Shown piece after piece: positions 1-64,000 of a DNA stretch of 64,000 nt. Each line of letters starts with the position of its first letter. The first letter of the stretch is position 1. The translations under genes were made by a program, and so were the position numbers. Location of the stretch: the NCBI RefSeq assembly GCF_019802125.1, contig NZ_JAHVHT010000006.1:124001-188000 (forward strand). The letters are read 5' to 3'. The DNA comes from Tateyamaria omphalii (GTDB lineage Bacteria; Pseudomonadota; Alphaproteobacteria; Rhodobacterales; Rhodobacteraceae). The notes beneath the pieces were generated by a model. The model was given only the letters and a program-made list of their open reading frames with translations, searched no databases and was not told the origin of the DNA.

Positions 1-1
1 G

Positions 2-2209
2 ACCACCGATCGCGCCACCTTCGAGATTGACACCGACACTTTGGAGATGTCCGGCGCGATGCGCGGGACAACCGTGACTGCACTCGCACGGCCGGCCCTG
101 ATCGGGGAAACGCGAGCGCTGTCCAGCGACGCGGTCAGCGCGGAATGGCAGGTTGAAACCGACAGCGGGCGGTTGTCGGTCACTGCCCGCGCGGCCGGGA
201 GCAGCATGACGGTTGAGATTGCATCGGATCGGCCCGCGCATCTGCCATGGCCGCATATGCCGGCGCAGGCCAGCGATGAATGGGCGCTGCCCGTGCTCGG
301 AGAGGGGCGACTTTTCGAAGCACAGAACGCGGACTGGCGCCGCTTTCTGATCGACGTGCTGAATGGCGGAGATGCGTTGGTGCAGTTTGCGCAGCCGTTC
401 TGGACCCGTTTGCACGATGAGGGTTCCGTGACCTGGCGGATGGACACACCCTGGGACGCGCGCCTGTCATTTGAAGACAGTGACACCGTGCTGAGCGTTG
501 GCGTCGTTCATGCATTTACGCCACTCAACCTTGATCGCCCCTACCGCATGACCGTGGATCTGGGGCCGAGGGATCCGGTGATCGGCGCGCAGCTCTATCG
601 TGCGCATCTGGAAGAAACCGGTGCCTTCCGTGCGCTGAGCGAGAAAGCGGCGACAAGGGCGGACATCGATCTGCTGGCCGGGGCGCCACATATCTACCTG
701 TGGTCTGACGGGCTGTTGACCCCATCCGATGTCACGGCGTGGCGCCGCTTTGTCCGGCAGTTCGCGCGGCGCCGTGAAGCGCCCGGTTCCCTTTCCGCGG
801 ACCTGTGGGGCGCAGTGCCCGGTGACGTTCGGGCAGAAATTGAAACGGCAATCGACGAAGCGCAGGGAGCGGATGGTTTCGTGTCCCGGTACAGCCGGAC
901 CCAATTCATCCGCGCGCTCAACGCAGCACTTCCGCTTGTGCGCCCCTTCGAGGGTGAAGCGCTGTTGCCCGGACGGCATGACCCGGCCAAGGAACAAGCC
1001 CATCTGCTGGACCTGCGCGCCGCACTCGCTGCCGAGTTCGAAGGCAGCCTGGCGCCGCCAGATACATGGGGCGGCGGGATGAGCCTGCGGATTCTGGATG
1101 CATTGGCAGAGGCCGGTATTGCGCGTGCCTGGCTTGGCATCGAAAACTGGCACCACGCGCTCGGCCATCCCGAGGCCATGGCAGAGGCCCGGTCGCGTGG
1201 GTATCTCTTTGGGCCCTACGACAGCTACGCAAGCGCACATCCTGAAGGTGAAGAGCAGACCTGGCCGACCGCGCAGATGGGGCAGGCCATTTTCGACGAC
1301 GCGCGGATCCTCAGTGCCGATGGGTCGGTGCGGTCCGGATTTCGCGGTATCGGGGTCTATGTGAACCCGCGCGTCGTTGCTGACTACGCCATGGCGCGGA
1401 TACACGCCGTGGCAGACACGCTGGGGGCCAACAGCTATTTCCTAGACGTGGATGCGACCGGGCTCTTGATCGAGGACTATGCAGAGGGTCGGCAGACCAG
1501 CAAGCGTGCCGCGTTCGAGGCGTTGAAGCAGCGGCTGTCCCTTGTGGCCGAGGACAAACAGCTGGTTCTGGGCTCGGAAGTGGGCGTTGCCGCCTTCGCT
1601 CCTTACATCGACTTTGCCCACGGCATCACGACACCCGCCTATGACTGGATGGACCCGCGTACGCGGAAAGATCCCGAGCCGATTTATCATATCGGGAACT
1701 ACTGGCCGCCCGAGGCGCCGGACAGGTTTTTCAAACCTACCCTGCCCCCGCCCAACATGACCGAGATCGTGTTCAACCCGGCGTACCGCATCCCGCTGTA
1801 TCAGATCGCGCTTGGCGACAGCGTGGTCACGACGCATCACTGGCACTTCGGGACACTCAAGCCGGAAGGGCAGCGCGCGCATAACGAGTTGATCGGACTG
1901 CTCTATGCGGTGCCGCCGCTCTATCACCTCAACGCAAGTGTACTGGACCGCGATCTGCCCACAATTGCAGACTACGTGGCCGATTTCGCCCCGCTGCACC
2001 GACGTCTCATGACCGAACAGATGACAGGTTTTGCGTTTCTGTCGACCGACCGCTTGCTGCAGCAGACGGCATTTGCGGACGGGACGGTCATCGTGGCGAA
2101 CTTCTCGGGCCAGACGCGGTCCGTGCCCAGCGGGCAGAGCGTTCCCGATCGCACGGTTCTTGTGGACATGCCGGGTGCAGACCCCGTGATCATCGGAACA
2201 GGTTCGTAA
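2..2209 (+). CDS. GH101/GH129-like glycoside hydrolase, 5' end outside window
   Basis: The reading frame is open to the first base of the window, so the gene starts upstream; the in-frame TTG at 41 and ATG at 47 are only internal candidates. About 730 residues are visible. The central part looks like a TIM-barrel glycosidase of the GH101/GH129-related superfamily. An Asp in a YFLDVD strand (near 1446) is followed about 43 residues later by a Glu in GSEVG (near 1576), the spacing and context of the nucleophile and acid/base of those families. The C-terminal part resembles the small beta domain that follows such barrels. The substrate is unknown; alpha-linked N-acetylgalactosamine or another glycan would be the family expectation. 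It could belong to a glycan-use operon lying to the left. Family call moderate, substrate not assigned. Confidence 0.6.
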   Translation, partial: TTDRATFEIDTDTLEMSGAMRGTTVTALARPALIGETRALSSDAVSAEWQVETDSGRLSVTARAAGSSMTVEIASDRPAHLPWPHMPAQASDEWALPVLGEGRLFEAQNADWRRFLIDVLNGGDALVQFAQPFWTRLHDEGSVTWRMDTPWDARLSFEDSDTVLSVGVVHAFTPLNLDRPYRMTVDLGPRDPVIGAQLYRAHLEETGAFRALSEKAATRADIDLLAGAPHIYLWSDGLLTPSDVTAWRRFVRQFARRREAPGSLSADLWGAVPGDVRAEIETAIDEAQGADGFVSRYSRTQFIRALNAALPLVRPFEGEALLPGRHDPAKEQAHLLDLRAALAAEFEGSLAPPDTWGGGMSLRILDALAEAGIARAWLGIENWHHALGHPEAMAEARSRGYLFGPYDSYASAHPEGEEQTWPTAQMGQAIFDDARILSADGSVRSGFRGIGVYVNPRVVADYAMARIHAVADTLGANSYFLDVDATGLLIEDYAEGRQTSKRAAFEALKQRLSLVAEDKQLVLGSEVGVAAFAPYIDFAHGITTPAYDWMDPRTRKDPEPIYHIGNYWPPEAPDRFFKPTLPPPNMTEIVFNPAYRIPLYQIALGDSVVTTHHWHFGTLKPEGQRAHNELIGLLYAVPPLYHLNASVLDRDLPTIADYVADFAPLHRRLMTEQMTGFAFLSTDRLLQQTAFADGTVIVANFSGQTRSVPSGQSVPDRTVLVDMPGADPVIIGTGS

Positions 2210-2250
2210 TCTGCTTCGTGGCATGCAGGGTGTGCAACGGAAAACAAAAT

Positions 2251-2274
2251 GGGCCGCCCCGGTTGGGGCGGCCC
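2251..2274 (-). terminator. Rho-independent terminator of the TRAP operon
   Basis: A perfect 10-bp stem (GGGCCGCCCC with its complement, loop GGTT) is followed on the minus strand by ATTTTGTTTT. It lies 27 bp past the dctP stop codon and between two convergent genes, so it should end minus-strand transcription. On the plus strand no T-run follows. Confidence 0.85.
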
Positions 2275-2282
2275 AATCGTAA

Positions 2283-2300
2283 GGCGGATCCTGATCCGCC
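2283..2300 (-). other. Hairpin abutting the dctP stop codon
   Basis: An 8-bp perfect inverted repeat (GGCGGATC, spacer CT, GATCCGCC) begins at the base after the dctP stop. It precedes the main terminator and may protect the 3' end of the transcript. The role is inferred only from position. Confidence 0.4.
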
Positions 2301-3359
2301 TTAGTTCAGGTCGGCGTCGCGTGCTGCGTTCACGTCTGCTTCGGCTGCAGCAACCGCTTCTTGCAGAGCGGTGAGGATTTCGTCGCCGCGGGCCACGTTG
2401 GCCACGAACCAGTCATTGACCGGGGCGGCTGCCTCGGCGAAGGCCGCTTTTTGCTCCGGCGTCGGCACGTAGAGGTCACCGCCACCGGCGACGAACTCTT
2501 CATAAGCCTGGATCGACTTGCGCTTGGGCGAGGCGAAGGTTGCCTGTTGCAGCGCGTAGAAACCGTCGACCACGACGCGGCGCATGTCTTCGGGCATCGC
2601 CATGAACTTCTCGTTCGACATCCACCACAGTGCGCCCATGTAGGCGTGGCCGTCGAGGGTCACGTATTGCAGCCCGGCATCGGGGAATTTCATACCCATG
2701 ATGTCGGTGATGCCGTTCTTGGAGCCTTCGACCACGCCGGTCTGGAACGAAGTGAACAACTCGGGCCACGGGATCGGGGTTGGAGACGCGCCCAGTGCTT
2801 TGACCAGCTCTTGCGGCAGGTCGGCGACCACGGTGCGGATTTTCAGGCCCTCCATGTCGCCCGGCTCGGCGATGCGGCGTTGGGTGTTGGCGAAGTTGCG
2901 CCAGCCGCCGGTGTTGCCGATGGTCATCAGGCGGATGGCACCACCGGAATCCTCGAGCGCCATGTCACGCATGGTGCGGGTGAAGTCGCCCGACAGGACG
3001 TGCTCCGCGATGCGGTCGTCGGCCATCAGATAGGGAAGGTCGAGCACCTGCACGTAGGGGAAAATGCCCGACGCGCCGCCCGAGGTGGAAATGTAAACGT
3101 CGATCGAGCCGTCGGCCACGCCTTGCAGGCATTCCGCGCCGTTCGAGCACAGCTGCGTGCCGATGAAGAGTTCGACTCCGATGGCGCCGTTGGAGGCTGC
3201 TTCGACGTAGTTCTTGAACACGACGAGGCCGTCATAGTCTTCGTCATTGGTGTTCGAGTTGGCGGTGGCGCGGATCGTGTATTCCTGCGCGGTCGCCATC
3301 ATGGCCGAACCCGCGACAAGCGCGGCGGCCGTGAGGGTTTTGAGGGTCGTTTTGAGCAT
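2301..3359 (-). CDS. dctP: TRAP transporter solute-binding protein, DctP family
   Basis: This 352-residue periplasmic binding protein captures a carboxylate-type solute and delivers it to the DctQM membrane pair. A signal peptide is visible: basic start, hydrophobic stretch to about residue 22, and a cleavage site ending ATA-Q. Length and the conserved middle (GLKIRT, then a PIPWPE segment) fit the DctP family. A GGGAGGA ribosome site lies 9 nt before the ATG. It is the last gene of the minus-strand run and ends at a strong terminator. The solute cannot be read from sequence; because the operon also encodes an FMN monooxygenase, an aldo/keto reductase and a flavin reductase, the solute is probably the substrate of those enzymes. 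Confidence 0.93.
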   Translation of the reverse strand: MLKTTLKTLTAAALVAGSAMMATAQEYTIRATANSNTNDEDYDGLVVFKNYVEAASNGAIGVELFIGTQLCSNGAECLQGVADGSIDVYISTSGGASGIFPYVQVLDLPYLMADDRIAEHVLSGDFTRTMRDMALEDSGGAIRLMTIGNTGGWRNFANTQRRIAEPGDMEGLKIRTVVADLPQELVKALGASPTPIPWPELFTSFQTGVVEGSKNGITDIMGMKFPDAGLQYVTLDGHAYMGALWWMSNEKFMAMPEDMRRVVVDGFYALQQATFASPKRKSIQAYEEFVAGGGDLYVPTPEQKAAFAEAAAPVNDWFVANVARGDEILTALQEAVAAAEADVNAARDADLN

Positions 3360-3389
3360 GTGGTTAGGTCCTCCCGTTAAGCTCTTGGA

Positions 3390-4862
3390 TCAGTTGGCAA
3401 ACCCCGTGAGACGGGGAATGGTCATGGAAATGGCGGGCACGTAGGTGATCAGGAAGATCACCGCGATCTCGATGGCGAGGAAGGGCAGGATCGCCTTGGC
3501 GATGGTTTCGACCTTCTCGCGACTGACGGCGGCGGCGACGAATAGGACAAGCCCCATGGGTGGCGTTGCCAGCCCCACTGTCAGGTTCACCGACATGATG
3601 ATCGCGAAGTGGATCGGGTCGACGCCGAGATCGACGAAGATAGGGCCGAGGATCGGGCCGAGGATGATGATCGCGGGGCCTGCGTCGAGGAACATGCCGA
3701 CGATGAAGAGCAGCAGGTTGATCAGGAACAGCAGGATCAGCGGGTTTTCCGACAGCGTCAGGATGAAGTCCGCGAGGATTTGGGGGGCGTAGCTGAGCGA
3801 CACCACCGTCTTGAACGCAAGCGCTGCGCCGACGAGCAGCAGGACCACGGCAGAGGTCAGGCCCGCGCGGCTCAGGATGTCGGGCAAATCGCTCAGCCGC
3901 ATGGTGCGCAGGACGAAGAAGGCGACGAAGACGGCGTAGGCCACGGCGACCGCTGCGGCTTCGGTCGGGGTGAAGACACCGCCCAAGATGCCGCCGAGGA
4001 TCAGGACAGGCGTTTGCAGCGGCACAATGGCGCGTTTGCAGATTGTGCGGAATTCGCTGCTGACTTGGGTGCGCAGGGCAAGCATCAAGGCGTGTGCAAC
4101 TGCGACTGCGGCGGCAAAGGTGCCCCAGAGGATCAGCGGCGACGTCTCACCCAGCGGCAGAAACGCCCAGAGCAGAAGACCGATGTTGAGCCGCACGAGC
4201 GCCCAGGACACCCAGCGCTCCATCGGGCTGAGTTCGACCCCGTCGAACTGCACCTTGTGCGCGGCGGGCAGGTCGTATCGATCTGCGGTCAGGCGGATCA
4301 TCACCATGAGGCCGACGCCGACAAGGATGCCGGGGACAATGCCGGCGAGGAAGAGTGCCGCCACGCTTTCGCCCATGACGTAGGCGTAGATGATCATGAT
4401 TCCTGACGGCGGGATGATCGGGCCGATGACGGATGAGGCAGCGGTGATCGCAGCGGCGTAGCGGCGTGTGTAACCCTCTTTCTCCATCGCAGGGACCAGC
4501 ATGGAGCCGAGGGCCGATGTGTCAGCCACGGCGGAACCCGAGAGGCCTGCGAAAAGGATCGAGGACAGGACGTTCACTTGCGCCAGACCGCCGCGCAGAT
4601 GGCCCATGAGCGCTTGGCTGAATTGAACGAGGCGGATGGTGATCCCACCCTTGTTCATCAGCTCACCCGCCAGCATAAAGAAGGGGATCGCCATCAGCGG
4701 GAAGCTGTCCATCCCGTTGTAGACATTGCGATAGAGCAGCGTGATGTCGCGCTCCTGCCCGTTCAGATACAGCAGAATACCGGGGGCGGCGAGCAGGCCG
4801 AAGAAGACCGGCAAACCAATCAGGAGGAAAAGCAGGAAGAGCGGGAGGAACCAGATCAGCAT
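3390..4862 (-). CDS. dctM: TRAP transporter large permease, DctM
   Basis: A 490-residue integral membrane protein with about 12 hydrophobic segments, the sodium-coupled transport subunit of the TRAP system. Family-typical features include the N-terminal FFGLLAAPG segment, GLSGSAVADTSALGS near residue 110, SSVIGPIIPPSGIMIIYAY near 140 and NLTVGLATPPMGL in the C-terminal half. It is longer than the usual ~430 residues because of an extended hydrophilic region around residues 200-270. It starts one base after the dctQ stop (TGA-C-ATG), which implies translational coupling. Confidence 0.95.
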   Translation of the reverse strand: MLIWFLPLFLLFLLIGLPVFFGLLAAPGILLYLNGQERDITLLYRNVYNGMDSFPLMAIPFFMLAGELMNKGGITIRLVQFSQALMGHLRGGLAQVNVLSSILFAGLSGSAVADTSALGSMLVPAMEKEGYTRRYAAAITAASSVIGPIIPPSGIMIIYAYVMGESVAALFLAGIVPGILVGVGLMVMIRLTADRYDLPAAHKVQFDGVELSPMERWVSWALVRLNIGLLLWAFLPLGETSPLILWGTFAAAVAVAHALMLALRTQVSSEFRTICKRAIVPLQTPVLILGGILGGVFTPTEAAAVAVAYAVFVAFFVLRTMRLSDLPDILSRAGLTSAVVLLLVGAALAFKTVVSLSYAPQILADFILTLSENPLILLFLINLLLFIVGMFLDAGPAIIILGPILGPIFVDLGVDPIHFAIIMSVNLTVGLATPPMGLVLFVAAAVSREKVETIAKAILPFLAIEIAVIFLITYVPAISMTIPRLTGFAN

Positions 4863-4863
4863 G

Positions 4864-5448
4864 TCATTCGCTCCCCGCGGCCATGTCGCCCAGATCGAGG
4901 TCGGGCAGGCGGTCGCCGCCGCCCATCATCTCGACCAGTTTGCGCAAGATCAGTTCGATATTGACCAGCAGCAGCAGGACCACACCGACCAGCAGCGACA
5001 GCATCATCCAGCTGCGCGGGATGCGAAACCAGCCGTCAAAGGTGGGGATGTAGAGGGAGGCGGTGGCAAAGCGGCCACCGAAGCCCGTGACCTCGGACCA
5101 GCCGATGGGCAGGGCGACGAGCAGGATAGCGAGCGAGATCAGCAGCAGAACAAGGCTGAGGAGCGCCGCAACGGTGCGCGGAAGTACGCCCGAGATCATG
5201 TCGAGCGCCACAAAACCGCCGCGACGGAATGCCGTGGGCGCCATGAGGCCCGTCATCCACAGCATGCAGAAGCGCGCGGCTTCGTCCGGCCAGGGCAGTG
5301 CGTTGTTGAAGACGTAGCGCGCGACCACCTGGATCAGGATCGCGATCACCATGGCCGCAATTGCCACGATGCCGATGGCGCGCCCGATCTTGAGCAGGGC
5401 ACCATTCACCCATGCAAACGGTGCCAGCACCGTCAGTAACAGACCCAT
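4864..5448 (-). CDS. dctQ: TRAP transporter small permease, DctQ
   Basis: A 194-residue membrane protein with four predicted hydrophobic helices, matching the DctQ subunit that pairs with DctM. I place the start at the ATG at 5448 rather than the upstream one at 5490, because GGAGGG sits 6-7 nt ahead of it and the extra 14 residues are not family-like. The PWPDEAARF segment near residue 50 is typical of DctQ. It follows the flavin reductase by 89 nt on the same strand, so it probably belongs to the same operon as the monooxygenase genes. A small hairpin (5475-5492) lies in that gap without a T-run. Confidence 0.9.
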   Translation of the reverse strand: MGLLLTVLAPFAWVNGALLKIGRAIGIVAIAAMVIAILIQVVARYVFNNALPWPDEAARFCMLWMTGLMAPTAFRRGGFVALDMISGVLPRTVAALLSLVLLLISLAILLVALPIGWSEVTGFGGRFATASLYIPTFDGWFRIPRSWMMLSLLVGVVLLLLVNIELILRKLVEMMGGGDRLPDLDLGDMAAGSE

Positions 5449-5532
5449 GAAGGGCCCTCCCTTTGTCGGTCGCCCGGTGGTTTGTTCCACCGTGGCCCAT
5501 TTTCCGCTTTCACCCCGCGGGCGGGTCGTTTT

Positions 5533-5548
5533 TCACGTCAGGACGTGA
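5533..5548. repeat. Palindrome over the flavin reductase stop codon
   Basis: TCACGTC-AG-GACGTGA is a perfect 7-2-7 inverted repeat covering the stop codon of the flavin reductase. On the minus strand it is followed by A residues, so it is not a terminator for that operon. It could be an RNA hairpin between the enzyme genes and the TRAP genes, or a protein site. Confidence 0.3.
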
Positions 5549-6050
5549 CGGAGCCGAAATCGCCCCCGAAGAATGTGAGCGGCTGGCCGTCGCGCATTTC
5601 AGTGCGCTGGACCTGGCCCACGATGATGACGTGGTCGCCCGCGTCATGTGCCGCCACCCTGCGACATTCGAACCGCGCAAGGCAATGATCAATAAGAGGA
5701 ACGCCGTCGGCGTTCAGAGTGTGCGGATGCTCGCTCAGCACCTGCGCGTTGCGGGCCGCGAGCTTGCACAGGTCGCCCTGTTCCGCCGCCAGCACGTGGA
5801 TCGCATAGTGGTCCGCCGCGTCGAAGTAGGGGAAGCGCCGGGCGTTCCGGTCCACGGACCACAGCACGAGTGCAGGGTCGAGCGACACCGACGAAAAGCT
5901 GTTGGCGACGATGGCGATGGGGCCGTCAGCGCTAGGGGCCGTGACCACCGTCACGCCGGTGGCAAACTTTCCGAAAGCGTCGCGCAACTGGCGGCTGCTG
6001 TCTGCGTCGGGGGTGAACACGGTGGGTTGCTGCGGGCTTTGCATCGTCAT
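5538..6050 (-). CDS. Flavin reductase (FMN-binding, HpaC/RutF-like)
   Basis: A 170-residue flavin reductase-domain protein that would supply reduced FMN or FAD to a partner monooxygenase using NAD(P)H. The N-terminal FGKFATGVTVVTA segment and the following NSFSSVSLDPALVLWSV block are the classic flavin-binding signature of this family. The start is the ATG at 6050, overlapping the aldo/keto reductase stop by one base (TGATG). The frame runs on upstream but that part is shadow sequence inside the neighbour. The partner is almost certainly the luciferase-like monooxygenase two genes upstream in the operon. Confidence 0.92.
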   Translation of the reverse strand: MTMQSPQQPTVFTPDADSSRQLRDAFGKFATGVTVVTAPSADGPIAIVANSFSSVSLDPALVLWSVDRNARRFPYFDAADHYAIHVLAAEQGDLCKLAARNAQVLSEHPHTLNADGVPLIDHCLARFECRRVAAHDAGDHVIIVGQVQRTEMRDGQPLTFFGGDFGSVTS

Positions 6051-6940
6051 CAGGCCACCTCGTGTCCAAGCGCCGCCTCGTAGAGGCGGAACCATGTGGG
6101 TCGGTCGAGCGACACCTTGGTCGCAGCACCAATGTTCTTGATCCGGTCGAGGTTGTTGGTGCCCATGACCGGGATGATGTTTGCGGGATGCGCCAGCAGG
6201 AAGGCTGTCGCGACCGCGGCGCGGTCGACCCCGTGGGCGCCCGCAATCTCGTCCATGACATCGTGCAGCTTTTCGCTGCCGGTCATCAGGCCACCGCCCC
6301 CCAGAGGCGACCACGCCATGAGCGGCTGGCCGTGCTGTTGGTGGAAGGCGAGGTCGCCGTTGGTGAAAGGGTTGATTTCGCTGAGAGAGATTTCGATCTG
6401 GTTGGTGACCAGTTTCGTTTTCATGCCCGATTGCAGCAGCGACCAGTCCCACGGGCGGAAGTTGGACACGCCGACGCTACCGACTTTGCCCGAGGCGACC
6501 GCTTCGTCCAGCGCCGCACCGGTTTCGTGGTGGTCCATGAACGGATCGGGGCGGTGGATCAGCAGCAGGTCGATATGGTCGATGGCCATATCGCGCAGCG
6601 AGTTTTCGATGCTCTGCATGATGTGGGCGCGCGATGTGTCATAGTATTTGACCGGCGCATCGGCGTAGCGGCCCATGGGGGCCACGATGTCGCATTTGGT
6701 CACGATCTCCATCTTCGACCGCAGGCCGCTGTCGGCCTTGAGCGCTTCGCCCAGCACCGCCTCGGCCACGTAGCCGCCGTAGATGTCGGCTTGGTCAAAG
6801 GTCGTGATCCCCTGGTCGAGGCAGGCGTGGATCTTGGCCTGCACGTGGGACACGGAGGTGTCGCTGTCATCGGCCAAACGCCACATGCCATAGACGATAC
6901 GCGAGAAGTTCAGGGTATCGGATAGTTGGACGCGGTCCAT
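6050..6940 (-). CDS. Aldo/keto reductase
   Basis: A 296-residue NADPH-dependent aldo/keto reductase, close in type to the YdhF branch. The catalytic Asp and Tyr fall in the DQADIYGGY segment near residue 50. The TKCD strand, the HRPDP motif (about 130) and GVSNF (about 155) follow in the usual order. The start ATG overlaps the stop of the upstream monooxygenase gene (TAATG) and its own stop overlaps the flavin reductase start, so all three are translationally coupled. It probably reduces an aldehyde or ketone released by the monooxygenase, an inference from context. Confidence 0.92.
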   Translation of the reverse strand: MDRVQLSDTLNFSRIVYGMWRLADDSDTSVSHVQAKIHACLDQGITTFDQADIYGGYVAEAVLGEALKADSGLRSKMEIVTKCDIVAPMGRYADAPVKYYDTSRAHIMQSIENSLRDMAIDHIDLLLIHRPDPFMDHHETGAALDEAVASGKVGSVGVSNFRPWDWSLLQSGMKTKLVTNQIEISLSEINPFTNGDLAFHQQHGQPLMAWSPLGGGGLMTGSEKLHDVMDEIAGAHGVDRAAVATAFLLAHPANIIPVMGTNNLDRIKNIGAATKVSLDRPTWFRLYEAALGHEVA

Positions 6941-8094
6941 TAGCGGCGCTCTCCTGCGGCGAGTGGGGTTGCGGGGGCGCTGTCTGGCACCCGGCCATAA
7001 GCATGGGGCAAAGAACAGGTTTTCAAGTGCGGCATGACGCGCGCGCCGAAATGTTTTGCTTCTTCCAGGTGTGGGTAGCCCGAGAAGATAAAGGCGCGGA
7101 TGCCCATCTTTTGATACTCTTCTATCTTGGACATGACTTGGTCGGTGGAACCGACAAGGGCAGCACCGCAGCCTGAGCGTGCCCGGCCCACGCCTGTCCA
7201 GAGACCCGGTTCGACGTAGCCGAACTTGTCTGCCAGCTCGCGCGCCTTGGCCTGATGCGCGACGCCCAGCGATGTGCTGTCCAGCGCGCGGTCGCGGATC
7301 AGCTGGCCGTATTCGTCGTCGAGCTTCGACACGATGTAGTCGGCGTATTCGCGGGCCTCGGCTTCGGTATCCCGCACGATCATGTGGACCCGCAGGCCGT
7401 AGTCGAGCGTGCGGTCGTATTTTTCGGCCACCGCGTTCACGTCACGCATCCGGCCCGCGAGGTTCTCCTGCGGCTCGGGCCACATGAGGTAGACGTCGCA
7501 ATGCTGGCCGCAGAGTTCGAGCGCGGAGGGGGAATACCCCCCGAAGTAGAGCAGCGGGCCGCCGGTCTGGTAAGGGCGCACGGGGTCAGTGGTGAGGCCG
7601 GTGAAGTTGTAGACCTCGCCCTCGTAATTGATCTCGTCCCGTGTCCAGGCTTGCTTCAGGATTTCTACCACTTCGCGAGAGCGTTGGTAGCGGTAATTGC
7701 TGTCCGCTTTTTCGCCCGGGAAGTCGGAAGAGATGATGTTTACCGTCAGCCGACCCTCAAGCATGTGGTCAAGGGTGGCGATTGTGCGGGCGAGCATGAT
7801 GGGCTGCACTTCGCCGCAGCGGACGGCGGCCAGCAGGTTGATTTTGCGGGTGATTGGCGCGCAACCTGCGACGAAGGACAGCGTGTCTTGACCCACCTGA
7901 TAGGACGAGGGGCAGAGGATGTTGCGGAAGCCTTGGGCCTCCGCCTCTTTCACGATGTCTGAGCAGTGTGCCCAGCTAGACCGCAGGTCGCCGTCGGGCA
8001 CGCCGAGGAACTGGTAGTCGTCCGAGCACAGCGCCGAAAACCATGACACTTCGGCCGCGTCGAGGTCAGGGGATGTGATGGGGACGATGGTCAT
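6940..8094 (-). CDS. Luciferase-like FMN-dependent monooxygenase (SsuD-like)
   Basis: A 384-residue LLM-class enzyme. The C-terminal FIFSGYPHLEEA motif and the LTVNIISSDFPGE strand are hallmarks of the SsuD alkanesulfonate monooxygenase branch. Such enzymes use reduced FMN and oxygen to cleave C-S bonds or hydroxylate small molecules. It heads a three-enzyme cistron with an aldo/keto reductase and a flavin reductase, followed by a TRAP importer. No SsuA/B/C-type ABC genes are linked, so a sulfonate substrate is not certain. The divergent GntR gene begins 76 bp upstream and a palindrome lies between the two starts. Confidence 0.88.
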   Translation of the reverse strand: MTIVPITSPDLDAAEVSWFSALCSDDYQFLGVPDGDLRSSWAHCSDIVKEAEAQGFRNILCPSSYQVGQDTLSFVAGCAPITRKINLLAAVRCGEVQPIMLARTIATLDHMLEGRLTVNIISSDFPGEKADSNYRYQRSREVVEILKQAWTRDEINYEGEVYNFTGLTTDPVRPYQTGGPLLYFGGYSPSALELCGQHCDVYLMWPEPQENLAGRMRDVNAVAEKYDRTLDYGLRVHMIVRDTEAEAREYADYIVSKLDDEYGQLIRDRALDSTSLGVAHQAKARELADKFGYVEPGLWTGVGRARSGCGAALVGSTDQVMSKIEEYQKMGIRAFIFSGYPHLEEAKHFGARVMPHLKTCSLPHAYGRVPDSAPATPLAAGERR

Positions 8095-8141
8095 CGGCGC
8101 ACTTTCCGTTCGGGTTAACTTGGGACTTGCGTAACACTGTC

Positions 8142-8168
8142 ATTGATGTAGATCAATGGTGTATCAAT
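8142..8168. promoter_or_regulatory. Candidate GntR operator in divergent promoter
   Basis: ATTGAT-GTAG-ATCAAT (8142-8157) is a perfect 6-4-6 palindrome. A third ATCAAT follows at 8163-8168, just before the GntR start codon. It sits between the divergent monooxygenase and GntR genes, where an autoregulated operator would be expected. Confidence 0.45.
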
Positions 8169-8169
8169 T

Positions 8170-8907
8170 TTGCTTTTCGACGCGCTCGACGACACTGTGA
8201 CCGATCCCCGCCCCTCTCCACATGCGCTGCCGATTTATGTGCAGATTGCCGAGCTTCTGACCCGCGATATCGTGGCCGGTCGGTTGATCGACGGGGAGCG
8301 TTTGCCGCCCGAGCGGGACATGGCGACCGAGTTGGGCGTGAGCGTGGGCACACTGCGCAAGGCCCTGCGTGATATGGGCGATAAGGGCTTGGTCGAGAGC
8401 GTTCAGGGGTCGGGCAACTACATCCGGGCCGGCGGGGACACCGGCACCGTCTATGCCATGTTCCGGCTGGAACTGCTGGAGGGCGGCGGGCTGCCGCGGG
8501 CGCAGGTGCTGTCCGTGGACCTGATGGACAAGCCGGGTGATCTGCCTGCGTTCGGGACGTCGGGCCAAGCCACACGCATCCGCCGTTTGCGGTCGCTGAA
8601 TGAAACAATCATGGCCGTGGAAGAGATCTGGCTGGATGCGGATGCGGGAATCGTGTCGGAAGCGACGATGTCCGAATCTCTCTACGCCACTTATCGCAAG
8701 GAATTGGGGCTTTGGATCCACCGGGCGGAGGACCGGGTGTCGCTTGGCCCCGTCCCGGATTGGGCGCCCGAAGCCTATGGCCCCTGCCCCGGTGAGACTG
8801 TCGGTTACATCGAGCGGCTGAGTTGGGCGGACGCAGCGGCACCCATTGAATTTTCCCGCACATGGTACGACCCCGCGCGGGCCGTTTACGTGCAAAGACT
8901 GAAGTGA
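8170..8907 (+). CDS. GntR family regulator, HutC subfamily
   Basis: A 245-residue repressor with an N-terminal winged helix (residues ~18-90; PIYVQIAELL, then LPPERDMATELGVSVGTLRKAL) and a C-terminal UTRA-type ligand domain. I used the TTG at 8170, which gives the full domain; a GTG at 8197 is possible. It is divergent from the monooxygenase/TRAP operon and upstream of a Gfo/Idh/MocA dehydrogenase gene by 11 nt, so it probably controls both directions. The effector is likely the imported substrate or an early product (inference). Confidence 0.88.
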   Translation: MLFDALDDTVTDPRPSPHALPIYVQIAELLTRDIVAGRLIDGERLPPERDMATELGVSVGTLRKALRDMGDKGLVESVQGSGNYIRAGGDTGTVYAMFRLELLEGGGLPRAQVLSVDLMDKPGDLPAFGTSGQATRIRRLRSLNETIMAVEEIWLDADAGIVSEATMSESLYATYRKELGLWIHRAEDRVSLGPVPDWAPEAYGPCPGETVGYIERLSWADAAAPIEFSRTWYDPARAVYVQRLK

Positions 8908-8918
8908 AGGAACGCAAG

Positions 8919-10019
8919 TTGGATCAGGTACGCTATGGCATCATCGGATGCGGCATGATGGGGCAGGAACATATGCGCAATATCGCGCTGTTGCCCGAGG
9001 CGAGCGTGGCCGCGTTCTTTGAACCCGATGACGGGATGGCGGCGCAGGCTGCGGCCATTGAGCCTGCCGCGCTGCGTGTGGGATCGGTGCGGGAGCTGCT
9101 TGCGGTCGAGGAGCTGGATTGCCTGCTGATCGTCAGCCCGAACTACTGCCACGTGGCGCAGATGGAAGAGATCGCGGCGACGCGCCCCCTGCCCTTGCTG
9201 GTGGAAAAACCGCTCTTCACGGACCCCGAGGATGCGGCGAAGCTGACGGCGTTCCGCGATAGCTACCCCTGTCCGGTCTGGGTGGCGATGGAGTATCGCT
9301 ACATGCCCGTCATTGCGCAGTTTCTGGAGAAAGCCAGTGATGCGACTGGCGGCATCAAGCAGCTTTCCGTGCGCGAACACCGTTTTCCCTTTCTGGAGAA
9401 GGTCGGCGACTGGAACCGGTTCAATCGCTACACCGGCGGCACCTTTGTCGAGAAATGCTGCCATTTCTTTGACCTGATGCGCTTGGCGATGGGGGCCGAG
9501 CCGGTGCGGGTGATGGCCTCCGCCGTGCAGGCGGTGAACCATCTGAACGAGGAATATGGCGGTGAGGTGCCGGATATCATCGACAGCGGCTACGCCCTGG
9601 TCGATTTCGACAATGGCACGCGGGCGATGCTGGAACTGTGCATGTTTGCCGAAGGCTCTGCCTATCAGGAGGAGCTGTCCGCCGTTGGGCCAACCGGCAA
9701 GATCGAAGCCTTTGTTCCCGGTCCGGGACGGTTCTGGCCGGATCATCTGGGCCCCGCCCCGATTGCCAAGCTGGTGACCTCGCCGCGCCATCCGCAGGGG
9801 CCGGTAACGCATGACATTCCGGTTGATCCGACCCTGCTGGACGCTGGCGATCACAACGGGTCGACATTCTATCAGCACCAGAAATTCGCTGCTGTCGTGC
9901 GGGGGCAAGGGACGCCTGAAGTGACGTTGGCCGATGGCTGGGCCGCCGTTGCGATGGGCATGGCCGCGCAGGAAAGCGCGCGCACCGGACAGGCGGTTGA
10001 TCCACGGCGGTGGATGTAG
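8919..10019 (+). CDS. Gfo/Idh/MocA family oxidoreductase
   Basis: A 366-residue NAD(P)-dependent dehydrogenase. The Rossmann motif GIIGCGMMGQ lies at residues ~6-15, VEKPL near 100 is the conserved EKP of the family, and the second half is the alpha/beta substrate domain. I chose the TTG at 8919, which has AAGGA 8 nt ahead and places the Rossmann strand at the N terminus; the frame is open further back inside the GntR gene but that is not family-like. It probably oxidises a polyol or sugar. It forms an operon with the GntR regulator and the downstream SDR. Confidence 0.88.
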   Translation: MDQVRYGIIGCGMMGQEHMRNIALLPEASVAAFFEPDDGMAAQAAAIEPAALRVGSVRELLAVEELDCLLIVSPNYCHVAQMEEIAATRPLPLLVEKPLFTDPEDAAKLTAFRDSYPCPVWVAMEYRYMPVIAQFLEKASDATGGIKQLSVREHRFPFLEKVGDWNRFNRYTGGTFVEKCCHFFDLMRLAMGAEPVRVMASAVQAVNHLNEEYGGEVPDIIDSGYALVDFDNGTRAMLELCMFAEGSAYQEELSAVGPTGKIEAFVPGPGRFWPDHLGPAPIAKLVTSPRHPQGPVTHDIPVDPTLLDAGDHNGSTFYQHQKFAAVVRGQGTPEVTLADGWAAVAMGMAAQESARTGQAVDPRRWM

Positions 10020-10105
10020 GCGGAGCTTCGCTGCCGATCCGTTTGCTGTCCGTGGACTGCATTGTCATGTTGGCCCGACCAGCATTCAAGAAACGGAGTC
10101 TCCCC

Positions 10106-10963
10106 ATGTCCAAAGTCATTCTGATCACCGGCTGTTCTTCCGGCCTTGGGGTGTCACTGGCCGTGCAGGCGGCGCAGGCCGGTCACACGGTTTATGCCAC
10201 CATGCGCAACCTGTCCAAGCGGGCGGTGCTGGATGATGCCGTCGCAGCGGCGGGCGTGACGGTGCATGTGGCGCAGCTGGATGTGCAGGATAGCGCGTCG
10301 ATTGCTGCTTGTGTGGATCAGGTCATTGCCGCCGAGGGCCATGTGGACGTGCTGATCAACAATGCGGGCGCCGGGTTTGTCCGCTCGACCGAGCAGGCGA
10401 GCGAAGAGGACATCAACTGGGTGATGGATGTGAACTTCATGGGTGTCGTGCGCTGCACAAAGGCGCTGATCCCCCATTTCCGGGAACGTCGCGCCGGGCA
10501 TGTCGTAACCATTTCATCCGTCGGCGGGCTGGTTGGGCAGCCCTTCAACGAGATTTACTGCGCCGCCAAGTTTGCGGTCGAGGGGTATATGGAGGCGATG
10601 GCCTCGTACATCTCGCCCAGTTTCGGGATCAACTTCACCGTGGTCGAACCAGGCGGGATTGCGTCGGAGTTTGCGGCCAACGTGATGAAGCAGGTGGAAG
10701 AGACCGGCGGGATGCTGGATGACGAATACCTGCCGATCCTGCAGAAGTATGTGGGCGGCGCGCAGGACCGCGCGGCGGGCGGAGATATTTATCAGACCGC
10801 CGACGAGGTGGCGGCCGTTGTGATGGACTGCGTTGCGTCTGATGATCCGCCCATTCGGACACGCACGTCGAAATGGGGCGAGGCGTTTTGTGCGTTGAAG
10901 ACCGACCTCGACCCAGATGGCAAGAAGCTGCAGAGCCAAGTGGTGGATACTTTCCTCAGCTAG
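10106..10963 (+). CDS. Short-chain dehydrogenase/reductase (SDR)
   Basis: A 285-residue classical SDR. The cofactor motif TGCSSGLG is at residues ~8-15, NNAG near 88, a catalytic Ser in the TISSVGG strand and the YCAAK catalytic pair near 153-157. The ATG at 10106 is supported by ACGGAG 7 nt upstream. The substrate is unknown. It lies 86 nt after the Gfo/Idh/MocA gene on the same strand, probably co-transcribed. Its last 8 bases overlap the end of the convergent GH1 gene, with no room for a separate terminator. Confidence 0.9.
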   Translation: MSKVILITGCSSGLGVSLAVQAAQAGHTVYATMRNLSKRAVLDDAVAAAGVTVHVAQLDVQDSASIAACVDQVIAAEGHVDVLINNAGAGFVRSTEQASEEDINWVMDVNFMGVVRCTKALIPHFRERRAGHVVTISSVGGLVGQPFNEIYCAAKFAVEGYMEAMASYISPSFGINFTVVEPGGIASEFAANVMKQVEETGGMLDDEYLPILQKYVGGAQDRAAGGDIYQTADEVAAVVMDCVASDDPPIRTRTSKWGEAFCALKTDLDPDGKKLQSQVVDTFLS

Positions 10964-12281
10964 TCGTCAGCATGTGTTTGAACGCATGCCATGATGCCTT
11001 GGGCGTGCGTTCGAGCGTGTCGAAATCGACGTGGACCATGCCGAAGCGCTTTTCATAGCCGAGCGCCCATTCGTAGTTGTCCATGAGCGACCACGCCATG
11101 TAGCCCTGCACTGGCACGCCCTTGGCGATGGCGTCGCGGACGGCTTGCAGGTGGCTTTGGAAATAGGCGATGCGGGCGTCGTCCTGGACTGCGCCGTTCG
11201 TGACCGTATCCGCGTTGGCCATGCCGTTTTCGGTGACGAAAAGCGGCAGGTCGCCGGTGTACTCCTGAGCCGTGCGCACGAGGAAGTCATGCAGACCCTG
11301 GGGGTAGACCTCCCACCCCATTTGGGTTTTCTCGAGCGGCCCCTCGACGCCGTTGTGGTGCGGCCATGGGCCGTCGTTCGGGGCGATGATCGAGCGTGTG
11401 TAGTAGTTGATCCCGGCCCAATCCAGCGGGGTCTTGATGGTCGCCATGTCGTCTTGCCAGCCGTCTGGGAAATACTGGCCAAGATCGCGGACAAGGCGGT
11501 CGGGATAGGTGCCCTTGAACGCGCCAGAGACGAAGAAGTGGTTGTAATAGTCGTCGTAGAGTGCTGCGGCTTCGGCAGCTTCGGGGCTGTCGTCGGCGGG
11601 GGTGGCCCATTCCATGTTGAACACGGCGCCGAGGTTGCCGACCCCCATGCCGCGCATCCGCTCGATGGAGGTGCCGTGGGCCAAGAGGACGTGGTGCATG
11701 GCGCGGGCGGTGGCGCGGATGTCGCGCAGGCCGGGGGCATGGTGGCCGAGGAAGTGGGAGAGGAAGGACACGCACCAGAATTCGTTGATCGCGGCGACCG
11801 AGTAGGTGCGGTCGCCGATGCGGGCCATGACGGCTTCGGTAAAATCCCCGAACCAGCTTGCGATGTCCCGGCTGCGCCAGCCACCAAGGTCGGCGAGGGC
11901 CGAGGGCAATTCCCAGTGGTAGAGGGTGGCGCAGGGTTTGAGGTTTCGTTCCAGCATCGCGTCGATCAGCCGGTCGTAGAAATCGAGCCCTTCTGGGTTC
12001 ACAGTCCGTCCGTCGGGCATGACTCGCGCCCAGCTTGTGGAGAAGCGATAGGCGTCAAAGCCGCCGTCGCGCAAGAGGTCTAAGTCTGCCTCGTACCGGT
12101 GGTAGTGATCGCAGGCGCGTGCGCCGTCTTCGGCGCGGACGACATTGCCGGGTGTGGCAGCAAAGTCGTCCCACATGGCGCGGCCTGCCCCGCCGAATTG
12201 GTGTCCCTCGATCTGGTAGGCAGAGGTTGCGGCCCCGAAGAGGAACCCTTCGGGAAAGTCGGTGCGTTTGTGCGTGAACAT
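10956..12281 (-). CDS. GH1 beta-glucosidase
   Basis: A 441-residue family 1 glycoside hydrolase, a retaining beta-glucosidase/beta-galactosidase type enzyme, apparently cytoplasmic (no signal peptide). The N-terminal FPEGFLFGAATSAYQIEG signature is present. The acid/base Glu is E167 and the nucleophile E351 in VTENG. The usual NEP after the fourth strand reads N-E-F here. The start is the ATG at 12281, two bases after the LacI gene stop, so regulator and enzyme are co-transcribed. Its position beside the alpha-glucoside operon suggests that one regulator serves both alpha- and beta-glucosides. Confidence 0.95.
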   Translation of the reverse strand: MFTHKRTDFPEGFLFGAATSAYQIEGHQFGGAGRAMWDDFAATPGNVVRAEDGARACDHYHRYEADLDLLRDGGFDAYRFSTSWARVMPDGRTVNPEGLDFYDRLIDAMLERNLKPCATLYHWELPSALADLGGWRSRDIASWFGDFTEAVMARIGDRTYSVAAINEFWCVSFLSHFLGHHAPGLRDIRATARAMHHVLLAHGTSIERMRGMGVGNLGAVFNMEWATPADDSPEAAEAAALYDDYYNHFFVSGAFKGTYPDRLVRDLGQYFPDGWQDDMATIKTPLDWAGINYYTRSIIAPNDGPWPHHNGVEGPLEKTQMGWEVYPQGLHDFLVRTAQEYTGDLPLFVTENGMANADTVTNGAVQDDARIAYFQSHLQAVRDAIAKGVPVQGYMAWSLMDNYEWALGYEKRFGMVHVDFDTLERTPKASWHAFKHMLTTS

Positions 12282-12283
12282 TG

Positions 12284-13315
12284 TCAGTCCTTGGATGGGG
12301 CCGGGCCGGTCGAGGTGCCTTCGACGAAGGCCGCCTCCCACAGTTCGGTTTCGTGAGGCGCGATAGGCGCACGGATGCGGTCGATCAGCATTTGGGCCAC
12401 CCTGGCGCCCGCCTCGCGCACGGATGATTGCCAGGCAGTGAAGACGGGTTTGTCATCGCCATTCGCAAAATAGCTGAGGCAGTCGTCAAAGGTGACAATC
12501 GACACGTCCTTGCCTGCGCGCAGGCCTTTTTCATCGAGCGCGCGCCGAATACCAGCCGCGCAGATGATCGAGGCAACGAGGAAGGCGGTAGGCGGTGTGT
12601 CCAGCGCCAGCATCGCCATGGCTTCGCTGTATCCGTAGGCCTCGGTCATTTCACCGGTCGTCATTAGCGCCATGTCAATTGGTAGACCGGCAAATCGGAG
12701 CGAGGATTCGTAGCCCGACCGCCGCCGTATGGCGAAGTCCATCGTTTCCTGCCCGTTGATGAGCGCGATGCGCTTGTGGCCCAGACCGACGAGGTAGGAC
12801 GTCGCCTCGGAAAAAGCGCGGGTGTTGTTCACGTCGAGCCAGGAATAAGGAGAGGTGATCCCGGTGGAGCGGCCGTGCACCACATAAGGCAACCCGATCT
12901 TGTCGAGCAGCGCCATGCGCGAATCGTTGCGACGCGGGGCATGGACCACAATGCCGTCGACCGCGCCACGCGCCTTGAGATTGCGGTAGGTGTCGGCCTC
13001 CGCCTCTGCGCCGACGCGCGTGACCATCATGTCGTAGCCATGGGCGGAATAGGTTTCGCCCGCGCCCGCCATGAAGTCGCCGAAGATCGGGTTCACCATT
13101 TCTGCCGAATCGCTGACTGAAATGACGTGGCCGATACATTTCGAGTGCCCGGTGGCGAGGCCCTGCGCCCGCGTGTTGGGACTATAGGCGTGCGCCTGCG
13201 CGGCCTTGATCACCCGCGCACGGGTCTTTTCCGACACCTCGGGGTAGCCGTTGAGCGCGCGGCTCACCGTGGTCTGGCTGAGCCCCAGCAATGATGACAG
13301 TTCCTTAAGATTCAC
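12284..13315 (-). CDS. aglR: LacI family repressor of the agl locus
   Basis: A 343-residue LacI/GalR regulator. The HTH (residues ~2-25) reads LKELSSLLGLSQTTVSRALNG and is followed by the hinge region and a periplasmic-binding-protein-like sugar domain. It is divergent from aglEFGAK and upstream of the GH1 gene. Two AAAGCGCTTT palindromes in the 244-bp divergent region fit LacI-family operators, one of them only 16 bp upstream of this gene, which suggests autoregulation. The symbol follows the S. meliloti agl locus and is by context. Confidence 0.9.
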   Translation of the reverse strand: MNLKELSSLLGLSQTTVSRALNGYPEVSEKTRARVIKAAQAHAYSPNTRAQGLATGHSKCIGHVISVSDSAEMVNPIFGDFMAGAGETYSAHGYDMMVTRVGAEAEADTYRNLKARGAVDGIVVHAPRRNDSRMALLDKIGLPYVVHGRSTGITSPYSWLDVNNTRAFSEATSYLVGLGHKRIALINGQETMDFAIRRRSGYESSLRFAGLPIDMALMTTGEMTEAYGYSEAMAMLALDTPPTAFLVASIICAAGIRRALDEKGLRAGKDVSIVTFDDCLSYFANGDDKPVFTAWQSSVREAGARVAQMLIDRIRAPIAPHETELWEAAFVEGTSTGPAPSKD

Positions 13316-13330
13316 AGGGCGTTCCGTTCC

Positions 13331-13340
13331 AAAGCGCTTT
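13331..13340. promoter_or_regulatory. LacI-type operator O1
   Basis: AAAGCGCTTT, a perfect palindrome of the kind bound by LacI/GalR proteins, lies 16 bp upstream of the LacI gene start. It is the same sequence as the site at 13479. Confidence 0.65.
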
Positions 13341-13478
13341 CAAAGCCGCACGCTAACGGCTGGTTGCGCTAACGTCAAAACTTCTCATGACTCCCGTTTT
13401 GCGTGTTAAACTATTTTGCAGCAGCGGGCTGAGACCGTTTGACAGGCGGTGAAAATTCGGCAACGTTCGCGACATTCC

Positions 13479-13488
13479 AAAGCGCTTT
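13479..13488. promoter_or_regulatory. LacI-type operator O2 at the agl promoter
   Basis: A second perfect AAAGCGCTTT, flanked by CC and GA. Its last bases run into TTGACA (13487-13492), a good -35 element for aglE although I cannot see a convincing -10. Centre-to-centre distance to O1 is 148 bp, close to 14 helical turns. Confidence 0.65.
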
Positions 13489-13559
13489 GACAAATGTGAA
13501 AGCGGGCATGAACTGGTCAATCAGCATGTTGGATTGAAATGAATGGGAGGACGACCAGA

Positions 13560-14918
13560 ATGAACACCAAACTTCTGGCCAGCGCGGCTGCGTTGGCTAT
13601 CACTGCTGCCACAGCACATGCAGACGGCCACCTTGCCTTTGGCACCGAAGGTGGCCCGTTCAGCTGGGACAGCTATAACGCATGGGCTGACAGCGCCCCT
13701 GACCTGAGCGGTCAGACTATCACTGTATTCGGCCCCTGGCTGACACCCGAAGATGGCTATCTGAACAACGCACTGGCCTATTTCGAGGAAGCGACCGGCG
13801 CCGACGTGGTCTACACCGGCTCCGACAGCTTCGAACAGCAGATCGTTATCGATGCGGAGGCCGGTTCGGCCCCCAACATCGCCGTGTTCCCGCAGCCTGG
13901 TCTGGCCGCAGTGATGGCCTCCAAAGGTCAGCTGCACCCCCTGCCCGCAGGCATGGGCGACTGGGTCAAGGAAAACTACGCCGCCGGTCAGTCCTGGGTT
14001 GATCTGGGCACCTACGCGGACGCCGATGGTGCCGATCAGGTGTTTGGCTTCTTCTACAACGTGAACGTCAAGTCGCTGGTCTGGTACAACCCCGAGAACT
14101 TCGAGGATGCCGGGTATGAAGTGCCCGAGACGATGGAAGACCTCAAGGCGCTGACCGAGCAGATCGTGGCCGACGGTGAGACACCATGGTGCATCGGTCT
14201 GGGTTCCGGTGCGGCCACTGGCTGGCCCGCGACCGACTGGGTCGAGGACATGATGCTGCGCACCGTGTCGCCAGACGTCTACGACCAGTGGACCACCAAC
14301 GAGATCCCGTTTGATGACGAGCGTGTCGTGGCCGCGATCGAAGAGTTCGGCTGGTTTGCCCGTGACGACGCCAAGGTCGCAGGTGGCGCTGGTGCCGTGG
14401 CATCGACCGACTTCCGCGACTCGCCCAAGGGTCTCTTCTCGTCGCCGCCGCAGTGCTACATGCACCGTCAGGCGTCGTTCGTACCCGCCTTCTTCCCGGA
14501 AGACGTGGAGTTCGGTGTCGACACCAACTTCTTCTACTTTCCGAGCTATGCCGAGAAGGATCTGGGCGACCCGGTTCTGGGTGGCGGTACGCTGATGGCG
14601 ATCACCAACCCGTCGGATGGCGCGAATGCTCTGATGGAGTTCTTCCAGGAGCCGATCAGCCACGAGATCATGATGGCGCAGACCGGCTTCCTTACGCCGC
14701 ATAACGGTGTGAACCTGGACGCCTACAAGGACGACACGCTGCGTGCGCTGGGTGAAGTTCTGCTGGGTGCGACCACCTTCCGCTTTGACGGCTCGGACCT
14801 GATGCCTGGTGGTGTTGGCGCCGGTACGTTCTGGACCGGTATGGTTGACTACGCCGGTGGCAAGGACGCCGCAGCCGTGGCTGGTGAGATCCAGTCCAGC
14901 TGGGACGCGCTGAAGTAA
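13560..14918 (+). CDS. aglE: Alpha-glucoside ABC transporter substrate-binding protein
   Basis: A 452-residue periplasmic binding protein with a clear signal peptide (cleavage after ATAHA). The LSGQTITVFGPWLTPED and ANIAVFPQPGL-type segments match AglE of alpha-glucoside (maltose, sucrose, trehalose) importers. The ATG at 13560 has GGGAGG 9 nt upstream; an in-frame ATG at 13539 lacks this. It is the first gene of aglEFGAK. Two stem-loops directly after its stop probably give it higher mRNA levels than the permeases. Confidence 0.93.
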   Translation: MNTKLLASAAALAITAATAHADGHLAFGTEGGPFSWDSYNAWADSAPDLSGQTITVFGPWLTPEDGYLNNALAYFEEATGADVVYTGSDSFEQQIVIDAEAGSAPNIAVFPQPGLAAVMASKGQLHPLPAGMGDWVKENYAAGQSWVDLGTYADADGADQVFGFFYNVNVKSLVWYNPENFEDAGYEVPETMEDLKALTEQIVADGETPWCIGLGSGAATGWPATDWVEDMMLRTVSPDVYDQWTTNEIPFDDERVVAAIEEFGWFARDDAKVAGGAGAVASTDFRDSPKGLFSSPPQCYMHRQASFVPAFFPEDVEFGVDTNFFYFPSYAEKDLGDPVLGGGTLMAITNPSDGANALMEFFQEPISHEIMMAQTGFLTPHNGVNLDAYKDDTLRALGEVLLGATTFRFDGSDLMPGGVGAGTFWTGMVDYAGGKDAAAVAGEIQSSWDALK

Positions 14919-14944
14919 GCCTCCAACCACTCACAAGAAAGATC

Positions 14945-14991
14945 AGCCCGCGTATATGCGGGCTGGTCAGACCACCGGCCATTTTGCCGGT
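14945..14991 (+). other. Two intercistronic stem-loops, aglE-aglF
   Basis: AGCCCGC-GTATAT-GCGGGCT (14945-14964) is followed by ACCGGC-CATTTT-GCCGGT (14974-14991). Neither is followed by a T-run, so 3'-end stabilisation or partial termination after the binding-protein message is more likely than full termination. Confidence 0.6.
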
Positions 14992-15041
14992 TGCGCTGGA
15001 CCCTGCACATAAGCCGGGCCTCGCCATAGGGAGGAAGCCAG

Positions 15042-16277
15042 ATGAACCCTGCACTCTTGGGATTGATGACCATCGCGCTCGGTGTCGGCGGATGTGTTCT
15101 GTATTTCTGGGGATCGAACCAGATCCTCGACAAAGTGATCTTTCCGGCCAAGGGCCCCGAAGCGGGACGGAACATCAACCGCGCCAACCAAGTGCGCCCA
15201 TGGTTGTTCCTGTTTCCTGCGATCTTCGCGCTGGGTTTGTACCTTGCCTACCCCGTTTTCGAAACGCTGCGCCTGTCGCTGACCGACCGTGACGCAGGCG
15301 GCGCCTTCGTCGGCCTTGCCAACTACAACCAGATGATGGCCGAGCCCAAGTTCTGGGAAGCGCTGCGCAACAACATGCTGTGGCTGATCGTGGTGCCTGC
15401 CGCATCGACCGCCTTTGGCCTGCTGGCCGCACAACTGACCGACCGGATCAAGTGGGGCGCTGCGGCCAAGTCGCTGATCTTCATGCCCATGGCGATTTCC
15501 TTCGTCGGTGCGGGCGTGATCTTCAAACTCGTGTACGAGGCCCGCCCCGCAGATCAGGGCCAGATCGGTGTGCTGAACGCCGTTTGGCTGCAATTCGAAG
15601 GCGGCATCGGGTCGTTCCTGTTCCTGCAGCTTCTGCCCGCCATCATGCTTTTGTCCTTTGCCGCGATCGTGGCCTATGTCGGCTGGATTTTCGTGCGCCC
15701 CATTGCCGAGAGCAAGGAACGCGGCGGCGGCAAGGGCTATGTCCCGTTGCGCCTGTTTGTGGGTGCTGCGGCGCTCTACCTCGTGTACTTGTCGCTGTCC
15801 TCGCTGATCGGGGTATTCACCTTCGACTACCCCTACGGCCAGCCGCAGACATGGCTAACCATCCCCTTCTGGAACAGCTTCCTGCTGATGGTGGTACTGA
15901 TTTGGATCCAGACAGGCTTTGCCATGGTGATCCTGTCGGCCGCCCTGCGCGGCATTCCCGAGGAGACGGTCGAGGCCGCAATCATCGACGGCGCCAACCC
16001 GTTCCAGATCTTCTTCAAGATCAAAGTGCCGCAGATCATGGGCACCATCGTGGTGGTCTGGACCACCATCACCATCGTCGTTCTCAAGGTCTTTGACATC
16101 GTGTTCGCGATGACGAACGGCCAGTGGGAGACACAGGTTCTGGCCAACTACATGTACGACAAGATGTTCCGCGCCAATGATTGGGGCGTCGGGTCAGCCT
16201 CGGCCATCATCATCATGCTCTTGGTGACGCCGATCCTGGTCTGGAACGTCTACAACGCCCGTAAGGAGATGAAATGA
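15042..16277 (+). CDS. aglF: Alpha-glucoside ABC transporter permease 1
   Basis: A 411-residue MalF-type permease. The EAA loop that contacts the ATPase is visible near residue 310 (PEETVEAAIIDGANPFQIFFKI). It is longer than the usual ~300 residues: an N-terminal hydrophobic segment precedes the core, and an extra stretch of about 60 residues with two hydrophobic parts (VAYVGWIFVRP and YLVYLSLSSLIGVF) is inserted before the C-terminal half. Its stop overlaps the aglG start (ATGATGA region), indicating coupling. Confidence 0.92.
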   Translation: MNPALLGLMTIALGVGGCVLYFWGSNQILDKVIFPAKGPEAGRNINRANQVRPWLFLFPAIFALGLYLAYPVFETLRLSLTDRDAGGAFVGLANYNQMMAEPKFWEALRNNMLWLIVVPAASTAFGLLAAQLTDRIKWGAAAKSLIFMPMAISFVGAGVIFKLVYEARPADQGQIGVLNAVWLQFEGGIGSFLFLQLLPAIMLLSFAAIVAYVGWIFVRPIAESKERGGGKGYVPLRLFVGAAALYLVYLSLSSLIGVFTFDYPYGQPQTWLTIPFWNSFLLMVVLIWIQTGFAMVILSAALRGIPEETVEAAIIDGANPFQIFFKIKVPQIMGTIVVVWTTITIVVLKVFDIVFAMTNGQWETQVLANYMYDKMFRANDWGVGSASAIIIMLLVTPILVWNVYNARKEMK

Positions 16278-17431
16278 TGGACAACATTGCTGGTTCCAAA
16301 TCGTCCCTTGGCTGGGCTGTAAACATCTCGGTCGTGCTGCTTGTCGCACTGTGGGTGTTCCCGACCTTCGGGCTGCTCGTGTCGTCCTTCCGCACCGCCG
16401 ACCAGATCGTCGGGTCGGGCTGGTGGGCCTCGATGTTCCCTTCGGAACAGACAGAACGCTTCCGCGCTTCGGACCCGGACGAGAACCGCGTGCAACAAGG
16501 CGATCTGTTCGTGGTCGAGGGCAACATCTTCGAAGAAAACGGCGGCGGTGGCGACATCAAGAGCTGGGGCACCTCATCCCGTGCGGTGGATGCCTATCAA
16601 CCGGGTGACGTAGCTGATCTGGGCGATGGTGAGACCTTCACTGTGGACGCCGACGGCAACTACGCCTGGTCCGGCAATGAAGAGCAGATCAGCGGACGGG
16701 GCCAGCGCGCCTTTGTTACCGCAGAAACGCCGCCCGAGTTCACGACCGAAAACTACGTGAACATCATGACCAGCGGCGACAGCAACGACAACATGGCCAA
16801 GGCGTTCTTCAATACGCTGACGGTCACGATCCCAGCAACCATCATTCCTATCGTGGTGGCTGCATTCGCCGCCTACGCGCTGGCTTGGATGGACTTCCCC
16901 GGCCGTGCCATCCTGATCGCCTGCGTCGTGGGTCTGTTGGTGGTGCCACTGCAACTGGCACTGATCCCGCTGCTGAAACTGCACGTGGGGATCGGCATCG
17001 GCAAAGGGTACCTCGGCGTCTGGCTGGCCCATACCGGCTTTGGCCTTCCATTGGCGATATACCTCTTGCGAAATTACATGGTTGGCCTGCCCCGCGACAT
17101 CATCGAAAACGCCAAGGTGGACGGCGCGACGGATTTCCAGATCTTCACCAAGATCATCCTCCCACTGTCGTTCCCCGCCTTGGCGTCCTTTGCGATCTTC
17201 CAGTTTCTGTGGACCTGGAACGACCTGCTGGTGGCCAAGGTGTTCCTGATTGACGCCACGGGGCAGACGACGGTTATGACCGACCAGATCGTGAACTTGC
17301 TGGGCACCCGCGGGGGCAATTGGGAAATCCTGGCCACAGCGGCGTTCGTGTCGATTGCGGTGCCGCTGTGCGTCTTCTTCGCAATGCAGAAATACCTGGT
17401 GCGCGGTTTGCTGGCCGGGTCGGTGAAATAG
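16274..17431 (+). CDS. aglG: Alpha-glucoside ABC transporter permease 2
   Basis: A 385-residue MalG-type permease. The EAA loop near residues 275-295 (PRDIIENAKVDGATDFQIF) is conserved. Between helix 1 (to about residue 38) and helix 2 (about 180) lies an unusually long hydrophilic stretch, residues ~50-165, rich in Asp, Glu and Gly, which should face the periplasm. The start at 16274 overlaps the aglF stop; the next in-frame ATG at 16277 is equally possible. The aglA start follows 11 nt after the stop. Confidence 0.92.
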   Translation: MMDNIAGSKSSLGWAVNISVVLLVALWVFPTFGLLVSSFRTADQIVGSGWWASMFPSEQTERFRASDPDENRVQQGDLFVVEGNIFEENGGGGDIKSWGTSSRAVDAYQPGDVADLGDGETFTVDADGNYAWSGNEEQISGRGQRAFVTAETPPEFTTENYVNIMTSGDSNDNMAKAFFNTLTVTIPATIIPIVVAAFAAYALAWMDFPGRAILIACVVGLLVVPLQLALIPLLKLHVGIGIGKGYLGVWLAHTGFGLPLAIYLLRNYMVGLPRDIIENAKVDGATDFQIFTKIILPLSFPALASFAIFQFLWTWNDLLVAKVFLIDATGQTTVMTDQIVNLLGTRGGNWEILATAAFVSIAVPLCVFFAMQKYLVRGLLAGSVK

Positions 17432-17442
17432 GACCTCCTTAC

Positions 17443-19098
17443 ATGAACAAGAAAGCGGAATTCGACATGGCTCGGACTCTTGTGACGGACACGGACTGGT
17501 GGCGCGGGGCGGTGATCTACCAGATCTATCCGCGCAGTTTTCAGGACAGCAACGGCGACGGCATCGGCGATCTGAATGGGATCACCAGCCGCCTGCCCTA
17601 CGTGGCCTCGCTGGGTGTCGACGCGATCTGGATTTCGCCCTTCTTCACCTCACCGATGAAGGATTTCGGCTACGACGTCAGCGACTATTGCGGCGTCGAT
17701 CCGATGTTCGGCACGATGGCCGATTTCGATGCGCTGGTTGAAACGGCCCACGCCCTTGGCCTTCGGGTGATGATCGATCTGGTGCTGAGCCACACCAGCG
17801 ACGAACACCCGTGGTTTCAGGACAGCGCGCCCAGCCGCGACAGTGACAAGGCCGACTGGTATGTCTGGTCCGACCCCAAACCCGACGGCACGCCGCCCAA
17901 CAACTGGTTGTCGATCTTTGGTGGCCCCGCCTGGACGTGGGAGCCGCGGCGCGAGCAGTATTACCTGCACAACTTTCTGACGACGCAGCCGGACCTGAAT
18001 TTCCATAACCCGGATGTGCAGGACGCGCTGCTGGATGTGACCCGCTTCTGGCTGGATCGCGGCGTGGATGGCTTCCGACTCGACACCATCAATTTTTACT
18101 ATGCCGACAAGGACCTGCGCGACAATCCGGCCCTGCCGCCGGAACGACGCAACGCCAATATCGCCCCATCGGTGAACCCCTATAACCACCAGGAACACGT
18201 CCATTCCAAAAACCAGTCAGAGAATCTGGAATTTCTGGCCCGCTTCCGCGCGCTGCTGGACCAATACCCCGGTTCCGCCGCCGTGGGCGAAGTGGGCGAC
18301 GCGCAGCGCGGGCTCGAGATCATGGGCGAATACACGGCAGGCGATGAGCGCGTGCAGATGTGCTATGCGTTCGAGTTTCTGGCCAAGGATCCGCTGACCT
18401 CAACCCGCGTGGTCGAGGTGCTGAACAAGGTCGATGAGGTCGCCACCGATGGCTGGGCCTGCTGGGCGTTTTCCAACCACGACGTCATCCGCCACGCGAG
18501 CCGCTGGGAGCTGTCGGACGCGGCCATGCGCGCCTACGCAACGCTGATCCTGTGCCTGCGCGGTTCGGTCTGTCTCTATCAGGGCGAAGAGCTGGGGTTG
18601 CACGAGGCCGATGTGGCCTTTGAGGACCTGCAAGACCCCTACGGCATCGAATTCTGGCCAGAGTTCAAGGGTCGCGACGGCTGCCGGACCCCCATGGTGT
18701 GGGAGCCATCGAACAGCCATGGCGGCTTTACCGCGGGCGATCCGTGGCTGCCTGTCAGCCGCGAGCATCTGCACAGTGCCGTCACCACGCAAGAGGACGA
18801 CCCAAGTGCCCTGCTGCATCACTACCGCAAGGCCATCGCCCTGCGGCACGCGCACAAGGCCCTGTCGAAAGGCACCCATGACGGGGTGAAGGCCACGGGC
18901 GACGTGGTGCACTTCACGCGCCATCACGACGACCAGACCATATTCTGCGCCATCAACCTAAGCGACGAACCATCCACACTGGACCTGCCTGCGGGCGCAT
19001 GGGTGACCATCGGATCGGAACTGGGCAGCATCGCCCCCGGCCCCGATGGACACGTGCATCTGGGCCCCTGGCAGGTGGCAATTGCACTGAAGACATAA
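17443..19098 (+). CDS. aglA: Alpha-glucosidase, GH13
   Basis: A 551-residue cytoplasmic GH13 alpha-glucosidase that would hydrolyse imported disaccharides to glucose. WWRGAVIYQIYPRSFQDSNG near the N terminus starts the barrel. The nucleophile is D214 in DGFRLD, the acid/base E283 in VGEVGD, and the third carboxylate D347 in FSNHD. The ATG at 17443 has AGGA 9 nt ahead; another Met eight residues later (17467) is possible. It lies between aglG and aglK as in the S. meliloti operon. Confidence 0.95.
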   Translation: MNKKAEFDMARTLVTDTDWWRGAVIYQIYPRSFQDSNGDGIGDLNGITSRLPYVASLGVDAIWISPFFTSPMKDFGYDVSDYCGVDPMFGTMADFDALVETAHALGLRVMIDLVLSHTSDEHPWFQDSAPSRDSDKADWYVWSDPKPDGTPPNNWLSIFGGPAWTWEPRREQYYLHNFLTTQPDLNFHNPDVQDALLDVTRFWLDRGVDGFRLDTINFYYADKDLRDNPALPPERRNANIAPSVNPYNHQEHVHSKNQSENLEFLARFRALLDQYPGSAAVGEVGDAQRGLEIMGEYTAGDERVQMCYAFEFLAKDPLTSTRVVEVLNKVDEVATDGWACWAFSNHDVIRHASRWELSDAAMRAYATLILCLRGSVCLYQGEELGLHEADVAFEDLQDPYGIEFWPEFKGRDGCRTPMVWEPSNSHGGFTAGDPWLPVSREHLHSAVTTQEDDPSALLHHYRKAIALRHAHKALSKGTHDGVKATGDVVHFTRHHDDQTIFCAINLSDEPSTLDLPAGAWVTIGSELGSIAPGPDGHVHLGPWQVAIALKT

Positions 19099-19149
19099 CC
19101 GAGGAGAGCGGGGAGCGGGCCACCGCCACCCCGAAGGGAGGGACCAACC

Positions 19150-20238
19150 ATGGCCGATTTGAAACTGACAGATGTCGAAAAGACATATGGCGGCACGGTC
19201 AACGTGCTCAACAACATCAACCTCGACATCGAAAAGGGCGAGCTGATCGTCTTTGTCGGCCCATCGGGCTGCGGCAAGTCCACGCTGTTGCGCATGATTG
19301 CAGGGCTGGAGCAGATCACCGGCGGTACGCTGGAAATCGACGGGACCGTCGTCAACGACGTGCCCCCCGCCCAGCGCGGCATCGCCATGGTGTTTCAGTC
19401 CTATGCCCTCTATCCGCACATGACCGTGCGCGACAACATGACCTTTGCCTTGAAGCTGGCAAAGAAATCTCAGTCCGAGATTGATGAGGCTGTGAACCGC
19501 GCCGCCCGCATCCTGCAGCTTGAGCCTTATCTCGACCGCCTGCCCAAGGCTTTGTCCGGTGGTCAGCGCCAGCGGGTCGCCATCGGTCGCTCCATCGTCC
19601 GCGACCCCAAGGTGTATCTCTTTGACGAGCCGCTTTCGAACCTCGACGCCGCCCTGCGCGTCGCAACCCGGATCGAGATTGCGCAACTGAAAGAGTCGAT
19701 GCCCGACAGCACGATGATCTACGTGACCCACGACCAGGTGGAGGCGATGACGCTCGCCAGCCGCATCGTGGTTCTGGCGAACAAGGGGATCGCGCAGGTC
19801 GGCTCTCCGCTTGAGCTATATGAACGCCCCGAGAACGAGTTTGTCGCACAGTTCATCGGCTCCCCGTCCATGAACCTGCTGCCGGGCGAGATTGTCGAGA
19901 CCGGCGCGCAGACCAAGGTGAAGATGAAGGGCGGTGGCATCGTGACATCCGCCGTGCCCACGGAGGACAGCGACAAGGGCCTACAGGTCAACGTCGGCGT
20001 CCGGCCCGAGGACATGGTCGAAACCGATGGCGACGCCGTATTCGAAGGCACCGTGGATTTCACCGAAGCCTTGGGCGAAGTGACCATCCTCTACTTTCAC
20101 GCGGACGAGGGTGAGTCTGCCGTGCTGGCAAAAATGCCGGGCATTCACAAGGATCTTCGCGGCAAGTCGGTCAAGGTGACAGCCGCACCCGAAAAGGTGC
20201 AGCTGTTCTCGAACGGTCAGTCGCTTTACTACCGCTAA
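19150..20238 (+). CDS. aglK: Alpha-glucoside ABC transporter ATPase
   Basis: A 362-residue MalK/UgpC-type ATPase that energises AglFG. Walker A GPSGCGKST is at 37-45, Q-loop Gln at 83, signature LSGGQ at 135-139, Walker B VYLFDE at 155-160 and the switch His at 194. A C-terminal TOBE/MalK regulatory domain follows (VGVRPEDM near 285). GGGAGGG precedes the ATG by 6-7 nt. It is the last agl gene; its stop overlaps the end of the convergent frcR gene by four bases. Confidence 0.95.
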   Translation: MADLKLTDVEKTYGGTVNVLNNINLDIEKGELIVFVGPSGCGKSTLLRMIAGLEQITGGTLEIDGTVVNDVPPAQRGIAMVFQSYALYPHMTVRDNMTFALKLAKKSQSEIDEAVNRAARILQLEPYLDRLPKALSGGQRQRVAIGRSIVRDPKVYLFDEPLSNLDAALRVATRIEIAQLKESMPDSTMIYVTHDQVEAMTLASRIVVLANKGIAQVGSPLELYERPENEFVAQFIGSPSMNLLPGEIVETGAQTKVKMKGGGIVTSAVPTEDSDKGLQVNVGVRPEDMVETDGDAVFEGTVDFTEALGEVTILYFHADEGESAVLAKMPGIHKDLRGKSVKVTAAPEKVQLFSNGQSLYYR

Positions 20239-21437
20239 GCCTGCTCGAACATCGCCGCTGAGCGGTCAAGCAGGAACTGACCGATGATTGGCCCCGTGGC
20301 AGCACCTATGCCACGGGCATTTCCACCAATCTGCCCTTCCACCGTCTTGGGCCGAAACAGTCCGCGCATATCTTTCGTAGCAAGCGCAGCACCGGTCATA
20401 TCGACCAGACGCGCACGAATGGATGTCGGCATGGCACCGTCGATGACAACGGCCTCCACGTCGATCACAGCGCAGCTCGCGACACAGGCAATGGCCAGCG
20501 CGTCCGCCGTTTGTTCGAGCCAGGGCACGACGAACTGTTCCAGATGCGCCCAGTCCTGCGGCTGCTGCCAAAGCTGACGGGGATCCTCCCCCGCTTCGAT
20601 CAACCGGACCTCGAGCGTTCGGATCGACGCAAGGTCGATCAGGTGCCCCGATGTTCCGTTCAGATCTGCTACCGGCATGGTGCCGAAGGCCCCGGCATTC
20701 TTCTGACTCCCCTCAAAAACTGCGTGATCCAGCACCACCCCACCCCCAACAAATGCGCCAAGGAAGAAGTACACATAATCGCGATACTCACGACCGATCC
20801 CGAACACATGTTCAGCCCTGCAGGCGGCGGTCGCGTCATTGACCAGACGCACGGGCAGGTCGGTGATCCGCGCCACTTCAGCCACGAAGTCCGCGTCCTT
20901 CCAGGCGGCAAACTCCTCCGGCGGCGCGTCCAGCAATTCGTGCCAGCTCCAAAGCTCGAAGGGTGCTGCAATACCGACACCACACAGACGGGCGCGCATC
21001 GCGTCATCCATCTGATCCATCAATTCAGCAAAACCGCTGCGGAGGAAATCAAAGACATGGCCGGGCAAGGGGTAGTCATAGGTATGCCGCAACTGGTGCC
21101 GCACCTGCCCCATCGCATCCAGCACCAAGAGGTCCGCACTGCGTCGCCCGATCTTCAGGCCGACCGAGAACACGCCATCCGGGTTCAGCAGATAGGGAAC
21201 CGAGGGCTTGCCGACCTTCCCCTTTACCGGCGCACCCTTAATCAACAACCCGTCCTGTTCCAGCTTACGCAGGATGACAGACGCTGTCTGCGACGACAGC
21301 CCCGTCCGACGCGCAAGATCACTGCCCGGCAGCCCGCCATTGCGCTGCAGGATCGACAGGATCAACCGCTCATTGTAAGCGCGAACTCCCGTCTGATTGA
21401 TCCCACCAGACAGGGTCCGCACGTGGTCCAGTTCCAT
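20235..21437 (-). CDS. frcR: ROK family repressor of the frc operon
   Basis: A 400-residue ROK regulator: winged helix at residues ~15-75 (LAGSDLARRTGLSSQTASVILRKL-like region) and a sugar-kinase-like domain behind it. AGGGAGGT lies 8 nt before the ATG at 21437, so I prefer this to the GTG at 21458. The Zn-binding Cys cluster usual in ROK proteins (CxCGxxGC after the GxxGH segment) is absent: where it should be, the chain reads NAGAFGTMPVADLNGTSGH. It is divergent from frcBCAK as in S. meliloti, and a long palindrome lies between them. Confidence 0.88.
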   Translation of the reverse strand: MELDHVRTLSGGINQTGVRAYNERLILSILQRNGGLPGSDLARRTGLSSQTASVILRKLEQDGLLIKGAPVKGKVGKPSVPYLLNPDGVFSVGLKIGRRSADLLVLDAMGQVRHQLRHTYDYPLPGHVFDFLRSGFAELMDQMDDAMRARLCGVGIAAPFELWSWHELLDAPPEEFAAWKDADFVAEVARITDLPVRLVNDATAACRAEHVFGIGREYRDYVYFFLGAFVGGGVVLDHAVFEGSQKNAGAFGTMPVADLNGTSGHLIDLASIRTLEVRLIEAGEDPRQLWQQPQDWAHLEQFVVPWLEQTADALAIACVASCAVIDVEAVVIDGAMPTSIRARLVDMTGAALATKDMRGLFRPKTVEGQIGGNARGIGAATGPIIGQFLLDRSAAMFEQA

Positions 21438-21470
21438 CAGACCATACCTCCCTGCCACAACTTTGCGCGC

Positions 21471-21505
21471 GTCAATTAATAAATCAAGTTGATTTATAAA
21501 TTGAC
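21471..21505. promoter_or_regulatory. 35-bp palindrome, candidate FrcR operator
   Basis: Left arm GTCAATTAATAAATCAA, one spacer base, right arm TTGATTTATAAATTGAC: 17-bp arms with a single mismatch. It is very AT-rich against a GC-rich background and is central in the frcR-frcB divergent region, as expected for a ROK operator. Confidence 0.7.
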
Positions 21506-21582
21506 AGGATCACAGAATCGCGTTTCCCTTGGGGCAGGTCGGATCGCCTATTTTCGAGTCCGGCAAGTTCTGGGAGGACACC

Positions 21583-22602
21583 ATGAAGAAACTACTGCTG
21601 GGCACGGCTTGTGCCCTGACCACCATGGCGGGCGCGGCTTTGGCCGACGGGCATGCAATTTCGGCGTGCCTGATCACCAAGACAGACACCAACCCGTTTT
21701 TCGTAAAGATGCGCGAGGGCGCCACGGCCAAGGCGGAAGAACTTGGCATCAACCTCAGCTCCTTTGCGGGCAAGGTCGATGGCGACCATGAAACGCAAGT
21801 TCAAGCGATCGAGACGTGTATCGCAAACGGCGCCAAGGGCATCCTGCTGACGGCATCCGACACCGCGAGCATTGTGCCCGTCGTGCAGCAGGCGCGGGAT
21901 GCTGGCCTTCTGGTCATCGCGCTCGACACGCCGCTGGAACCCATTGATGCGGCCGACATGACCTTTGCCACCGACAACTTCCTGGCCGGTGAATTGATCG
22001 GCGCGTGGGCCGCCGCGACCCTTGGCGATGCTGCGGCAGACGCCAAGATCGGCATGCTTGATCTTGCCATCAGCCAGCCCACCGTGGGCGTGCTGCGCGA
22101 TCAGGGCTTCCTGACCGGCTTTGGTATCGACATCGGCGATCCGAACAAATGGGGCGACGAGACCGATGCGCGCATTGTCGGCAATGACGTGACCGCCGGG
22201 AACGAGGAAGGCGGTCGCCGCGCGATGGAGAACCTGCTGGCCAAGGATCCGTTCATCAACGTGGTCTACACCATCAACGAACCTGCCGCCGCCGGTGCAT
22301 ATGAAGCGCTCAAGGCCATTGGCCGCGAAAACGACGTGCTGATCGTGTCCGTCGATGGCGGCTGCCCTGGTGTGCAGAACGTGGCCGACGGCGTGATCGG
22401 TGCCACCTCACAGCAATACCCGCTGCTGATGGCGTCGCTCGGGATCGAAGCGATTGCCGCCTGGGCGAAAGACGGCACCAAGCCCGAAGCAACCGAAGGT
22501 AAGGCGTTCTTTGACACCGGCGTGGCGCTGGTCACGGACCAGCCTGCCGATGGGGTCGAGAGCATCTCCGTCGAAGAAGGCAAGAACCTCTGCTGGGGCT
22601 GA
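21583..22602 (+). CDS. frcB: Fructose-type ABC transporter substrate-binding protein
   Basis: A 339-residue periplasmic binding protein of the ribose/fructose (RbsB/FrcB) cluster. It has a signal peptide with cleavage after AALA, then the [15 protein letters not shown] strand typical of FrcB. The ATG at 21583 has GGGAGGA 4 nt ahead. Gene order (ROK regulator, binding protein, permease, ATPase, P-loop kinase) matches frcR-frcBCAK, whose substrates in S. meliloti are fructose, mannose and ribose. Stem-loops follow its stop. Confidence 0.92.
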
Positions 22603-22620
22603 TCCACTGACGCGGATCAG
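22599..22620 (+). other. Stem-loop at the frcB stop codon
   Basis: CTGATCC, 8-nt loop, GGATCAG: a perfect 7-bp stem that includes the frcB stop codon. Confidence 0.45.
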
Positions 22621-22662
22621 ACGGCTGGGGGCCTCGGCCCTCGCGGACCACCAGATCTGATC

Positions 22663-22685
22663 GGGGCAGGCCAAGCGCCTGCCCC
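22663..22685 (+). terminator. Intercistronic hairpin, frcB-frcC
   Basis: GGGGCAGGC-CAAGC-GCCTGCCCC, a perfect 9-bp stem, is followed by TTT. It probably acts as a leaky terminator or RNA stabiliser, lowering permease and ATPase expression relative to FrcB. Confidence 0.65.
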
Positions 22686-22711
22686 TTTCCCCACGCCAAG
22701 GATGGGACGAC

Positions 22712-23776
22712 ATGACCCAATCGGACAACTATGAAGCTGCATCTTCCTCCGACGCCACCGTCGCCGAGTTCGAGGATCACCGCCGCGGCATCGTCGGGCA
22801 AATCCAGCACACGCTGCACCAGACACCCTCACTGGTGCCACTGATCGTGCTGATCTTTTCCATCGCGCTTTTCGGCATCCTGCTCGGCTCGCGCTTCTTC
22901 TCGCCCTTCGCACTGACACTGATCCTGCAACAGGTGCAGATCGTCGGCGTGCTGGCCGCGGCCCAAACGCTGATCATCCTGACCGCAGGCATCGACCTGA
23001 GCGTGGGCGCCATCGCAGTGCTCTGCACCGTGGTCATGGGCAAGGCATCCTTCCAATATGGCATCCCGCCCGCTGTCTCCGTCGCCATCGGCCTTACTGT
23101 CGGCACCGCCCTTGGGGCGATCAGTGGCTGGCTCGTAAGCCGCATGAAGCTGCCCCCCTTCATCGTGACCTTGGGCATGTGGCAGATCGTGCTCGCGGCG
23201 AACTACCTCTACTCCGCCAACGAAACCATCCGGTCGCAGGACATCGAGGCGGAAGCGTCCTTCCTCCAGTTCCTCGGGACCAAGTTCACCATCGGCGGTG
23301 CGGTCTTCACCCTCGGCGTGTTGGGGATGATCGCGTTGTTCGTCATCCTCGCCTATGCGCTCAGATCTACAGCATGGGGCAGACATGTCTATGCGGTGGG
23401 CGACGACCCCGAAGCGGCGGAACTCTCCGGCGTGGATGTCCACAAAACCTACATGTCCGTCTACATGGCCGCGGGGTTCATTTGCGCGCTCGCAGGCTGG
23501 GTGATGATCGGGCGGTTCGGGTCCATCTCGCCCTCGGCCACCACGGGCGTCATCGGCAATATTCAGTCCATCACCGCCGTGGTGATTGGCGGCATCTCCC
23601 TCTTCGGCGGGCGCGGCTCCATCGCGGGCGCGCTGTTTGGCGCGCTAATTGTTGGCGTGTTCGAACTTGGCCTGCGCATGGCCGGGGCGGACCCGCAATG
23701 GACCTTCATGCTGATCGGCATGCTCATCATCGCGGCGGTCGCCGTCGACCAATGGATACGGAAGGTAGCGGCATGA
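22712..23776 (+). CDS. frcC: Fructose-type ABC transporter permease
   Basis: A 354-residue RbsC-type permease with about ten hydrophobic segments. LIILTAGIDLSVGAI near residue 90 and the C-terminal GGISLFGGRGSIAGA motif are family signatures. About 40 hydrophilic residues precede the first helix. Its stop overlaps the frcA start by four bases (ATGA). Confidence 0.93.
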   Translation: MTQSDNYEAASSSDATVAEFEDHRRGIVGQIQHTLHQTPSLVPLIVLIFSIALFGILLGSRFFSPFALTLILQQVQIVGVLAAAQTLIILTAGIDLSVGAIAVLCTVVMGKASFQYGIPPAVSVAIGLTVGTALGAISGWLVSRMKLPPFIVTLGMWQIVLAANYLYSANETIRSQDIEAEASFLQFLGTKFTIGGAVFTLGVLGMIALFVILAYALRSTAWGRHVYAVGDDPEAAELSGVDVHKTYMSVYMAAGFICALAGWVMIGRFGSISPSATTGVIGNIQSITAVVIGGISLFGGRGSIAGALFGALIVGVFELGLRMAGADPQWTFMLIGMLIIAAVAVDQWIRKVAA

Positions 23777-24543
23777 CCGAACCCATTCTCAAAGCCCGCA
23801 ACCTCGTGAAGCGCTATGGCAAAGTCACGGCGCTCGACCACGCGGATTTTGACCTGATGCCGGGCGAGATCCTCGCCGTCATCGGGGACAACGGGGCGGG
23901 CAAGTCGTCGATGATCAAAGCTGTGTCGGGCGCGGTCATTCCGGATGAAGGACAGGTCTGGCTTGATGGAGAAGAAGTGAGGTTTCGCTCCCCCATCGAA
24001 GCCCGCGAACGGGGCATCGAAACGGTCTACCAACAGCTTGCCATGTCCCCCGCCCTGTCCATCGCCGACAACATGTTCATGGGGCGAGAGCTGCGCAAAC
24101 CAGGGATCATGGGTAAGGTCTTTCGCCAACTCGACAAACCCGCGATGCAGAAATTCGCGCGGGAAAAGCTGAGCGAACTGGGCCTTGCCACGATCCAGAA
24201 CATCAACCAAGCAGTCGAATCCCTCTCGGGTGGTCAGCGGCAAGGCGTCGCCGTGGCCCGTGCGGCAGCCTTCGGCTCCAAGGTGGTAATCCTGGACGAA
24301 CCCACCGCTGCGCTCGGGGTCAAGGAAAGCCGCAAGGTGCTGGAACTGATCCTCGACGTGAAATCCCGCGGCATCCCGATCATCCTGATCAGCCACAACA
24401 TGCCTCATGTCTTTGAAGTGGCCGACCGCATTCACGTGCACCGACTGGGCAGGCGGCTATGTGTAATCGACCCCAAGGATCACTCGATGTCAGACGCGGT
24501 CGCCTACATGACCGGGGCCGCCGTACCGGAGATGGCTGCGTAA
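23773..24543 (+). CDS. frcA: Fructose-type ABC transporter ATPase, single domain
   Basis: A 256-residue ATPase with one nucleotide-binding domain, unlike the two-domain RbsA/XylG of E. coli. Walker A GDNGAGKSS is at 38-46, signature LSGGQ at 151-155 and Walker B VVILDE at 171-176, with the switch His in LISHNM. The start is the ATG at 23773, overlapping the frcC stop; the frame is open far upstream but that part is a shadow of frcC. FrcA of S. meliloti is also single-domain, so the short length is a family feature. It ends one base before frcK. Confidence 0.93.
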   Translation: MTEPILKARNLVKRYGKVTALDHADFDLMPGEILAVIGDNGAGKSSMIKAVSGAVIPDEGQVWLDGEEVRFRSPIEARERGIETVYQQLAMSPALSIADNMFMGRELRKPGIMGKVFRQLDKPAMQKFAREKLSELGLATIQNINQAVESLSGGQRQGVAVARAAAFGSKVVILDEPTAALGVKESRKVLELILDVKSRGIPIILISHNMPHVFEVADRIHVHRLGRRLCVIDPKDHSMSDAVAYMTGAAVPEMAA

Positions 24544-24544
24544 G

Positions 24545-25162
24545 ATGACCCTCGACCAGATCTGCGCGCAGATCCTAGACCGGCCAACGACGCCACACCG
24601 GCGGCTGGTGGCAGTCGTGGGTCCACCCGCCAGCGGCAAGAGCACTCTGGCGCAAATCATTGCGGCGCATCTCAGGGATCAGGGCGAAGACACATCTGTC
24701 GTGCCGATGGACGGCTTTCACCTCGATGACGCGCTATTGAAAATCGACGGCACCCAGAACCGCAAAGGTGCGCCCAACACATTCGATGCATACGGATTCG
24801 TACGTCTGGTGCAGGCACTGCAATCGCATGAGCAGGTTGTCTTTCCCGTGTTCGACCGCAACCGTGAAATCGCAATCGCCGGTGCCGGGCGCGTCGAAGC
24901 CGCCTGCCGCACCGTGATTGTCGAGGGCAACTACCTGCTTCTCAACGCGCCGCCATGGACCCAGCTTCACGATCTATGGTCTTTCTCGATCGCGCTGCGT
25001 CCACCCATCGACACTCTCACCGCCCGACTTCACGCCCGCTGGGCCGAACACGGCAAACCTGATGCGCAAACCTGGATTGACACGAACGACATGCCCAATA
25101 TCACCACAGTCCTGAACCAGTCGGCCCCCGCCGACGTCACCCTCTCGGAGAGCCCCAAATGA
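24545..25162 (+). CDS. frcK: P-loop nucleoside/pantothenate kinase-like protein FrcK
   Basis: A 205-residue protein with Walker A GPPASGKST (residues 26-34) and the MDGFHLDD segment typical of the uridine kinase/pantothenate kinase fold. It occupies the frcK position. FrcK's biochemical role is not settled in the family as far as I know; phosphorylation of a sugar or nucleoside-like product is plausible. It starts one base after frcA and overlaps the next gene by four bases. Confidence 0.85.
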   Translation: MTLDQICAQILDRPTTPHRRLVAVVGPPASGKSTLAQIIAAHLRDQGEDTSVVPMDGFHLDDALLKIDGTQNRKGAPNTFDAYGFVRLVQALQSHEQVVFPVFDRNREIAIAGAGRVEAACRTVIVEGNYLLLNAPPWTQLHDLWSFSIALRPPIDTLTARLHARWAEHGKPDAQTWIDTNDMPNITTVLNQSAPADVTLSESPK

Positions 25163-26073
25163 TCCTGTGCGCGGGCGAAGCCCTCATCGACATGATCCCG
25201 AATGCGGACGGCGCCTATGTCCCCCATGTCGGCGGTGCTGTACTGAACACTGCCGTGGCGCTGGGGCGTCTGGGCGAGGATGTGGGCCTGATCACCGGCC
25301 TGTCGTCGGACCCATTCGGCGCGATGATTGCGGACCACATGACGTCCAGCAATGTTTCGACGGACCACGCCGTGCGCAGCAACCGCAACACGACGCTGGC
25401 CTTTGTCCACCTTGAAGATGGCAATGCGACCTACACGTTCTATGATGCGGAAACGGCGACACGGAATATCCAACCCGTTGATATTGCTTCTGTCCCCGCG
25501 GGGACAAGTGCGATGTTCTTCGGTGGCATATCGTTGTGCAACCCGCCCGTGGCGGACACGCTTCTGGACCTCGCCCTGTCCCAACCCGCCGACCGGCTGG
25601 TCATGGCGGACCCCAATATCAGGCCCGGCTTTGTCTCGGACCACGACGGCTACCGCGCCCGCCTGACCAAACTGATCGGGCGGGCCGACATTGTAAAACT
25701 GTCGGATGACGACATCGGCTGGCTCGTCCCCGATGGCGACCTGAATGCCAAGGCGCAAACCATCCTCGACCTCGGTCCCAAGATGCTGCTCCTCACCGAA
25801 GGGGGGGATGGCGCCACCGCCCACCTCGCCAACGGCACCAAGGTCCGCGTTGCAGCCGAAAAGGCGCAAGTGGTCGACACCGTCGGCGCGGGCGATACGT
25901 TCAACGCGGGCTGCCTCGCGGCTCTGCGCCGCGCAGGGTCACTGTCGCCCGCGGCCACCGAGACGTTGAACGAGGCGACGATCACCGACATGCTCACCCT
26001 CGCCGCCCGCGCCGCAGCCATCACCGTCTCGCGCGCAGGCGCCAACCCGCCATGGCAAAAAGAACTGGATTGA
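25159..26073 (+). CDS. PfkB family fructokinase
   Basis: A 304-residue ribokinase/PfkB carbohydrate kinase. The N-terminal GEALIDMIP and GGAVLNTAVALGRLG regions bind sugar, and DTVGAGDTFNAGCLAAL near residue 240 carries the catalytic Asp of GAGD. Its place after frcBCAK implies phosphorylation of imported fructose to fructose 6-phosphate (inference). It overlaps frcK by four bases (ATGA). Confidence 0.92.
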   Translation: MILCAGEALIDMIPNADGAYVPHVGGAVLNTAVALGRLGEDVGLITGLSSDPFGAMIADHMTSSNVSTDHAVRSNRNTTLAFVHLEDGNATYTFYDAETATRNIQPVDIASVPAGTSAMFFGGISLCNPPVADTLLDLALSQPADRLVMADPNIRPGFVSDHDGYRARLTKLIGRADIVKLSDDDIGWLVPDGDLNAKAQTILDLGPKMLLLTEGGDGATAHLANGTKVRVAAEKAQVVDTVGAGDTFNAGCLAALRRAGSLSPAATETLNEATITDMLTLAARAAAITVSRAGANPPWQKELD

Positions 26074-26077
26074 TCCG

Positions 26078-26743
26078 ATGAAACGATCCCGCGTGAACGA
26101 CATCCTCTCCAATGGCGCCGACTTCTTTGCCAAGCACGGCTGGACCGTTCCGCCCTTCGGCACGTGGAGCCCGGATGAGATGCGCAGCGACATGGCCGCG
26201 CATATCCGCGACCGGCGGCTCGGCTGGGACATCACCGACTACGGACAGGGCCGGTTTGACGACATGGGCCTGTTCCTCTTTACCATGCGCAACGGCGATC
26301 TGAGTGAGATGGGGCAGCAAGGCGCGATGCTTTATGCGGAGAAACTGATGATCTCGCGCCAGGACCAGCTATCTCCGATGCACCGCCACGTGCTGAAGAC
26401 CGAGGACATCATCAACCGCGGCGGTGCCACGCTGGTGCTCGAACTGTTCACCTGCAATGCAGAGGGACAGATCGACCGCAAGGCAGACGTGAATGTCCTG
26501 ACCGACGGCGTGCCAGTAACACTGCCCGCCGGTGGGCACCTGAAACTGCCCGTGGGTGCATCCGTAACACTCACCCCGACCACGTGGCATGCGTTCTGGG
26601 GCGAAGGCGGCGATTGCCTGATCCACGAGGTCTCGACGGTGAACGACGATCTGACCGACAACATCTTTGCCGAGCCAATCGGGCGCTTTTCAGATATCGA
26701 GGAAGACGTGGCGCCCACGTACCTGCTGGTCAGCGACTACTAG
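26078..26743 (+). CDS. D-lyxose/D-mannose isomerase family protein
   Basis: A 221-residue cupin of the D-lyxose isomerase family. The N terminus (MKRSRVNDILSNGADFFAKHG) and the SPMHRHVLKTEDIINRGG motif, which supplies metal-binding His residues, match that family. Known members isomerise D-lyxose to D-xylulose and D-mannose to D-fructose. In an operon with a mannose/fructose importer and a fructokinase, mannose to fructose is the likely job. It ends in a 14-bp overlap with the convergent indolepyruvate oxidoreductase gene. Confidence 0.88.
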   Translation: MKRSRVNDILSNGADFFAKHGWTVPPFGTWSPDEMRSDMAAHIRDRRLGWDITDYGQGRFDDMGLFLFTMRNGDLSEMGQQGAMLYAEKLMISRQDQLSPMHRHVLKTEDIINRGGATLVLELFTCNAEGQIDRKADVNVLTDGVPVTLPAGGHLKLPVGASVTLTPTTWHAFWGEGGDCLIHEVSTVNDDLTDNIFAEPIGRFSDIEEDVAPTYLLVSDY

Positions 26744-29700
26744 CCCGTTCCAGTGCGGCATCTGCTTCCGGCTTTAGCCGCGCAACCGCCTCAGCCTTCA
26801 CCGGACCATAACCGCGGAAGTCCAACGGCGCGGCAAGAAAAGCTGTGGCCGCTTCCGGGTCTGTGATTCCACCCGACAAGCGCTTCAACCCTCTGACGTA
26901 CCAGTCCACCAGCGCCCGCTCCTCGCGCCGCTCGGCCATGTAGCCGAACGGGTCCAACCAGGTGCCGCGCAGGCGCTTGCCCTTGGCAAGCAGGCGCATG
27001 GCACCTTGCATCCATGGCCCGAAGGCGCGCTTTGCAGGCCGGCCACGCGCATCCCTGCGCCATGACAAGACCGGCGGAGCAAGGTGATGATTGACCCTGA
27101 AGTCACCCTCGAATTGCTCGGAAAGGCGGTCATAAAACCCGGTCTGAGTATGCAGCCGCGCGACCTCGTACTCGTCCTTGTAAGCCATCAACTTGTAGAG
27201 CGCGCGGGCGGCGAGCCGTCGGTCGCCTTCGCTAAACGCACACGTATGCTCCAGCAATGTGTCGCGGTAAAGCGTAGCGTAAGCTTGGTCCTGATACTCA
27301 ACAAGCAAGCCGAAGCGATGCGCCATGATCTCATCCGCCGTCTCCGGCGTCTTCGCCTCTGCGACAGCGGCAAGAGCGTCAGGATCATGCGCCCAGATCC
27401 GCCCCAGATCAAAGGCGCGCGCGTTTTTCTCGACAGCCACGCCATTCAACGCAATTGCCTGTCTCAGCGCCGTTTCACTGACCGGCACCAGCCCCGTCTG
27501 CCATGCGGCGCCCAGCAGCATGACATTGGCAAAGACGCTGTCACCCAGATACCGCTCGGCCAACGCATTCGCGTCAACCGCCGAAAGGTTCTTTGCACCA
27601 ATCACCTCCGCAATGGCCGCTTCCCGGTCGTCAATGCGCAGGCTGGCGTCGCGGTTCAAGACAAGATCACCCGTGGGCATCTCGGCCCGGTTCAGCACCA
27701 TGCGCGTGTCCGCGTGGTAATGCGCAGACGCCTTGGGGGCCGAAGACACGACGATATCGCAGCCGATCACCGCGTCGGCGGCAGCCTCCTCTATCCGCAC
27801 TTGGTGGAGCGTATCCGGGGATTGCCCCAACCGAATGTAGCTCAGCACCGTTCCGAACTTCTGCGCAAAGCCGGTGAAGTCCAGCACCGATGCGCCGCGC
27901 CCTTCCAAATGCGCGGCCATGGTGATCAAAGCGCCTACGGTGATGACGCCTGTGCCGCCGACACCGGTGACGAGCAGATCATAGGGCGTTTCGAGGGTGG
28001 GAAGTTCAGGGTGGGGGAGGCACGCCCGTGCCGCGTCCACATCAAATGCCACCGGATCCGGCGCCTTGCGGACCGCCCCTTCGACAGTGACAAAGCTGGG
28101 GCAGAACCCCTTCAGACAGGACATATCGGCGTTGCAGGTCGATTGGTTGATCCGACGCTTGCGACCCAGCGGTGTGTCCAGCGGCTCCACGCTGAGGCAA
28201 TTGCTTTCAACCGAGCAGTCACCGCACCCCTCGCAGACCTCCGGGTTGATCACGGCAAAGGTTTTCACCGGCGGCAGGCTGCCCCGTTTCCGGCGCCGCC
28301 GCTTTTCCGTGGCGCAGGTCTGTTCGTAGATCAGAACGGTGACGCCCGGAATGTCGCGCAACTCGCGCTGCACCGCATCCAGATCGTCCCGATTATGAAA
28401 ACTGGTGCCGGGTGGAAAGCCAGCGCGGTCGAATTTGGCGACATCGTCTGACACCAGCGCAATCCGGTCCACCCCCTCGGCCCGGCTGGACCAGGCGATC
28501 GCCTCGACGCTCACCGGGCCATCGACGGGCTGCCCGCCCGTCATTGCAACCGCATCGTTATAAAGCACCTTGTATGTGATGTTCGTCCCCGCAGCGACAG
28601 ACTGCCGGATGGCGAGAGAACCGGAATGGTACCACGTCCCCTCGCCCAGATTCTGGAAGATGTGCTTGCCCCCGTTGAACTTGGAGGCCGCCACCCAGGG
28701 CACACCCTCGCCTCCCATCTGGGCATATCCACCGGTCTCGCGGTCCATCCAGGACGCCATCACGTGACAGCCAATGCCGGACGCAGCCTTTGACCCTTCC
28801 GGCAATTTGGTCGAGGTGTTGTGAGGGCAGCCCGAGCAGAAATAGGGCGTGCGCGTGGCCCCTGCGACATTCAACAGCTTCGGGGGTAACTGAAGCGCCC
28901 TGGCCCGCGCAGGCAAATCAAGATCGGGCACAAACGGATGCAACCGCTGGGCGACAAGCGGCGCCAGCAGCTTCGGACTCAGCTCCCCCGTCCACGGCAC
29001 CAGCGGCGCGCCGGTCTCGTCATGCTTGCCCACCATACGCTCTGGGATGTCGCGCGGCAGATCATAGAACGCCTCCTTGAACTGGCTTTCAATGATCCCC
29101 CGCTTTTCCTCGATCACCATGACCTCACGCTTGCTCCGCACAAAGGCCCGCGCGTCCCGCAGGGCCAGCGGCCAGACCATCCCAACCTTGTAGATGTCGA
29201 TGCCACGGGCACGGCACGTTGCCTCATCCAGACCCAGAAGGCGCAGCGCCTCCATCAGATCCAGATGCGCCTTGCCCGTGGTCACAAATCCAAAAGACGC
29301 GCCGTCGACGTCATAGACCCGCCGATCAATCGGGTTTGCCTCGGCAAAGGCCTGCACCGCGTCCAGCTTGTGTCCGATCCGCACCTCGATCTCGGGGCTG
29401 GGCAGGTCAGAAGGCCGAACATGCAACCCACCCTGCGGTGCCACATAGTCCGGCTGCACGAAAACAGGATCGGGCGGTACGATCACCGAGGCACCGCTCT
29501 CGACCGTTTCCGAGATTGCCTTGAATCCGGCCCAGCTCCCCGAAAACCGGCTGAGCGCGATGCCCCAAGCGCCGAAGCTGAGATATTCCGCGACCGAGGC
29601 CGGGTTCAGTGTCGGCATGAACCACGCCATGAAAGCGACGTCGGACTGGTGCGGCATCGACGACGACACGCAGCCATGATCATCCCCCGCCACCACCAGC

Positions 29701-30134
29701 ACACCACCCAACGGTGACGACCCATAGGCATTGCCATGTTTCAACGCATCGCCCGATCGGTCCACGCCCGGCCCCTTGCCGTACCACATGGAAAAGACAC
29801 CCTCGTGCGTGCAGTCCGGATCCAGCACCGCCTGCTGCGCCCCCAAAACGGCGGTCGCGCCAAGGTCTTCGTTCACCGCAGGCATGAAGGTGATGTCGGC
29901 CGCCGCTGTCCGCTCCCGCGCCCGCCACAGTTCCAGATCGAGCCCACCGAGTGGTGAGCCGCGATAGCCCGACACAAAGCCCGCCGTGTTGCGCCCCGCA
30001 GCACGGTCGCGCCGCGCCTGATCCAGCATGATGCGCACCAGCGCCTGCGTCCCAGTCAGAAACACACGCCCCTCGGTGCTGTCATAGCGGTCATTCAGGG
30101 CATAGGTGTCAAATCGGTGGCTTGGGTCGGACAT
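26730..30134 (-). CDS. Indolepyruvate ferredoxin oxidoreductase, fused alpha-beta
   Basis: A 1134-residue single-chain enzyme that oxidises aryl pyruvates to arylacetyl-CoA. The thiamine-binding half comes first, followed by CSGCPHN (about 433), two ferredoxin-type Cys clusters near 630 and 670 (CEGCGDC and CNADMSCLKGFC), then the gamma-type Rossmann segment VTGVGGTGVITVG near 720. AGGAGGT lies just ahead of the ATG. A divergent Lrp/AsnC regulator is adjacent, as common for amino acid catabolism. It probably handles keto acids from Trp, Phe or Tyr. Confidence 0.95.
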   Translation of the reverse strand: MSDPSHRFDTYALNDRYDSTEGRVFLTGTQALVRIMLDQARRDRAAGRNTAGFVSGYRGSPLGGLDLELWRARERTAAADITFMPAVNEDLGATAVLGAQQAVLDPDCTHEGVFSMWYGKGPGVDRSGDALKHGNAYGSSPLGGVLVVAGDDHGCVSSSMPHQSDVAFMAWFMPTLNPASVAEYLSFGAWGIALSRFSGSWAGFKAISETVESGASVIVPPDPVFVQPDYVAPQGGLHVRPSDLPSPEIEVRIGHKLDAVQAFAEANPIDRRVYDVDGASFGFVTTGKAHLDLMEALRLLGLDEATCRARGIDIYKVGMVWPLALRDARAFVRSKREVMVIEEKRGIIESQFKEAFYDLPRDIPERMVGKHDETGAPLVPWTGELSPKLLAPLVAQRLHPFVPDLDLPARARALQLPPKLLNVAGATRTPYFCSGCPHNTSTKLPEGSKAASGIGCHVMASWMDRETGGYAQMGGEGVPWVAASKFNGGKHIFQNLGEGTWYHSGSLAIRQSVAAGTNITYKVLYNDAVAMTGGQPVDGPVSVEAIAWSSRAEGVDRIALVSDDVAKFDRAGFPPGTSFHNRDDLDAVQRELRDIPGVTVLIYEQTCATEKRRRRKRGSLPPVKTFAVINPEVCEGCGDCSVESNCLSVEPLDTPLGRKRRINQSTCNADMSCLKGFCPSFVTVEGAVRKAPDPVAFDVDAARACLPHPELPTLETPYDLLVTGVGGTGVITVGALITMAAHLEGRGASVLDFTGFAQKFGTVLSYIRLGQSPDTLHQVRIEEAAADAVIGCDIVVSSAPKASAHYHADTRMVLNRAEMPTGDLVLNRDASLRIDDREAAIAEVIGAKNLSAVDANALAERYLGDSVFANVMLLGAAWQTGLVPVSETALRQAIALNGVAVEKNARAFDLGRIWAHDPDALAAVAEAKTPETADEIMAHRFGLLVEYQDQAYATLYRDTLLEHTCAFSEGDRRLAARALYKLMAYKDEYEVARLHTQTGFYDRLSEQFEGDFRVNHHLAPPVLSWRRDARGRPAKRAFGPWMQGAMRLLAKGKRLRGTWLDPFGYMAERREERALVDWYVRGLKRLSGGITDPEAATAFLAAPLDFRGYGPVKAEAVARLKPEADAALERASSR

Positions 30135-30256
30135 GGCTACCTCCTGCCTTCAATATGAGGGCTGGAGCGCGGTAAGAGATTTCAGTTTTACCGTTCAGCG
30201 GTCACATAATGAAACGCCCCGTCGCCAAATGGGCTAGTCTTGGTTAAATTACCCGC

Positions 30257-30715
30257 ATGAAGCTCGATCATCGCGACCACACCCTACTCAAGCACCTGCA
30301 AGCGGACAGCCGTATCTCCAACGCCGACCTTGCGGACGCGGCAGGCATGTCCCCCTCCGCCTGTTGGCGCCGGGTCAAGGCACTGGAAGAGGCGGGGATC
30401 ATCGACCGCTATGGCGCGATCCTGAACTCCAAGGCCACGGGCCTGCAGTTCCAGGCCATTGTCCATGTCCAACTCGCCCGCCATTCGGAGGATGACCTGA
30501 CCGCCTTTATCCGCGCCATCGAGACCCGGCGCGAGGTGGTGGAGTGCTACGCCACGACCGGGCAATCGGACTACCAGATGCGGGTGCTTTGCGCCGATCT
30601 CGACACCTACAACGCCTTTCTGGAAACCTTCCTCTTCCGCCTGCCTGCCGTGGCCAGCGCGCAAACCAACCTCGTGCTGCGCGAGATCAAGACAAACACC
30701 GGCATCGCGTTTTAA
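30257..30715 (+). CDS. Lrp/AsnC family transcriptional regulator
   Basis: A 152-residue feast/famine regulator with an N-terminal HTH (residues ~6-55; ISNADLADAAGMSPSACWRRVKALEEAG) and a C-terminal RAM domain that senses amino acids. It is divergent from the indolepyruvate oxidoreductase gene with 122 bp between them, so it probably controls it in response to aromatic or branched amino acids. Its stop overlaps the end of the convergent LysR gene by four bases. Confidence 0.92.
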   Translation: MKLDHRDHTLLKHLQADSRISNADLADAAGMSPSACWRRVKALEEAGIIDRYGAILNSKATGLQFQAIVHVQLARHSEDDLTAFIRAIETRREVVECYATTGQSDYQMRVLCADLDTYNAFLETFLFRLPAVASAQTNLVLREIKTNTGIAF

Positions 30716-31602
30716 CGCAGGCGACCACGCAGAAAGTCGATCACCGCCCGCACCTTGGTCGGCAGATAGGCACGGCTCGGGTACAAAAGCCACGCGCCGG
30801 TATCGAAGGTCGTCGCCGTCACCTCGTGCTGCGGAAACAGGTCCACCAGCGTGCCGCGTTCCAGATCACCATCTGTCATCCAGTCGGCCAGCAAAGCTGG
30901 CCCCAACCCCTCCCGCGCAGCCGCCCGCAACGCCAAAGCATTCGAGATCAGAAGCGGCCCATCGACCCCCACAACCGTCTCCACACCGCCCTGCCGGAAC
31001 CGCCACTCGGTGCGGTACTCCGGCAGCGTCATGCGCAGGCAATGACGGTCGGCCAAATCCTCGGGCACAGCAGGCGCACCGTGCGATTGCAGGTAGGATG
31101 GCGCGGCCACAACACGGTACCGCGTCGACATCAACCGGGCACTAATCAGATCACCCTTGGGCGCAGGGGCCAGACGGATCGCCAAATCGATCTGTCCCGC
31201 GACAAGGTCCACGGTCTGGTCACTCAACATCAGCTCCAGAACGATCTCTGGCAGCGCACTGCGCAAGGCCGCAAGCTGCGGCACCAGCACCTCCTGCCCA
31301 AAGGCGACGGAGGCTGTCAGCCGCACATGACCAGAAGGTTGTGTACTGATCTCGGCCGCCGCATCGCGCGCCAGATCCAGATCATCCAGCAGCGGCCCGA
31401 TCCGATCGAGGTAGAGCGCCCCCGCCTCCGTCAGCGTCAACTGCCGGGTGGAGCGCTGGAACAAGCGCAGACCCAACTGCGCCTCAACTCCCGCAACAGT
31501 CCGACTGACAGAACTGGGATCGACGTCCAGCACCCGCGCGACGGCGGCAAAGCTCTGATGCCGTGCAACAAGCTGAAGGGTACGAAGGGCAGCGGTGTCC
31601 AT
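30712..31602 (-). CDS. LysR family transcriptional regulator
   Basis: A 296-residue LysR regulator: HTH at residues ~3-60 (LQLVARHQSFAAVARVLDVDPSSVSRTV) and a periplasmic-binding-like effector domain. It is divergent from the YceI and SDR genes, with 99 bp between starts, and is their probable regulator. The effector is unknown. Confidence 0.92.
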   Translation of the reverse strand: MDTAALRTLQLVARHQSFAAVARVLDVDPSSVSRTVAGVEAQLGLRLFQRSTRQLTLTEAGALYLDRIGPLLDDLDLARDAAAEISTQPSGHVRLTASVAFGQEVLVPQLAALRSALPEIVLELMLSDQTVDLVAGQIDLAIRLAPAPKGDLISARLMSTRYRVVAAPSYLQSHGAPAVPEDLADRHCLRMTLPEYRTEWRFRQGGVETVVGVDGPLLISNALALRAAAREGLGPALLADWMTDGDLERGTLVDLFPQHEVTATTFDTGAWLLYPSRAYLPTKVRAVIDFLRGRLR

Positions 31603-31701
31603 TCATGCAATCTACGCATCAATCACATGTAAGCAATCCTGTTTTTTGCATTCGGCGCAGCGGCTAGGTCGGATTCACATTCACCCAGACCGGAGATTCC
31701 G

Positions 31702-32337
31702 ATGTACCGCACCTTGCCTCTCGCCGCCCTGCTCATGAGCACGCTGCCCGCCCATGCCGCCCCTACGGAATGGACACTCGACCTCGGCCACGCCCATATC
31801 GGTTGGGAAATCAATCACATGGGCCTCAGCCGCACCGTGGGCCGCTTCAACAGCTACGATGGCACTTTCCTCATCGACGAAGAAAACCCCGCGAACTCTC
31901 AAGTCACCTTCACCATCGACGCAGCCAGCATCGACAGCAATCACGCCGACCGCGATGCGCACCTGCGCCATGCCGACTATCTGGACGCTGACACCCACGG
32001 CCAGATCACCTTCACCTCGACCGACATCCTGATGCTGACGCCCACCTCCGGCAAGCTGACGGGCGATCTGACCATGCGCGGGCAAAGTGCCCCGGTAACA
32101 CTCGACTTCACCATGGTCCACGACCGCACCTATCCCGACTTCGTCCCGAACTATGACGAGGTGCGCGTCGTCGGGTTCGAAGCCACGGGCGAGATCCTGC
32201 GGCTCGATCACGGCATGGATTTCATCGCTTTCATCGACAGCCCCACGGGCCTCAGCGTCGATGTCGACCTCCACTTCGACCTGGTGCAATGCGCAGGCAC
32301 GCCTGACACAAACATCCCCTGCACCTGGGGGCGCTGA
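31702..32337 (+). CDS. YceI family periplasmic protein
   Basis: A 211-residue secreted protein with a signal peptide (cleavage near PAHA-A) and a YceI lipocalin-like barrel that in characterised members binds isoprenoid or other amphiphilic ligands. The GWEINHMGLSRTVGRF start of the barrel and GDLTMRGQSAPVTLDF near residue 130 are typical. Two Cys near the C terminus could form a disulfide. It is three bases ahead of an SDR gene and divergent from LysR. The physiological ligand is unknown. Confidence 0.9.
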   Translation: MYRTLPLAALLMSTLPAHAAPTEWTLDLGHAHIGWEINHMGLSRTVGRFNSYDGTFLIDEENPANSQVTFTIDAASIDSNHADRDAHLRHADYLDADTHGQITFTSTDILMLTPTSGKLTGDLTMRGQSAPVTLDFTMVHDRTYPDFVPNYDEVRVVGFEATGEILRLDHGMDFIAFIDSPTGLSVDVDLHFDLVQCAGTPDTNIPCTWGR

Positions 32338-32340
32338 GAC

Positions 32341-33081
32341 ATGGAGCATGTGAAAGGCAAGACCGTCGTTATAACCGGGGCCAGCAAGGGGATCGGGGCG
32401 GCCACCGCCCGGCACCTCGCCCACCACGGCGCGCATGTGGTGCTGGCGGCCCGGTCCGCCGCCGCTCTGGCCGCCCTCGCAGAAGAGACCAGAGGCACGG
32501 CCATTCCCTGCGACGTCAGCGACTACGACGCGGTGGAACGCATGATGGCGGCGGCGGGTGACATCGATGTGCTGATCAACAACGCGGGCCTGATCGATCC
32601 CATCGCACGGCTCACCGACAGCGATCCGGAGGCATGGGGCCGCGTAGTCGATGTCAATCTCAAGGGGGTCTATCACGGCCTCCGCGCCGCCCTGCCCGGC
32701 ATGATCGCCCGCGGCTCGGGCACGGTGATCAACATCTCTTCGGGCGCGGCCACCAGCGCGCTCGAAGGGTGGAGCCACTATTGCGCAACCAAGGCCGCCG
32801 TCCTCTCCCTCACCCGCGTCGCGGACAAGGAAGCGCGCAGCGCAGGCGTGCGCGTCATGGGCCTGTCCCCCGGCACGGTGGCGACCGACATGCAGCGCGA
32901 CATCGCCGCCTCCGGCATCAACCCGGTCAGCCAACTGCCGTGGGAGGCGCACATTCCCGCAGACTGGGTGGGACAGGCCATCGCGGTTCTGATGGGTCCC
33001 GAAGGCGACACTTGGCGCGGTCAGGACTTCTCGCTCAAAACTGAAGAAGGCCGCCAGATCGCAGGCCTGCCCCCGCTCTGA
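32341..33081 (+). CDS. Short-chain dehydrogenase/reductase (SDR)
   Basis: A 246-residue classical SDR: TGASKGIG cofactor motif at ~12-19, NNAG near 80, catalytic Ser in NISSG and the YCATK pair near 146-150. It is co-transcribed with yceI (3-bp gap). The substrate is unknown. Confidence 0.9.
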   Translation: MEHVKGKTVVITGASKGIGAATARHLAHHGAHVVLAARSAAALAALAEETRGTAIPCDVSDYDAVERMMAAAGDIDVLINNAGLIDPIARLTDSDPEAWGRVVDVNLKGVYHGLRAALPGMIARGSGTVINISSGAATSALEGWSHYCATKAAVLSLTRVADKEARSAGVRVMGLSPGTVATDMQRDIAASGINPVSQLPWEAHIPADWVGQAIAVLMGPEGDTWRGQDFSLKTEEGRQIAGLPPL

Positions 33082-33216
33082 CACCGCGAGAAAGCCCTTC
33101 AGCCCGGGCTCCGTCCATTCTCACCTCAACAAGCGTGCCGCAAAGCGGCGCGCGATGTCCGGCAGCGCACTGCACAGCGATGCGCGAGAGGGACACCGCC
33201 CGTTCAGCGGGCAAAT

Positions 33217-33229
33217 GCCCCACTGGGGC
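33217..33229 (+). terminator. Weak hairpin after the SDR gene
   Basis: GCCCC-ACT-GGGGC followed by CTTT, in the 428-bp gap between convergent genes. It is a weak candidate terminator for the yceI-SDR unit. The rest of 33082-33287 shows several short GC hairpins (for example GCCGC-AAA-GCGGC near 33137) and no gene. Confidence 0.35.
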
Positions 33230-33287
33230 CTTTGCTGATCCGCTTCACCGTTTGCCGCCACGCGGACCGGTTCGAATTCCCTGTTTC

Positions 33288-33482
33288 AAAAAAATCCCGG
33301 GGGAGTCGCCAAAGGCGACGGGGGCTGGCCCCCAAAACCATGTCGTCGCGCAGCGTCCTTCGGATCACCGCACGTTGCGTTAAGCAGCACCCAACCGCCC
33401 GATGGGGGTGCACAGGGGGTGTACGCATGGTGCACGGGGGGTGACACCCTGTTTTTGGCGTCAATCTCCATGAAAACAAGGT
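33288..33482 (-). repeat. 195-bp dispersed 3'-UTR repeat, copy 1
   Basis: Read on the minus strand it starts 27 nt after the stop of the glutamine-synthetase-like gene. A 148-bp core (33482 down to 33335) matches copy 2 (54972-55119) at 140 of 148 positions without gaps. It then has hairpin GGGGGC-CA-GCCCCC, hairpin GTCGCC-TTT-GGCGAC, and TCCCCCGGG followed by seven T. The core holds three 11-bp units (33403-33435). The ATG-led 61-codon frame in it is probably not a gene: the differences between copies inside it all change amino acids and no ribosome site precedes it. Confidence 0.85.
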
Positions 33483-33509
33483 TAACGAGGCCCCCGACTC
33501 ACCCCAACG

Positions 33510-34778
33510 TCACACAAACGGCAGATAGAAATCGCGCACCTCGTCCACCGACTTGTCCTTGAGCCGCTTCCCCTCGTCCTGCTTCAAAAAGATCACCGCG
33601 TCGCAGATCTCCTCCCCCACAGCCATACGCAAGGGTCTGTCGGCATCCAGCGCCGCCAACGCCTTGTCCAGCGCAGAAGGGACATGCCGGGTGGCCCGCA
33701 CATTCTCCAGCCCATCAAGATCTTCAGCATCATCAAGCACATAGCCCTGCTCAACGCCCAAGAGCGCCGCCCGCAACACCGCCGCCACAGCCAGGTACGG
33801 GTTCGTTGCGCAATCCGCCATCCGATGCTCCAGCCGCGCGGACCGGGGCGACGTCACGCAGGACCGGGTCGTCACCAGCCGGTGGTCATCCGCCCAGTTC
33901 GCCCAATACCCCGCCATCGACGCTGGTCCCAACCGATCATAGCTGTTGACCGTCATCGCCAGCAGTCCCGCCAGCCCCTCATGGTGATGGATCAGCCCAG
34001 CCATGCACCCCTTGGCCACCTCCGACAGATGCCCATCGGGCGCAATCACATTGGCCCCCTGCGCATCGGCAAAGCTGAAATTGATATGCAGCCCGGACCC
34101 GCCCCGATCCGGGATCGGCTTCGGCAGAAAGGTCAGAAGCAACCCCATCGCGGCGGCCACTTCTCGCGCCATGGTCTTGAAAAGAAACGCATTGTCGCAA
34201 GCGGCCAAAGCCCCCTCGAACTTCAGGGTCAGTTCGAATTGGCCGTTGTCATACTCGCCATTCATCGACTCTATGGGCAAGCCCACGGCGTCAGCGGTGG
34301 ACCAAAGCGCCTCCATCAAACCGGCAGGATCGTTCTGCGGCCCGGTGCCATAGACAAAAGCACCCGGCGTGTCATAGGGCACCCAGACGCCATCCGCATC
34401 CCGCTGGAAAACATAGGCCTCCATCTCCAGCCCGACCATGGGCGTCAGACCTTTCGCCGCCCACGCAGCCACTGCGTCCTGCAGGCGCGCGCGGGCGCAG
34501 AGGCCAAAAGGCGCGCCATCCACATGCAACGTACCCAACGCTATCTCGCTGTTTCTCTGCCAGTCGGGACGGCGATCCCCGTCCAGCACCAGTTCCATAT
34601 CGGGAATGCCGTCAAACACGCCGGCCCCCGGTACCGGGATCAAATCGCGATCAAAGGTCGTGCCAAATACCCCGCGGGCAAAGCCGATCCGGCCTCCGGC
34701 GGCCACGTCCGGTGGCACGAACTTTCCGCGGGGCAGATTGAGCAGATCGCAAAACAGGGTGCGTGTTCGGGTCGTCAT
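33510..34778 (-). CDS. Glutamine synthetase-like gamma-glutamyl ligase
   Basis: A 422-residue glutamine synthetase superfamily member. The ATP/metal-binding blocks are visible: GLEMEAYVF, NGEYDNGQFELTL, GSGLHINFSF and the C-terminal RLEHRMADCATNPYLAVAAVL. It resembles the gamma-glutamyl-amine ligases (PuuA, IpuC, GS-like proteins of aniline and piperidine operons) more than housekeeping GlnA. The start is the ATG at 34778, five bases after the P450 stop. It is last in the operon with a class I amidotransferase and a P450, so it probably gamma-glutamylates an amine substrate. Confidence 0.85.
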   Translation of the reverse strand: MTTRTRTLFCDLLNLPRGKFVPPDVAAGGRIGFARGVFGTTFDRDLIPVPGAGVFDGIPDMELVLDGDRRPDWQRNSEIALGTLHVDGAPFGLCARARLQDAVAAWAAKGLTPMVGLEMEAYVFQRDADGVWVPYDTPGAFVYGTGPQNDPAGLMEALWSTADAVGLPIESMNGEYDNGQFELTLKFEGALAACDNAFLFKTMAREVAAAMGLLLTFLPKPIPDRGGSGLHINFSFADAQGANVIAPDGHLSEVAKGCMAGLIHHHEGLAGLLAMTVNSYDRLGPASMAGYWANWADDHRLVTTRSCVTSPRSARLEHRMADCATNPYLAVAAVLRAALLGVEQGYVLDDAEDLDGLENVRATRHVPSALDKALAALDADRPLRMAVGEEICDAVIFLKQDEGKRLKDKSVDEVRDFYLPFV

Positions 34779-34783
34779 GGGCG

Positions 34784-36004
34784 TCACTTCAGTATGGGGC
34801 GGACGGTCAGGGATTTGACGCCGCAGATAAAATTTGACCGGGTCCAGGTAGGCGCATCCAGCGCCTGCAACCCGTTGATGTGGCCTGCCAATTCCTGCAG
34901 CACGCATTTCAGTTCCAGTTTGGCCAGCCACATGCCCAGGCACACATGCGGCCCTCCCTGGCCAAAGGCGAGGTGCCGGTTCGGGCTGCGGTCCAGCCGG
35001 GCGGTATGGGGGGCCTCGAACATGGCCTCATCCCGGCTGCCCGACACGAACCACATCAGCACCTTGTCGCCCGCGCGAATGGTCCGACCGTGCATGTCCA
35101 CATCCCGCGTCGCGGTCCGACGGAAGTGCAAAGTGGGCGAGGCAAGGCGGATGAACTCATCGGCGCACGTCTCCCACACCTGCCCGGCCTGAAGGGTCTC
35201 AAGCAGACCCTTCTGTTGCGTCAGCAGGTGCAGCGCCATGGCGATGGAATAGCGCGTCGTGTCATTGCCCGCCGCCACCAGCAGGCAAAAGAAATTCTTG
35301 AAATCCTGCCCCCGGATCGCCCCATCGTCGGCGCGCAGAACGCGGGACAGAATACCTGCATCATCCACGTCGCGCGCGCCGTTAAGGATGTCTTCAGCAT
35401 AATCATACAATTCTACGCCCGCAGGCGAGCGGAACGGCATCATGCGGTAGGCGTCGGTATCAACCTTGTCGATCACGGTGTCTGTGAAATCAGGATCCGT
35501 ATTGCCGATCAGCGCATCGCCCCGCTCGACCAGCCAGTCGAGGTCTGCGTCAGGCACGCCGAGGATGCGGCCGAGCATGAGCATCGGCAAGCGCTTGGCG
35601 ATCAGATCAACGGCGTCGAATTCGACGTGCTCCAGCGCTTCGGCCACGATGTCGCAAGCAAGTTCCCGGATCAGCGGCTCGAACTGCGCAACGACGGGTT
35701 TGGCAAAGGCCGGGTTCACCGCCCGGCGCGTGATTGTGTGTTCCGGCGGGTCCGTCTCCTGAAACGTCCGGCGGGCGAGGTATTCCTCGCGGCTCTGATC
35801 CTCGATCCGGATACCCTGCGCACTGGAAAAGGTCATTGCATCCCGCTGTGCTGCCATGATGTCTGAATAGCGCGTCAGCGACCAAAATCCCTTCTGTCCA
35901 CCAAACGCCTCCGTCCAATGCAGCGGATGATCCGCGCGCATCTGCGCGAACGTCTCATGCGGCACCCCGTCCACGAAACTGTCGTGATCGGCCAGGTTCT
36001 TCAT
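34784..36004 (-). CDS. Cytochrome P450
   Basis: A 406-residue soluble bacterial P450. The oxygen-binding I-helix motif AGNDTT is at 245-250, the K-helix ExxR at E283-R286, and the haem loop FGQGGPHVC with Cys355 as ligand. The ATG at 36004 overlaps the stop of the amidotransferase gene by four bases. No ferredoxin or ferredoxin reductase gene is linked, so redox partners must come from elsewhere. The substrate is unknown; context suggests an amine or aromatic amine derivative. Confidence 0.93.
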   Translation of the reverse strand: MKNLADHDSFVDGVPHETFAQMRADHPLHWTEAFGGQKGFWSLTRYSDIMAAQRDAMTFSSAQGIRIEDQSREEYLARRTFQETDPPEHTITRRAVNPAFAKPVVAQFEPLIRELACDIVAEALEHVEFDAVDLIAKRLPMLMLGRILGVPDADLDWLVERGDALIGNTDPDFTDTVIDKVDTDAYRMMPFRSPAGVELYDYAEDILNGARDVDDAGILSRVLRADDGAIRGQDFKNFFCLLVAAGNDTTRYSIAMALHLLTQQKGLLETLQAGQVWETCADEFIRLASPTLHFRRTATRDVDMHGRTIRAGDKVLMWFVSGSRDEAMFEAPHTARLDRSPNRHLAFGQGGPHVCLGMWLAKLELKCVLQELAGHINGLQALDAPTWTRSNFICGVKSLTVRPILK

Positions 36005-36714
36005 GGCGTGCCCCCAAAGAACCGCGTCGCCCAATCCGCAAAAAGCTGGCCGTCATTGTGGCGCGCTAGGGTCGTTTCGGCTTCGGCCGCCTCGACAGCG
36101 CTCAGATGCGGCTTGGTGTAGTCCAGAACGCAGCGCATGAAGGCGTCGGAAAACTCCGGATGCGCCTGCGTGGTAAAGATATGATCACCCTTGGCAAAAC
36201 CCGCGACAGCGCATTTGGCAGAAGCGGCATAAGCCGTGCAACCGGCAGGCAATTGCGTCACCGCGTCATGGTGAAACTGGTAAAGATTCAAAGACTTGGC
36301 AGCAGGTTGCATCCATGGCTGCGTGCCCGTGATGTCGATCTGGTCAATGCCAATATTCCAATCCTGCCGCGCGACCTTGCCCCCCAACGCGACCGCAATC
36401 GCCTGGTGCCCGAAACACACACCCAGAAGCGGTTTGCGCGCCGCATCGCAAGCACGGATGAAGTCATAAAGCGGCGGCAGGAAGTCCAGATCGTCCAGCA
36501 CACTCAGCGGCGAGCCGGTGATCAGGTACGCATCCTGCTCGTCCAGATCCGCAGGCACCTCGCCCCCGATGGTCATGTAGACCCGATATGAAAACCGTTG
36601 CTCCTGCGCGTCAAACAGATCTCGGAAGCGGTGGGCATCGTCCGGAAAGGCGTCGCCCACCTCGACCGACCGGTCGTGGTTGACTTGCAGGATGCCGAGC
36701 TTGAGACGGGACAT
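36001..36714 (-). CDS. Class I glutamine amidotransferase-like hydrolase
   Basis: A 237-residue class I GATase fold. The nucleophile is C100 in GVCFGHQ and the His-Glu pair sits in AHPE (185-187). Length and isolation from a synthase domain fit the GuaA-like/PuuD-type hydrolases that release gamma-glutamyl groups. With the linked glutamine-synthetase-like ligase it resembles the ligase/amidotransferase pairs of aniline catabolism. The start is the ATG at 36714, 47 nt after tctC. Confidence 0.88.
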   Translation of the reverse strand: MSRLKLGILQVNHDRSVEVGDAFPDDAHRFRDLFDAQEQRFSYRVYMTIGGEVPADLDEQDAYLITGSPLSVLDDLDFLPPLYDFIRACDAARKPLLGVCFGHQAIAVALGGKVARQDWNIGIDQIDITGTQPWMQPAAKSLNLYQFHHDAVTQLPAGCTAYAASAKCAVAGFAKGDHIFTTQAHPEFSDAFMRCVLDYTKPHLSAVEAAEAETTLARHNDGQLFADWATRFFGGTP

Positions 36715-36761
36715 GGCGTGGCTTTCTATCTTGGGGGCGACCACAGCCGCCCCCGGTTGGC

Positions 36762-37694
36762 TCAGCGTCCGAGGATTTCGTTGATCTCGGCCGACTTGGC
36801 ACGGTCGGCCTCAATCCGCGCCTCCGCTTCCGCCTGACCTTGCCAGTAGACGGCGGCCCCTGTCTCGGCCATCAACTGCTGCGCTTCGTCCGAGGCCATG
36901 GTTTCGGCGGCAACGGCCGCGATGGTGTCGATCACCTCCTGCGGGGTGCCCTTGGTCACGAAAAGACCATTCCAAAGCTCCACGTCGTTCACGCCGGATT
37001 GTGCTGCGATGGTCTCCACCCCATCCAACTTGGCGATAGGCTGCGCGCCGATGTTGCCCAGCACGTTGATGTCATCGAGGCAGGGCTCGATCAGTGCCAG
37101 CGTGGTGTTGATGACATCCGCATCACCAGAGGACAGCGTGTTGCAGTCGAGCAGGTCAAAGGCGCTGTCATCCGCGAATTCGAACCCCATCTTGGCCGCC
37201 GCCGCCATGGAGACCGCCGTGGGGGTCAGGCCAGCACCGAAATGGCCGAGCACCACATCGTTTTCCTTCGCATAATCAGCGAGTTCCGCCATGTTCGAGT
37301 AAGGCGCATCACCCGACGCCGCCAACACGAACGGGTAGGTCAGAAAGATGCCCACGGGCACAAAGCTGTCCTCTTCGATCCCGATGTCGATCTGTGGCCC
37401 AACGATAGGCACACCGATGACGAAGGACCCGATGACCGACCCGTCATTGGGCGCATTCAGCACCTCCAACGCGCCGGGAAACGGCCCGTCGCCGCCGCCG
37501 GGACGGTTCACGACCGACGCGGGCTGGCCCGTGGCTTCGGCCATGTCGGCAGCAATCATCCGCGTCAGGATGTCCTCGAAGTCCCCGGGGGGCCAAGGCA
37601 CGATGAATTGCACCGGTCCGGTGGGGTAGTCTGCCAGCGCGGGGCCGGTCAGGGCGGCCAGCGCAAAGGCTGCCGAGGTCAAAAGCTTTTTCAT
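36762..37694 (-). CDS. tctC: TTT transporter solute-binding protein
   Basis: A 310-residue tripartite tricarboxylate transporter receptor (Bug/TctC family) with a signal peptide (cleavage after PALA). VQFIVPWPPGD at the mature N terminus and the VVNRPGGGDG segment are the conserved ligand-pocket elements. The ATG at 37694 has GGGAGA 6 nt ahead. The ligand is likely a carboxylate. It lies between tctA and the amidotransferase gene in one minus-strand operon. Confidence 0.9.
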   Translation of the reverse strand: MKKLLTSAAFALAALTGPALADYPTGPVQFIVPWPPGDFEDILTRMIAADMAEATGQPASVVNRPGGGDGPFPGALEVLNAPNDGSVIGSFVIGVPIVGPQIDIGIEEDSFVPVGIFLTYPFVLAASGDAPYSNMAELADYAKENDVVLGHFGAGLTPTAVSMAAAAKMGFEFADDSAFDLLDCNTLSSGDADVINTTLALIEPCLDDINVLGNIGAQPIAKLDGVETIAAQSGVNDVELWNGLFVTKGTPQEVIDTIAAVAAETMASDEAQQLMAETGAAVYWQGQAEAEARIEADRAKSAEINEILGR

Positions 37695-37730
37695 GGTCAC
37701 TCTCCCTGAGTTTTGTTTTCGCTTTTGTGG

Positions 37731-39221
37731 TTAGTGTTCAAACCTCCGGGTACGGAGGCTTTGGGTGATCGTGACAGCAATCACGATAAGGATGACAACG
37801 AAAAGCGTGCCAGACACGGGCCGGTTCACCAGGTCAAAGACCGTCTTGATCTGCCCCGCTCCCGCCGTCAGCTTCTCGATCATGATAGAGCCCAGAACGA
37901 GGCCCAGAACGATGGGCACCAGTGGCCAGTCGAGACGGCGCAGGATGAAGCCGAGATAGCCGAACCCTGCGGCAAACATGCAGTCCGCGAACGAGTTGCG
38001 GATTGAAAAAACGCCGACAAAGGCCAGGATCAGGATGAACGCTCCGAGCAGCCGGTTTGGGACGTAGATGATCTTGGCGATCCACTTGGTCGAGAAGAGC
38101 AGCGTAAGGATCACCAGTACGTTGATGATCAAAAGCGCGATGAAGAGCGAGAAAAGGAAATCGGGGTTGTTCTCGAAGATGTCCGGCCCCGGTTTGATCC
38201 CCGCATCAAAGAACACGACCATCATCATGGCCGTCAGCGCCTCCCCCGGCACACCCAGCGCCAAGAGCGGCACCATGGCGGCGGCTGGCACGGCGTTATT
38301 GCTCGCCTCGGACGCGATCAGCCCGTCAGGTGCTCCGCGCCCGAAGCGCCCCGGCTCCTTCGACATGGCCCGCGCGGTGGAATAGCTGAAGAACTGCGCG
38401 ACGAACTCGCCCACGCCGGGGATGATACCCATGATGGTGCCGTATCCCGCACTGATAGTAGCAACGGCTGGATGCTTTTTCAGCTCTCCGAAGCCATGCA
38501 ACAGACCGCCTTTCAGCCGTGCCTCGGGCGGGTCGGCGTCCTTGCCTGCGAGCAGGAACAGCGCTTGCGAAATGGCGAATATGCCCACGATCACAACGAT
38601 CAGGTTGAACCCGGGATACAGGTATTCGATCCCGAACGTATAGCGGTCGATCTGTTTCAGCGACTGCCGCCCCACCAGCGCGATCAGGAAGCCAAGGCCG
38701 AATAGCAGCGCGGCAATCCCCATCGTCTTGCGATGAGCAGCGATCAGCAGAACCGCGCCCAGTGCCGCAGCCATGAAGATGTCACGCTGTCCAAAGAGCG
38801 CGCCCAGATCACGCAGATATGGACCAAACAGCATCAGCGCCCCAAGCCCCAACAGGATCGAAAAGCATCCGCCAAAGAACGACGCCGAATATGCCAGCGA
38901 CAAGCCCCGCGCGGCCTCGCCCCGCCGCGTCATTGCGTAGCCGTCATAGGTCGTCAGCGCGTTCACCGGTGTACCCGGCGTGTTGATCAGGATGGCCGGG
39001 ATCGCGCCGCCGTACATGGATGATCCGTAGACACCCAGGAGGAGCACCAGCGACACCAGATCATCCAGAAACACGGTCGCGGGCAGCAAGATCGCTATCG
39101 CTATCGCGGGCCCGATCCCCGGCACGGCCCCGATGGCCAGACCACCCACCGACCCGATCAGGATCGCGACCAGCACAGGCCAACTGGCAAGGTTGTCGAG
39201 ACCAGCCCAGAACGCCTCCAT
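37731..39221 (-). CDS. tctA: TTT transporter large permease
   Basis: A 496-residue TctA membrane protein with about 12 hydrophobic segments. The GAVPGIGPAIAIAILLP and YGGAIPAILINTPGTP motifs near residues 30 and 70 are the TctA signature, and they recur in the second half (GIIPGVGEF, SNNAVPAAAMVPLLALGVPG). The start at 39221 overlaps the tctB stop by one base (TGATG). Confidence 0.95.
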   Translation of the reverse strand: MEAFWAGLDNLASWPVLVAILIGSVGGLAIGAVPGIGPAIAIAILLPATVFLDDLVSLVLLLGVYGSSMYGGAIPAILINTPGTPVNALTTYDGYAMTRRGEAARGLSLAYSASFFGGCFSILLGLGALMLFGPYLRDLGALFGQRDIFMAAALGAVLLIAAHRKTMGIAALLFGLGFLIALVGRQSLKQIDRYTFGIEYLYPGFNLIVVIVGIFAISQALFLLAGKDADPPEARLKGGLLHGFGELKKHPAVATISAGYGTIMGIIPGVGEFVAQFFSYSTARAMSKEPGRFGRGAPDGLIASEASNNAVPAAAMVPLLALGVPGEALTAMMMVVFFDAGIKPGPDIFENNPDFLFSLFIALLIINVLVILTLLFSTKWIAKIIYVPNRLLGAFILILAFVGVFSIRNSFADCMFAAGFGYLGFILRRLDWPLVPIVLGLVLGSIMIEKLTAGAGQIKTVFDLVNRPVSGTLFVVILIVIAVTITQSLRTRRFEH

Positions 39222-39844
39222 CAGAACCACACCTGCATGAAGGTCTCCATGCCCTGCGGAAGCTGATCGTAAAGCCAAATGTTCACCGGCGTCTTGATCT
39301 GCAGGCCGGTGCGGAACACCAGCACGATGGTGAAGCTGACGGCCAGACAGATGCCCATCCAGCGCACGCCGCGGTAGCCGAGCCGCCACGGCAAAAGTGT
39401 GCCCAACAATACTGTGGAGACAAGGTATCCAAGCACCGGCACCAGCAGCGTGTAGGCCACGAACCAAGCCACATATTCCAGCGCGCGAAGCCACTGTCCC
39501 AACTCATAAGTGACGGCCGTCGACTGCTTGAACCGCTTGCGCCACGCATGTGCCCGCCACGCCCCGCGCAGGTTCCATAACGCTGCGGGCACCAGTACGC
39601 ACAGGCAGATCAGCGGCGCGACCCAGCCCTGTTTCAGGATACGCCCCAGCCGGGCCGTTCGCCCCTCGGGCGCGGTGACGCCAAACTGGTCCATCCAGTA
39701 GCGGGCCATGTTGTGCGGCAGCTTTCGGTCCTCCCACCCCGTTTGGGTGAAGAAGAAGAGCAGGAAAAACAGCGCCAGCCCCGCCATGAACAGGGAAAAG
39801 ATCAGATCCCCCCGCCCCCGGCGAAAGTCAGTGATGTCGGTCAC
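39221..39844 (-). CDS. tctB: TTT transporter small permease
   Basis: A TctB-type membrane protein of about 207 residues with four hydrophobic helices. The start is uncertain. I chose the GTG at 39844, which begins right before the first hydrophilic lead (VTDITDFRRGRGD). A TTG at 39961 would overlap the aminotransferase stop but adds 39 residues without membrane-protein character. The protein is longer than usual TctB because of a ~90-residue loop between helix 1 and the C-terminal helices. Confidence 0.8.
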   Translation of the reverse strand: MTDITDFRRGRGDLIFSLFMAGLALFFLLFFFTQTGWEDRKLPHNMARYWMDQFGVTAPEGRTARLGRILKQGWVAPLICLCVLVPAALWNLRGAWRAHAWRKRFKQSTAVTYELGQWLRALEYVAWFVAYTLLVPVLGYLVSTVLLGTLLPWRLGYRGVRWMGICLAVSFTIVLVFRTGLQIKTPVNIWLYDQLPQGMETFMQVWF

Positions 39845-39957
39845 GTTGATCTTCTTGTCGGGCGGGCACGCACTGGCAAACCCCGGCCCGGTGGCGCTTG
39901 ACCGGAGGGGCCGCACCGCCGTGGCACTCTTCAGTGCGGGGGATACGGCCCGGCTCT

Positions 39958-41319
39958 TCAAGCCGCCTCGGCCATGGCCTTCAGGCCGGTTTCGGTGGCG
40001 GACAGGATTTTCAGCACATGGCCTGCGTCAATGATCAAGGGCGGAGAGAATATGGCGTTGTTGCCAGACACCCGGATCATCACCCCGTCGTCATAGGCCG
40101 CCTTCTGGAACACCAGCGGGAGCGCCTTGCCCACCGGGGTTTTCTTGCCGCGGTCGCTCACAAGTTCGATGGCGCACATCAGCCCTTCGCCGCGCACGTC
40201 GCCTATGTGATCATAGCGCTCGGCCAGCACTTCAAGCCCGGCTTTCAACTCTGCCCCACGGTCCCGCGCATTCTCCCATGGGCGGAGGCGCATCGTCTCT
40301 TCCACCGCAGCCACAGCCGCCGCTGCCCCGACCGGATGGCCGGAATAGGTATAACCGGAATCGACCGACGCAACGCCGCTGTCGTCATCTTCGAACACTG
40401 CGGCCACGTGATCCGCGATCATCACCGCGCCAAAGGGGAAGTACCCGTTGGTAATGGCCTTGGCCGTGCACATCAGATCGGGCTGTACGCCCCAATGCCG
40501 CGATCCCGTCTCGGACCCAGTACGTCCAAAGGCCGTGATGACTTCGTCCGCAATGAGCAACACGCCGTGCTTGTCACAGATGTCGCGCACCATCGGCATG
40601 AAGCTCGGGTGCGGGGGTATCACACCGCCTGCCCCCTGCACCGGCTCCATGATAAAGGCCGCGACGGTGTTCGCCCCCTGAAACGCGAGTTCACGCTCGA
40701 GCATACTTGCGCTCAGCCGGGCCAGTTCCGCAGGATCATCTGTACCAAACGGGTTGCGATACAGGTAAGGCCCGGGGATATGGTAACAGCCTGACATCAG
40801 CGGCTCATAGGAATTGCGGAACTTCGCGTTCCCGTTCACCGAAGCGCCGCCGAAATGGGTGCCATGATACCCCTTGTCGAGGCTGATGAACTTGGTCCGT
40901 GCGCCCTCGCCACGGATGCGGTGGTACTGGCGCGCCAGCTTCAACGCGATTTCGATACTGTCAGAGCCACCCGAGGTGAAAAAGCTGCGCGTCATCCCGT
41001 CAGGGCCAAAGAAATCGGCGAGCAGATAGGCCAGCTCGATCGCCTTGTCGTTCGACGTGCCGCGAAAGGTCGAGTAGTAGGGCAAAGCATCCAACTGCCC
41101 AGCAATCGCGTCCTTCACAGGTTGGCAGGAATAACCAAGATTCACGTTCCAAAGCCCGCCCACAGCATCAATGCTGCGGTGCCCATCCACGTCGGTGATG
41201 TAAACGCCTTCGCCCCCTGTCAGGATCGTCGGGGGGTTCGCCATGCTGTCGGCCGGATGCGCCATGGGGTGCCAGAACTGGCGGGCATTGTGTTCCTTGA
41301 GAAAGTTGCTGTCCTTCAC
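39958..41319 (-). CDS. Class III (omega) aminotransferase
   Basis: A 453-residue PLP enzyme of the omega-amino acid:pyruvate aminotransferase group. The ADEV Asp is D258, the PLP Lys K287 in TAKAITNG, and the SGGSDSIEIALKLAR segment binds cofactor phosphate. The GTG at 41319 overlaps the IclR stop (GTGA) and has AGGAAAGG upstream, so I prefer it to the in-frame TTG/ATG further back. It probably deaminates an amine to an aldehyde, which fits the decarboxylase and aldehyde dehydrogenase encoded across the divergent promoter. Confidence 0.9.
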   Translation of the reverse strand: MKDSNFLKEHNARQFWHPMAHPADSMANPPTILTGGEGVYITDVDGHRSIDAVGGLWNVNLGYSCQPVKDAIAGQLDALPYYSTFRGTSNDKAIELAYLLADFFGPDGMTRSFFTSGGSDSIEIALKLARQYHRIRGEGARTKFISLDKGYHGTHFGGASVNGNAKFRNSYEPLMSGCYHIPGPYLYRNPFGTDDPAELARLSASMLERELAFQGANTVAAFIMEPVQGAGGVIPPHPSFMPMVRDICDKHGVLLIADEVITAFGRTGSETGSRHWGVQPDLMCTAKAITNGYFPFGAVMIADHVAAVFEDDDSGVASVDSGYTYSGHPVGAAAAVAAVEETMRLRPWENARDRGAELKAGLEVLAERYDHIGDVRGEGLMCAIELVSDRGKKTPVGKALPLVFQKAAYDDGVMIRVSGNNAIFSPPLIIDAGHVLKILSATETGLKAMAEAA

Positions 41320-42116
41320 GACGCGGCCCTTTCCTGTGCCGGGGTCCAAAGTTGGACAATATGCTGGGGCACCGAGCCGCCCATGGCTTGACTGATCTCT
41401 TCCCCGCGTTGCATCAGAAGACGCGCCAGATGCGCCTCGGTCGCTTTACCGCCGCGACCGGTGGGATAGGCGATGGAACAGGTGGCAAAGGCGCGGCCCG
41501 CCGCATCGAAGACGGGGATGGCTACCGAAGACACACCCAACCGCAGTCCATCCCGGTTGCGTGCATAACCGCGGGTCGCGATCTGCTTCAACTCTGCCTC
41601 AATCTCGATGCGCTGCGGCGCGGGCGCACCGGGCAACCGCGTGCGTGGGTCGGCCAGCGCCAGATCCAGCACGCCGCCCGGCGAAAAGGCAAGGTATGCC
41701 TTGCCTGATGCAGTGGCGAACAGAGGCGGCAGCCCGTAAGCATCAAAGCTGACGCGCACGGGGTGCTCATGTTCCTCGGCGTGATGCACATGAACAAGAT
41801 CAAATCCCTGCAAGCGGCTGACATGCACCAACTCGCCCGCCTCCCGGCTCAGGTTTCCGATGACAGTGCGAAGCATCTCGACCTCGGGCACCGTACGCAC
41901 CCGCATCCCCGCCAGCCGGGTCAGCGCGGGTCCCAGACGGTAGGCCCGGGTGCTTGCGTCCTGCTCCAGAAACCCGGCCTGTTCGAGCGCGACAAGGTGG
42001 CGATGCACCGTCGCCTTGTCTCGGCCCGACAAGCGCTGCACGTCCGTCAGGCCAAGCGCGGGCTGCGCATCACTGAACAGGTCCAACAGGCCCAAGGCTT
42101 TCGCAATGGTCGACAT
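41316..42116 (-). CDS. IclR family regulator
   Basis: A 266-residue IclR regulator: N-terminal winged helix (residues ~1-65; STIAKALGLLDLF, then GRDKATVHRHLVALEQAGFLE) and a C-terminal effector domain (GLRLGVSSVAIPVFD). The ATG at 42116 follows the recognised family start. It is the first gene of the minus-strand operon and is divergent from hpaE, with a palindrome in between, so it probably regulates the whole 14-kb locus. Confidence 0.93.
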   Translation of the reverse strand: MSTIAKALGLLDLFSDAQPALGLTDVQRLSGRDKATVHRHLVALEQAGFLEQDASTRAYRLGPALTRLAGMRVRTVPEVEMLRTVIGNLSREAGELVHVSRLQGFDLVHVHHAEEHEHPVRVSFDAYGLPPLFATASGKAYLAFSPGGVLDLALADPRTRLPGAPAPQRIEIEAELKQIATRGYARNRDGLRLGVSSVAIPVFDAAGRAFATCSIAYPTGRGGKATEAHLARLLMQRGEEISQAMGGSVPQHIVQLWTPAQERAAS

Positions 42117-42169
42117 GGGTTGAAGCTTGACGCACCCGGAAACGCCTTGCAATATATTTTTGCCTCCCC

Positions 42170-42188
42170 TGGTTCATTATGTGAACCA
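42170..42188. promoter_or_regulatory. Palindrome, candidate IclR operator
   Basis: TGGTTCA-TTATG-TGAACCA, a perfect 7-5-7 inverted repeat, 18 bp before the hpaE start and 53 bp before the IclR start. Such TGGTTCA-type palindromes are typical for IclR-family sites. Confidence 0.65.
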
Positions 42189-42205
42189 TTGTCTAGAAAG
42201 TGATC

Positions 42206-43717
42206 ATGGCCGACCTCGACGACAACATCGCGAAACTCGCGCCGCATCTGGCCGCCATCGGCGAAGCCGACATTCTGAACCACATCAACGGTCAGGCCGT
42301 GCCTGCAGCATCCGATGCATGGTTCGACACGACATCACCTGTCGATGACAGCCACATCGCACGTGTGGCCCGTAGCGATGCACGCGATGTCGCCGCGGCG
42401 GCCAAAGCGGCCAAGGCCGCTTTCCCAGCGTGGCGCGACATGCCAGCGGCAGAGCGCAAGCGCATCCTGCACGCCATTGCCGACGGGATCGAAGCGCGGG
42501 CAGAGGAAATCGCGCTCTGCGAATGCTGGGACACGGGCCAGGCCCTGCGTTTCATGTCCAAGGCGGCATTGCGGGGTGCTGCCAACTTCCGCTTCTTCGC
42601 CGACCGCGCGCCCTCGGCACGCGACGGTCAGGCCCTGCCCTCGCCCACATTGATGAACATCACGACCCGCGTGCCCATAGGCCCCGTGGGGGTGATCACC
42701 CCGTGGAACACGCCCTTCATGCTGTCCACATGGAAGATCGCCCCGGCCCTCGCCGCCGGCTGCACCGTGGTACACAAACCCGCCGAACTCAGCCCCTGGA
42801 CGGCCCGCATCCTGATCGACATCGCGGAAGAGGCGGGCCTGCCCCACGGCGTATGGAACATCGTCAACGGCATGGGCGAAGAGGCGGGCAAGGCGTTGAC
42901 TGAACACCCGGACATCAAGGCCATCGCCTTTGTCGGGGAGTCGAAAACCGGATCTGCCATCATGGCGCAAGGCGCCCCGACGTTGAAACGGGTCCACTTC
43001 GAACTGGGTGGCAAAAACCCGGTCGTGGTCTTCGACGACGCAGACCTCGATGCCGCCCTCGATGCGGCAATCTTCATGATCTACTCGCTCAACGGCGAGC
43101 GCTGCACGTCATCTTCGCGCCTGCTGATCCAGGACACGATCGCTGATGAGTTCGAGACGAAACTGGCGGCTCGCGCCAAAGCGATCAAAGTCGGTCACCC
43201 GCTGGACCCGGCCACCGAAGTCGGCCCGTTGATCAGCGAAGGGCACCGGCGAAAGGTCATGGCCAGCTTTGATACTGCCGCAACCGAAGGTGCCACCATC
43301 GCAGCAGGCGGCACACGTGTGGGCGACACAGGCCAGTTCGTCGCGCCCACCTTGTTCACGAACGCGACCAACAACATGAAAATCGCGCAAGAAGAGATTT
43401 TCGGACCCGTCCTCACCTCCATAAGGTTCAGGACAGAAGAGCAAGCACTCCAGATCGCCAACGACACCGCGTATGGCCTCACCGGCTATGTCTGGACCGC
43501 GGATGTGACCCGCGCCATGCGCTTCACGGACGGGCTCGAGGCGGGTATGATCTGGGTCAACTCCGCCAATGTAAGGCACCTCCCCACACCTTTCGGCGGC
43601 ATGAAAGCCAGCGGCATCGGCCGTGATGGCGGCGACTGGTCCTTCGAGTTCTACATGGAACAAAAGCACATCGGCATCGCAACGGATGATCCGAAAATCC
43701 CCCGGCTCGGCACGTGA
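42206..43717 (+). CDS. hpaE: 5-carboxymethyl-2-hydroxymuconate semialdehyde dehydrogenase
   Basis: A 503-residue aldehyde dehydrogenase. General base E266 lies in FELGGKNP and catalytic C300 in NGERCTSSSR; the INGERC form is characteristic of HpaE. The C terminus also resembles HpaE (SFEFYMEQKH, then DPKIPRLG). It would oxidise the ring-fission semialdehyde of homoprotocatechuate, using NAD. The ATG at 42206 is preferred over a GTG at 42200. Because the locus has no other aldehyde dehydrogenase, it may also take arylacetaldehydes (inference). Confidence 0.9.
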   Translation: MADLDDNIAKLAPHLAAIGEADILNHINGQAVPAASDAWFDTTSPVDDSHIARVARSDARDVAAAAKAAKAAFPAWRDMPAAERKRILHAIADGIEARAEEIALCECWDTGQALRFMSKAALRGAANFRFFADRAPSARDGQALPSPTLMNITTRVPIGPVGVITPWNTPFMLSTWKIAPALAAGCTVVHKPAELSPWTARILIDIAEEAGLPHGVWNIVNGMGEEAGKALTEHPDIKAIAFVGESKTGSAIMAQGAPTLKRVHFELGGKNPVVVFDDADLDAALDAAIFMIYSLNGERCTSSSRLLIQDTIADEFETKLAARAKAIKVGHPLDPATEVGPLISEGHRRKVMASFDTAATEGATIAAGGTRVGDTGQFVAPTLFTNATNNMKIAQEEIFGPVLTSIRFRTEEQALQIANDTAYGLTGYVWTADVTRAMRFTDGLEAGMIWVNSANVRHLPTPFGGMKASGIGRDGGDWSFEFYMEQKHIGIATDDPKIPRLGT

Positions 43718-43844
43718 TCCTGCGTGTCCTAGTAAGACGCGGGCGGGACTCCGATGAATCGCACTTGGTCGGAGAAACTGCGGCAATGCCCATCGTCAAC
43801 AAGGCGAGCCACGTGCAGCAAAGCCGCTCTGTCTAGGAAAAGCC

Positions 43845-44825
43845 ATGCCGATCCCCCCACCTGAACTCTACCCGCCCTTCAACATCGTCCGCCTCAGCCA
43901 TGTGGAATACAGGGTGACTGACCTTGCCGCCTCGCGCGCCTTCTACGTTGACACGCTGGGGCTACAGATCACCCACGAAGATGACGAAACCATCTACCTC
44001 CGCGCGATGGAGGAACGGGGCCACCACTGCATCACCCTGACGCGTGCCGATGGCGCCAATGTCGCGCGGCTCGGCTTCAAGCTCTACGACGACCCGGACC
44101 TCGAAAAGGCCGCAAAGTGGTTCGCGGATCAAGGGCGCCCCGTCACCTGGGTCGAGCGCCCGTTCATGGGTCGCGTCATGCAAACCACCGACCCATGGGG
44201 CGTGCCGATCGAATTTCACGTTCGGATGGACCGCCTGCCCACAATCGCGCAGAAGTACGCTCTCTACAGGGGTGTCAAACCCCTGCGCATCGACCACTTC
44301 AACCTGTTCTCATCGGACGTGGACGGGGCCGTGGCCTTCTATACCCGGATGGGCTTCCGCACGACCGAATACACCGAGGACGCAGAGACCGGCAAAACCT
44401 GGGCCGCCTGGATGCACCGCAAGGGTGGTGTGCATGATGTCGCCTTCACCAACGGCACCGGCCCGCGCCTGCACCACACGGCCTTCTGGGTGCCCACGCC
44501 GCTGAACATCATCGACCTGCTCGACCTGATGAGCACCACGGGCTACCGCGAGAACATCGAACGAGGGCCGGGGCGGCACGGCATCTCGAACGCCTTCTTC
44601 CTCTACATCCGCGACCCAGACGGCCACCGGATCGAGATCTACTGTTCCGACTACCAGACCGTCGATCCCGACCACGAACCCATCAAATGGGACCTGAAAG
44701 ATCCCCAGCGTCAAACGCTCTGGGGCGCACCCGCACCGCGCAGCTGGTTCGAAGAGGGCAGCCTGTTCGACGGTGTTGCCACGACCGAGCCCCTTCTCAA
44801 AGCACAGCCCATCGTGGCACCCTGA
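43845..44825 (+). CDS. hpaD: 3,4-dihydroxyphenylacetate 2,3-dioxygenase
   Basis: A 326-residue extradiol dioxygenase of the vicinal-oxygen-chelate type, which opens the ring of homoprotocatechuate. The three metal ligands are visible: H151 in DHFN, H211 in LHHTAFW and E264 in HRIEIY. AAWMHRK and ERGPGRHGISNAF are conserved in this subfamily. AGGA precedes the ATG by about 6 nt. It follows hpaE by 127 nt; that gap has no clear hairpin. Confidence 0.95.
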   Translation: MPIPPPELYPPFNIVRLSHVEYRVTDLAASRAFYVDTLGLQITHEDDETIYLRAMEERGHHCITLTRADGANVARLGFKLYDDPDLEKAAKWFADQGRPVTWVERPFMGRVMQTTDPWGVPIEFHVRMDRLPTIAQKYALYRGVKPLRIDHFNLFSSDVDGAVAFYTRMGFRTTEYTEDAETGKTWAAWMHRKGGVHDVAFTNGTGPRLHHTAFWVPTPLNIIDLLDLMSTTGYRENIERGPGRHGISNAFFLYIRDPDGHRIEIYCSDYQTVDPDHEPIKWDLKDPQRQTLWGAPAPRSWFEEGSLFDGVATTEPLLKAQPIVAP

Positions 44826-44829
44826 CGCT

Positions 44830-44879
44830 GGCGGAGGACACCTCCGCCTTACCCGTAGGGTGCGCAGTCTCTGCGCACC
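44830..44879 (+). repeat. Two REP-like palindromes between hpaD and the decarboxylase gene
   Basis: GGCGGAGG-ACA-CCTCCGCC (44830-44848, then TTACCC) and GGTGCGCAG-TCT-CTGCGCACC (44859-44879) are perfect 8- and 9-bp stems in a 73-nt intergenic space. They look like intergenic palindromic repeats that may shape the mRNA; no second copy of either was noticed in the window. Confidence 0.5.
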
Positions 44880-44898
44880 GCCACCCAAAGGACAGATC

Positions 44899-46296
44899 AT
44901 GAGCTGGGACGACTTCGCCAAACACGCAAAGGACGCCGCTGACTGGGGGGCCGCCTATCACAAGACCATCCGCGACCGCCCTGTCCGCGCGCAGACCAAA
45001 CCGGGTGACATCGCGGCCCAATTGGCTGCCAGCCCGCCCGAAGACGGCACCGACCTTGCCGCCATCATGGCCGATTTCGAACGCATCGTGATGCCCGGCA
45101 TCACCCACTGGCAGCACCCGCGCTTCTTTGCCTATTTCAATTCCAATGCCGCACCTGCTTCGGTGCTGGCCGAATTCCTTGTCTCGATCATCGCGCCGCA
45201 ATGTATGCTCTGGCAAACATCACCGTCGGCGACCGAGATGGAAACCCGCATGATGGACTGGCTGCGTCAGGGCCTTGGCCTGCCCGACGGCTATCAGGGC
45301 GTGATCCAGGACAGCGCGTCATCTGCCACTCTCGCCGCCGTCCTCACGATGCGTGAACGGGCGCTCGCATTTCGGGGCAATATCGAGGGGCTGCATGGCC
45401 AACCTCAACTCCGCATCTATTGCTCGGACCAGGTGCACAGCTCCATTGACCGGGCCATCTGGGTCTCCGGCATCGGCCAGGACAACCTGGTCAAGATCCG
45501 CACGACAGGCGATCTGCGCCACATGGACCCGCTCGACCTCGAGGCCGCCATTGCCGAGGACAAGATGGCGGGCCGCATCCCGGCAGGTGTGATCGCGGCG
45601 ACGGGCGCCACTGGCATGGGAGCCTCTGACGACCTGGAATCCGTCGCTGCCGTTGCCGAAGAACACGGGCTTTACACCCATCTCGACGCGGCATGGGCGG
45701 GCACCGCCATGATCTGCCCCGAATTCCGCACGCTCTGGACCGGGGCCGACCGCTTCGACAGCATCGTCTTCAACCCGCACAAATGGCTGGGCGCGCAGTT
45801 CGATTGTGCCGCACACTTCCTGCGCGACCCGGATCAGTTGCGCCAGACCCTCGCGATCCGGCCCGAATACCTGAAAACGCACGGGGCCGAGGACATCATC
45901 GACTATTCCGAATGGTCCATCCCGTTGGGCCGCCGCTTCCGGGCGCTGAAGCTCTGGTTCCTGATGCGCCACTACGGGATGGAAGGATTGCGCAGCCGCA
46001 TCCGCAATCATGTGACGTGGAGCCAGGCCCTGTGTGAACGCCTGCGGGCCGAAGACGACTTCGAGATCGTGACAGAGCCGATCCTCTCGCTCTGGACGTT
46101 CAAGATGAGTGGCGCCAGCGATGATCAAACGCAGGCTCTGGTCGACGCCATCAATGACGACGGACGCATCTACCTGACCCAAACCATCGTTGACGGAGAA
46201 AAGGTGATCCGTTTCCAGGCCGGACAATTCGACTGCGAAGAACGCGACTTCGACACCGCATTCGACACCATCACCGAGATTGCGAGGGCCCTGTGA
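44899..46296 (+). CDS. Aromatic L-amino acid decarboxylase (group II, PLP)
   Basis: A 465-residue group II PLP decarboxylase of the DOPA/tyrosine/tryptophan type. The PLP Lys is K295 in FNPHKWLG, YTHLDAAWAG near 258 gives the cofactor-binding Asp, and TSPSATEMETRMMDWL near 113 is the family's active-site loop. The ATG at 44899 has AAAGGA upstream. It lies between ring-cleavage genes, its stop overlapping hpaG, so its product should feed or belong to homoprotocatechuate catabolism: L-DOPA or tyrosine to dopamine or tyramine would fit (inference). Confidence 0.9.
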   Translation: MSWDDFAKHAKDAADWGAAYHKTIRDRPVRAQTKPGDIAAQLAASPPEDGTDLAAIMADFERIVMPGITHWQHPRFFAYFNSNAAPASVLAEFLVSIIAPQCMLWQTSPSATEMETRMMDWLRQGLGLPDGYQGVIQDSASSATLAAVLTMRERALAFRGNIEGLHGQPQLRIYCSDQVHSSIDRAIWVSGIGQDNLVKIRTTGDLRHMDPLDLEAAIAEDKMAGRIPAGVIAATGATGMGASDDLESVAAVAEEHGLYTHLDAAWAGTAMICPEFRTLWTGADRFDSIVFNPHKWLGAQFDCAAHFLRDPDQLRQTLAIRPEYLKTHGAEDIIDYSEWSIPLGRRFRALKLWFLMRHYGMEGLRSRIRNHVTWSQALCERLRAEDDFEIVTEPILSLWTFKMSGASDDQTQALVDAINDDGRIYLTQTIVDGEKVIRFQAGQFDCEERDFDTAFDTITEIARAL

Positions 46297-47144
46297 AGTT
46301 CGCGACCTACACGACCGACGGTGCCACCTACTATGGCACCGTGACGGATGAGGGCATGGTCCCCCTCTCCCCAAACTTCCCACACTGGCCAACACTGCGT
46401 GACGTGATCGCCGCCGACGGGCTGCATGATCTGGCTAAGACGGCGCAGGGACGCACCGCGACACATACCGGCATCACGTACCAGATCCCCATCCCGAACC
46501 CGGAAAAGATCATTTGCGTCGGCGTCAACTTCCCCGACCGCAATGCCGAGTACAAGGACGGGCAAGAGGCACCGCCCAACATGTCCCTCTTCCCCCGCTT
46601 CCCGCGCAGCTTCACTGGCCACGACCAGTCCGTGATCCGCCCCCCGGAAAGCGAGAAACTGGACTACGAAGGCGAGATCGCCATCGTCATCGGCAAGGGC
46701 GGCCGACGCATCGCCGATGCCGACGCCTATGACCACATTGCCGCCCTCACCCTCTGCAACGAAGGCACGATCCGCGACTGGGTCCGCCACGCCAAGTTCA
46801 ACGTGACCCAAGGCAAGAACTGGGACGCCTCGGGTGCCATGGGCCCCTGGCTCGTCCCCTTCACCCATGCCGCCCAACTCGACGATATCCGCCTTACTAC
46901 GCAGGTGAACGGCGAGCTGCGACAGGACGACCGAACCAGCCGCATGCTGTTCCCGATACGTCGCCAGATCGCCTATATCTCGACCTTCACTACGCTTGTG
47001 CCCGGCGACATCATCGTGACCGGAACGCCCACCGGCGCGGGTGCCCGGTTCGATCCGCCGAAATTCCTGAAGCCCGGCGATGTGGTCGAAGTCGCCGCCG
47101 AAGGTATCGGCACCCTTCGCAGCGAGGTCGCGGATGAAACCTGA
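46293..47144 (+). CDS. hpaG: HpaG-like FAH family isomerase/decarboxylase
   Basis: A 283-residue fumarylacetoacetate hydrolase-fold protein. The metal-binding Glu pair and following Asp fall in YEGEIAIVIGKG and the NEGTIRDW region, and VTGTPTGAG is conserved. In the hpa pathway this step decarboxylates/isomerises the tricarboxylic intermediate. The start is a GTG overlapping the decarboxylase stop (GTGA). It overlaps hpaH by 11 nt. A generic FAH hydrolase is the alternative. Confidence 0.82.
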   Translation: MKFATYTTDGATYYGTVTDEGMVPLSPNFPHWPTLRDVIAADGLHDLAKTAQGRTATHTGITYQIPIPNPEKIICVGVNFPDRNAEYKDGQEAPPNMSLFPRFPRSFTGHDQSVIRPPESEKLDYEGEIAIVIGKGGRRIADADAYDHIAALTLCNEGTIRDWVRHAKFNVTQGKNWDASGAMGPWLVPFTHAAQLDDIRLTTQVNGELRQDDRTSRMLFPIRRQIAYISTFTTLVPGDIIVTGTPTGAGARFDPPKFLKPGDVVEVAAEGIGTLRSEVADET

Positions 47145-47928
47145 AGACCACAAGGCCGCGGCACAGGCACTCATCAAAGCAGAACAAACCGGCGAACAGA
47201 TCGGCCTTCTGTCCGTCGCGCACTCGGACATCACGATGGACGACGCCTATGCCATTCAGGACCAGTTCGTCGCAGCCAAGGTCGCGGCAGGCGACCCGGT
47301 CATCGGCTGGAAAATCGGCCTCACCAGCCGCGCGATGCAGATGGCGCTGAACATCGACATCCCTGACAGCGGCGTGCTGACCCGCTCGATGCAGTTCGAC
47401 ACTGGCGCCACCATCCCCGCTGGCCGCTTCATCCAACCACGGATCGAGGCAGAGATCGCCTTTGTCATGAAATCGGACATTGGTGGCGAAGGCATCACCC
47501 GTAATGAGGTACTGGCGGCCACTGAGTACGTCGCCCCGGCGCTCGAAATCCTCGACACCCGCATCCTGCGCGCCGACCCCGACACGGGTCAGCCGCGCAA
47601 GGTCTTCGACACGATCGCGGACAACGCCGCCAACGCAGGCATCGTCATGGGCGCGGAACGGCACCCGCCAGACAACCTACGCTGGGTCGGCGCCATTGTC
47701 AGCCGGAACGGAACGGTCGAGGAAACAGGGTTGGGCGCGGGTGTCCTGAACGATCCGGTGGAAAGCGTCGTCTGGCTCGCTCGGCGCATGGCGCTCTACG
47801 GCAATACGATCAAGGCGGGCCAGGTGATCCTGTCAGGCAGCTTCATCCGCCCCATCGAATGCCCGGCAGGCACCGACATCCACGCGGATTTCGGCGATTT
47901 CGGTCAGGTCGATCTGCGTTTCAGCTGA
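47134..47928 (+). CDS. hpaH: 2-oxo-hept-4-ene-1,7-dioate hydratase
   Basis: A 264-residue hydratase of the HpaH/MhpD family. IGWKIGLTSRAMQ near residue 62, QPRIEAEIAFVM (metal-binding Glu) near 105 and GVVLN-like GAGVLNDPVESVVWLA near 205 are conserved. The ATG at 47134 lies inside the end of hpaG. It is the last gene of the operon; its end overlaps the convergent glucokinase gene by eight bases. No hpaI aldolase or hpaF isomerase follows. Confidence 0.92.
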   Translation: MKPEDHKAAAQALIKAEQTGEQIGLLSVAHSDITMDDAYAIQDQFVAAKVAAGDPVIGWKIGLTSRAMQMALNIDIPDSGVLTRSMQFDTGATIPAGRFIQPRIEAEIAFVMKSDIGGEGITRNEVLAATEYVAPALEILDTRILRADPDTGQPRKVFDTIADNAANAGIVMGAERHPPDNLRWVGAIVSRNGTVEETGLGAGVLNDPVESVVWLARRMALYGNTIKAGQVILSGSFIRPIECPAGTDIHADFGDFGQVDLRFS

Positions 47929-48856
47929 CCCGCGCCAAGAGCCGCGCCGCACAACCGCCCAAAGCGACGGTATCGGACACGAACAGGAACGCAGGGATGC
48001 GGGCGAACTGCCCGTCAAAGCTGTCATCAGCGCGCAACGGTGCCAGCACGCGCTCGCGCCGTTCCGGCTCCATCAGGAACTTCGCGAGCGAGCCGTTGAA
48101 ATAGAAGCCAGCGCGCGGGAAATAGGAATAGGCGAGCTCGCGCACCATCAGCGAAAACGCCTCGGTACACGCATCCAGCGCCTCGAGCGCGCGGGGATCA
48201 TCGGACTTCGCCAACTCCTCTGCACTGTCGACATCGACACCGATGACATGGGCAAGGCGCAGAAGGCCCACACCCGAAAACAGGTTCTCGACACTATCAA
48301 AACGGGACGTGTCCGGCATGTGCTCCCGCAGGATCGACATCACGCTCGACGGCAGGCTCGCGTGCCCCTGTTCCGATGTGAAGACCGTCCCACTTTCCAT
48401 ATTCACGGCAGACACGTTGAACCCGGTGCCAAGCCCCACGACCAGCGCCTGACCCGACCCGCCAAGTGCGGCTCCATCATGCAAAGGCTCGACCGCATCT
48501 TGCGCCACAGTCGGCACGGCTTGCCCCAACGCCTCAAGGTCGTTCATCAGAACCACCTCGTCTGCGCCAAAGGCGGCGGCCAGCGCAGCTGCGTCAAAGT
48601 CCCAGTTCCGGTTGGTGAGCTTCGCCTTGTCACCGGCCACAGGTCCCGCCACCGCAATCACCACATGCGACGGCACAGAACGTCCGTCCAGATAGTTGGT
48701 CGCAAGATCAAGAAAGCTGCCGAAATCCGCATTGGGGCACTTCACGACCGTGTCCGCGATGACCCCATCGCGATCCACGAACGCGAGCCGCGTGTTTGTC
48801 CCACCAACGTCGGCGACCAGGCCAATGGCCTGATCCAGCTTTCCTGCATCCTGCAT
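47921..48856 (-). CDS. glk: Glucokinase
   Basis: A 311-residue bacterial Glk that phosphorylates glucose with ATP. The phosphate-binding LVADVGGTNTRLAF is near residue 13, the sugar-binding LTNRNWDFD and MNDLEA segments follow, and LVVGLGTGFN is the adenosine-side loop. Its start overlaps the stop of the upstream ABC ATPase gene by one base (TAATG). Being part of the xylFHG-like operon, it suggests that the transporter brings in glucose as well as xylose. Confidence 0.93.
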   Translation of the reverse strand: MQDAGKLDQAIGLVADVGGTNTRLAFVDRDGVIADTVVKCPNADFGSFLDLATNYLDGRSVPSHVVIAVAGPVAGDKAKLTNRNWDFDAAALAAAFGADEVVLMNDLEALGQAVPTVAQDAVEPLHDGAALGGSGQALVVGLGTGFNVSAVNMESGTVFTSEQGHASLPSSVMSILREHMPDTSRFDSVENLFSGVGLLRLAHVIGVDVDSAEELAKSDDPRALEALDACTEAFSLMVRELAYSYFPRAGFYFNGSLAKFLMEPERRERVLAPLRADDSFDGQFARIPAFLFVSDTVALGGCAARLLARVS

Positions 48857-49602
48857 TACGATTCGCCCGGTTTCTTGCCCAAGATGATCATTCCGAGCAG
48901 GTCATCGTCCGTCACGTCAGCAACGTCAACAGTGCCTACTAGCTTTCCGTTCTTCATAACGGATACGCGGTCGCACAGCTCCATTACGTCGTGAATATCG
49001 TGGCTGATCAGGAAGATGCCGATGCCTTCGGCCTTCAGTTGCTGGATCAGTTCCGACACCATTTGCGTCTCGTGCGGGCCAAGGGCGGCCGTGGGTTCGT
49101 CCATGATCAGGATGCGCGCGTTGAAGTACACGGCACGCGCAATTGCGACCGACTGGCGCTGACCACCGGACAGAGCACTCACCGGATCCTTGAACTTTTT
49201 GAAGTTCGGATTGAGCCGCGCCATGATCTTGCGGGTCTCGGCCTCCATCGCGTCATCATCGACAAAGCCGGTTGGCCCCACCAACTCGCGCCCCAGAAAC
49301 AAGTTCGACGCGGCATCAAGGTTATCGGCCAGCGCAAGCGTCTGGTAGATCGTCTCGATGTTGTAGGTCCGCGCATCGCGGGGGTTGTTGATCGTTGCCT
49401 TTTCGCCGTTGATCAGGATTTCGCCCGTGTCCATGGCATAGGCGCCCGACAGGATTTTGATCAGCGTCGACTTGCCCGCACCGTTGTGGCCCAGCAGGCC
49501 CACAACTTCGCCCGGTTTCAGGTCGACCGACACGTGGTCCACCGCCTTGATCCCGCCAAAGCTGATCGAGATGTCCTTCATTTCGACAAGAGGTGTCGTC
49601 AT
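48856..49602 (-). CDS. xylG: Sugar ABC transporter ATPase (XylG-like, single domain)
   Basis: A 248-residue single-domain ATPase: Walker [10 protein letters not shown] near residue 37, signature ALSGGQRQ near 145, Walker B LIMDEP near 170 and LISHDIHDV. The E. coli XylG has two such domains; one is normal for the FrcA-like group. The ATG at 49602 has GAGGA 7-8 nt upstream. It follows the permease gene by 14 nt. Confidence 0.9.
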
Positions 49603-49616
49603 ATCAAAGTCCTCCC

Positions 49617-50882
49617 TCAGACGCCGGCGCGGCGGCGATAAACGATGTCGATCCACACGGCGAGGACCAGAACGAAGCCCACGACGATGTTCTGCAAGGG
49701 CGCGTCCACCCCGACCGAGGCCATGCCCGATTGCAGCGACTGCATGATCAGCGCGCCAATGACGGCGCCATAGATCGTGCCCGCGCCACCCGACAGGGCT
49801 GTGCCCCCGATGACCGCAGCGGCGATCACGCGCAACTCGTCCAACGTACCAAGACCCACGTCCACCGCGTTCAAACGGGCAGAGGCGATGATCGACGCGA
49901 TGCCGGTCAGCGCGCCCATCAGGGCAAAGACCTTGACCGTCAGAAGCCGCGTGTCGATGCCGGACAGCGACGCTGCCTCTGGGTTGCCGCCGGTGGCATA
50001 GACGTAGCGGCCAAAGCGGGTGCGCGTCGCAATAATCGTCATCACGATCGTCACGGCCAGCAGGATCACCACCGGAATGGCGACGCCGTGGTTCCAGACC
50101 ATGCCATCGGTATACTCGATCCCGCGCGCTTCGGTCATGCGGCGCATGGCGCCCCGGGGTATCGGATAGCTGTTCATGATCCAGACAAAGGCCATGATCA
50201 GGCCTGCCGCCATTGCCATCAGGATGCCTTCAGCCCAGACCGGTTTGACGGTGAAACCATGGGTGGCCTTGCGGCGGCGGCTCATCAGCATGATGGCAAG
50301 GGCAACCACGGCGGCAACTGTGCCGAACACCCAGCTCAGCGTCTCGCCCAGTGTGCCCTCGGCACCGCCGCCGAGCAGGCGGAAGACGGGATCAAGCGGT
50401 GCCTGTGTCTGGCCCTTGGTCACCCACCACATGGCCCCGCGATAGATCAGGAAGCCACCGAGCGTGACGATAAAGGCGGGCACAGTGAGGTAGCCAATGA
50501 CCCAGCCTTGTGCGGCACCCAGCACTGCACCCATCAGGATGGCAGCGAAAACGGCGATGACCCAGATCATCGGATGACCGAGCCCGAGCACGGATGGCAG
50601 CCACTGCACCTGCAGCGCCGCAACAGTCATACCGATAAAGCCAAGCATCGAACCTACCGACAGGTCGATATTGCGTGTCACGATCACGAACACCATGCCC
50701 GTCGCCATCACGGCAACCGATGCGGTCTGTACGCTCACGTTGAAGAAGTTGCGGGGCGACAAAAAGCGCCAGTCGGTGAAAAAGCCGAACACGATCCAGA
50801 TGACGACAAGCGCCCCGATCATCCCCAAAAGCCGGGCATCGAGGCCCAGCTTGTCCATCATTGATTTGGCCTGGTCGTCCAT
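49617..50882 (-). CDS. xylH: Xylose-type ABC transporter permease
   Basis: A 421-residue XylH permease with 10-12 hydrophobic segments, including [19 protein letters not shown] near residue 65 and the C-terminal [19 protein letters not shown]. The longer central part (cytoplasmic [10 protein letters not shown] and a following loop to VWNHG) distinguishes XylH from RbsC. The ATG at 50882 was chosen; the frame is open upstream but reads through the xylF-xylH stem-loop. Confidence 0.93.
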
Positions 50883-50983
50883 GTCCCCTGCCCTTTTACC
50901 CGGTTGCTGCGGCACAGCGGACCCGTTCGCGGGAAAGCCCGCGGTCAGAGTGTGCCGCAATGTCTGGTGAATGTCTTTTGGTT

Positions 50984-51011
50984 CGCCCCGGCACGCAGTT
51001 GCGCCGGGGCG
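50984..51011 (-). other. Intercistronic stem-loop, xylF-xylH
   Basis: CGCCCCGGC, 10-nt loop, GCCGGGGCG: a perfect 9-bp stem 16 nt after the xylF stop on the minus strand, with no T-run. It probably stabilises the xylF message. Confidence 0.6.
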
Positions 51012-51026
51012 AGGTATCATGTGGCC

Positions 51027-52046
51027 TTACTGGCAAACCGCCAGCGAGGAACCCGCGCAGAGCGCGTCTTTTTCGATCCAACCCGCGTCCAGAACAACGT
51101 CCAGATTGTCTGCTGTCACCGGAACCGGCTCCAGGAAGATCGAGGTCATGGTGGTGCCACCGGGCGATGTCCAGTCGGCTGCGCCATCCACGTCTTCGCC
51201 CTTGGCCAGCGACACGGCGATCTCGCCTGCGGCTTTGCCCAATGCGCGTGCGTCTTTCCAGACGGACACGGTCTGCGTGCCGGTTGCAACGCGGTTCAGA
51301 GCGGCGTGGTCACCGTCCTGGCCGGACACCGGAATGCCTTCCATGCCTTGCGCAGTCAGGGCCGCCACAACGCCACCGGCGGTGCCGTCGTTCGACGCCA
51401 CAACCGCGTCCACGTTGTTGTCGGCTGCGGTCAGGATCTGCTCCATGTTGCGCTGCGCGTTCGCGGGCACCCAGCCATCGGTGTAGGCTTCGCCGACGAT
51501 GGTGATGTCACCTGCGTCGATGGCCGCTTGCAGCACCTCTTGCTGACCGCCACGCAGGAAGTCCGCGTTCGGGTCGGTGGGCGAGCCCTTGATCATCACA
51601 TAGTTGCCCTTGGGCATCGCTTCGAGCACGGCGCGGGCCTGCATCCGGCCAACCTCGACGTTGTCGAAGGTCAGGTAGAACGCGCGGTTGTCTTCGATCA
51701 GGCGGTCATAGGCGACGACAGGAATGTCTTCGTCTGCCGCGGCCTGCACAGCCGGACCAACGGCGGATGCGTCTTGCGCCAGAATGATCAGCGCGTTTGC
51801 GCCTTGAGCAATCAGACTTTCAACATCGGACAGCTGCTTGGCCGACGACGATTGCGCGTCAGCTGAAATGTAGGTTGCGCCAGCGGCTTCAAGAGCTGCC
51901 TTGATCGCGGCTTCGTCGGTTTTCCAGCGCTCTTCCTGGAAGTTCGACCAGCTCACACCCACGGTCACCGCGTGACCGTCGGCCAGAACCGGCGAAGTAA
52001 GCATGGTGGCAGCCGCAAGGGCGCCCAAAAGCGTGCGTCGTTTCAT
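51027..52046 (-). CDS. xylF: Xylose-type ABC transporter substrate-binding protein
   Basis: A 339-residue periplasmic binding protein with a signal peptide (cleavage after PVLA). VGVSWSNFQEERWKTDE, YDRLIEDNRAFYLTFDN and SGQDGDHAALNRVATG-type segments match XylF. It heads xylFHG-glk on the minus strand and is divergent from xylR. Three Cys remain near the C terminus (CAGSSLAVCQ), two of which could form a disulfide. Confidence 0.93.
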   Translation of the reverse strand: MKRRTLLGALAAATMLTSPVLADGHAVTVGVSWSNFQEERWKTDEAAIKAALEAAGATYISADAQSSSAKQLSDVESLIAQGANALIILAQDASAVGPAVQAAADEDIPVVAYDRLIEDNRAFYLTFDNVEVGRMQARAVLEAMPKGNYVMIKGSPTDPNADFLRGGQQEVLQAAIDAGDITIVGEAYTDGWVPANAQRNMEQILTAADNNVDAVVASNDGTAGGVVAALTAQGMEGIPVSGQDGDHAALNRVATGTQTVSVWKDARALGKAAGEIAVSLAKGEDVDGAADWTSPGGTTMTSIFLEPVPVTADNLDVVLDAGWIEKDALCAGSSLAVCQ

Positions 52047-52111
52047 AGGTGTCCTCCCAAAGACATGCCCGCCGTCGTACCTTTTGCAGCGGGTGTCCCA
52101 TTGTTAGCGAC

Positions 52112-52133
52112 TTAAATTCGAAAAGCAAATTAA
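52112..52133. promoter_or_regulatory. Candidate XylR site, xylF-xylR region
   Basis: TTAA-N14-TTAA with AT-rich half-sites (TTAAATT and AAATTAA) in the 175-bp divergent gap. The same spacing recurs upstream of xylB (59287-59308). AT-rich half-sites of this shape are usual for ROK regulators. Confidence 0.45.
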
Positions 52134-52221
52134 ATTGGACAGCTTTCGCAAAAACCGGCATCATCTAACGTGAAGGTCGCGCGCTCCGGCACGCGGCGGG
52201 AGGAAAAAAGAGAATAATTTC

Positions 52222-53424
52222 ATGGCATTCGGTCACCAGAAGGTCGAAAGCAGGCGGCTGCTTCTGCGCGAGATTTCGCAGCGCGGACCCGTGCCGCGCA
52301 TCGATCTGGCAGAGCATACAGGGATCAGTCGCGCAACCGTGACCTCGGTCACAGCCGACCTTTTGCGCGGCGGATTGATCGAAGAAGTGCCCCGCGAATC
52401 ACGTGCCGACGAATCAGCACGGGGCCGTCCCCGCGTCGATCTCAAGATCGCAGGCGCCGCGCACCTAATCGCCGGGCTGAAGGTCTCGAATGATGCGATG
52501 TCGCTCGTTCTGCTGGATTTCGACGGGGTCGATGTCGCGCATCACGAATGTGATATTCCAACCGGTCGGTTGCCACCTGACATACTTGCGCAACATATAC
52601 AGTCCGGGCTGACGGACCTCGCGCAAAAGGCCGGACGGACGCTGCGGGACATCTCGGCCGTGGGCGTTGGACTGGCCGGCGTCGTGGACGCGCAGCATGG
52701 CCTCGTCTACTGGTCACCTTCGCTGAATGCACGCAACGTGCCGTTCGGCGACGTTCTGCAAGACCACCTGGGCATTGCGGTCTACCTCGACAACGATGCC
52801 AACCTTGTGGCCATGGCTGAGATGACCTTCGGCCTGGGCAAGGCTCATTCCGACTTCATTGTGATTACCATCGAAAGCGGCGTCGGCATGGGCATGGTGC
52901 TGGGCGGCCAACTTTACCGCGGCACGCGCGGTTGCGGGGCAGAGTTCGGTCACACCAAGGTACATCTCGATGGCGCGCTGTGCCGCTGCGGACAGCGTGG
53001 CTGTCTGGAAGCCTACATCGCTGACTACGCGCTGGTGCGCGAAGCCTCCAGCGTCGGCGGCATGAGCCTGACCACGCCCACCAGTCAGGCGGTTGCCACT
53101 GTGCTGACAGCCGCCAAAAGCGGTGACCCGACAGCGCGCAAGGTGGTCGACCGGGCCAGCAAGATGTTTGCGATGGGGCTGGCCAACCTTGTGAACATTT
53201 TCGACCCCGAACTGGTGATCCTCGCGGGCGAGCAGATGCAGTTCGACCATCTCTATGCCGACACGGTGATTGAGGAGATGCGCAAGAGCATCGTGGAAAT
53301 CGACAAACCCGCACCGGATGTGGTGGTACACAAGTGGGACAACCTGATGTGGGCGCGCGGGGCGGCTGCCTATGCGCTTGAATTCGTGCAGGACACGGCG
53401 GTCGAGGCGCTGGAAGATGCCTGA
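52222..53424 (+). CDS. xylR: ROK family xylose repressor
   Basis: A 400-residue ROK regulator: winged helix at ~10-55 (RIDLAEHTGISRATVTSVTADLLRGGLI) and a kinase-like sugar domain. The Zn cluster CRCGQRGCLE near 254-263 is complete, unlike in FrcR of this window. Its position between xylFHG and xylAB suggests xylose control. GGGAGGA is 17 nt from the ATG, rather far; AAGAGA is nearer. The next gene overlaps its end by eight bases. Confidence 0.9.
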   Translation: MAFGHQKVESRRLLLREISQRGPVPRIDLAEHTGISRATVTSVTADLLRGGLIEEVPRESRADESARGRPRVDLKIAGAAHLIAGLKVSNDAMSLVLLDFDGVDVAHHECDIPTGRLPPDILAQHIQSGLTDLAQKAGRTLRDISAVGVGLAGVVDAQHGLVYWSPSLNARNVPFGDVLQDHLGIAVYLDNDANLVAMAEMTFGLGKAHSDFIVITIESGVGMGMVLGGQLYRGTRGCGAEFGHTKVHLDGALCRCGQRGCLEAYIADYALVREASSVGGMSLTTPTSQAVATVLTAAKSGDPTARKVVDRASKMFAMGLANLVNIFDPELVILAGEQMQFDHLYADTVIEEMRKSIVEIDKPAPDVVVHKWDNLMWARGAAAYALEFVQDTAVEALEDA

Positions 53425-54946
53425 ATTCAAAAGATTTTTTAAAAAATCTGATGTAGGGCGGGGCCTCGTCGCTGCGTTCCTCGGCCTGGCGCACCCAGCC
53501 TTTGCCGCCGATCCCAAATTCGTTCCGGTGGACGTGCCAATGCATATCTATGACGGCGGATGGGAGCATTTCGTGGGCGGCGGATTGGCGGTTCTGGACT
53601 GCAACGGTGACGCGCGTCCTGATCTTGTGGCTGCCGGGGGCAGCAATGCGCCGCTTGTGTTGCGCAATGTCTCGGAAGGCGCTGTCGCCTTTGAACATGT
53701 GACCGCGTCCGGCGTCGACATGATCGGTACGACGGGTGCCTATCCGTTGGACATCGACAATGACGGGCTGCTGGATCTGGTCGTGATGCGCGTGGGTTCG
53801 GACGCGATCCTGCGCGGGCGGGGCGACTGCACCTTCGAGCCGATGCCGTTTCAGTTCGAGGACAAGTGGACCACCGCCTTCTCCGCGACATGGGAGGAAG
53901 GGCAGACTGCGCCGACCCTCGCCTTTGGTCACTATGTCGATCGTAGCGATCCTGATGGGCCGTTCGAAGCCTGTGATATCAACCACTTATGGCGGCCTGA
54001 CGGAGCCACTTATGCGGTGACGGAGCTTGCGCCCGGCTATTGTGCGCTGTCGATGTTGTTCACCGATTGGGCGCGGGTGGGGCGTGCTGATCTGCGGGTG
54101 TCGAACGACCGGCACTATTATGTGCGCGAGGGTGAGGAGCAGATGTGGGCGATGGAACCCAGCCCGCGACTTTATACCGAGGAAGACGGTTGGGCGCGGC
54201 ATAAGCTGTGGGGCATGGGGATTGCCACCCGCGATCTGGATCGGGACGGGCGGGACGAGGTCTATCTGTCCTCGATGGGCGACCAGCGGCTGATGCGGCA
54301 GGTGGGCGATGGACCGGCATTTCAGGATGTGCCGTTCGAGATTGGGAGCGCGGCGCACCGGCCCTATACGGGCGCGGATGGGCGGCCTTCGACCGGCTGG
54401 CACATTGCCTTTGGAGACGTGAACAATGACGGGCGCGACGATGCCTTCATTGCGAAGGGCAATGTGCAGCAGATGCCGGGGTTGGCGATGGAGGACCCGA
54501 ATAACCTGTTGATTGCGCAGGAGAATGGGACGTTCGCGGAGGCCGGAGACGTGGCAGGCGTGGCCTCGATGCACCGGGGGCGCGGGGCGGCTTTGGTGGA
54601 TTTCAACGGTGATGGGTTGCTGGATCTGGCGGTGGTCAACAGGCGGGCGCCGCTGGAGATCTGGCAGAACATGAGCGCGGGTACTGGCAGCTGGTTGAGC
54701 GTGGCGGTGACGCAGGACGGGGGCAACACGCAGGCCGTTGGCGCGTGGATCGAGGTGGATGATGGGGCGGCTGTGCAGGCCCGCGAGATCACGGTTGGCG
54801 GGGGCCATGCCGGCGGTGTCTCGGGGCCGCAGCATTTTGGGTTGGGCAATGCCGAGACTGTTCGGCTGCGGGTGCGCTGGCCGCATGGTGAGTGGTCCGA
54901 GTGGGAAGAGACCGGGGTGAACCGGGGGGTGACGCTTCGGCGCTGA
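53417..54946 (+). CDS. Secreted CRTAC1/FG-GAP repeat protein (ASPIC/UnbV-like)
   Basis: A 509-residue exported protein. A signal peptide (basic FKRFFKK start, hydrophobic core, cleavage near FAA-D) is followed by several FG-GAP/VCBS-type calcium-binding repeats with DxDxDG-like loops (LDCNGDARPD, LDIDNDGLLD, RDLDRDGRDE, GDVNNDGRDD, VDFNGDGLLD), forming a beta-propeller. An ASPIC/UnbV-like C-terminal part follows (WLSVAVTQDGGNTQAVGAWI; RWPHGEWSEW). The start ATG overlaps xylR, so it is co-transcribed with the regulator. Function is unknown; the neighbouring di-heme peroxidase is convergent to it. Confidence 0.85.
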   Translation: MPEFKRFFKKSDVGRGLVAAFLGLAHPAFAADPKFVPVDVPMHIYDGGWEHFVGGGLAVLDCNGDARPDLVAAGGSNAPLVLRNVSEGAVAFEHVTASGVDMIGTTGAYPLDIDNDGLLDLVVMRVGSDAILRGRGDCTFEPMPFQFEDKWTTAFSATWEEGQTAPTLAFGHYVDRSDPDGPFEACDINHLWRPDGATYAVTELAPGYCALSMLFTDWARVGRADLRVSNDRHYYVREGEEQMWAMEPSPRLYTEEDGWARHKLWGMGIATRDLDRDGRDEVYLSSMGDQRLMRQVGDGPAFQDVPFEIGSAAHRPYTGADGRPSTGWHIAFGDVNNDGRDDAFIAKGNVQQMPGLAMEDPNNLLIAQENGTFAEAGDVAGVASMHRGRGAALVDFNGDGLLDLAVVNRRAPLEIWQNMSAGTGSWLSVAVTQDGGNTQAVGAWIEVDDGAAVQAREITVGGGHAGGVSGPQHFGLGNAETVRLRVRWPHGEWSEWEETGVNRGVTLRR

Positions 54947-54971
54947 AAGGCGTGATTCGGGTGTCTCTTTT

Positions 54972-55164
54972 ACCTTGTTTTCATGGAGATTGACGCCAAA
55001 ATGAGGGTGTCACCCCCCGTGCACCATCCGTACACCCCCTGTGCACCCCCATCGGGCGGTGGCGGGTTGGTTAACGCAACGTGCGGTGATCCGAAGGACG
55101 CTGCGCGACGACATGGTTTGGGGGGCTCTGCCCCCGCCGCTGTGCGGCTCCCCCGTCGTATTTT
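54972..55164 (+). repeat. 193-bp dispersed 3'-UTR repeat, copy 2
   Basis: It begins 25 nt after the stop of the CRTAC1 gene, in the same direction. The core is 54972-55119; hairpin GGGGGC-TCT-GCCCCC is at 55121-55135, hairpin GCCGC-TGT-GCGGC at 55136-55148, then TCCCCCGTCG and ATTTT. Three 11-bp units are at 55019-55051. Compared with copy 1 the second hairpin differs on both arms but still pairs. It fills most of the 267-bp convergent gap; no gene is supported here. Confidence 0.85.
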
Positions 55165-55213
55165 CAGTCAGAAGAAGAGAGTATCCGTTGGCTTTGCTGC
55201 GGCTCGCAGGGCG

Positions 55214-56518
55214 CTATTGATCCACTGGCAAGCCGCTGGGCACAGCGGGTGGCACGCCCAACGCACCCCGGATGCTTTGCGGGTCCGTGAGGGCATTGAG
55301 GAAGGCGAGGAGATCGTAGACCTCGGCATCACTAAGCGCGATCGGGGCGAGGTCGTTGGCGGCGGCGATGGCGTCCATCTCGGCCGCATCTGTCAGCACA
55401 CGCATGTCGTCGGCGTCAAAGCCCGGCATGACGGCCTGGGTGATGTCGTAGGTGCGCAGGCTCGCCACCGGATCGAGGTGGTGGCGGACCACACCTTCCA
55501 GCGTCGCGTAGGCACCGCTGTGGCCATAGGGAGCGGTCTGCGCCACGTTACGCAAGGGCGGTGTGCGGAAGGCGTAGGCATCGTCAGGATCGCCTGTCAC
55601 CCGCATCCGGCCCGTGTCCTGCGCATGGCTTTCGAACCGCGCGGCCTTGCCCGGTCCGATCTGGGGCATGGCGATGGCGTGGAAGGCGTGATCTGTCTGG
55701 AAACGCCCCGAATGGCAGGTGGCGCATTGCGCCTTGCCGTGGAACAGGTCCATCCCGCGCATGGCGGCGGGCTCCATTTCGGTCCCATTGCGCAGATAGA
55801 GGTCGAAGGGGCTGGCCACGCCGCGCCATTCGAAGTCGAGGAATGTGGCGAGCGCATCGGAGATATGGGTGAAGTGGATCGGCTCGGAGCCGATGATGTC
55901 GTCGAACCGCGCGCGGTATTCCGGGATCGCCTCGATCCGTTGTGACAGCCGGTCCCACGCTCCATCGGGTCCGGTGATCAGGCCCTGACGGACCGCCTGG
56001 CTGATCTCGTTTTCGCTGTAGTGTCCGGCCATCTCATCCGCCGACAGAACCGGGAACATGGACTGCGCCGAAAGGGCGGAGGCGAAGCCCATTTCCATCT
56101 CGGACCCCAGTGGCGTGCGGATACCAGAGGGGCGGGTCGCGTCCTCTTCCAGCCGACCATCATGGAAGAACACGGTGAATTCCGTGGCCCCGAGGTTGAA
56201 GAGCGGCGGCGCGTTGCGGGGGATGCGCTGTTCGGGCAAGTTTTCGGGATCGGCCATGCGATCCGGGCCAAGGCCCGTGGCCCCATCTCCCAGACCCAGC
56301 GACACACCGTCGCCGGTGGCGAATTTCGGGTGGTGGCAGGTGGCGCAGCTGACCGTTTTGGACCCGGACAGGATCGGGTCGTAGAACAGGAGCCGCCCCA
56401 GCTCGACTTGGGCACTGTCGACCGCGGGAAACACCGGCTCTTCGAACGGCAGATCGGCGGCCCAGAGCGGGGCCGCCATCAGGGCAAAGGCAACAGCCTT
56501 AGACGAAACGCGAGACAT
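55214..56518 (-). CDS. Di-heme cytochrome c peroxidase family protein (MauG/CCP-like)
   Basis: A 434-residue periplasmic protein with a signal peptide (to about WAA, residue 21) and two haem c sites, C58-A-T-C61-H62 and C265-A-T-C268-H269. [15 protein letters not shown] before the first haem and [18 protein letters not shown] near 330 are conserved in bacterial CCP/MauG. It would reduce peroxide or oxidise a partner. The ATG at 56518 lies inside the end of xylA (20-nt overlap), so it is co-transcribed with xylBA although its role in xylose use is not obvious. Confidence 0.9.
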
Positions 56519-57806
56519 AGTTCTCCAGAATCTCCTGCCGACCCGAATGGGGTTGTGGCTCGATGCCTTCGGCGATGACCCGGTCCGAAATCGACGCCAG
56601 ATCGCTGCCGAGCATGGCCTGCGCTTCGGCAGTCTCCCACCCGGCATAGCGCGTCTTCAAAGCGTCTTCCAAACCGTCATCCTCGATCATTGCCGCCGCA
56701 GCTTTGAGGCCCCGCGCGCAGATGTCCATCGCGCCGACATGGGCGGCAATCAAATCCTCGGCATCCAGGGACTGGCGCCGCAGCTTGGCGTCGAAATTAG
56801 TGCCACCAAGGCCCAGACCACCGGCCTTGAGGATATGGTAGTAGACCAGCGCCACCTCGGGCACGTTGTTCGGGAACTGGTCGGTGTCCCAGCCCGACTG
56901 ATAGTCGTTGCGGTTCATGTCGATCGACCCCAGCAAGCCGTCAGCGGCCGCCACCGCAATCTCATGCTCGAATGAATGCCCGGCGAGGATGGCGTGGCCC
57001 TGTTCGAGGTTCAGCTTCACCTCGTCCTCCAGCCCGTATTTACGCAGGAAGCCGATGCAGGTGGCGGCGTCAAAGTCGTACTGATGCTTCGACGGCTCCT
57101 GCGGCTTGGGTTCGACCAGGATCTGCCCCTTGAACCCGATCTTGTGCTTGTACTCGACCACCATCGACAGGAAGCGGCCCATGTGGTCCAGCTCCTGCCC
57201 CATGTCGGTGTTGAGCAGGGTTTCGTAGCCCTCGCGCCCGCCCCAGAGGACGTAGTTTTGTCCGCCCAGCTTGAGGGTCGCGTCCATGCACCCCTTCACC
57301 GTGGCGGCAGCATAGGCGAACACATCCGGATCGGGGTTGGTTGACGCCCCCGCCATCCAGCGGCGGTGCGAGAACATGTTGGCCGTGCCCCAGAGGCAGC
57401 CCACACCCGTCTCTTCCATCTTCGGACCGAAGTAATCCGTGATCTCGTTCAGCCGGTCGAGGCTTTCGGCAAAGGTCGCGCCCTCAGGCCGGATGTCGGC
57501 ATCGTGCCAGCAGAAATAGGGCACACCAAGACGGGCAAACATCTCGAACGCCACATCGGCCTTCATCTTGGCGCGGCCCATGTCGTCCTGCGGGTGCCAG
57601 GGGCGGATGAAGGTCTGACCGCCGAAGGGATCGCCCCCTTCCCATGCAAAGGAGTGCCAGTAGGCGACGGCGAACCGCAGGTGGTCTTCCATCCGCTTGC
57701 CCATCACCATCTCATCGGGGTTGTAGTGGCGGAAGGCCATGGGGTTGGTGCTGTCCGGACCTTCGAAGGTGGCGGGCGGGACGGCGTCGAAGAATCCAGT
57801 GGTCAT
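56499..57806 (-). CDS. xylA: Xylose isomerase
   Basis: A 435-residue xylose isomerase (class II length) converting D-xylose to D-xylulose. The catalytic His/Asp are in [12 protein letters not shown] near residue 100, and metal ligands in [16 protein letters not shown] and [17 protein letters not shown]. The start overlaps the xylB stop by four bases (ATGA). Confidence 0.97.
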
Positions 57807-59251
57807 GGCATGGCTTTCAGTTTGGGGTAAGCGCCTGAAAAGGCAGAATAAGCGTCGTCATAGGCGGACACGAGGTCGGCCTGCGGCTCGATCACATCGG
57901 CGATGGGCGGTTTGGTCATGACGGTGGCGGGGTCTGCGCCCGTGTCGCCGCACATGGCGATCCGCGCAGCACCAAGGGCAGCGCCAAAGGCGCCCTCATC
58001 GGGCCGTTCCAGCGGAATGTTGAGGGCCGTGGCCAGCATCCGGGTCCAATAGTCGGACCGGCTGCCACCGCCGATGGCGAGGGCGGAGGGGAGCCGCGCA
58101 CCCGTGGCCTTCAGTGCTTCGAAGCTGTCGCGCAGGGCGAAGCTGACGCCGGTCATGACGGCATGGGCCAGGTCCGTGGGGCCGGAGGCGATGTCGAGCC
58201 CGGTGAGCCCGCCCCGCACCTGGGCATCGTTGTGCGGTGTGCGTTCGCCCGACAGGTAAGGGTAGAATTTTACTGGGCCGGGTGCGGGCAGGCTGTCGCC
58301 CAAAGCGCCCGAAAGCGCAGCAGCACTTTGCCCGGTCACCCGGCTCAACCAATTCAGGCTGTCCGTCGCGGCCAACACGACCCCCATTTGGTACCAGCGC
58401 CCCGGCACCGCGTGGCAAAACGTGTGCACGGCGCTGTCTGCATCAGGGGCATAGCTGCCGCGCCCCGCCAGCACGACGCCGGAGGTGCCGAGAGAGACAA
58501 AACCGTCCCCTTCGCCCAGCGCACCCACGCCGCAGGCAGCAACGGCATTGTCCGCGCCCCCTGCAACCACCTTGCAACCGGCAGGCAGGCCCAAATCAGC
58601 GCGGGCAGCCTGCACCTCGTCTACCACGTCCGTGCCTTCCAAAAGGTCGGGCATCTGGTCGCGTGACATGCCTCCAAGCGCCAGTAGCTCATCCGACCAG
58701 GCCCGCGCGCCGACATCCAGCCACGCGGTGCCCGCCGCATCCGACATCTCGGTCGCATAGCGGCCCGTCAGCCACCACAGCAGGTAATCCTTGGGCAGCA
58801 TCACGCGCGCCACTTGGTCAAAGACGTCCGGCTCGTTCTTGGCCACCCAGGCCAGCTTGGGCGCCGTGAAACCCGGAAATACGATGTTGCCACTGACGGC
58901 ACGCGCGACGGGGTCGGCATCCATCTGAGCCGCCTCCGCATGGCTGCGCGTGTCGTTCCACAGAATGCACGGGCGCAGCACTGCCCCCGCCGCATCCACC
59001 ATGACCGCGCCGTGCATATGGCCGGAAAAGGACAGCGCGCGCACAGCTTCATACGCCATCGGATGTTCAGCGCGCAGCGCGGAAAGTGCCGCTGTGATGC
59101 CAGTGACCCAATCGCCGGGGTCCTGCTCACTCCAGCCTGCAGCCGGGTTCGACACGTCATAGGTGGCATCGGCACTGCCGACCGCGCGCCCGTCCGCATC
59201 GACGAGCAACGCCTTCACACCCGACGTGCCCAGATCAAGTCCGAGATACAT
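57803..59251 (-). CDS. xylB: Xylulokinase
   Basis: A 482-residue FGGY kinase phosphorylating D-xylulose. The N-terminal [24 protein letters not shown] near 78 and the C-terminal [14 protein letters not shown] are FGGY signatures. The ATG at 59251 has GGGAGGA 6 nt ahead. It is the first gene of the xylBA-peroxidase operon and divergent from rpe. Confidence 0.96.
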
Positions 59252-59286
59252 CGATATCCTCCCTAGGCCACCACCATGGTCGAACA

Positions 59287-59308
59287 TTAATTCACTTGTC
59301 AAACTTAA
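59287..59308. promoter_or_regulatory. Candidate XylR site, xylB-rpe region
   Basis: TTAA-N14-TTAA inside ATTAA...TTAAT, 36 bp before the xylB start. It has the same spacing as the site at 52112-52133. The rest of the 208-bp divergent gap shows only AGGA before rpe. Confidence 0.45.
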
Positions 59309-59459
59309 TATGATGTACGCCCCTCAGAAATATGGATGTACCGGAGTGCAACCCTTCATCTTCATTGTTCCACAAATATGCCCGCCGGAGGCACCCGCCC
59401 TTTCCGCCCGAGCAGCCAGATAGTATAGGAGCCAAACATCAGACACAGGACCGCGCCCG

Positions 59460-60149
59460 ATGCCCTTCGACCGCTCGATCAAGATCGCCCCCTCCATCCT
59501 CGCCGCCGACTTCGCGAATTTCGGCGCCGAATGTGCCGCCGTCGAAGCGCACGGCGCCGATTGGATCCATGTAGACGTCATGGACGGCCATTTCGTGCCC
59601 AACATCACCTTCGGCCCCGCCACCTGCGCGGCCATTCGTCCGCATATCAAGGGCGTCATGGACGTCCATCTGATGATCGCGCCGGTCGATCCGTACATTC
59701 AAGCCTTTGCAGATGCAGGCGCAGATGTGCTCACAGCCCATGTCGAGGCTGGCCCGCATATCCACCGCACCCTCCAAGCCATCCGCGGCGCGGGCATGAA
59801 GGCGGGTGTCGCGCTCAATCCCGGCACGCCAGCCGCGGCGGTCGAAGAACTCATGGACATGGTCGACCTCGTTTGTGTGATGACCGTGAACCCCGGCTTC
59901 GGCGGTCAGAAATTTATCGACATGACGTCAAAGATCACAGCACTGCGCGAGATGATCGGAGACCGGCCGATCCATATCGAAATCGACGGTGGTGTAGATC
60001 CCAAAACGGCACCGCTGGTGGCCAAGGCTGGCGCGGATGTACTGGTCGCGGGCTCGGCGGTGTTCAAGGGCGGCTCGGCCGACAATCCGAATCCGTACGG
60101 AGAGAACATCCGCAACATCCGGGCGGCAGCGGAAGGGGTCTGGACGTAA
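59460..60149 (+). CDS. rpe: Ribulose-phosphate 3-epimerase
   Basis: A 229-residue TIM-barrel epimerase interconverting xylulose 5-phosphate and ribulose 5-phosphate. [33 protein letters not shown] (metal ligands) and [12 protein letters not shown] are conserved. The location opposite xylB links xylulose 5-phosphate to the pentose phosphate pathway; a shared promoter region suggests xylose induction. AGGA precedes the ATG by about 9 nt. Confidence 0.96.
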
Positions 60150-60196
60150 CCGCTTTCCGAAACGGAAAGCGGACCGGAAAACCTGTCGTTTTTCGG
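60150..60196. terminator. Bidirectional terminator, rpe / CoA ligase
   Basis: CCGCTTTCCG-AAA-CGGAAAGCGG (60150-60172, perfect 10-bp stem) starts right after the rpe stop. A second 9-bp stem with one G-U pair (60174-60196) contains T5. It lies between convergent genes and probably serves both. Confidence 0.75.
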
Positions 60197-60200
60197 AGCT

Positions 60201-61697
60201 CTAGCCCAACTGATCCGCGAAGGTTTCGATCAGCTTGTGCTTGAGGATCTTGCCCGTCGGTGCTGCGGGCAATGATGTCGCCAACACGTAGCGCGCCGGT
60301 CGTTTGTACCCCGTCAGACGATCCCTGACGAACGCGCGCAAATCTTCCTCGGACGGACCGCCATCGTGCGGGACCTGCACGAAGGCCAGCACCTCTTCAT
60401 CCCCGCCAATCGACCGCCCGACAACGGCGGCTTGGACGACCTCCGGATGATCGTTCAACGCGGCTTCGACCTCGGGCGGGAAGACGTTGAAGCCGCCGTG
60501 GATGATCAGTTCCTTGGCCCGTCCACGAATATACAGCCTGCCCTCGGCGTCGATCTCTCCCAGATCGCCCGTGCGCAGCCAGCCGTCCTCGCCCAGCACC
60601 TTGGCCGTCTCGGTCGGGTTGCGAAAGTAGCCCTTCATCACATGCGGCCCGCGGGTCAGCACCTCGCCGCCTGGCACGTCGTCATCAATGGCGATCTCGA
60701 TACCCGGTAAAGCGGGGCCGACGGAGGTGTCCGGATCGCCGATGGCGTTGCGGGTGGCGGCGGTTCCGGCGGTGCTTTCGGTCATGCCGTAGCCGTTCTG
60801 GATCGCGACGCCGTAGAACGCTTCTGCTTCGCGCTTCCAGGTGGGGTCGAGCGGCGCGGCGCCGGAGGAGACGTAGCGGAGGGTTTTTGAGCCGAGTGCC
60901 GTTTCCCCGAGCGCCTTGGCGTGGGCCATGAGGAGCGCGTGCATTTGGGGGACGGCAGAGAACAGGGTGATGCCGTCGCGCAGGGCGTCGAAGACATCGG
61001 CCACGATGAAGCGAGGGATCGGGCGGACGGGGGCGCCGGCGTGGATGGCGGCGACAACAACGGAGCAAAGGCCGAAGACGTGGGTCGTGGGCAGGACGCC
61101 GTAGATGAGATCGTCATGGTGCATGCCGCGGAGTTCGGCGCTGGTTTTGCCGCCGAAGCGGACGTTGTCGTGGGTGAGCATGACGCCTTTGGGGTCGCCC
61201 GTGGTGCCGGTGGTGTAGAGGAGGACGGCGACGTCGCTGTCCCCGGCAAAACTGTCCCCGCGGGGACAGTGCAGGGTAAGCTCGCCCCATGCGCCGGATA
61301 TTGTGCTGGCGTCTAAATCTGCGATTTTTTTCTGTGCGGTGATGCTGTGCTTTTCGGCATCGGGCGAGACCTGTGTGGTGAAGAACACTGCTTTTGGCTC
61401 GGCATGGGCATTGACGCGGGCCAGTTCGGCCTCAGTCTGGCGCGCGTTCACCGGTACCGCGATGGCCCCGATGCGCCATGTGGCGAAGAGGGCCGCGACC
61501 TTGGCCGCGCAGTTTTCCGAGACGATCATCACGCGGTCGCCTGGGCCGATGCCTTTGGCCTTCAGCACATCGGCAATATCGTCTGCGGCGGCGCTCAGTC
61601 CCCGATAGGTCAGGCGCGCGCCGGTCACATCTTCCAGGGCCAGCGCATCGGGCCGTGTCGCCACCTGGTGGGCCAGAAGGTCGTAGACGCTAGGCAC
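60201..61697 (-). CDS. AMP-forming acyl-CoA ligase
   Basis: A 498-residue ANL-superfamily enzyme that activates a carboxylic acid with ATP and CoA. The P-loop YTTGTTGDPKGVM is near residue 155, GYGMTES near 300, TGDLGEID near 375 and the catalytic Lys near the C terminus in PTGKILKHKL. The GTG at 61697 overlaps the thioesterase stop and starts right at the family N terminus (VYDLLAHQV); extensions upstream are shadow sequence. It is operonic with a thioesterase and two acyl-CoA dehydrogenases; the acid is unknown. Confidence 0.9.
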   Translation of the reverse strand: MPSVYDLLAHQVATRPDALALEDVTGARLTYRGLSAAADDIADVLKAKGIGPGDRVMIVSENCAAKVAALFATWRIGAIAVPVNARQTEAELARVNAHAEPKAVFFTTQVSPDAEKHSITAQKKIADLDASTISGAWGELTLHCPRGDSFAGDSDVAVLLYTTGTTGDPKGVMLTHDNVRFGGKTSAELRGMHHDDLIYGVLPTTHVFGLCSVVVAAIHAGAPVRPIPRFIVADVFDALRDGITLFSAVPQMHALLMAHAKALGETALGSKTLRYVSSGAAPLDPTWKREAEAFYGVAIQNGYGMTESTAGTAATRNAIGDPDTSVGPALPGIEIAIDDDVPGGEVLTRGPHVMKGYFRNPTETAKVLGEDGWLRTGDLGEIDAEGRLYIRGRAKELIIHGGFNVFPPEVEAALNDHPEVVQAAVVGRSIGGDEEVLAFVQVPHDGGPSEEDLRAFVRDRLTGYKRPARYVLATSLPAAPTGKILKHKLIETFADQLG

Positions 61698-62112
61698 CCT
61701 TGACCCGTTTGTAGACACCCGTGGAGGTGGCGAGGACGGTGCCGTTTTCGTCTTCCAGCCGTCCTTCGGTGAAGATGGTGCTGCGGCCTCCGCCAGCCAC
61801 TTCGCCCGTCGCAACCACCACACCCGTGCTGGCGGGGGCGAGGTAGTTGGTCGTCATGGTGAGTGTGGCGACTTTGGTGCTGCCATCGTTCTCGCCGGTG
61901 CGCGCGGCCGCAAAGCCCATCGCGTTGTCGAGCATCGCGGACATGATGCCGCCATGCAAGCCACCGTGACGGTTGCCGTGCTGCGCGCCGATGTCGAGCC
62001 AGCAGCGCGACACGCCGTCCGCTTCCCGGATATCCACGACGTAGCCAAGCAGCGTCTGTGCGCCGGTTTCGTCGCGGATAATTCCGGGGCCGTCAGGCGG
62101 CAGAGAGGGCAA
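61690..62112 (-). CDS. PaaI-type hotdog thioesterase
   Basis: About 140 residues with the hotdog fold. HGNRHGGLHGGIMSAMLDNAMGFA carries the active-site region of PaaI-type acyl-CoA thioesterases. The start is uncertain: I used the TTG at 62112, which overlaps the end of the acyl-CoA dehydrogenase gene by 20 nt and has GGAACGG upstream. It likely hydrolyses a CoA intermediate of the same pathway. Confidence 0.78.
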   Translation of the reverse strand: MPSLPPDGPGIIRDETGAQTLLGYVVDIREADGVSRCWLDIGAQHGNRHGGLHGGIMSAMLDNAMGFAAARTGENDGSTKVATLTMTTNYLAPASTGVVVATGEVAGGGRSTIFTEGRLEDENGTVLATSTGVYKRVKGA

Positions 62113-63166
62113 TGAACCGTTCCATGTGGTAGTCCGTGTCGCCGAAGCGGTGATCGGCCATGACGATGCGCTTGGCAATGTGAGCCAGTTCGTATTCCTG
62201 CGTCATGGCGATGCCACCGTGCATCTGGATCGCTTCCTCGGCCACGAGCCGACCGATGCGGCCGATCAGGTTTTTGGAGGCGGAAAGATGCAGATCGGCG
62301 TCCTTGTCCTCGACGTAGCCTGCGGCGTTGATGACGGCGGAACGCGCCTGTTCCATCTCGATCAGCAGGTCGGACATGCGGTGCGCGAGCGCCTGGAAGG
62401 TGCCGATGGGCCGCCCGAATTGCTTGCGCGTCATCAGGTAGTCCTTGGTCAGCGCGGTGGCGGTTTCCATGGCGCCGAGCGCTTCGGCGCATTGGGCGAT
62501 GAGGGCGAGGCGGTTGGCGGCCTCGTAATCCGCGAGCGTCAGGCCCAGCGGTTCGCCTGGGGTATTGTCGAGCGTGACTTCCGCCGCGCGCCCCCCGGCG
62601 AGGAGTGGGTAGCCCTGGATGTCGAGGCCCTGTGCGCCCTTGTCCACGAGGTAGAGCGCGATGCTGTCGCCGTCCTTGGCCGAGACGATCAGGTGATCGG
62701 CGGCTTCGGCGTTCATCACGACGGCCTTGCGGCCTGTGAGTGTGTTGTCGGAAGCGGTCGTGTTCACGTGGTCGAGGTCATAGCGGCTGTCCGGTTCGCC
62801 ATGGGCCACGGCGAGGTGGAGGGCACCGCCGATGACCTGTTCGACCAAGTCCGGCTTGCCCGCCGCCGCGAGGAGGCGACCGCCGAGGAGCGCGCTGTCG
62901 AGCACCGGTTCGACCACGCCCGCGCGGCCCAGTTCCTCGAATACCACGGCGATGTCGAAGCCTGCGCCGCCGAAGCCGCCCTGCTCTTCGGTGAAGAGTG
63001 CGCCGAGGACGCCAAGCTCAGCCAGTTCGGTCCAGATTTCTGGAGAGAAGCCGGTGTCGGATTCGAGGATCTTGTTGCGCCGTTCGGTGCCGTATTGCTC
63101 GCGCAGATAGCGCCGCAGCGTATCCTGCAGCATCTGCCGTTCTTCGGTCAGGTTGAAGTTCATCAT
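62093..63166 (-). CDS. Acyl-CoA dehydrogenase, subunit-like (short partner)
   Basis: A 357-residue acyl-CoA dehydrogenase-fold protein. FNLTEERQMLQDTLRRYL starts the N-terminal helical domain and QMHGGIAMTQEYELAHIAKR ends the C-terminal domain. Its mid-domain is shortened compared with normal enzymes. It overlaps a second acyl-CoA dehydrogenase gene by four bases. Such adjacent unequal pairs form heterotetramers in steroid-type side-chain degradation, so this may be the beta-like chain (inference). Confidence 0.88.
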   Translation of the reverse strand: MMNFNLTEERQMLQDTLRRYLREQYGTERRNKILESDTGFSPEIWTELAELGVLGALFTEEQGGFGGAGFDIAVVFEELGRAGVVEPVLDSALLGGRLLAAAGKPDLVEQVIGGALHLAVAHGEPDSRYDLDHVNTTASDNTLTGRKAVVMNAEAADHLIVSAKDGDSIALYLVDKGAQGLDIQGYPLLAGGRAAEVTLDNTPGEPLGLTLADYEAANRLALIAQCAEALGAMETATALTKDYLMTRKQFGRPIGTFQALAHRMSDLLIEMEQARSAVINAAGYVEDKDADLHLSASKNLIGRIGRLVAEEAIQMHGGIAMTQEYELAHIAKRIVMADHRFGDTDYHMERFIALSAA

Positions 63167-64000
63167 GCGCCTCCGCTCATGGTCACCTTGGCGATGATGC
63201 CGCGCTGGATTTCGTTGGAGCCGCCGAAGATCGACAGCTTGCGATTGTTGAAGTACTGGCCCGCGACCGGGCCTGCATCCAGCGGATCGGGGATGCGATC
63301 GTTCGCTCCCTCGACCGCCTCGGACGCGAAGGGCATGGCGTAGGGGCCAACCGCGCGGCGCGCGAGGTCGTTGATTTCCTGACGCAGAATGGAGCCTTTG
63401 ACCTTGAGCATGGAGGCTTCGAGCCCTGGCGCTTCGCCTGCGGCGGCCTTGGAGATGATACGCAGGTTGGTGGTGGCCATGGCGCGCAGGTCAATCTCGA
63501 CCTGTGCCACGCGCGCGGCAAAGTGCGGGTTTTCGAGCAGCGGTTTGCCGTTGTGGTTGGCCGCCTTCGCGATGCGCTTGACCGCTTTCAGCCCCGCCTC
63601 GCTTGAGCCGACGCCGCCAAGCCCGGTGCGTTCGTGCGTGAGCAGGTATTTAGCATAGGTCCAGCCCTTGTTTTCCTCACCGACGAGGTTTTCCACCGGC
63701 ACTTTGACGTCGGTGAACCAAACCTCGTTCACCTCATGTGTGCCGTCGAGCAAGATGATGGGCCGCACTTCGACGCCGGGTGTGTCCATGTCGATCAGGA
63801 TGAAGCTGATGCCCTCCTGCTGCTTGGCATCCGGGTCCGTACGGACGAGGCAGAAAATCATGTTGGCGAATTGGCCGAGCGTCGTCCAGGTTTTCTGGCC
63901 GTTGACGATGTAGTGGTCGCCGTCGCGCACCGCCTTGGTTTTCAGCGAGGCGAGGTCGGAGCCCGCGCCCGGCTCGGAATAGCCCTGGCACCACCAGTCA
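63163..64000 (-). CDS. Acyl-CoA dehydrogenase, 5' end outside window
   Basis: The frame is open to the last base, so the N-terminal part lies beyond the window. The visible 279 codons include WCQGYSEPGAGSDLASLKTKA (FAD-binding signature), IVNGQKTWTT and the C-terminal SIFGGSNEIQRGIIAK. The position of the usual YEG catalytic Glu is FGG here, as in the class of FadE enzymes that use a Glu elsewhere. It is probably the catalytic partner of the adjacent shorter dehydrogenase. Confidence 0.92.
   Translation of the reverse strand, partial: DWWCQGYSEPGAGSDLASLKTKAVRDGDHYIVNGQKTWTTLGQFANMIFCLVRTDPDAKQQEGISFILIDMDTPGVEVRPIILLDGTHEVNEVWFTDVKVPVENLVGEENKGWTYAKYLLTHERTGLGGVGSSEAGLKAVKRIAKAANHNGKPLLENPHFAARVAQVEIDLRAMATTNLRIISKAAAGEAPGLEASMLKVKGSILRQEINDLARRAVGPYAMPFASEAVEGANDRIPDPLDAGPVAGQYFNNRKLSIFGGSNEIQRGIIAKVTMSGGA

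Follow-up and report, generated by a model that had tools for sequence, protein, structure and literature searches.

A phased box array, probably read by an orphan BrnA-like ribbon-helix-helix protein, joined to a separate terminator-like hairpin module in Tateyamaria omphalii

Two joined modules in convergent gaps

The window (the whole 64,000-nucleotide stretch of Tateyamaria omphalii DNA analysed here) carries two copies of a sequence of ~195 bp, at 33288..33482 on the minus strand and 54972..55164 on the plus strand, and the best ungapped 148-bp alignment of the two is identical at 140/148 positions. Copy 1 begins 27 nt past the stop codon of a gene for a Gln-synt_C protein and faces a short-chain dehydrogenase gene, and copy 2 begins 25 nt past the stop of a gene for an FG-GAP/UnbV_ASPIC (CRTAC1-like) protein and faces a di-haem peroxidase gene, both copies lying in convergent gaps. 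These places, distances and settings agree with a first-pass annotation that had been made from the sequence alone. Genes were called here and below with a home-made codon-score caller and were not taken from an annotation. A mechanical open reading frame of 320 aa (window 54983-55945, plus strand), which has its ATG within copy 2 and runs antiparallel to the peroxidase gene, is almost certainly not a gene.

A genome-wide search with the copy, as the annotation had suggested, gave 39 matches at E<=0.001 in the 4.49-Mb genome from which the window comes (own genome, G000), so the likeness is not due to chance. Most of the matches span part of the head (about query positions 1-117) or part of the tail (about 115-195) and few span both, head and tail being also found separately. 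Each window copy is two joined modules, namely module A, a box array in a ~117-bp head, and module B, a hairpin pair followed by a T-tract.

Similar heads to that of copy 1 (33366..33482, minus strand; query 1-117) were found at other loci of the own genome and of the genus. The pattern search placed within it an array of three exact boxes, GTGCACC-ATGC-GTACACC-CCCT-GTGCACC, with an 11-bp step (33407..33435, minus strand), together with an in-phase degenerate fourth box, TGTCACC (33440..33446, minus strand), which matches the pattern with three mismatches; a TTAAC box is visible in the sequence 23 bp past the array (33379..33383, minus strand). The head of copy 2 (54972..55088, plus strand) likewise has own-genome and genus matches, as well as an orthologous copy in genome G007, and was found by the same search to hold the array GTGCACC-ATCC-GTACACC-CCCT-GTGCACC (55019..55047, plus strand) and an in-phase degenerate TGTCACC box (55008..55014, plus strand), with a GTTAAC box following the array at 22 bp (55070..55075, plus strand). 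Module B occupies 33288..33333 (minus strand) in copy 1 and 55121..55164 (plus strand) in copy 2, as judged from tail alignment and covariation. In each case it consists of hairpin 1, hairpin 2 and a T-tract, and the arms of hairpin 2 are those reported earlier, GTCGCC/GGCGAC in copy 1 and GCCGC/GCGGC in copy 2.

When 21 copies of module B were aligned, hairpin 1 was invariant, whereas hairpin 2 showed changes on both sides in 5/5 of its pairs with 96.8% of the cells pairing, a covariation score that was reached by 0/500 shuffles. The nearest upstream gene lay on the same strand for 18 of 22 tail copies, which therefore follow its stop; L021, a tail copy hardly different from L020, is part of this placement count and absent from the alignment. 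Like intrinsic terminators, module B has a GC-rich hairpin and then a T-tract and stands after stops, but it differs from them in its invariant hairpin 1, its covarying hairpin 2 and a likeness among copies that extends past the T-tract. This further sequence (GAAACAGGGAA, GTCAGAAGAAG; for example window 33270-33290, minus strand) would be odd for a plain terminator. Judged by these features, module B is a terminator-like RNA element that moves separately from the array.

Placement and conservation of the box arrays

The core of module A is GTRCACC-N4-GTRCACC-N4-GTRCACC. With up to three mismatches this triplet gave 33+24 matches in the own genome, compared with 0+2 for the reversed pattern, and at <=1 mismatch 24 separate arrays were obtained. 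In a search with no preset spacing, 45 of the 51 box pairs lying within 0-28 bp of each other were separated by exactly 4 bp. All 24 own arrays lie outside called genes, near gene starts as well as gene ends and in either orientation. A location outside genes was also seen for 107/108 array loci in other genomes, a set in which at least three places are entered twice and four loci belong to records of Cupriavidus, Planctomyces, Streptomyces and Bradyrhizobium. Among 115 distinct arrays for which both neighbouring genes were available, 66 gaps were tandem, 26 divergent and 23 convergent (two array loci with irregular spacing, L012 and L017, being omitted from the context counts). These proportions are close to those of all gaps of at least 50 bp (217 tandem, 89 divergent and 62 convergent). 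Within tandem gaps 29 arrays were sense and 37 antisense.

The annotation had proposed that the whole repeat functions as RNA. This holds for module B only, that is for the last ~45 nt, where hairpin 2 covaries and the tail follows stops; it is not supported for the core, whose arrays occur in all gap types in about ordinary proportions and in both orientations, and for which the box spacing and the protein and motif results given below favour a DNA operator. Similarly, the gene-end placement claimed for the repeat is seen for the tail and for the long heads (15/26 compared head copies begin 16-46 nt past a stop in the sense direction, many of them being mutual orthologues) and not for the GTRCACC arrays. 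Copies upstream of genes, which would speak against the RNA proposal, were found for the core and not for the tail. It is unlikely that all ~195 bp act as RNA, whether as a small RNA derived from the 3' UTR or as a module for processing or termination, with a transcript that may begin near the TTAAC box and end at module B. The covariation of module B, its position after stops, the preference of heads for the sense side of gene ends and the joining of head and tail in the two window copies as well as in L248, the orthologue of copy 2, would suit such an RNA; arrays before starts, in divergent gaps and in either orientation, the exact 11-bp step and the link to a DNA-binding protein family described below would not, and Rfam gave no match for the window at gathering scores, nor for five loci at E<=1.

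The place and orientation of arrays are kept in orthologous gaps while the flanks diverge, for example before the chorismate mutase gene in Tateyamaria, Leisingera and Paracoccus. Linkers differ among arrays, while boxes and spacing are kept. Within the genus, long heads too are found again in orthologous gaps. For the own heads L001, L005 and L007 no orthologue was present among the head copies compared. Heads are 77-95% identical over up to ~139 bp, both within and between genus genomes, which indicates that whole heads have been copied. Such copying would be expected of a REP-like or other mobile repeat spreading through intergenic regions, akin to the non-autonomous element considered in the annotation; this is nevertheless highly improbable, because many arrays hold their place and orientation at orthologous gaps across species and genera and because it is the boxes and their spacing, not the linkers, that are retained. 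A polar chromosome mark (KOPS-like) was also considered and rejected, since by eye the 26 matches on contig C1 of G002 alternate between strands and do not form two blocks.

Several genus members without strict arrays retain decayed boxes before the MTAP gene, as judged by eye. More widely, GTRCACC triplets (<=1 mismatch) occurred in 16 of 121 sampled genomes including the own genome, with 0 in the reversed controls, and the looser exact GTRYAC triplet in 25/345 family genomes (24/344 genera), compared with 9/345 for its reversed control. The reversed control gave 1-15 matches in G038, G264, G407 and six other genomes, which may represent another phased motif. Genes adjacent to arrays often resemble genes of translation or growth (rpsB, prfC, lepA-like, serS-like, secE-like and ribosomal protein genes), with identities assigned partly by Pfam and partly by eye.

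The candidate reader and its box code

A candidate for the protein that reads the arrays is encoded at G000:C1:915286-915657, with an array 87 bp upstream. It is a BrnA-like (PF14384), putative ribbon-helix-helix (RHH) protein, scoring 47.1 bits against BrnA_antitoxin with a cut-off of 26.1, and 6/6 relatives (set A2) also matched PF14384. Orthologues of the gene in Nioella, Leisingera and Roseovarius have an upstream array in the same orientation each time; across these genera and Tateyamaria a gene for a protein of 111-141 aa adjoins arrays, with the array upstream and in the same orientation in 7/7 cases. The AlphaFold model of the protein, made from a 6-sequence alignment, had a pLDDT of 46.4, a quality too low to bear out the RHH fold, and a sequence search of solved structures returned no related chain, only one chance-level match (E 0.89).

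The protein belongs to the same sequence family as the BrnA antitoxins of BrnT/BrnA modules, and an array before its own gene fits autoregulation, which is usual for antitoxins. It differs from such modules in that no BrnT toxin was present among 10 neighbouring proteins scanned (from 9 of 30 RHH loci), in that most of the 30 loci have a divergently oriented gene next upstream, and in having dozens of predicted genomic sites.

A profile built from five RHH-like proteins adjoining arrays matched in 108/345 genomes at a threshold of 1e-6, with a single match at E<=1e-6 in the own genome. Matches were present in 19/25 array-bearing genomes compared with 89/320 others (Fisher 2e-6), and 10 of the 12 best matches were from array-bearing genomes, a ranking that is partly circular because the profile proteins had been chosen as array neighbours; the circularity does not extend to the upstream-region, residue-box, tree or genome-wide motif tests that follow. 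Six of the 25 array-bearing genomes (G069, G206, G214, G296, G315 and G368) had no profile match at 1e-6. Phased [AG]T[AG]CA boxes were found upstream of the RHH gene in 17 of the 18 array-bearing genomes read, the exception being G137. In G009, which belongs to the genus but has hardly any arrays, the sole profile match was an RHH-like stretch interrupted by two in-frame stops (L491:1481-1690 = G009:C25:53181-53384), a state that fits loss of the RHH protein with decay of the arrays. Unlike the own copy, this stretch is not beside the release-factor-3 gene.

Upstream regions were then compared for 70 RHH genes from other Rhodobacteraceae, made up of the 30 best profile matches and 40 taken by hand from further down the list, one per genome and with several skipped. 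A shift of 11 bp was the single best repeat shift for 48/70 and not for the other 22/70, and at least 18/26 identities at shift 11 were found in 40/70 of the regions compared with 1/246 control windows. Genomes without GTRYAC triplets had other boxes at this position, such as ATGCACA, GTMTGG, GTCTTYYT, GTATGAC and GTCGGG. The predicted DNA-reading strand of the own protein is K-T-R-V-T-I-R. At its third residue, the 32 genes that have RTRCA arrays encode R and the 10 that have GTNKGG arrays encode K, with 0 crossed; two of the 70 genes had GTCTT arrays, both with N two places past the third strand residue, and 26 were unclassed. On a tree built without the strand columns, residue and motif each change six times, and the independent pairs agreed on the residue-box match in 5/5 cases, a number for which a sign test cannot go below p 0.06. 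At the level of correlation, the predicted strand residue and the box change together.

On the premise that the upstream array displays the code of the protein, the box read upstream of an RHH gene was expected throughout that genome and not in others, and was sought across cognate and non-cognate genomes; the figures count matches rather than arrays, those of the array at the RHH gene included. The predicted motifs were dispersed in 11/13 genomes (weakly in one), compared with 0-2 matches in non-cognate genomes. GTMTGG gave 53 matches in G351, 51 in G369 and 19 in G258, with 0-2 in six non-cognate genomes, and the prediction failed in G028 (0 matches) and G071 (4 matches). GTCTTYYT was matched 33 times in G144 and 5 times in G188, where only two arrays exist besides that at the RHH gene, and 0 times in seven other genomes. 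ATGCACA was found in all 6 predicted genomes, with 8 to 114 matches, and 0 times in eight others, the reversed control being 0 in all 14. Reversed GTMTGG was matched 40 times in G369, 21 in G351, 17 in G138 and 8 in G151, and 0-4 times elsewhere; the forward and reversed words overlap each other in G351 and G369, and in G138 and G151, where the reversed control is unexplained, we rely on the non-cognate genomes. In the sets retrieved, arrays lay outside genes in 38/39 cases in G369, 17/20 in G351 and 15/16 in G144. Genes adjacent to arrays were common across motif classes no more than control genes (8/140 compared with 5/127).

Proposed binding model and related systems

Taking these results together, we consider it likely (probability about 0.8, judged from sequence) that each copy consists of a DNA operator, module A, most likely bound by dimers of the orphan BrnA-like RHH protein, and a separate terminator-like RNA module, module B. 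Consecutive boxes, one turn apart, would each be read by a dimer from the same face of the helix, the dimers binding cooperatively in rows of 3-5, and the protein would control its own gene by negative feedback through the same type of array. At arrays elsewhere, a role in blocking transcription locally or in organising the chromosome would fit better than classical activation, because the arrays show no preferred orientation. For convergent gaps, such as those of both window copies, it can be speculated that module B terminates the transcript and that the array, once bound, serves as an obstacle to transcription or as a chromosome mark, a suggestion that we regard as doubtful.

RHH proteins acting on tandem boxes are already known: MetJ, Arc and CopG are repressors that bind tandem operators, in which short boxes in a row are read by a strand and bound cooperatively. 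The arrays described here likewise have short boxes in a row, with strand reading and cooperative binding as predicted properties. They differ in their 11-bp step, in lying between genes at many places, next to unrelated genes and also at gene ends, and in that the box switches between genera.

In architecture the arrays also resemble the sites of OmpR/PhoB-type regulators, Pho/PhoP boxes being 7-bp direct repeats with a 4-bp spacer (PMC4832192), as in the 45/51 box pairs noted above, and CenR sites (TGA-N8-TGA) sharing the 11-bp step (PMC9275681). It is nonetheless quite improbable that a different protein, for example an OmpR/PhoB-family response regulator, reads the arrays with the RHH gene merely as one target, as the box changes track an RHH strand residue. 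Pho/PhoP and CenR belong to another protein family and bind other sequences, the Rhodobacter sphaeroides CenR motif being different from the array, and CenR sites are located at promoters. The TAACTGA repeats of Beggiatoaceae (MacGregor 2015, PMC4679880) are like the arrays in forming many short direct-repeat sets that are largely intergenic, patchy and with no known binder; they differ in that these heptamers mostly point to a start codon, with a proposed post-transcriptional action, and in that no protein is linked to them there by co-variation.

Beyond the RHH assignment for the window copies, we lean towards a wider reading, in which a widespread, autoregulated RHH protein acts on dozens of intergenic arrays per genome in Rhodobacteraceae and its genome-wide site set has undergone about six or more rewritings, every one of them accompanied by a change of one strand residue (R/K, with N two places on as a third code). 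If this is true, it would represent a natural, repeated experiment in which a global regulator switches language together with all of its sites, with a readable residue-to-box code, and a protein group known for antitoxins would include a DNA-binding regulator of global reach, or a nucleoid protein, in a bacterial family that is large and of ecological importance. It would bear on the question of how specificity can change without loss of function in a regulator that has dozens of sites; the switches seen here are repeated and go with a single residue. In the literature searched, to which subscription papers mostly did not belong, neither the array nor its binder nor BrnA in Rhodobacteraceae was described, and within it an orphan BrnA-like RHH protein that has a switching code and dozens of arrays between genes would appear to be new.

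Some arrays are, in addition, accompanied by a second box, which in many arrays of the own genome, G369 and G144 stands at a constant distance of 22, 33 or 23 bp, respectively. A TTAAC/GTTAA box occurs within 90 bp downstream of 17/24 own arrays, compared with 8 on the upstream side, and 10 of the 17 are at 20-23 bp. No excess of this box was found for 102 other GTRCACC arrays (25 downstream, 21 upstream) or for the 20 arrays of G351 (4 downstream, 4 upstream). The box lies 23 bp past the array in 8/16 arrays of G144 (loci L362-L389), and exactly 33 bp past it in 16/38 arrays of G369 (loci L391-L429). Most arrays of G369 continue into a conserved sequence, TTTGATACATACGCGCG, which contains an inverted box. 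By their sequence, some arrays are directional, and arrays with such added boxes form a putative composite, directional element.
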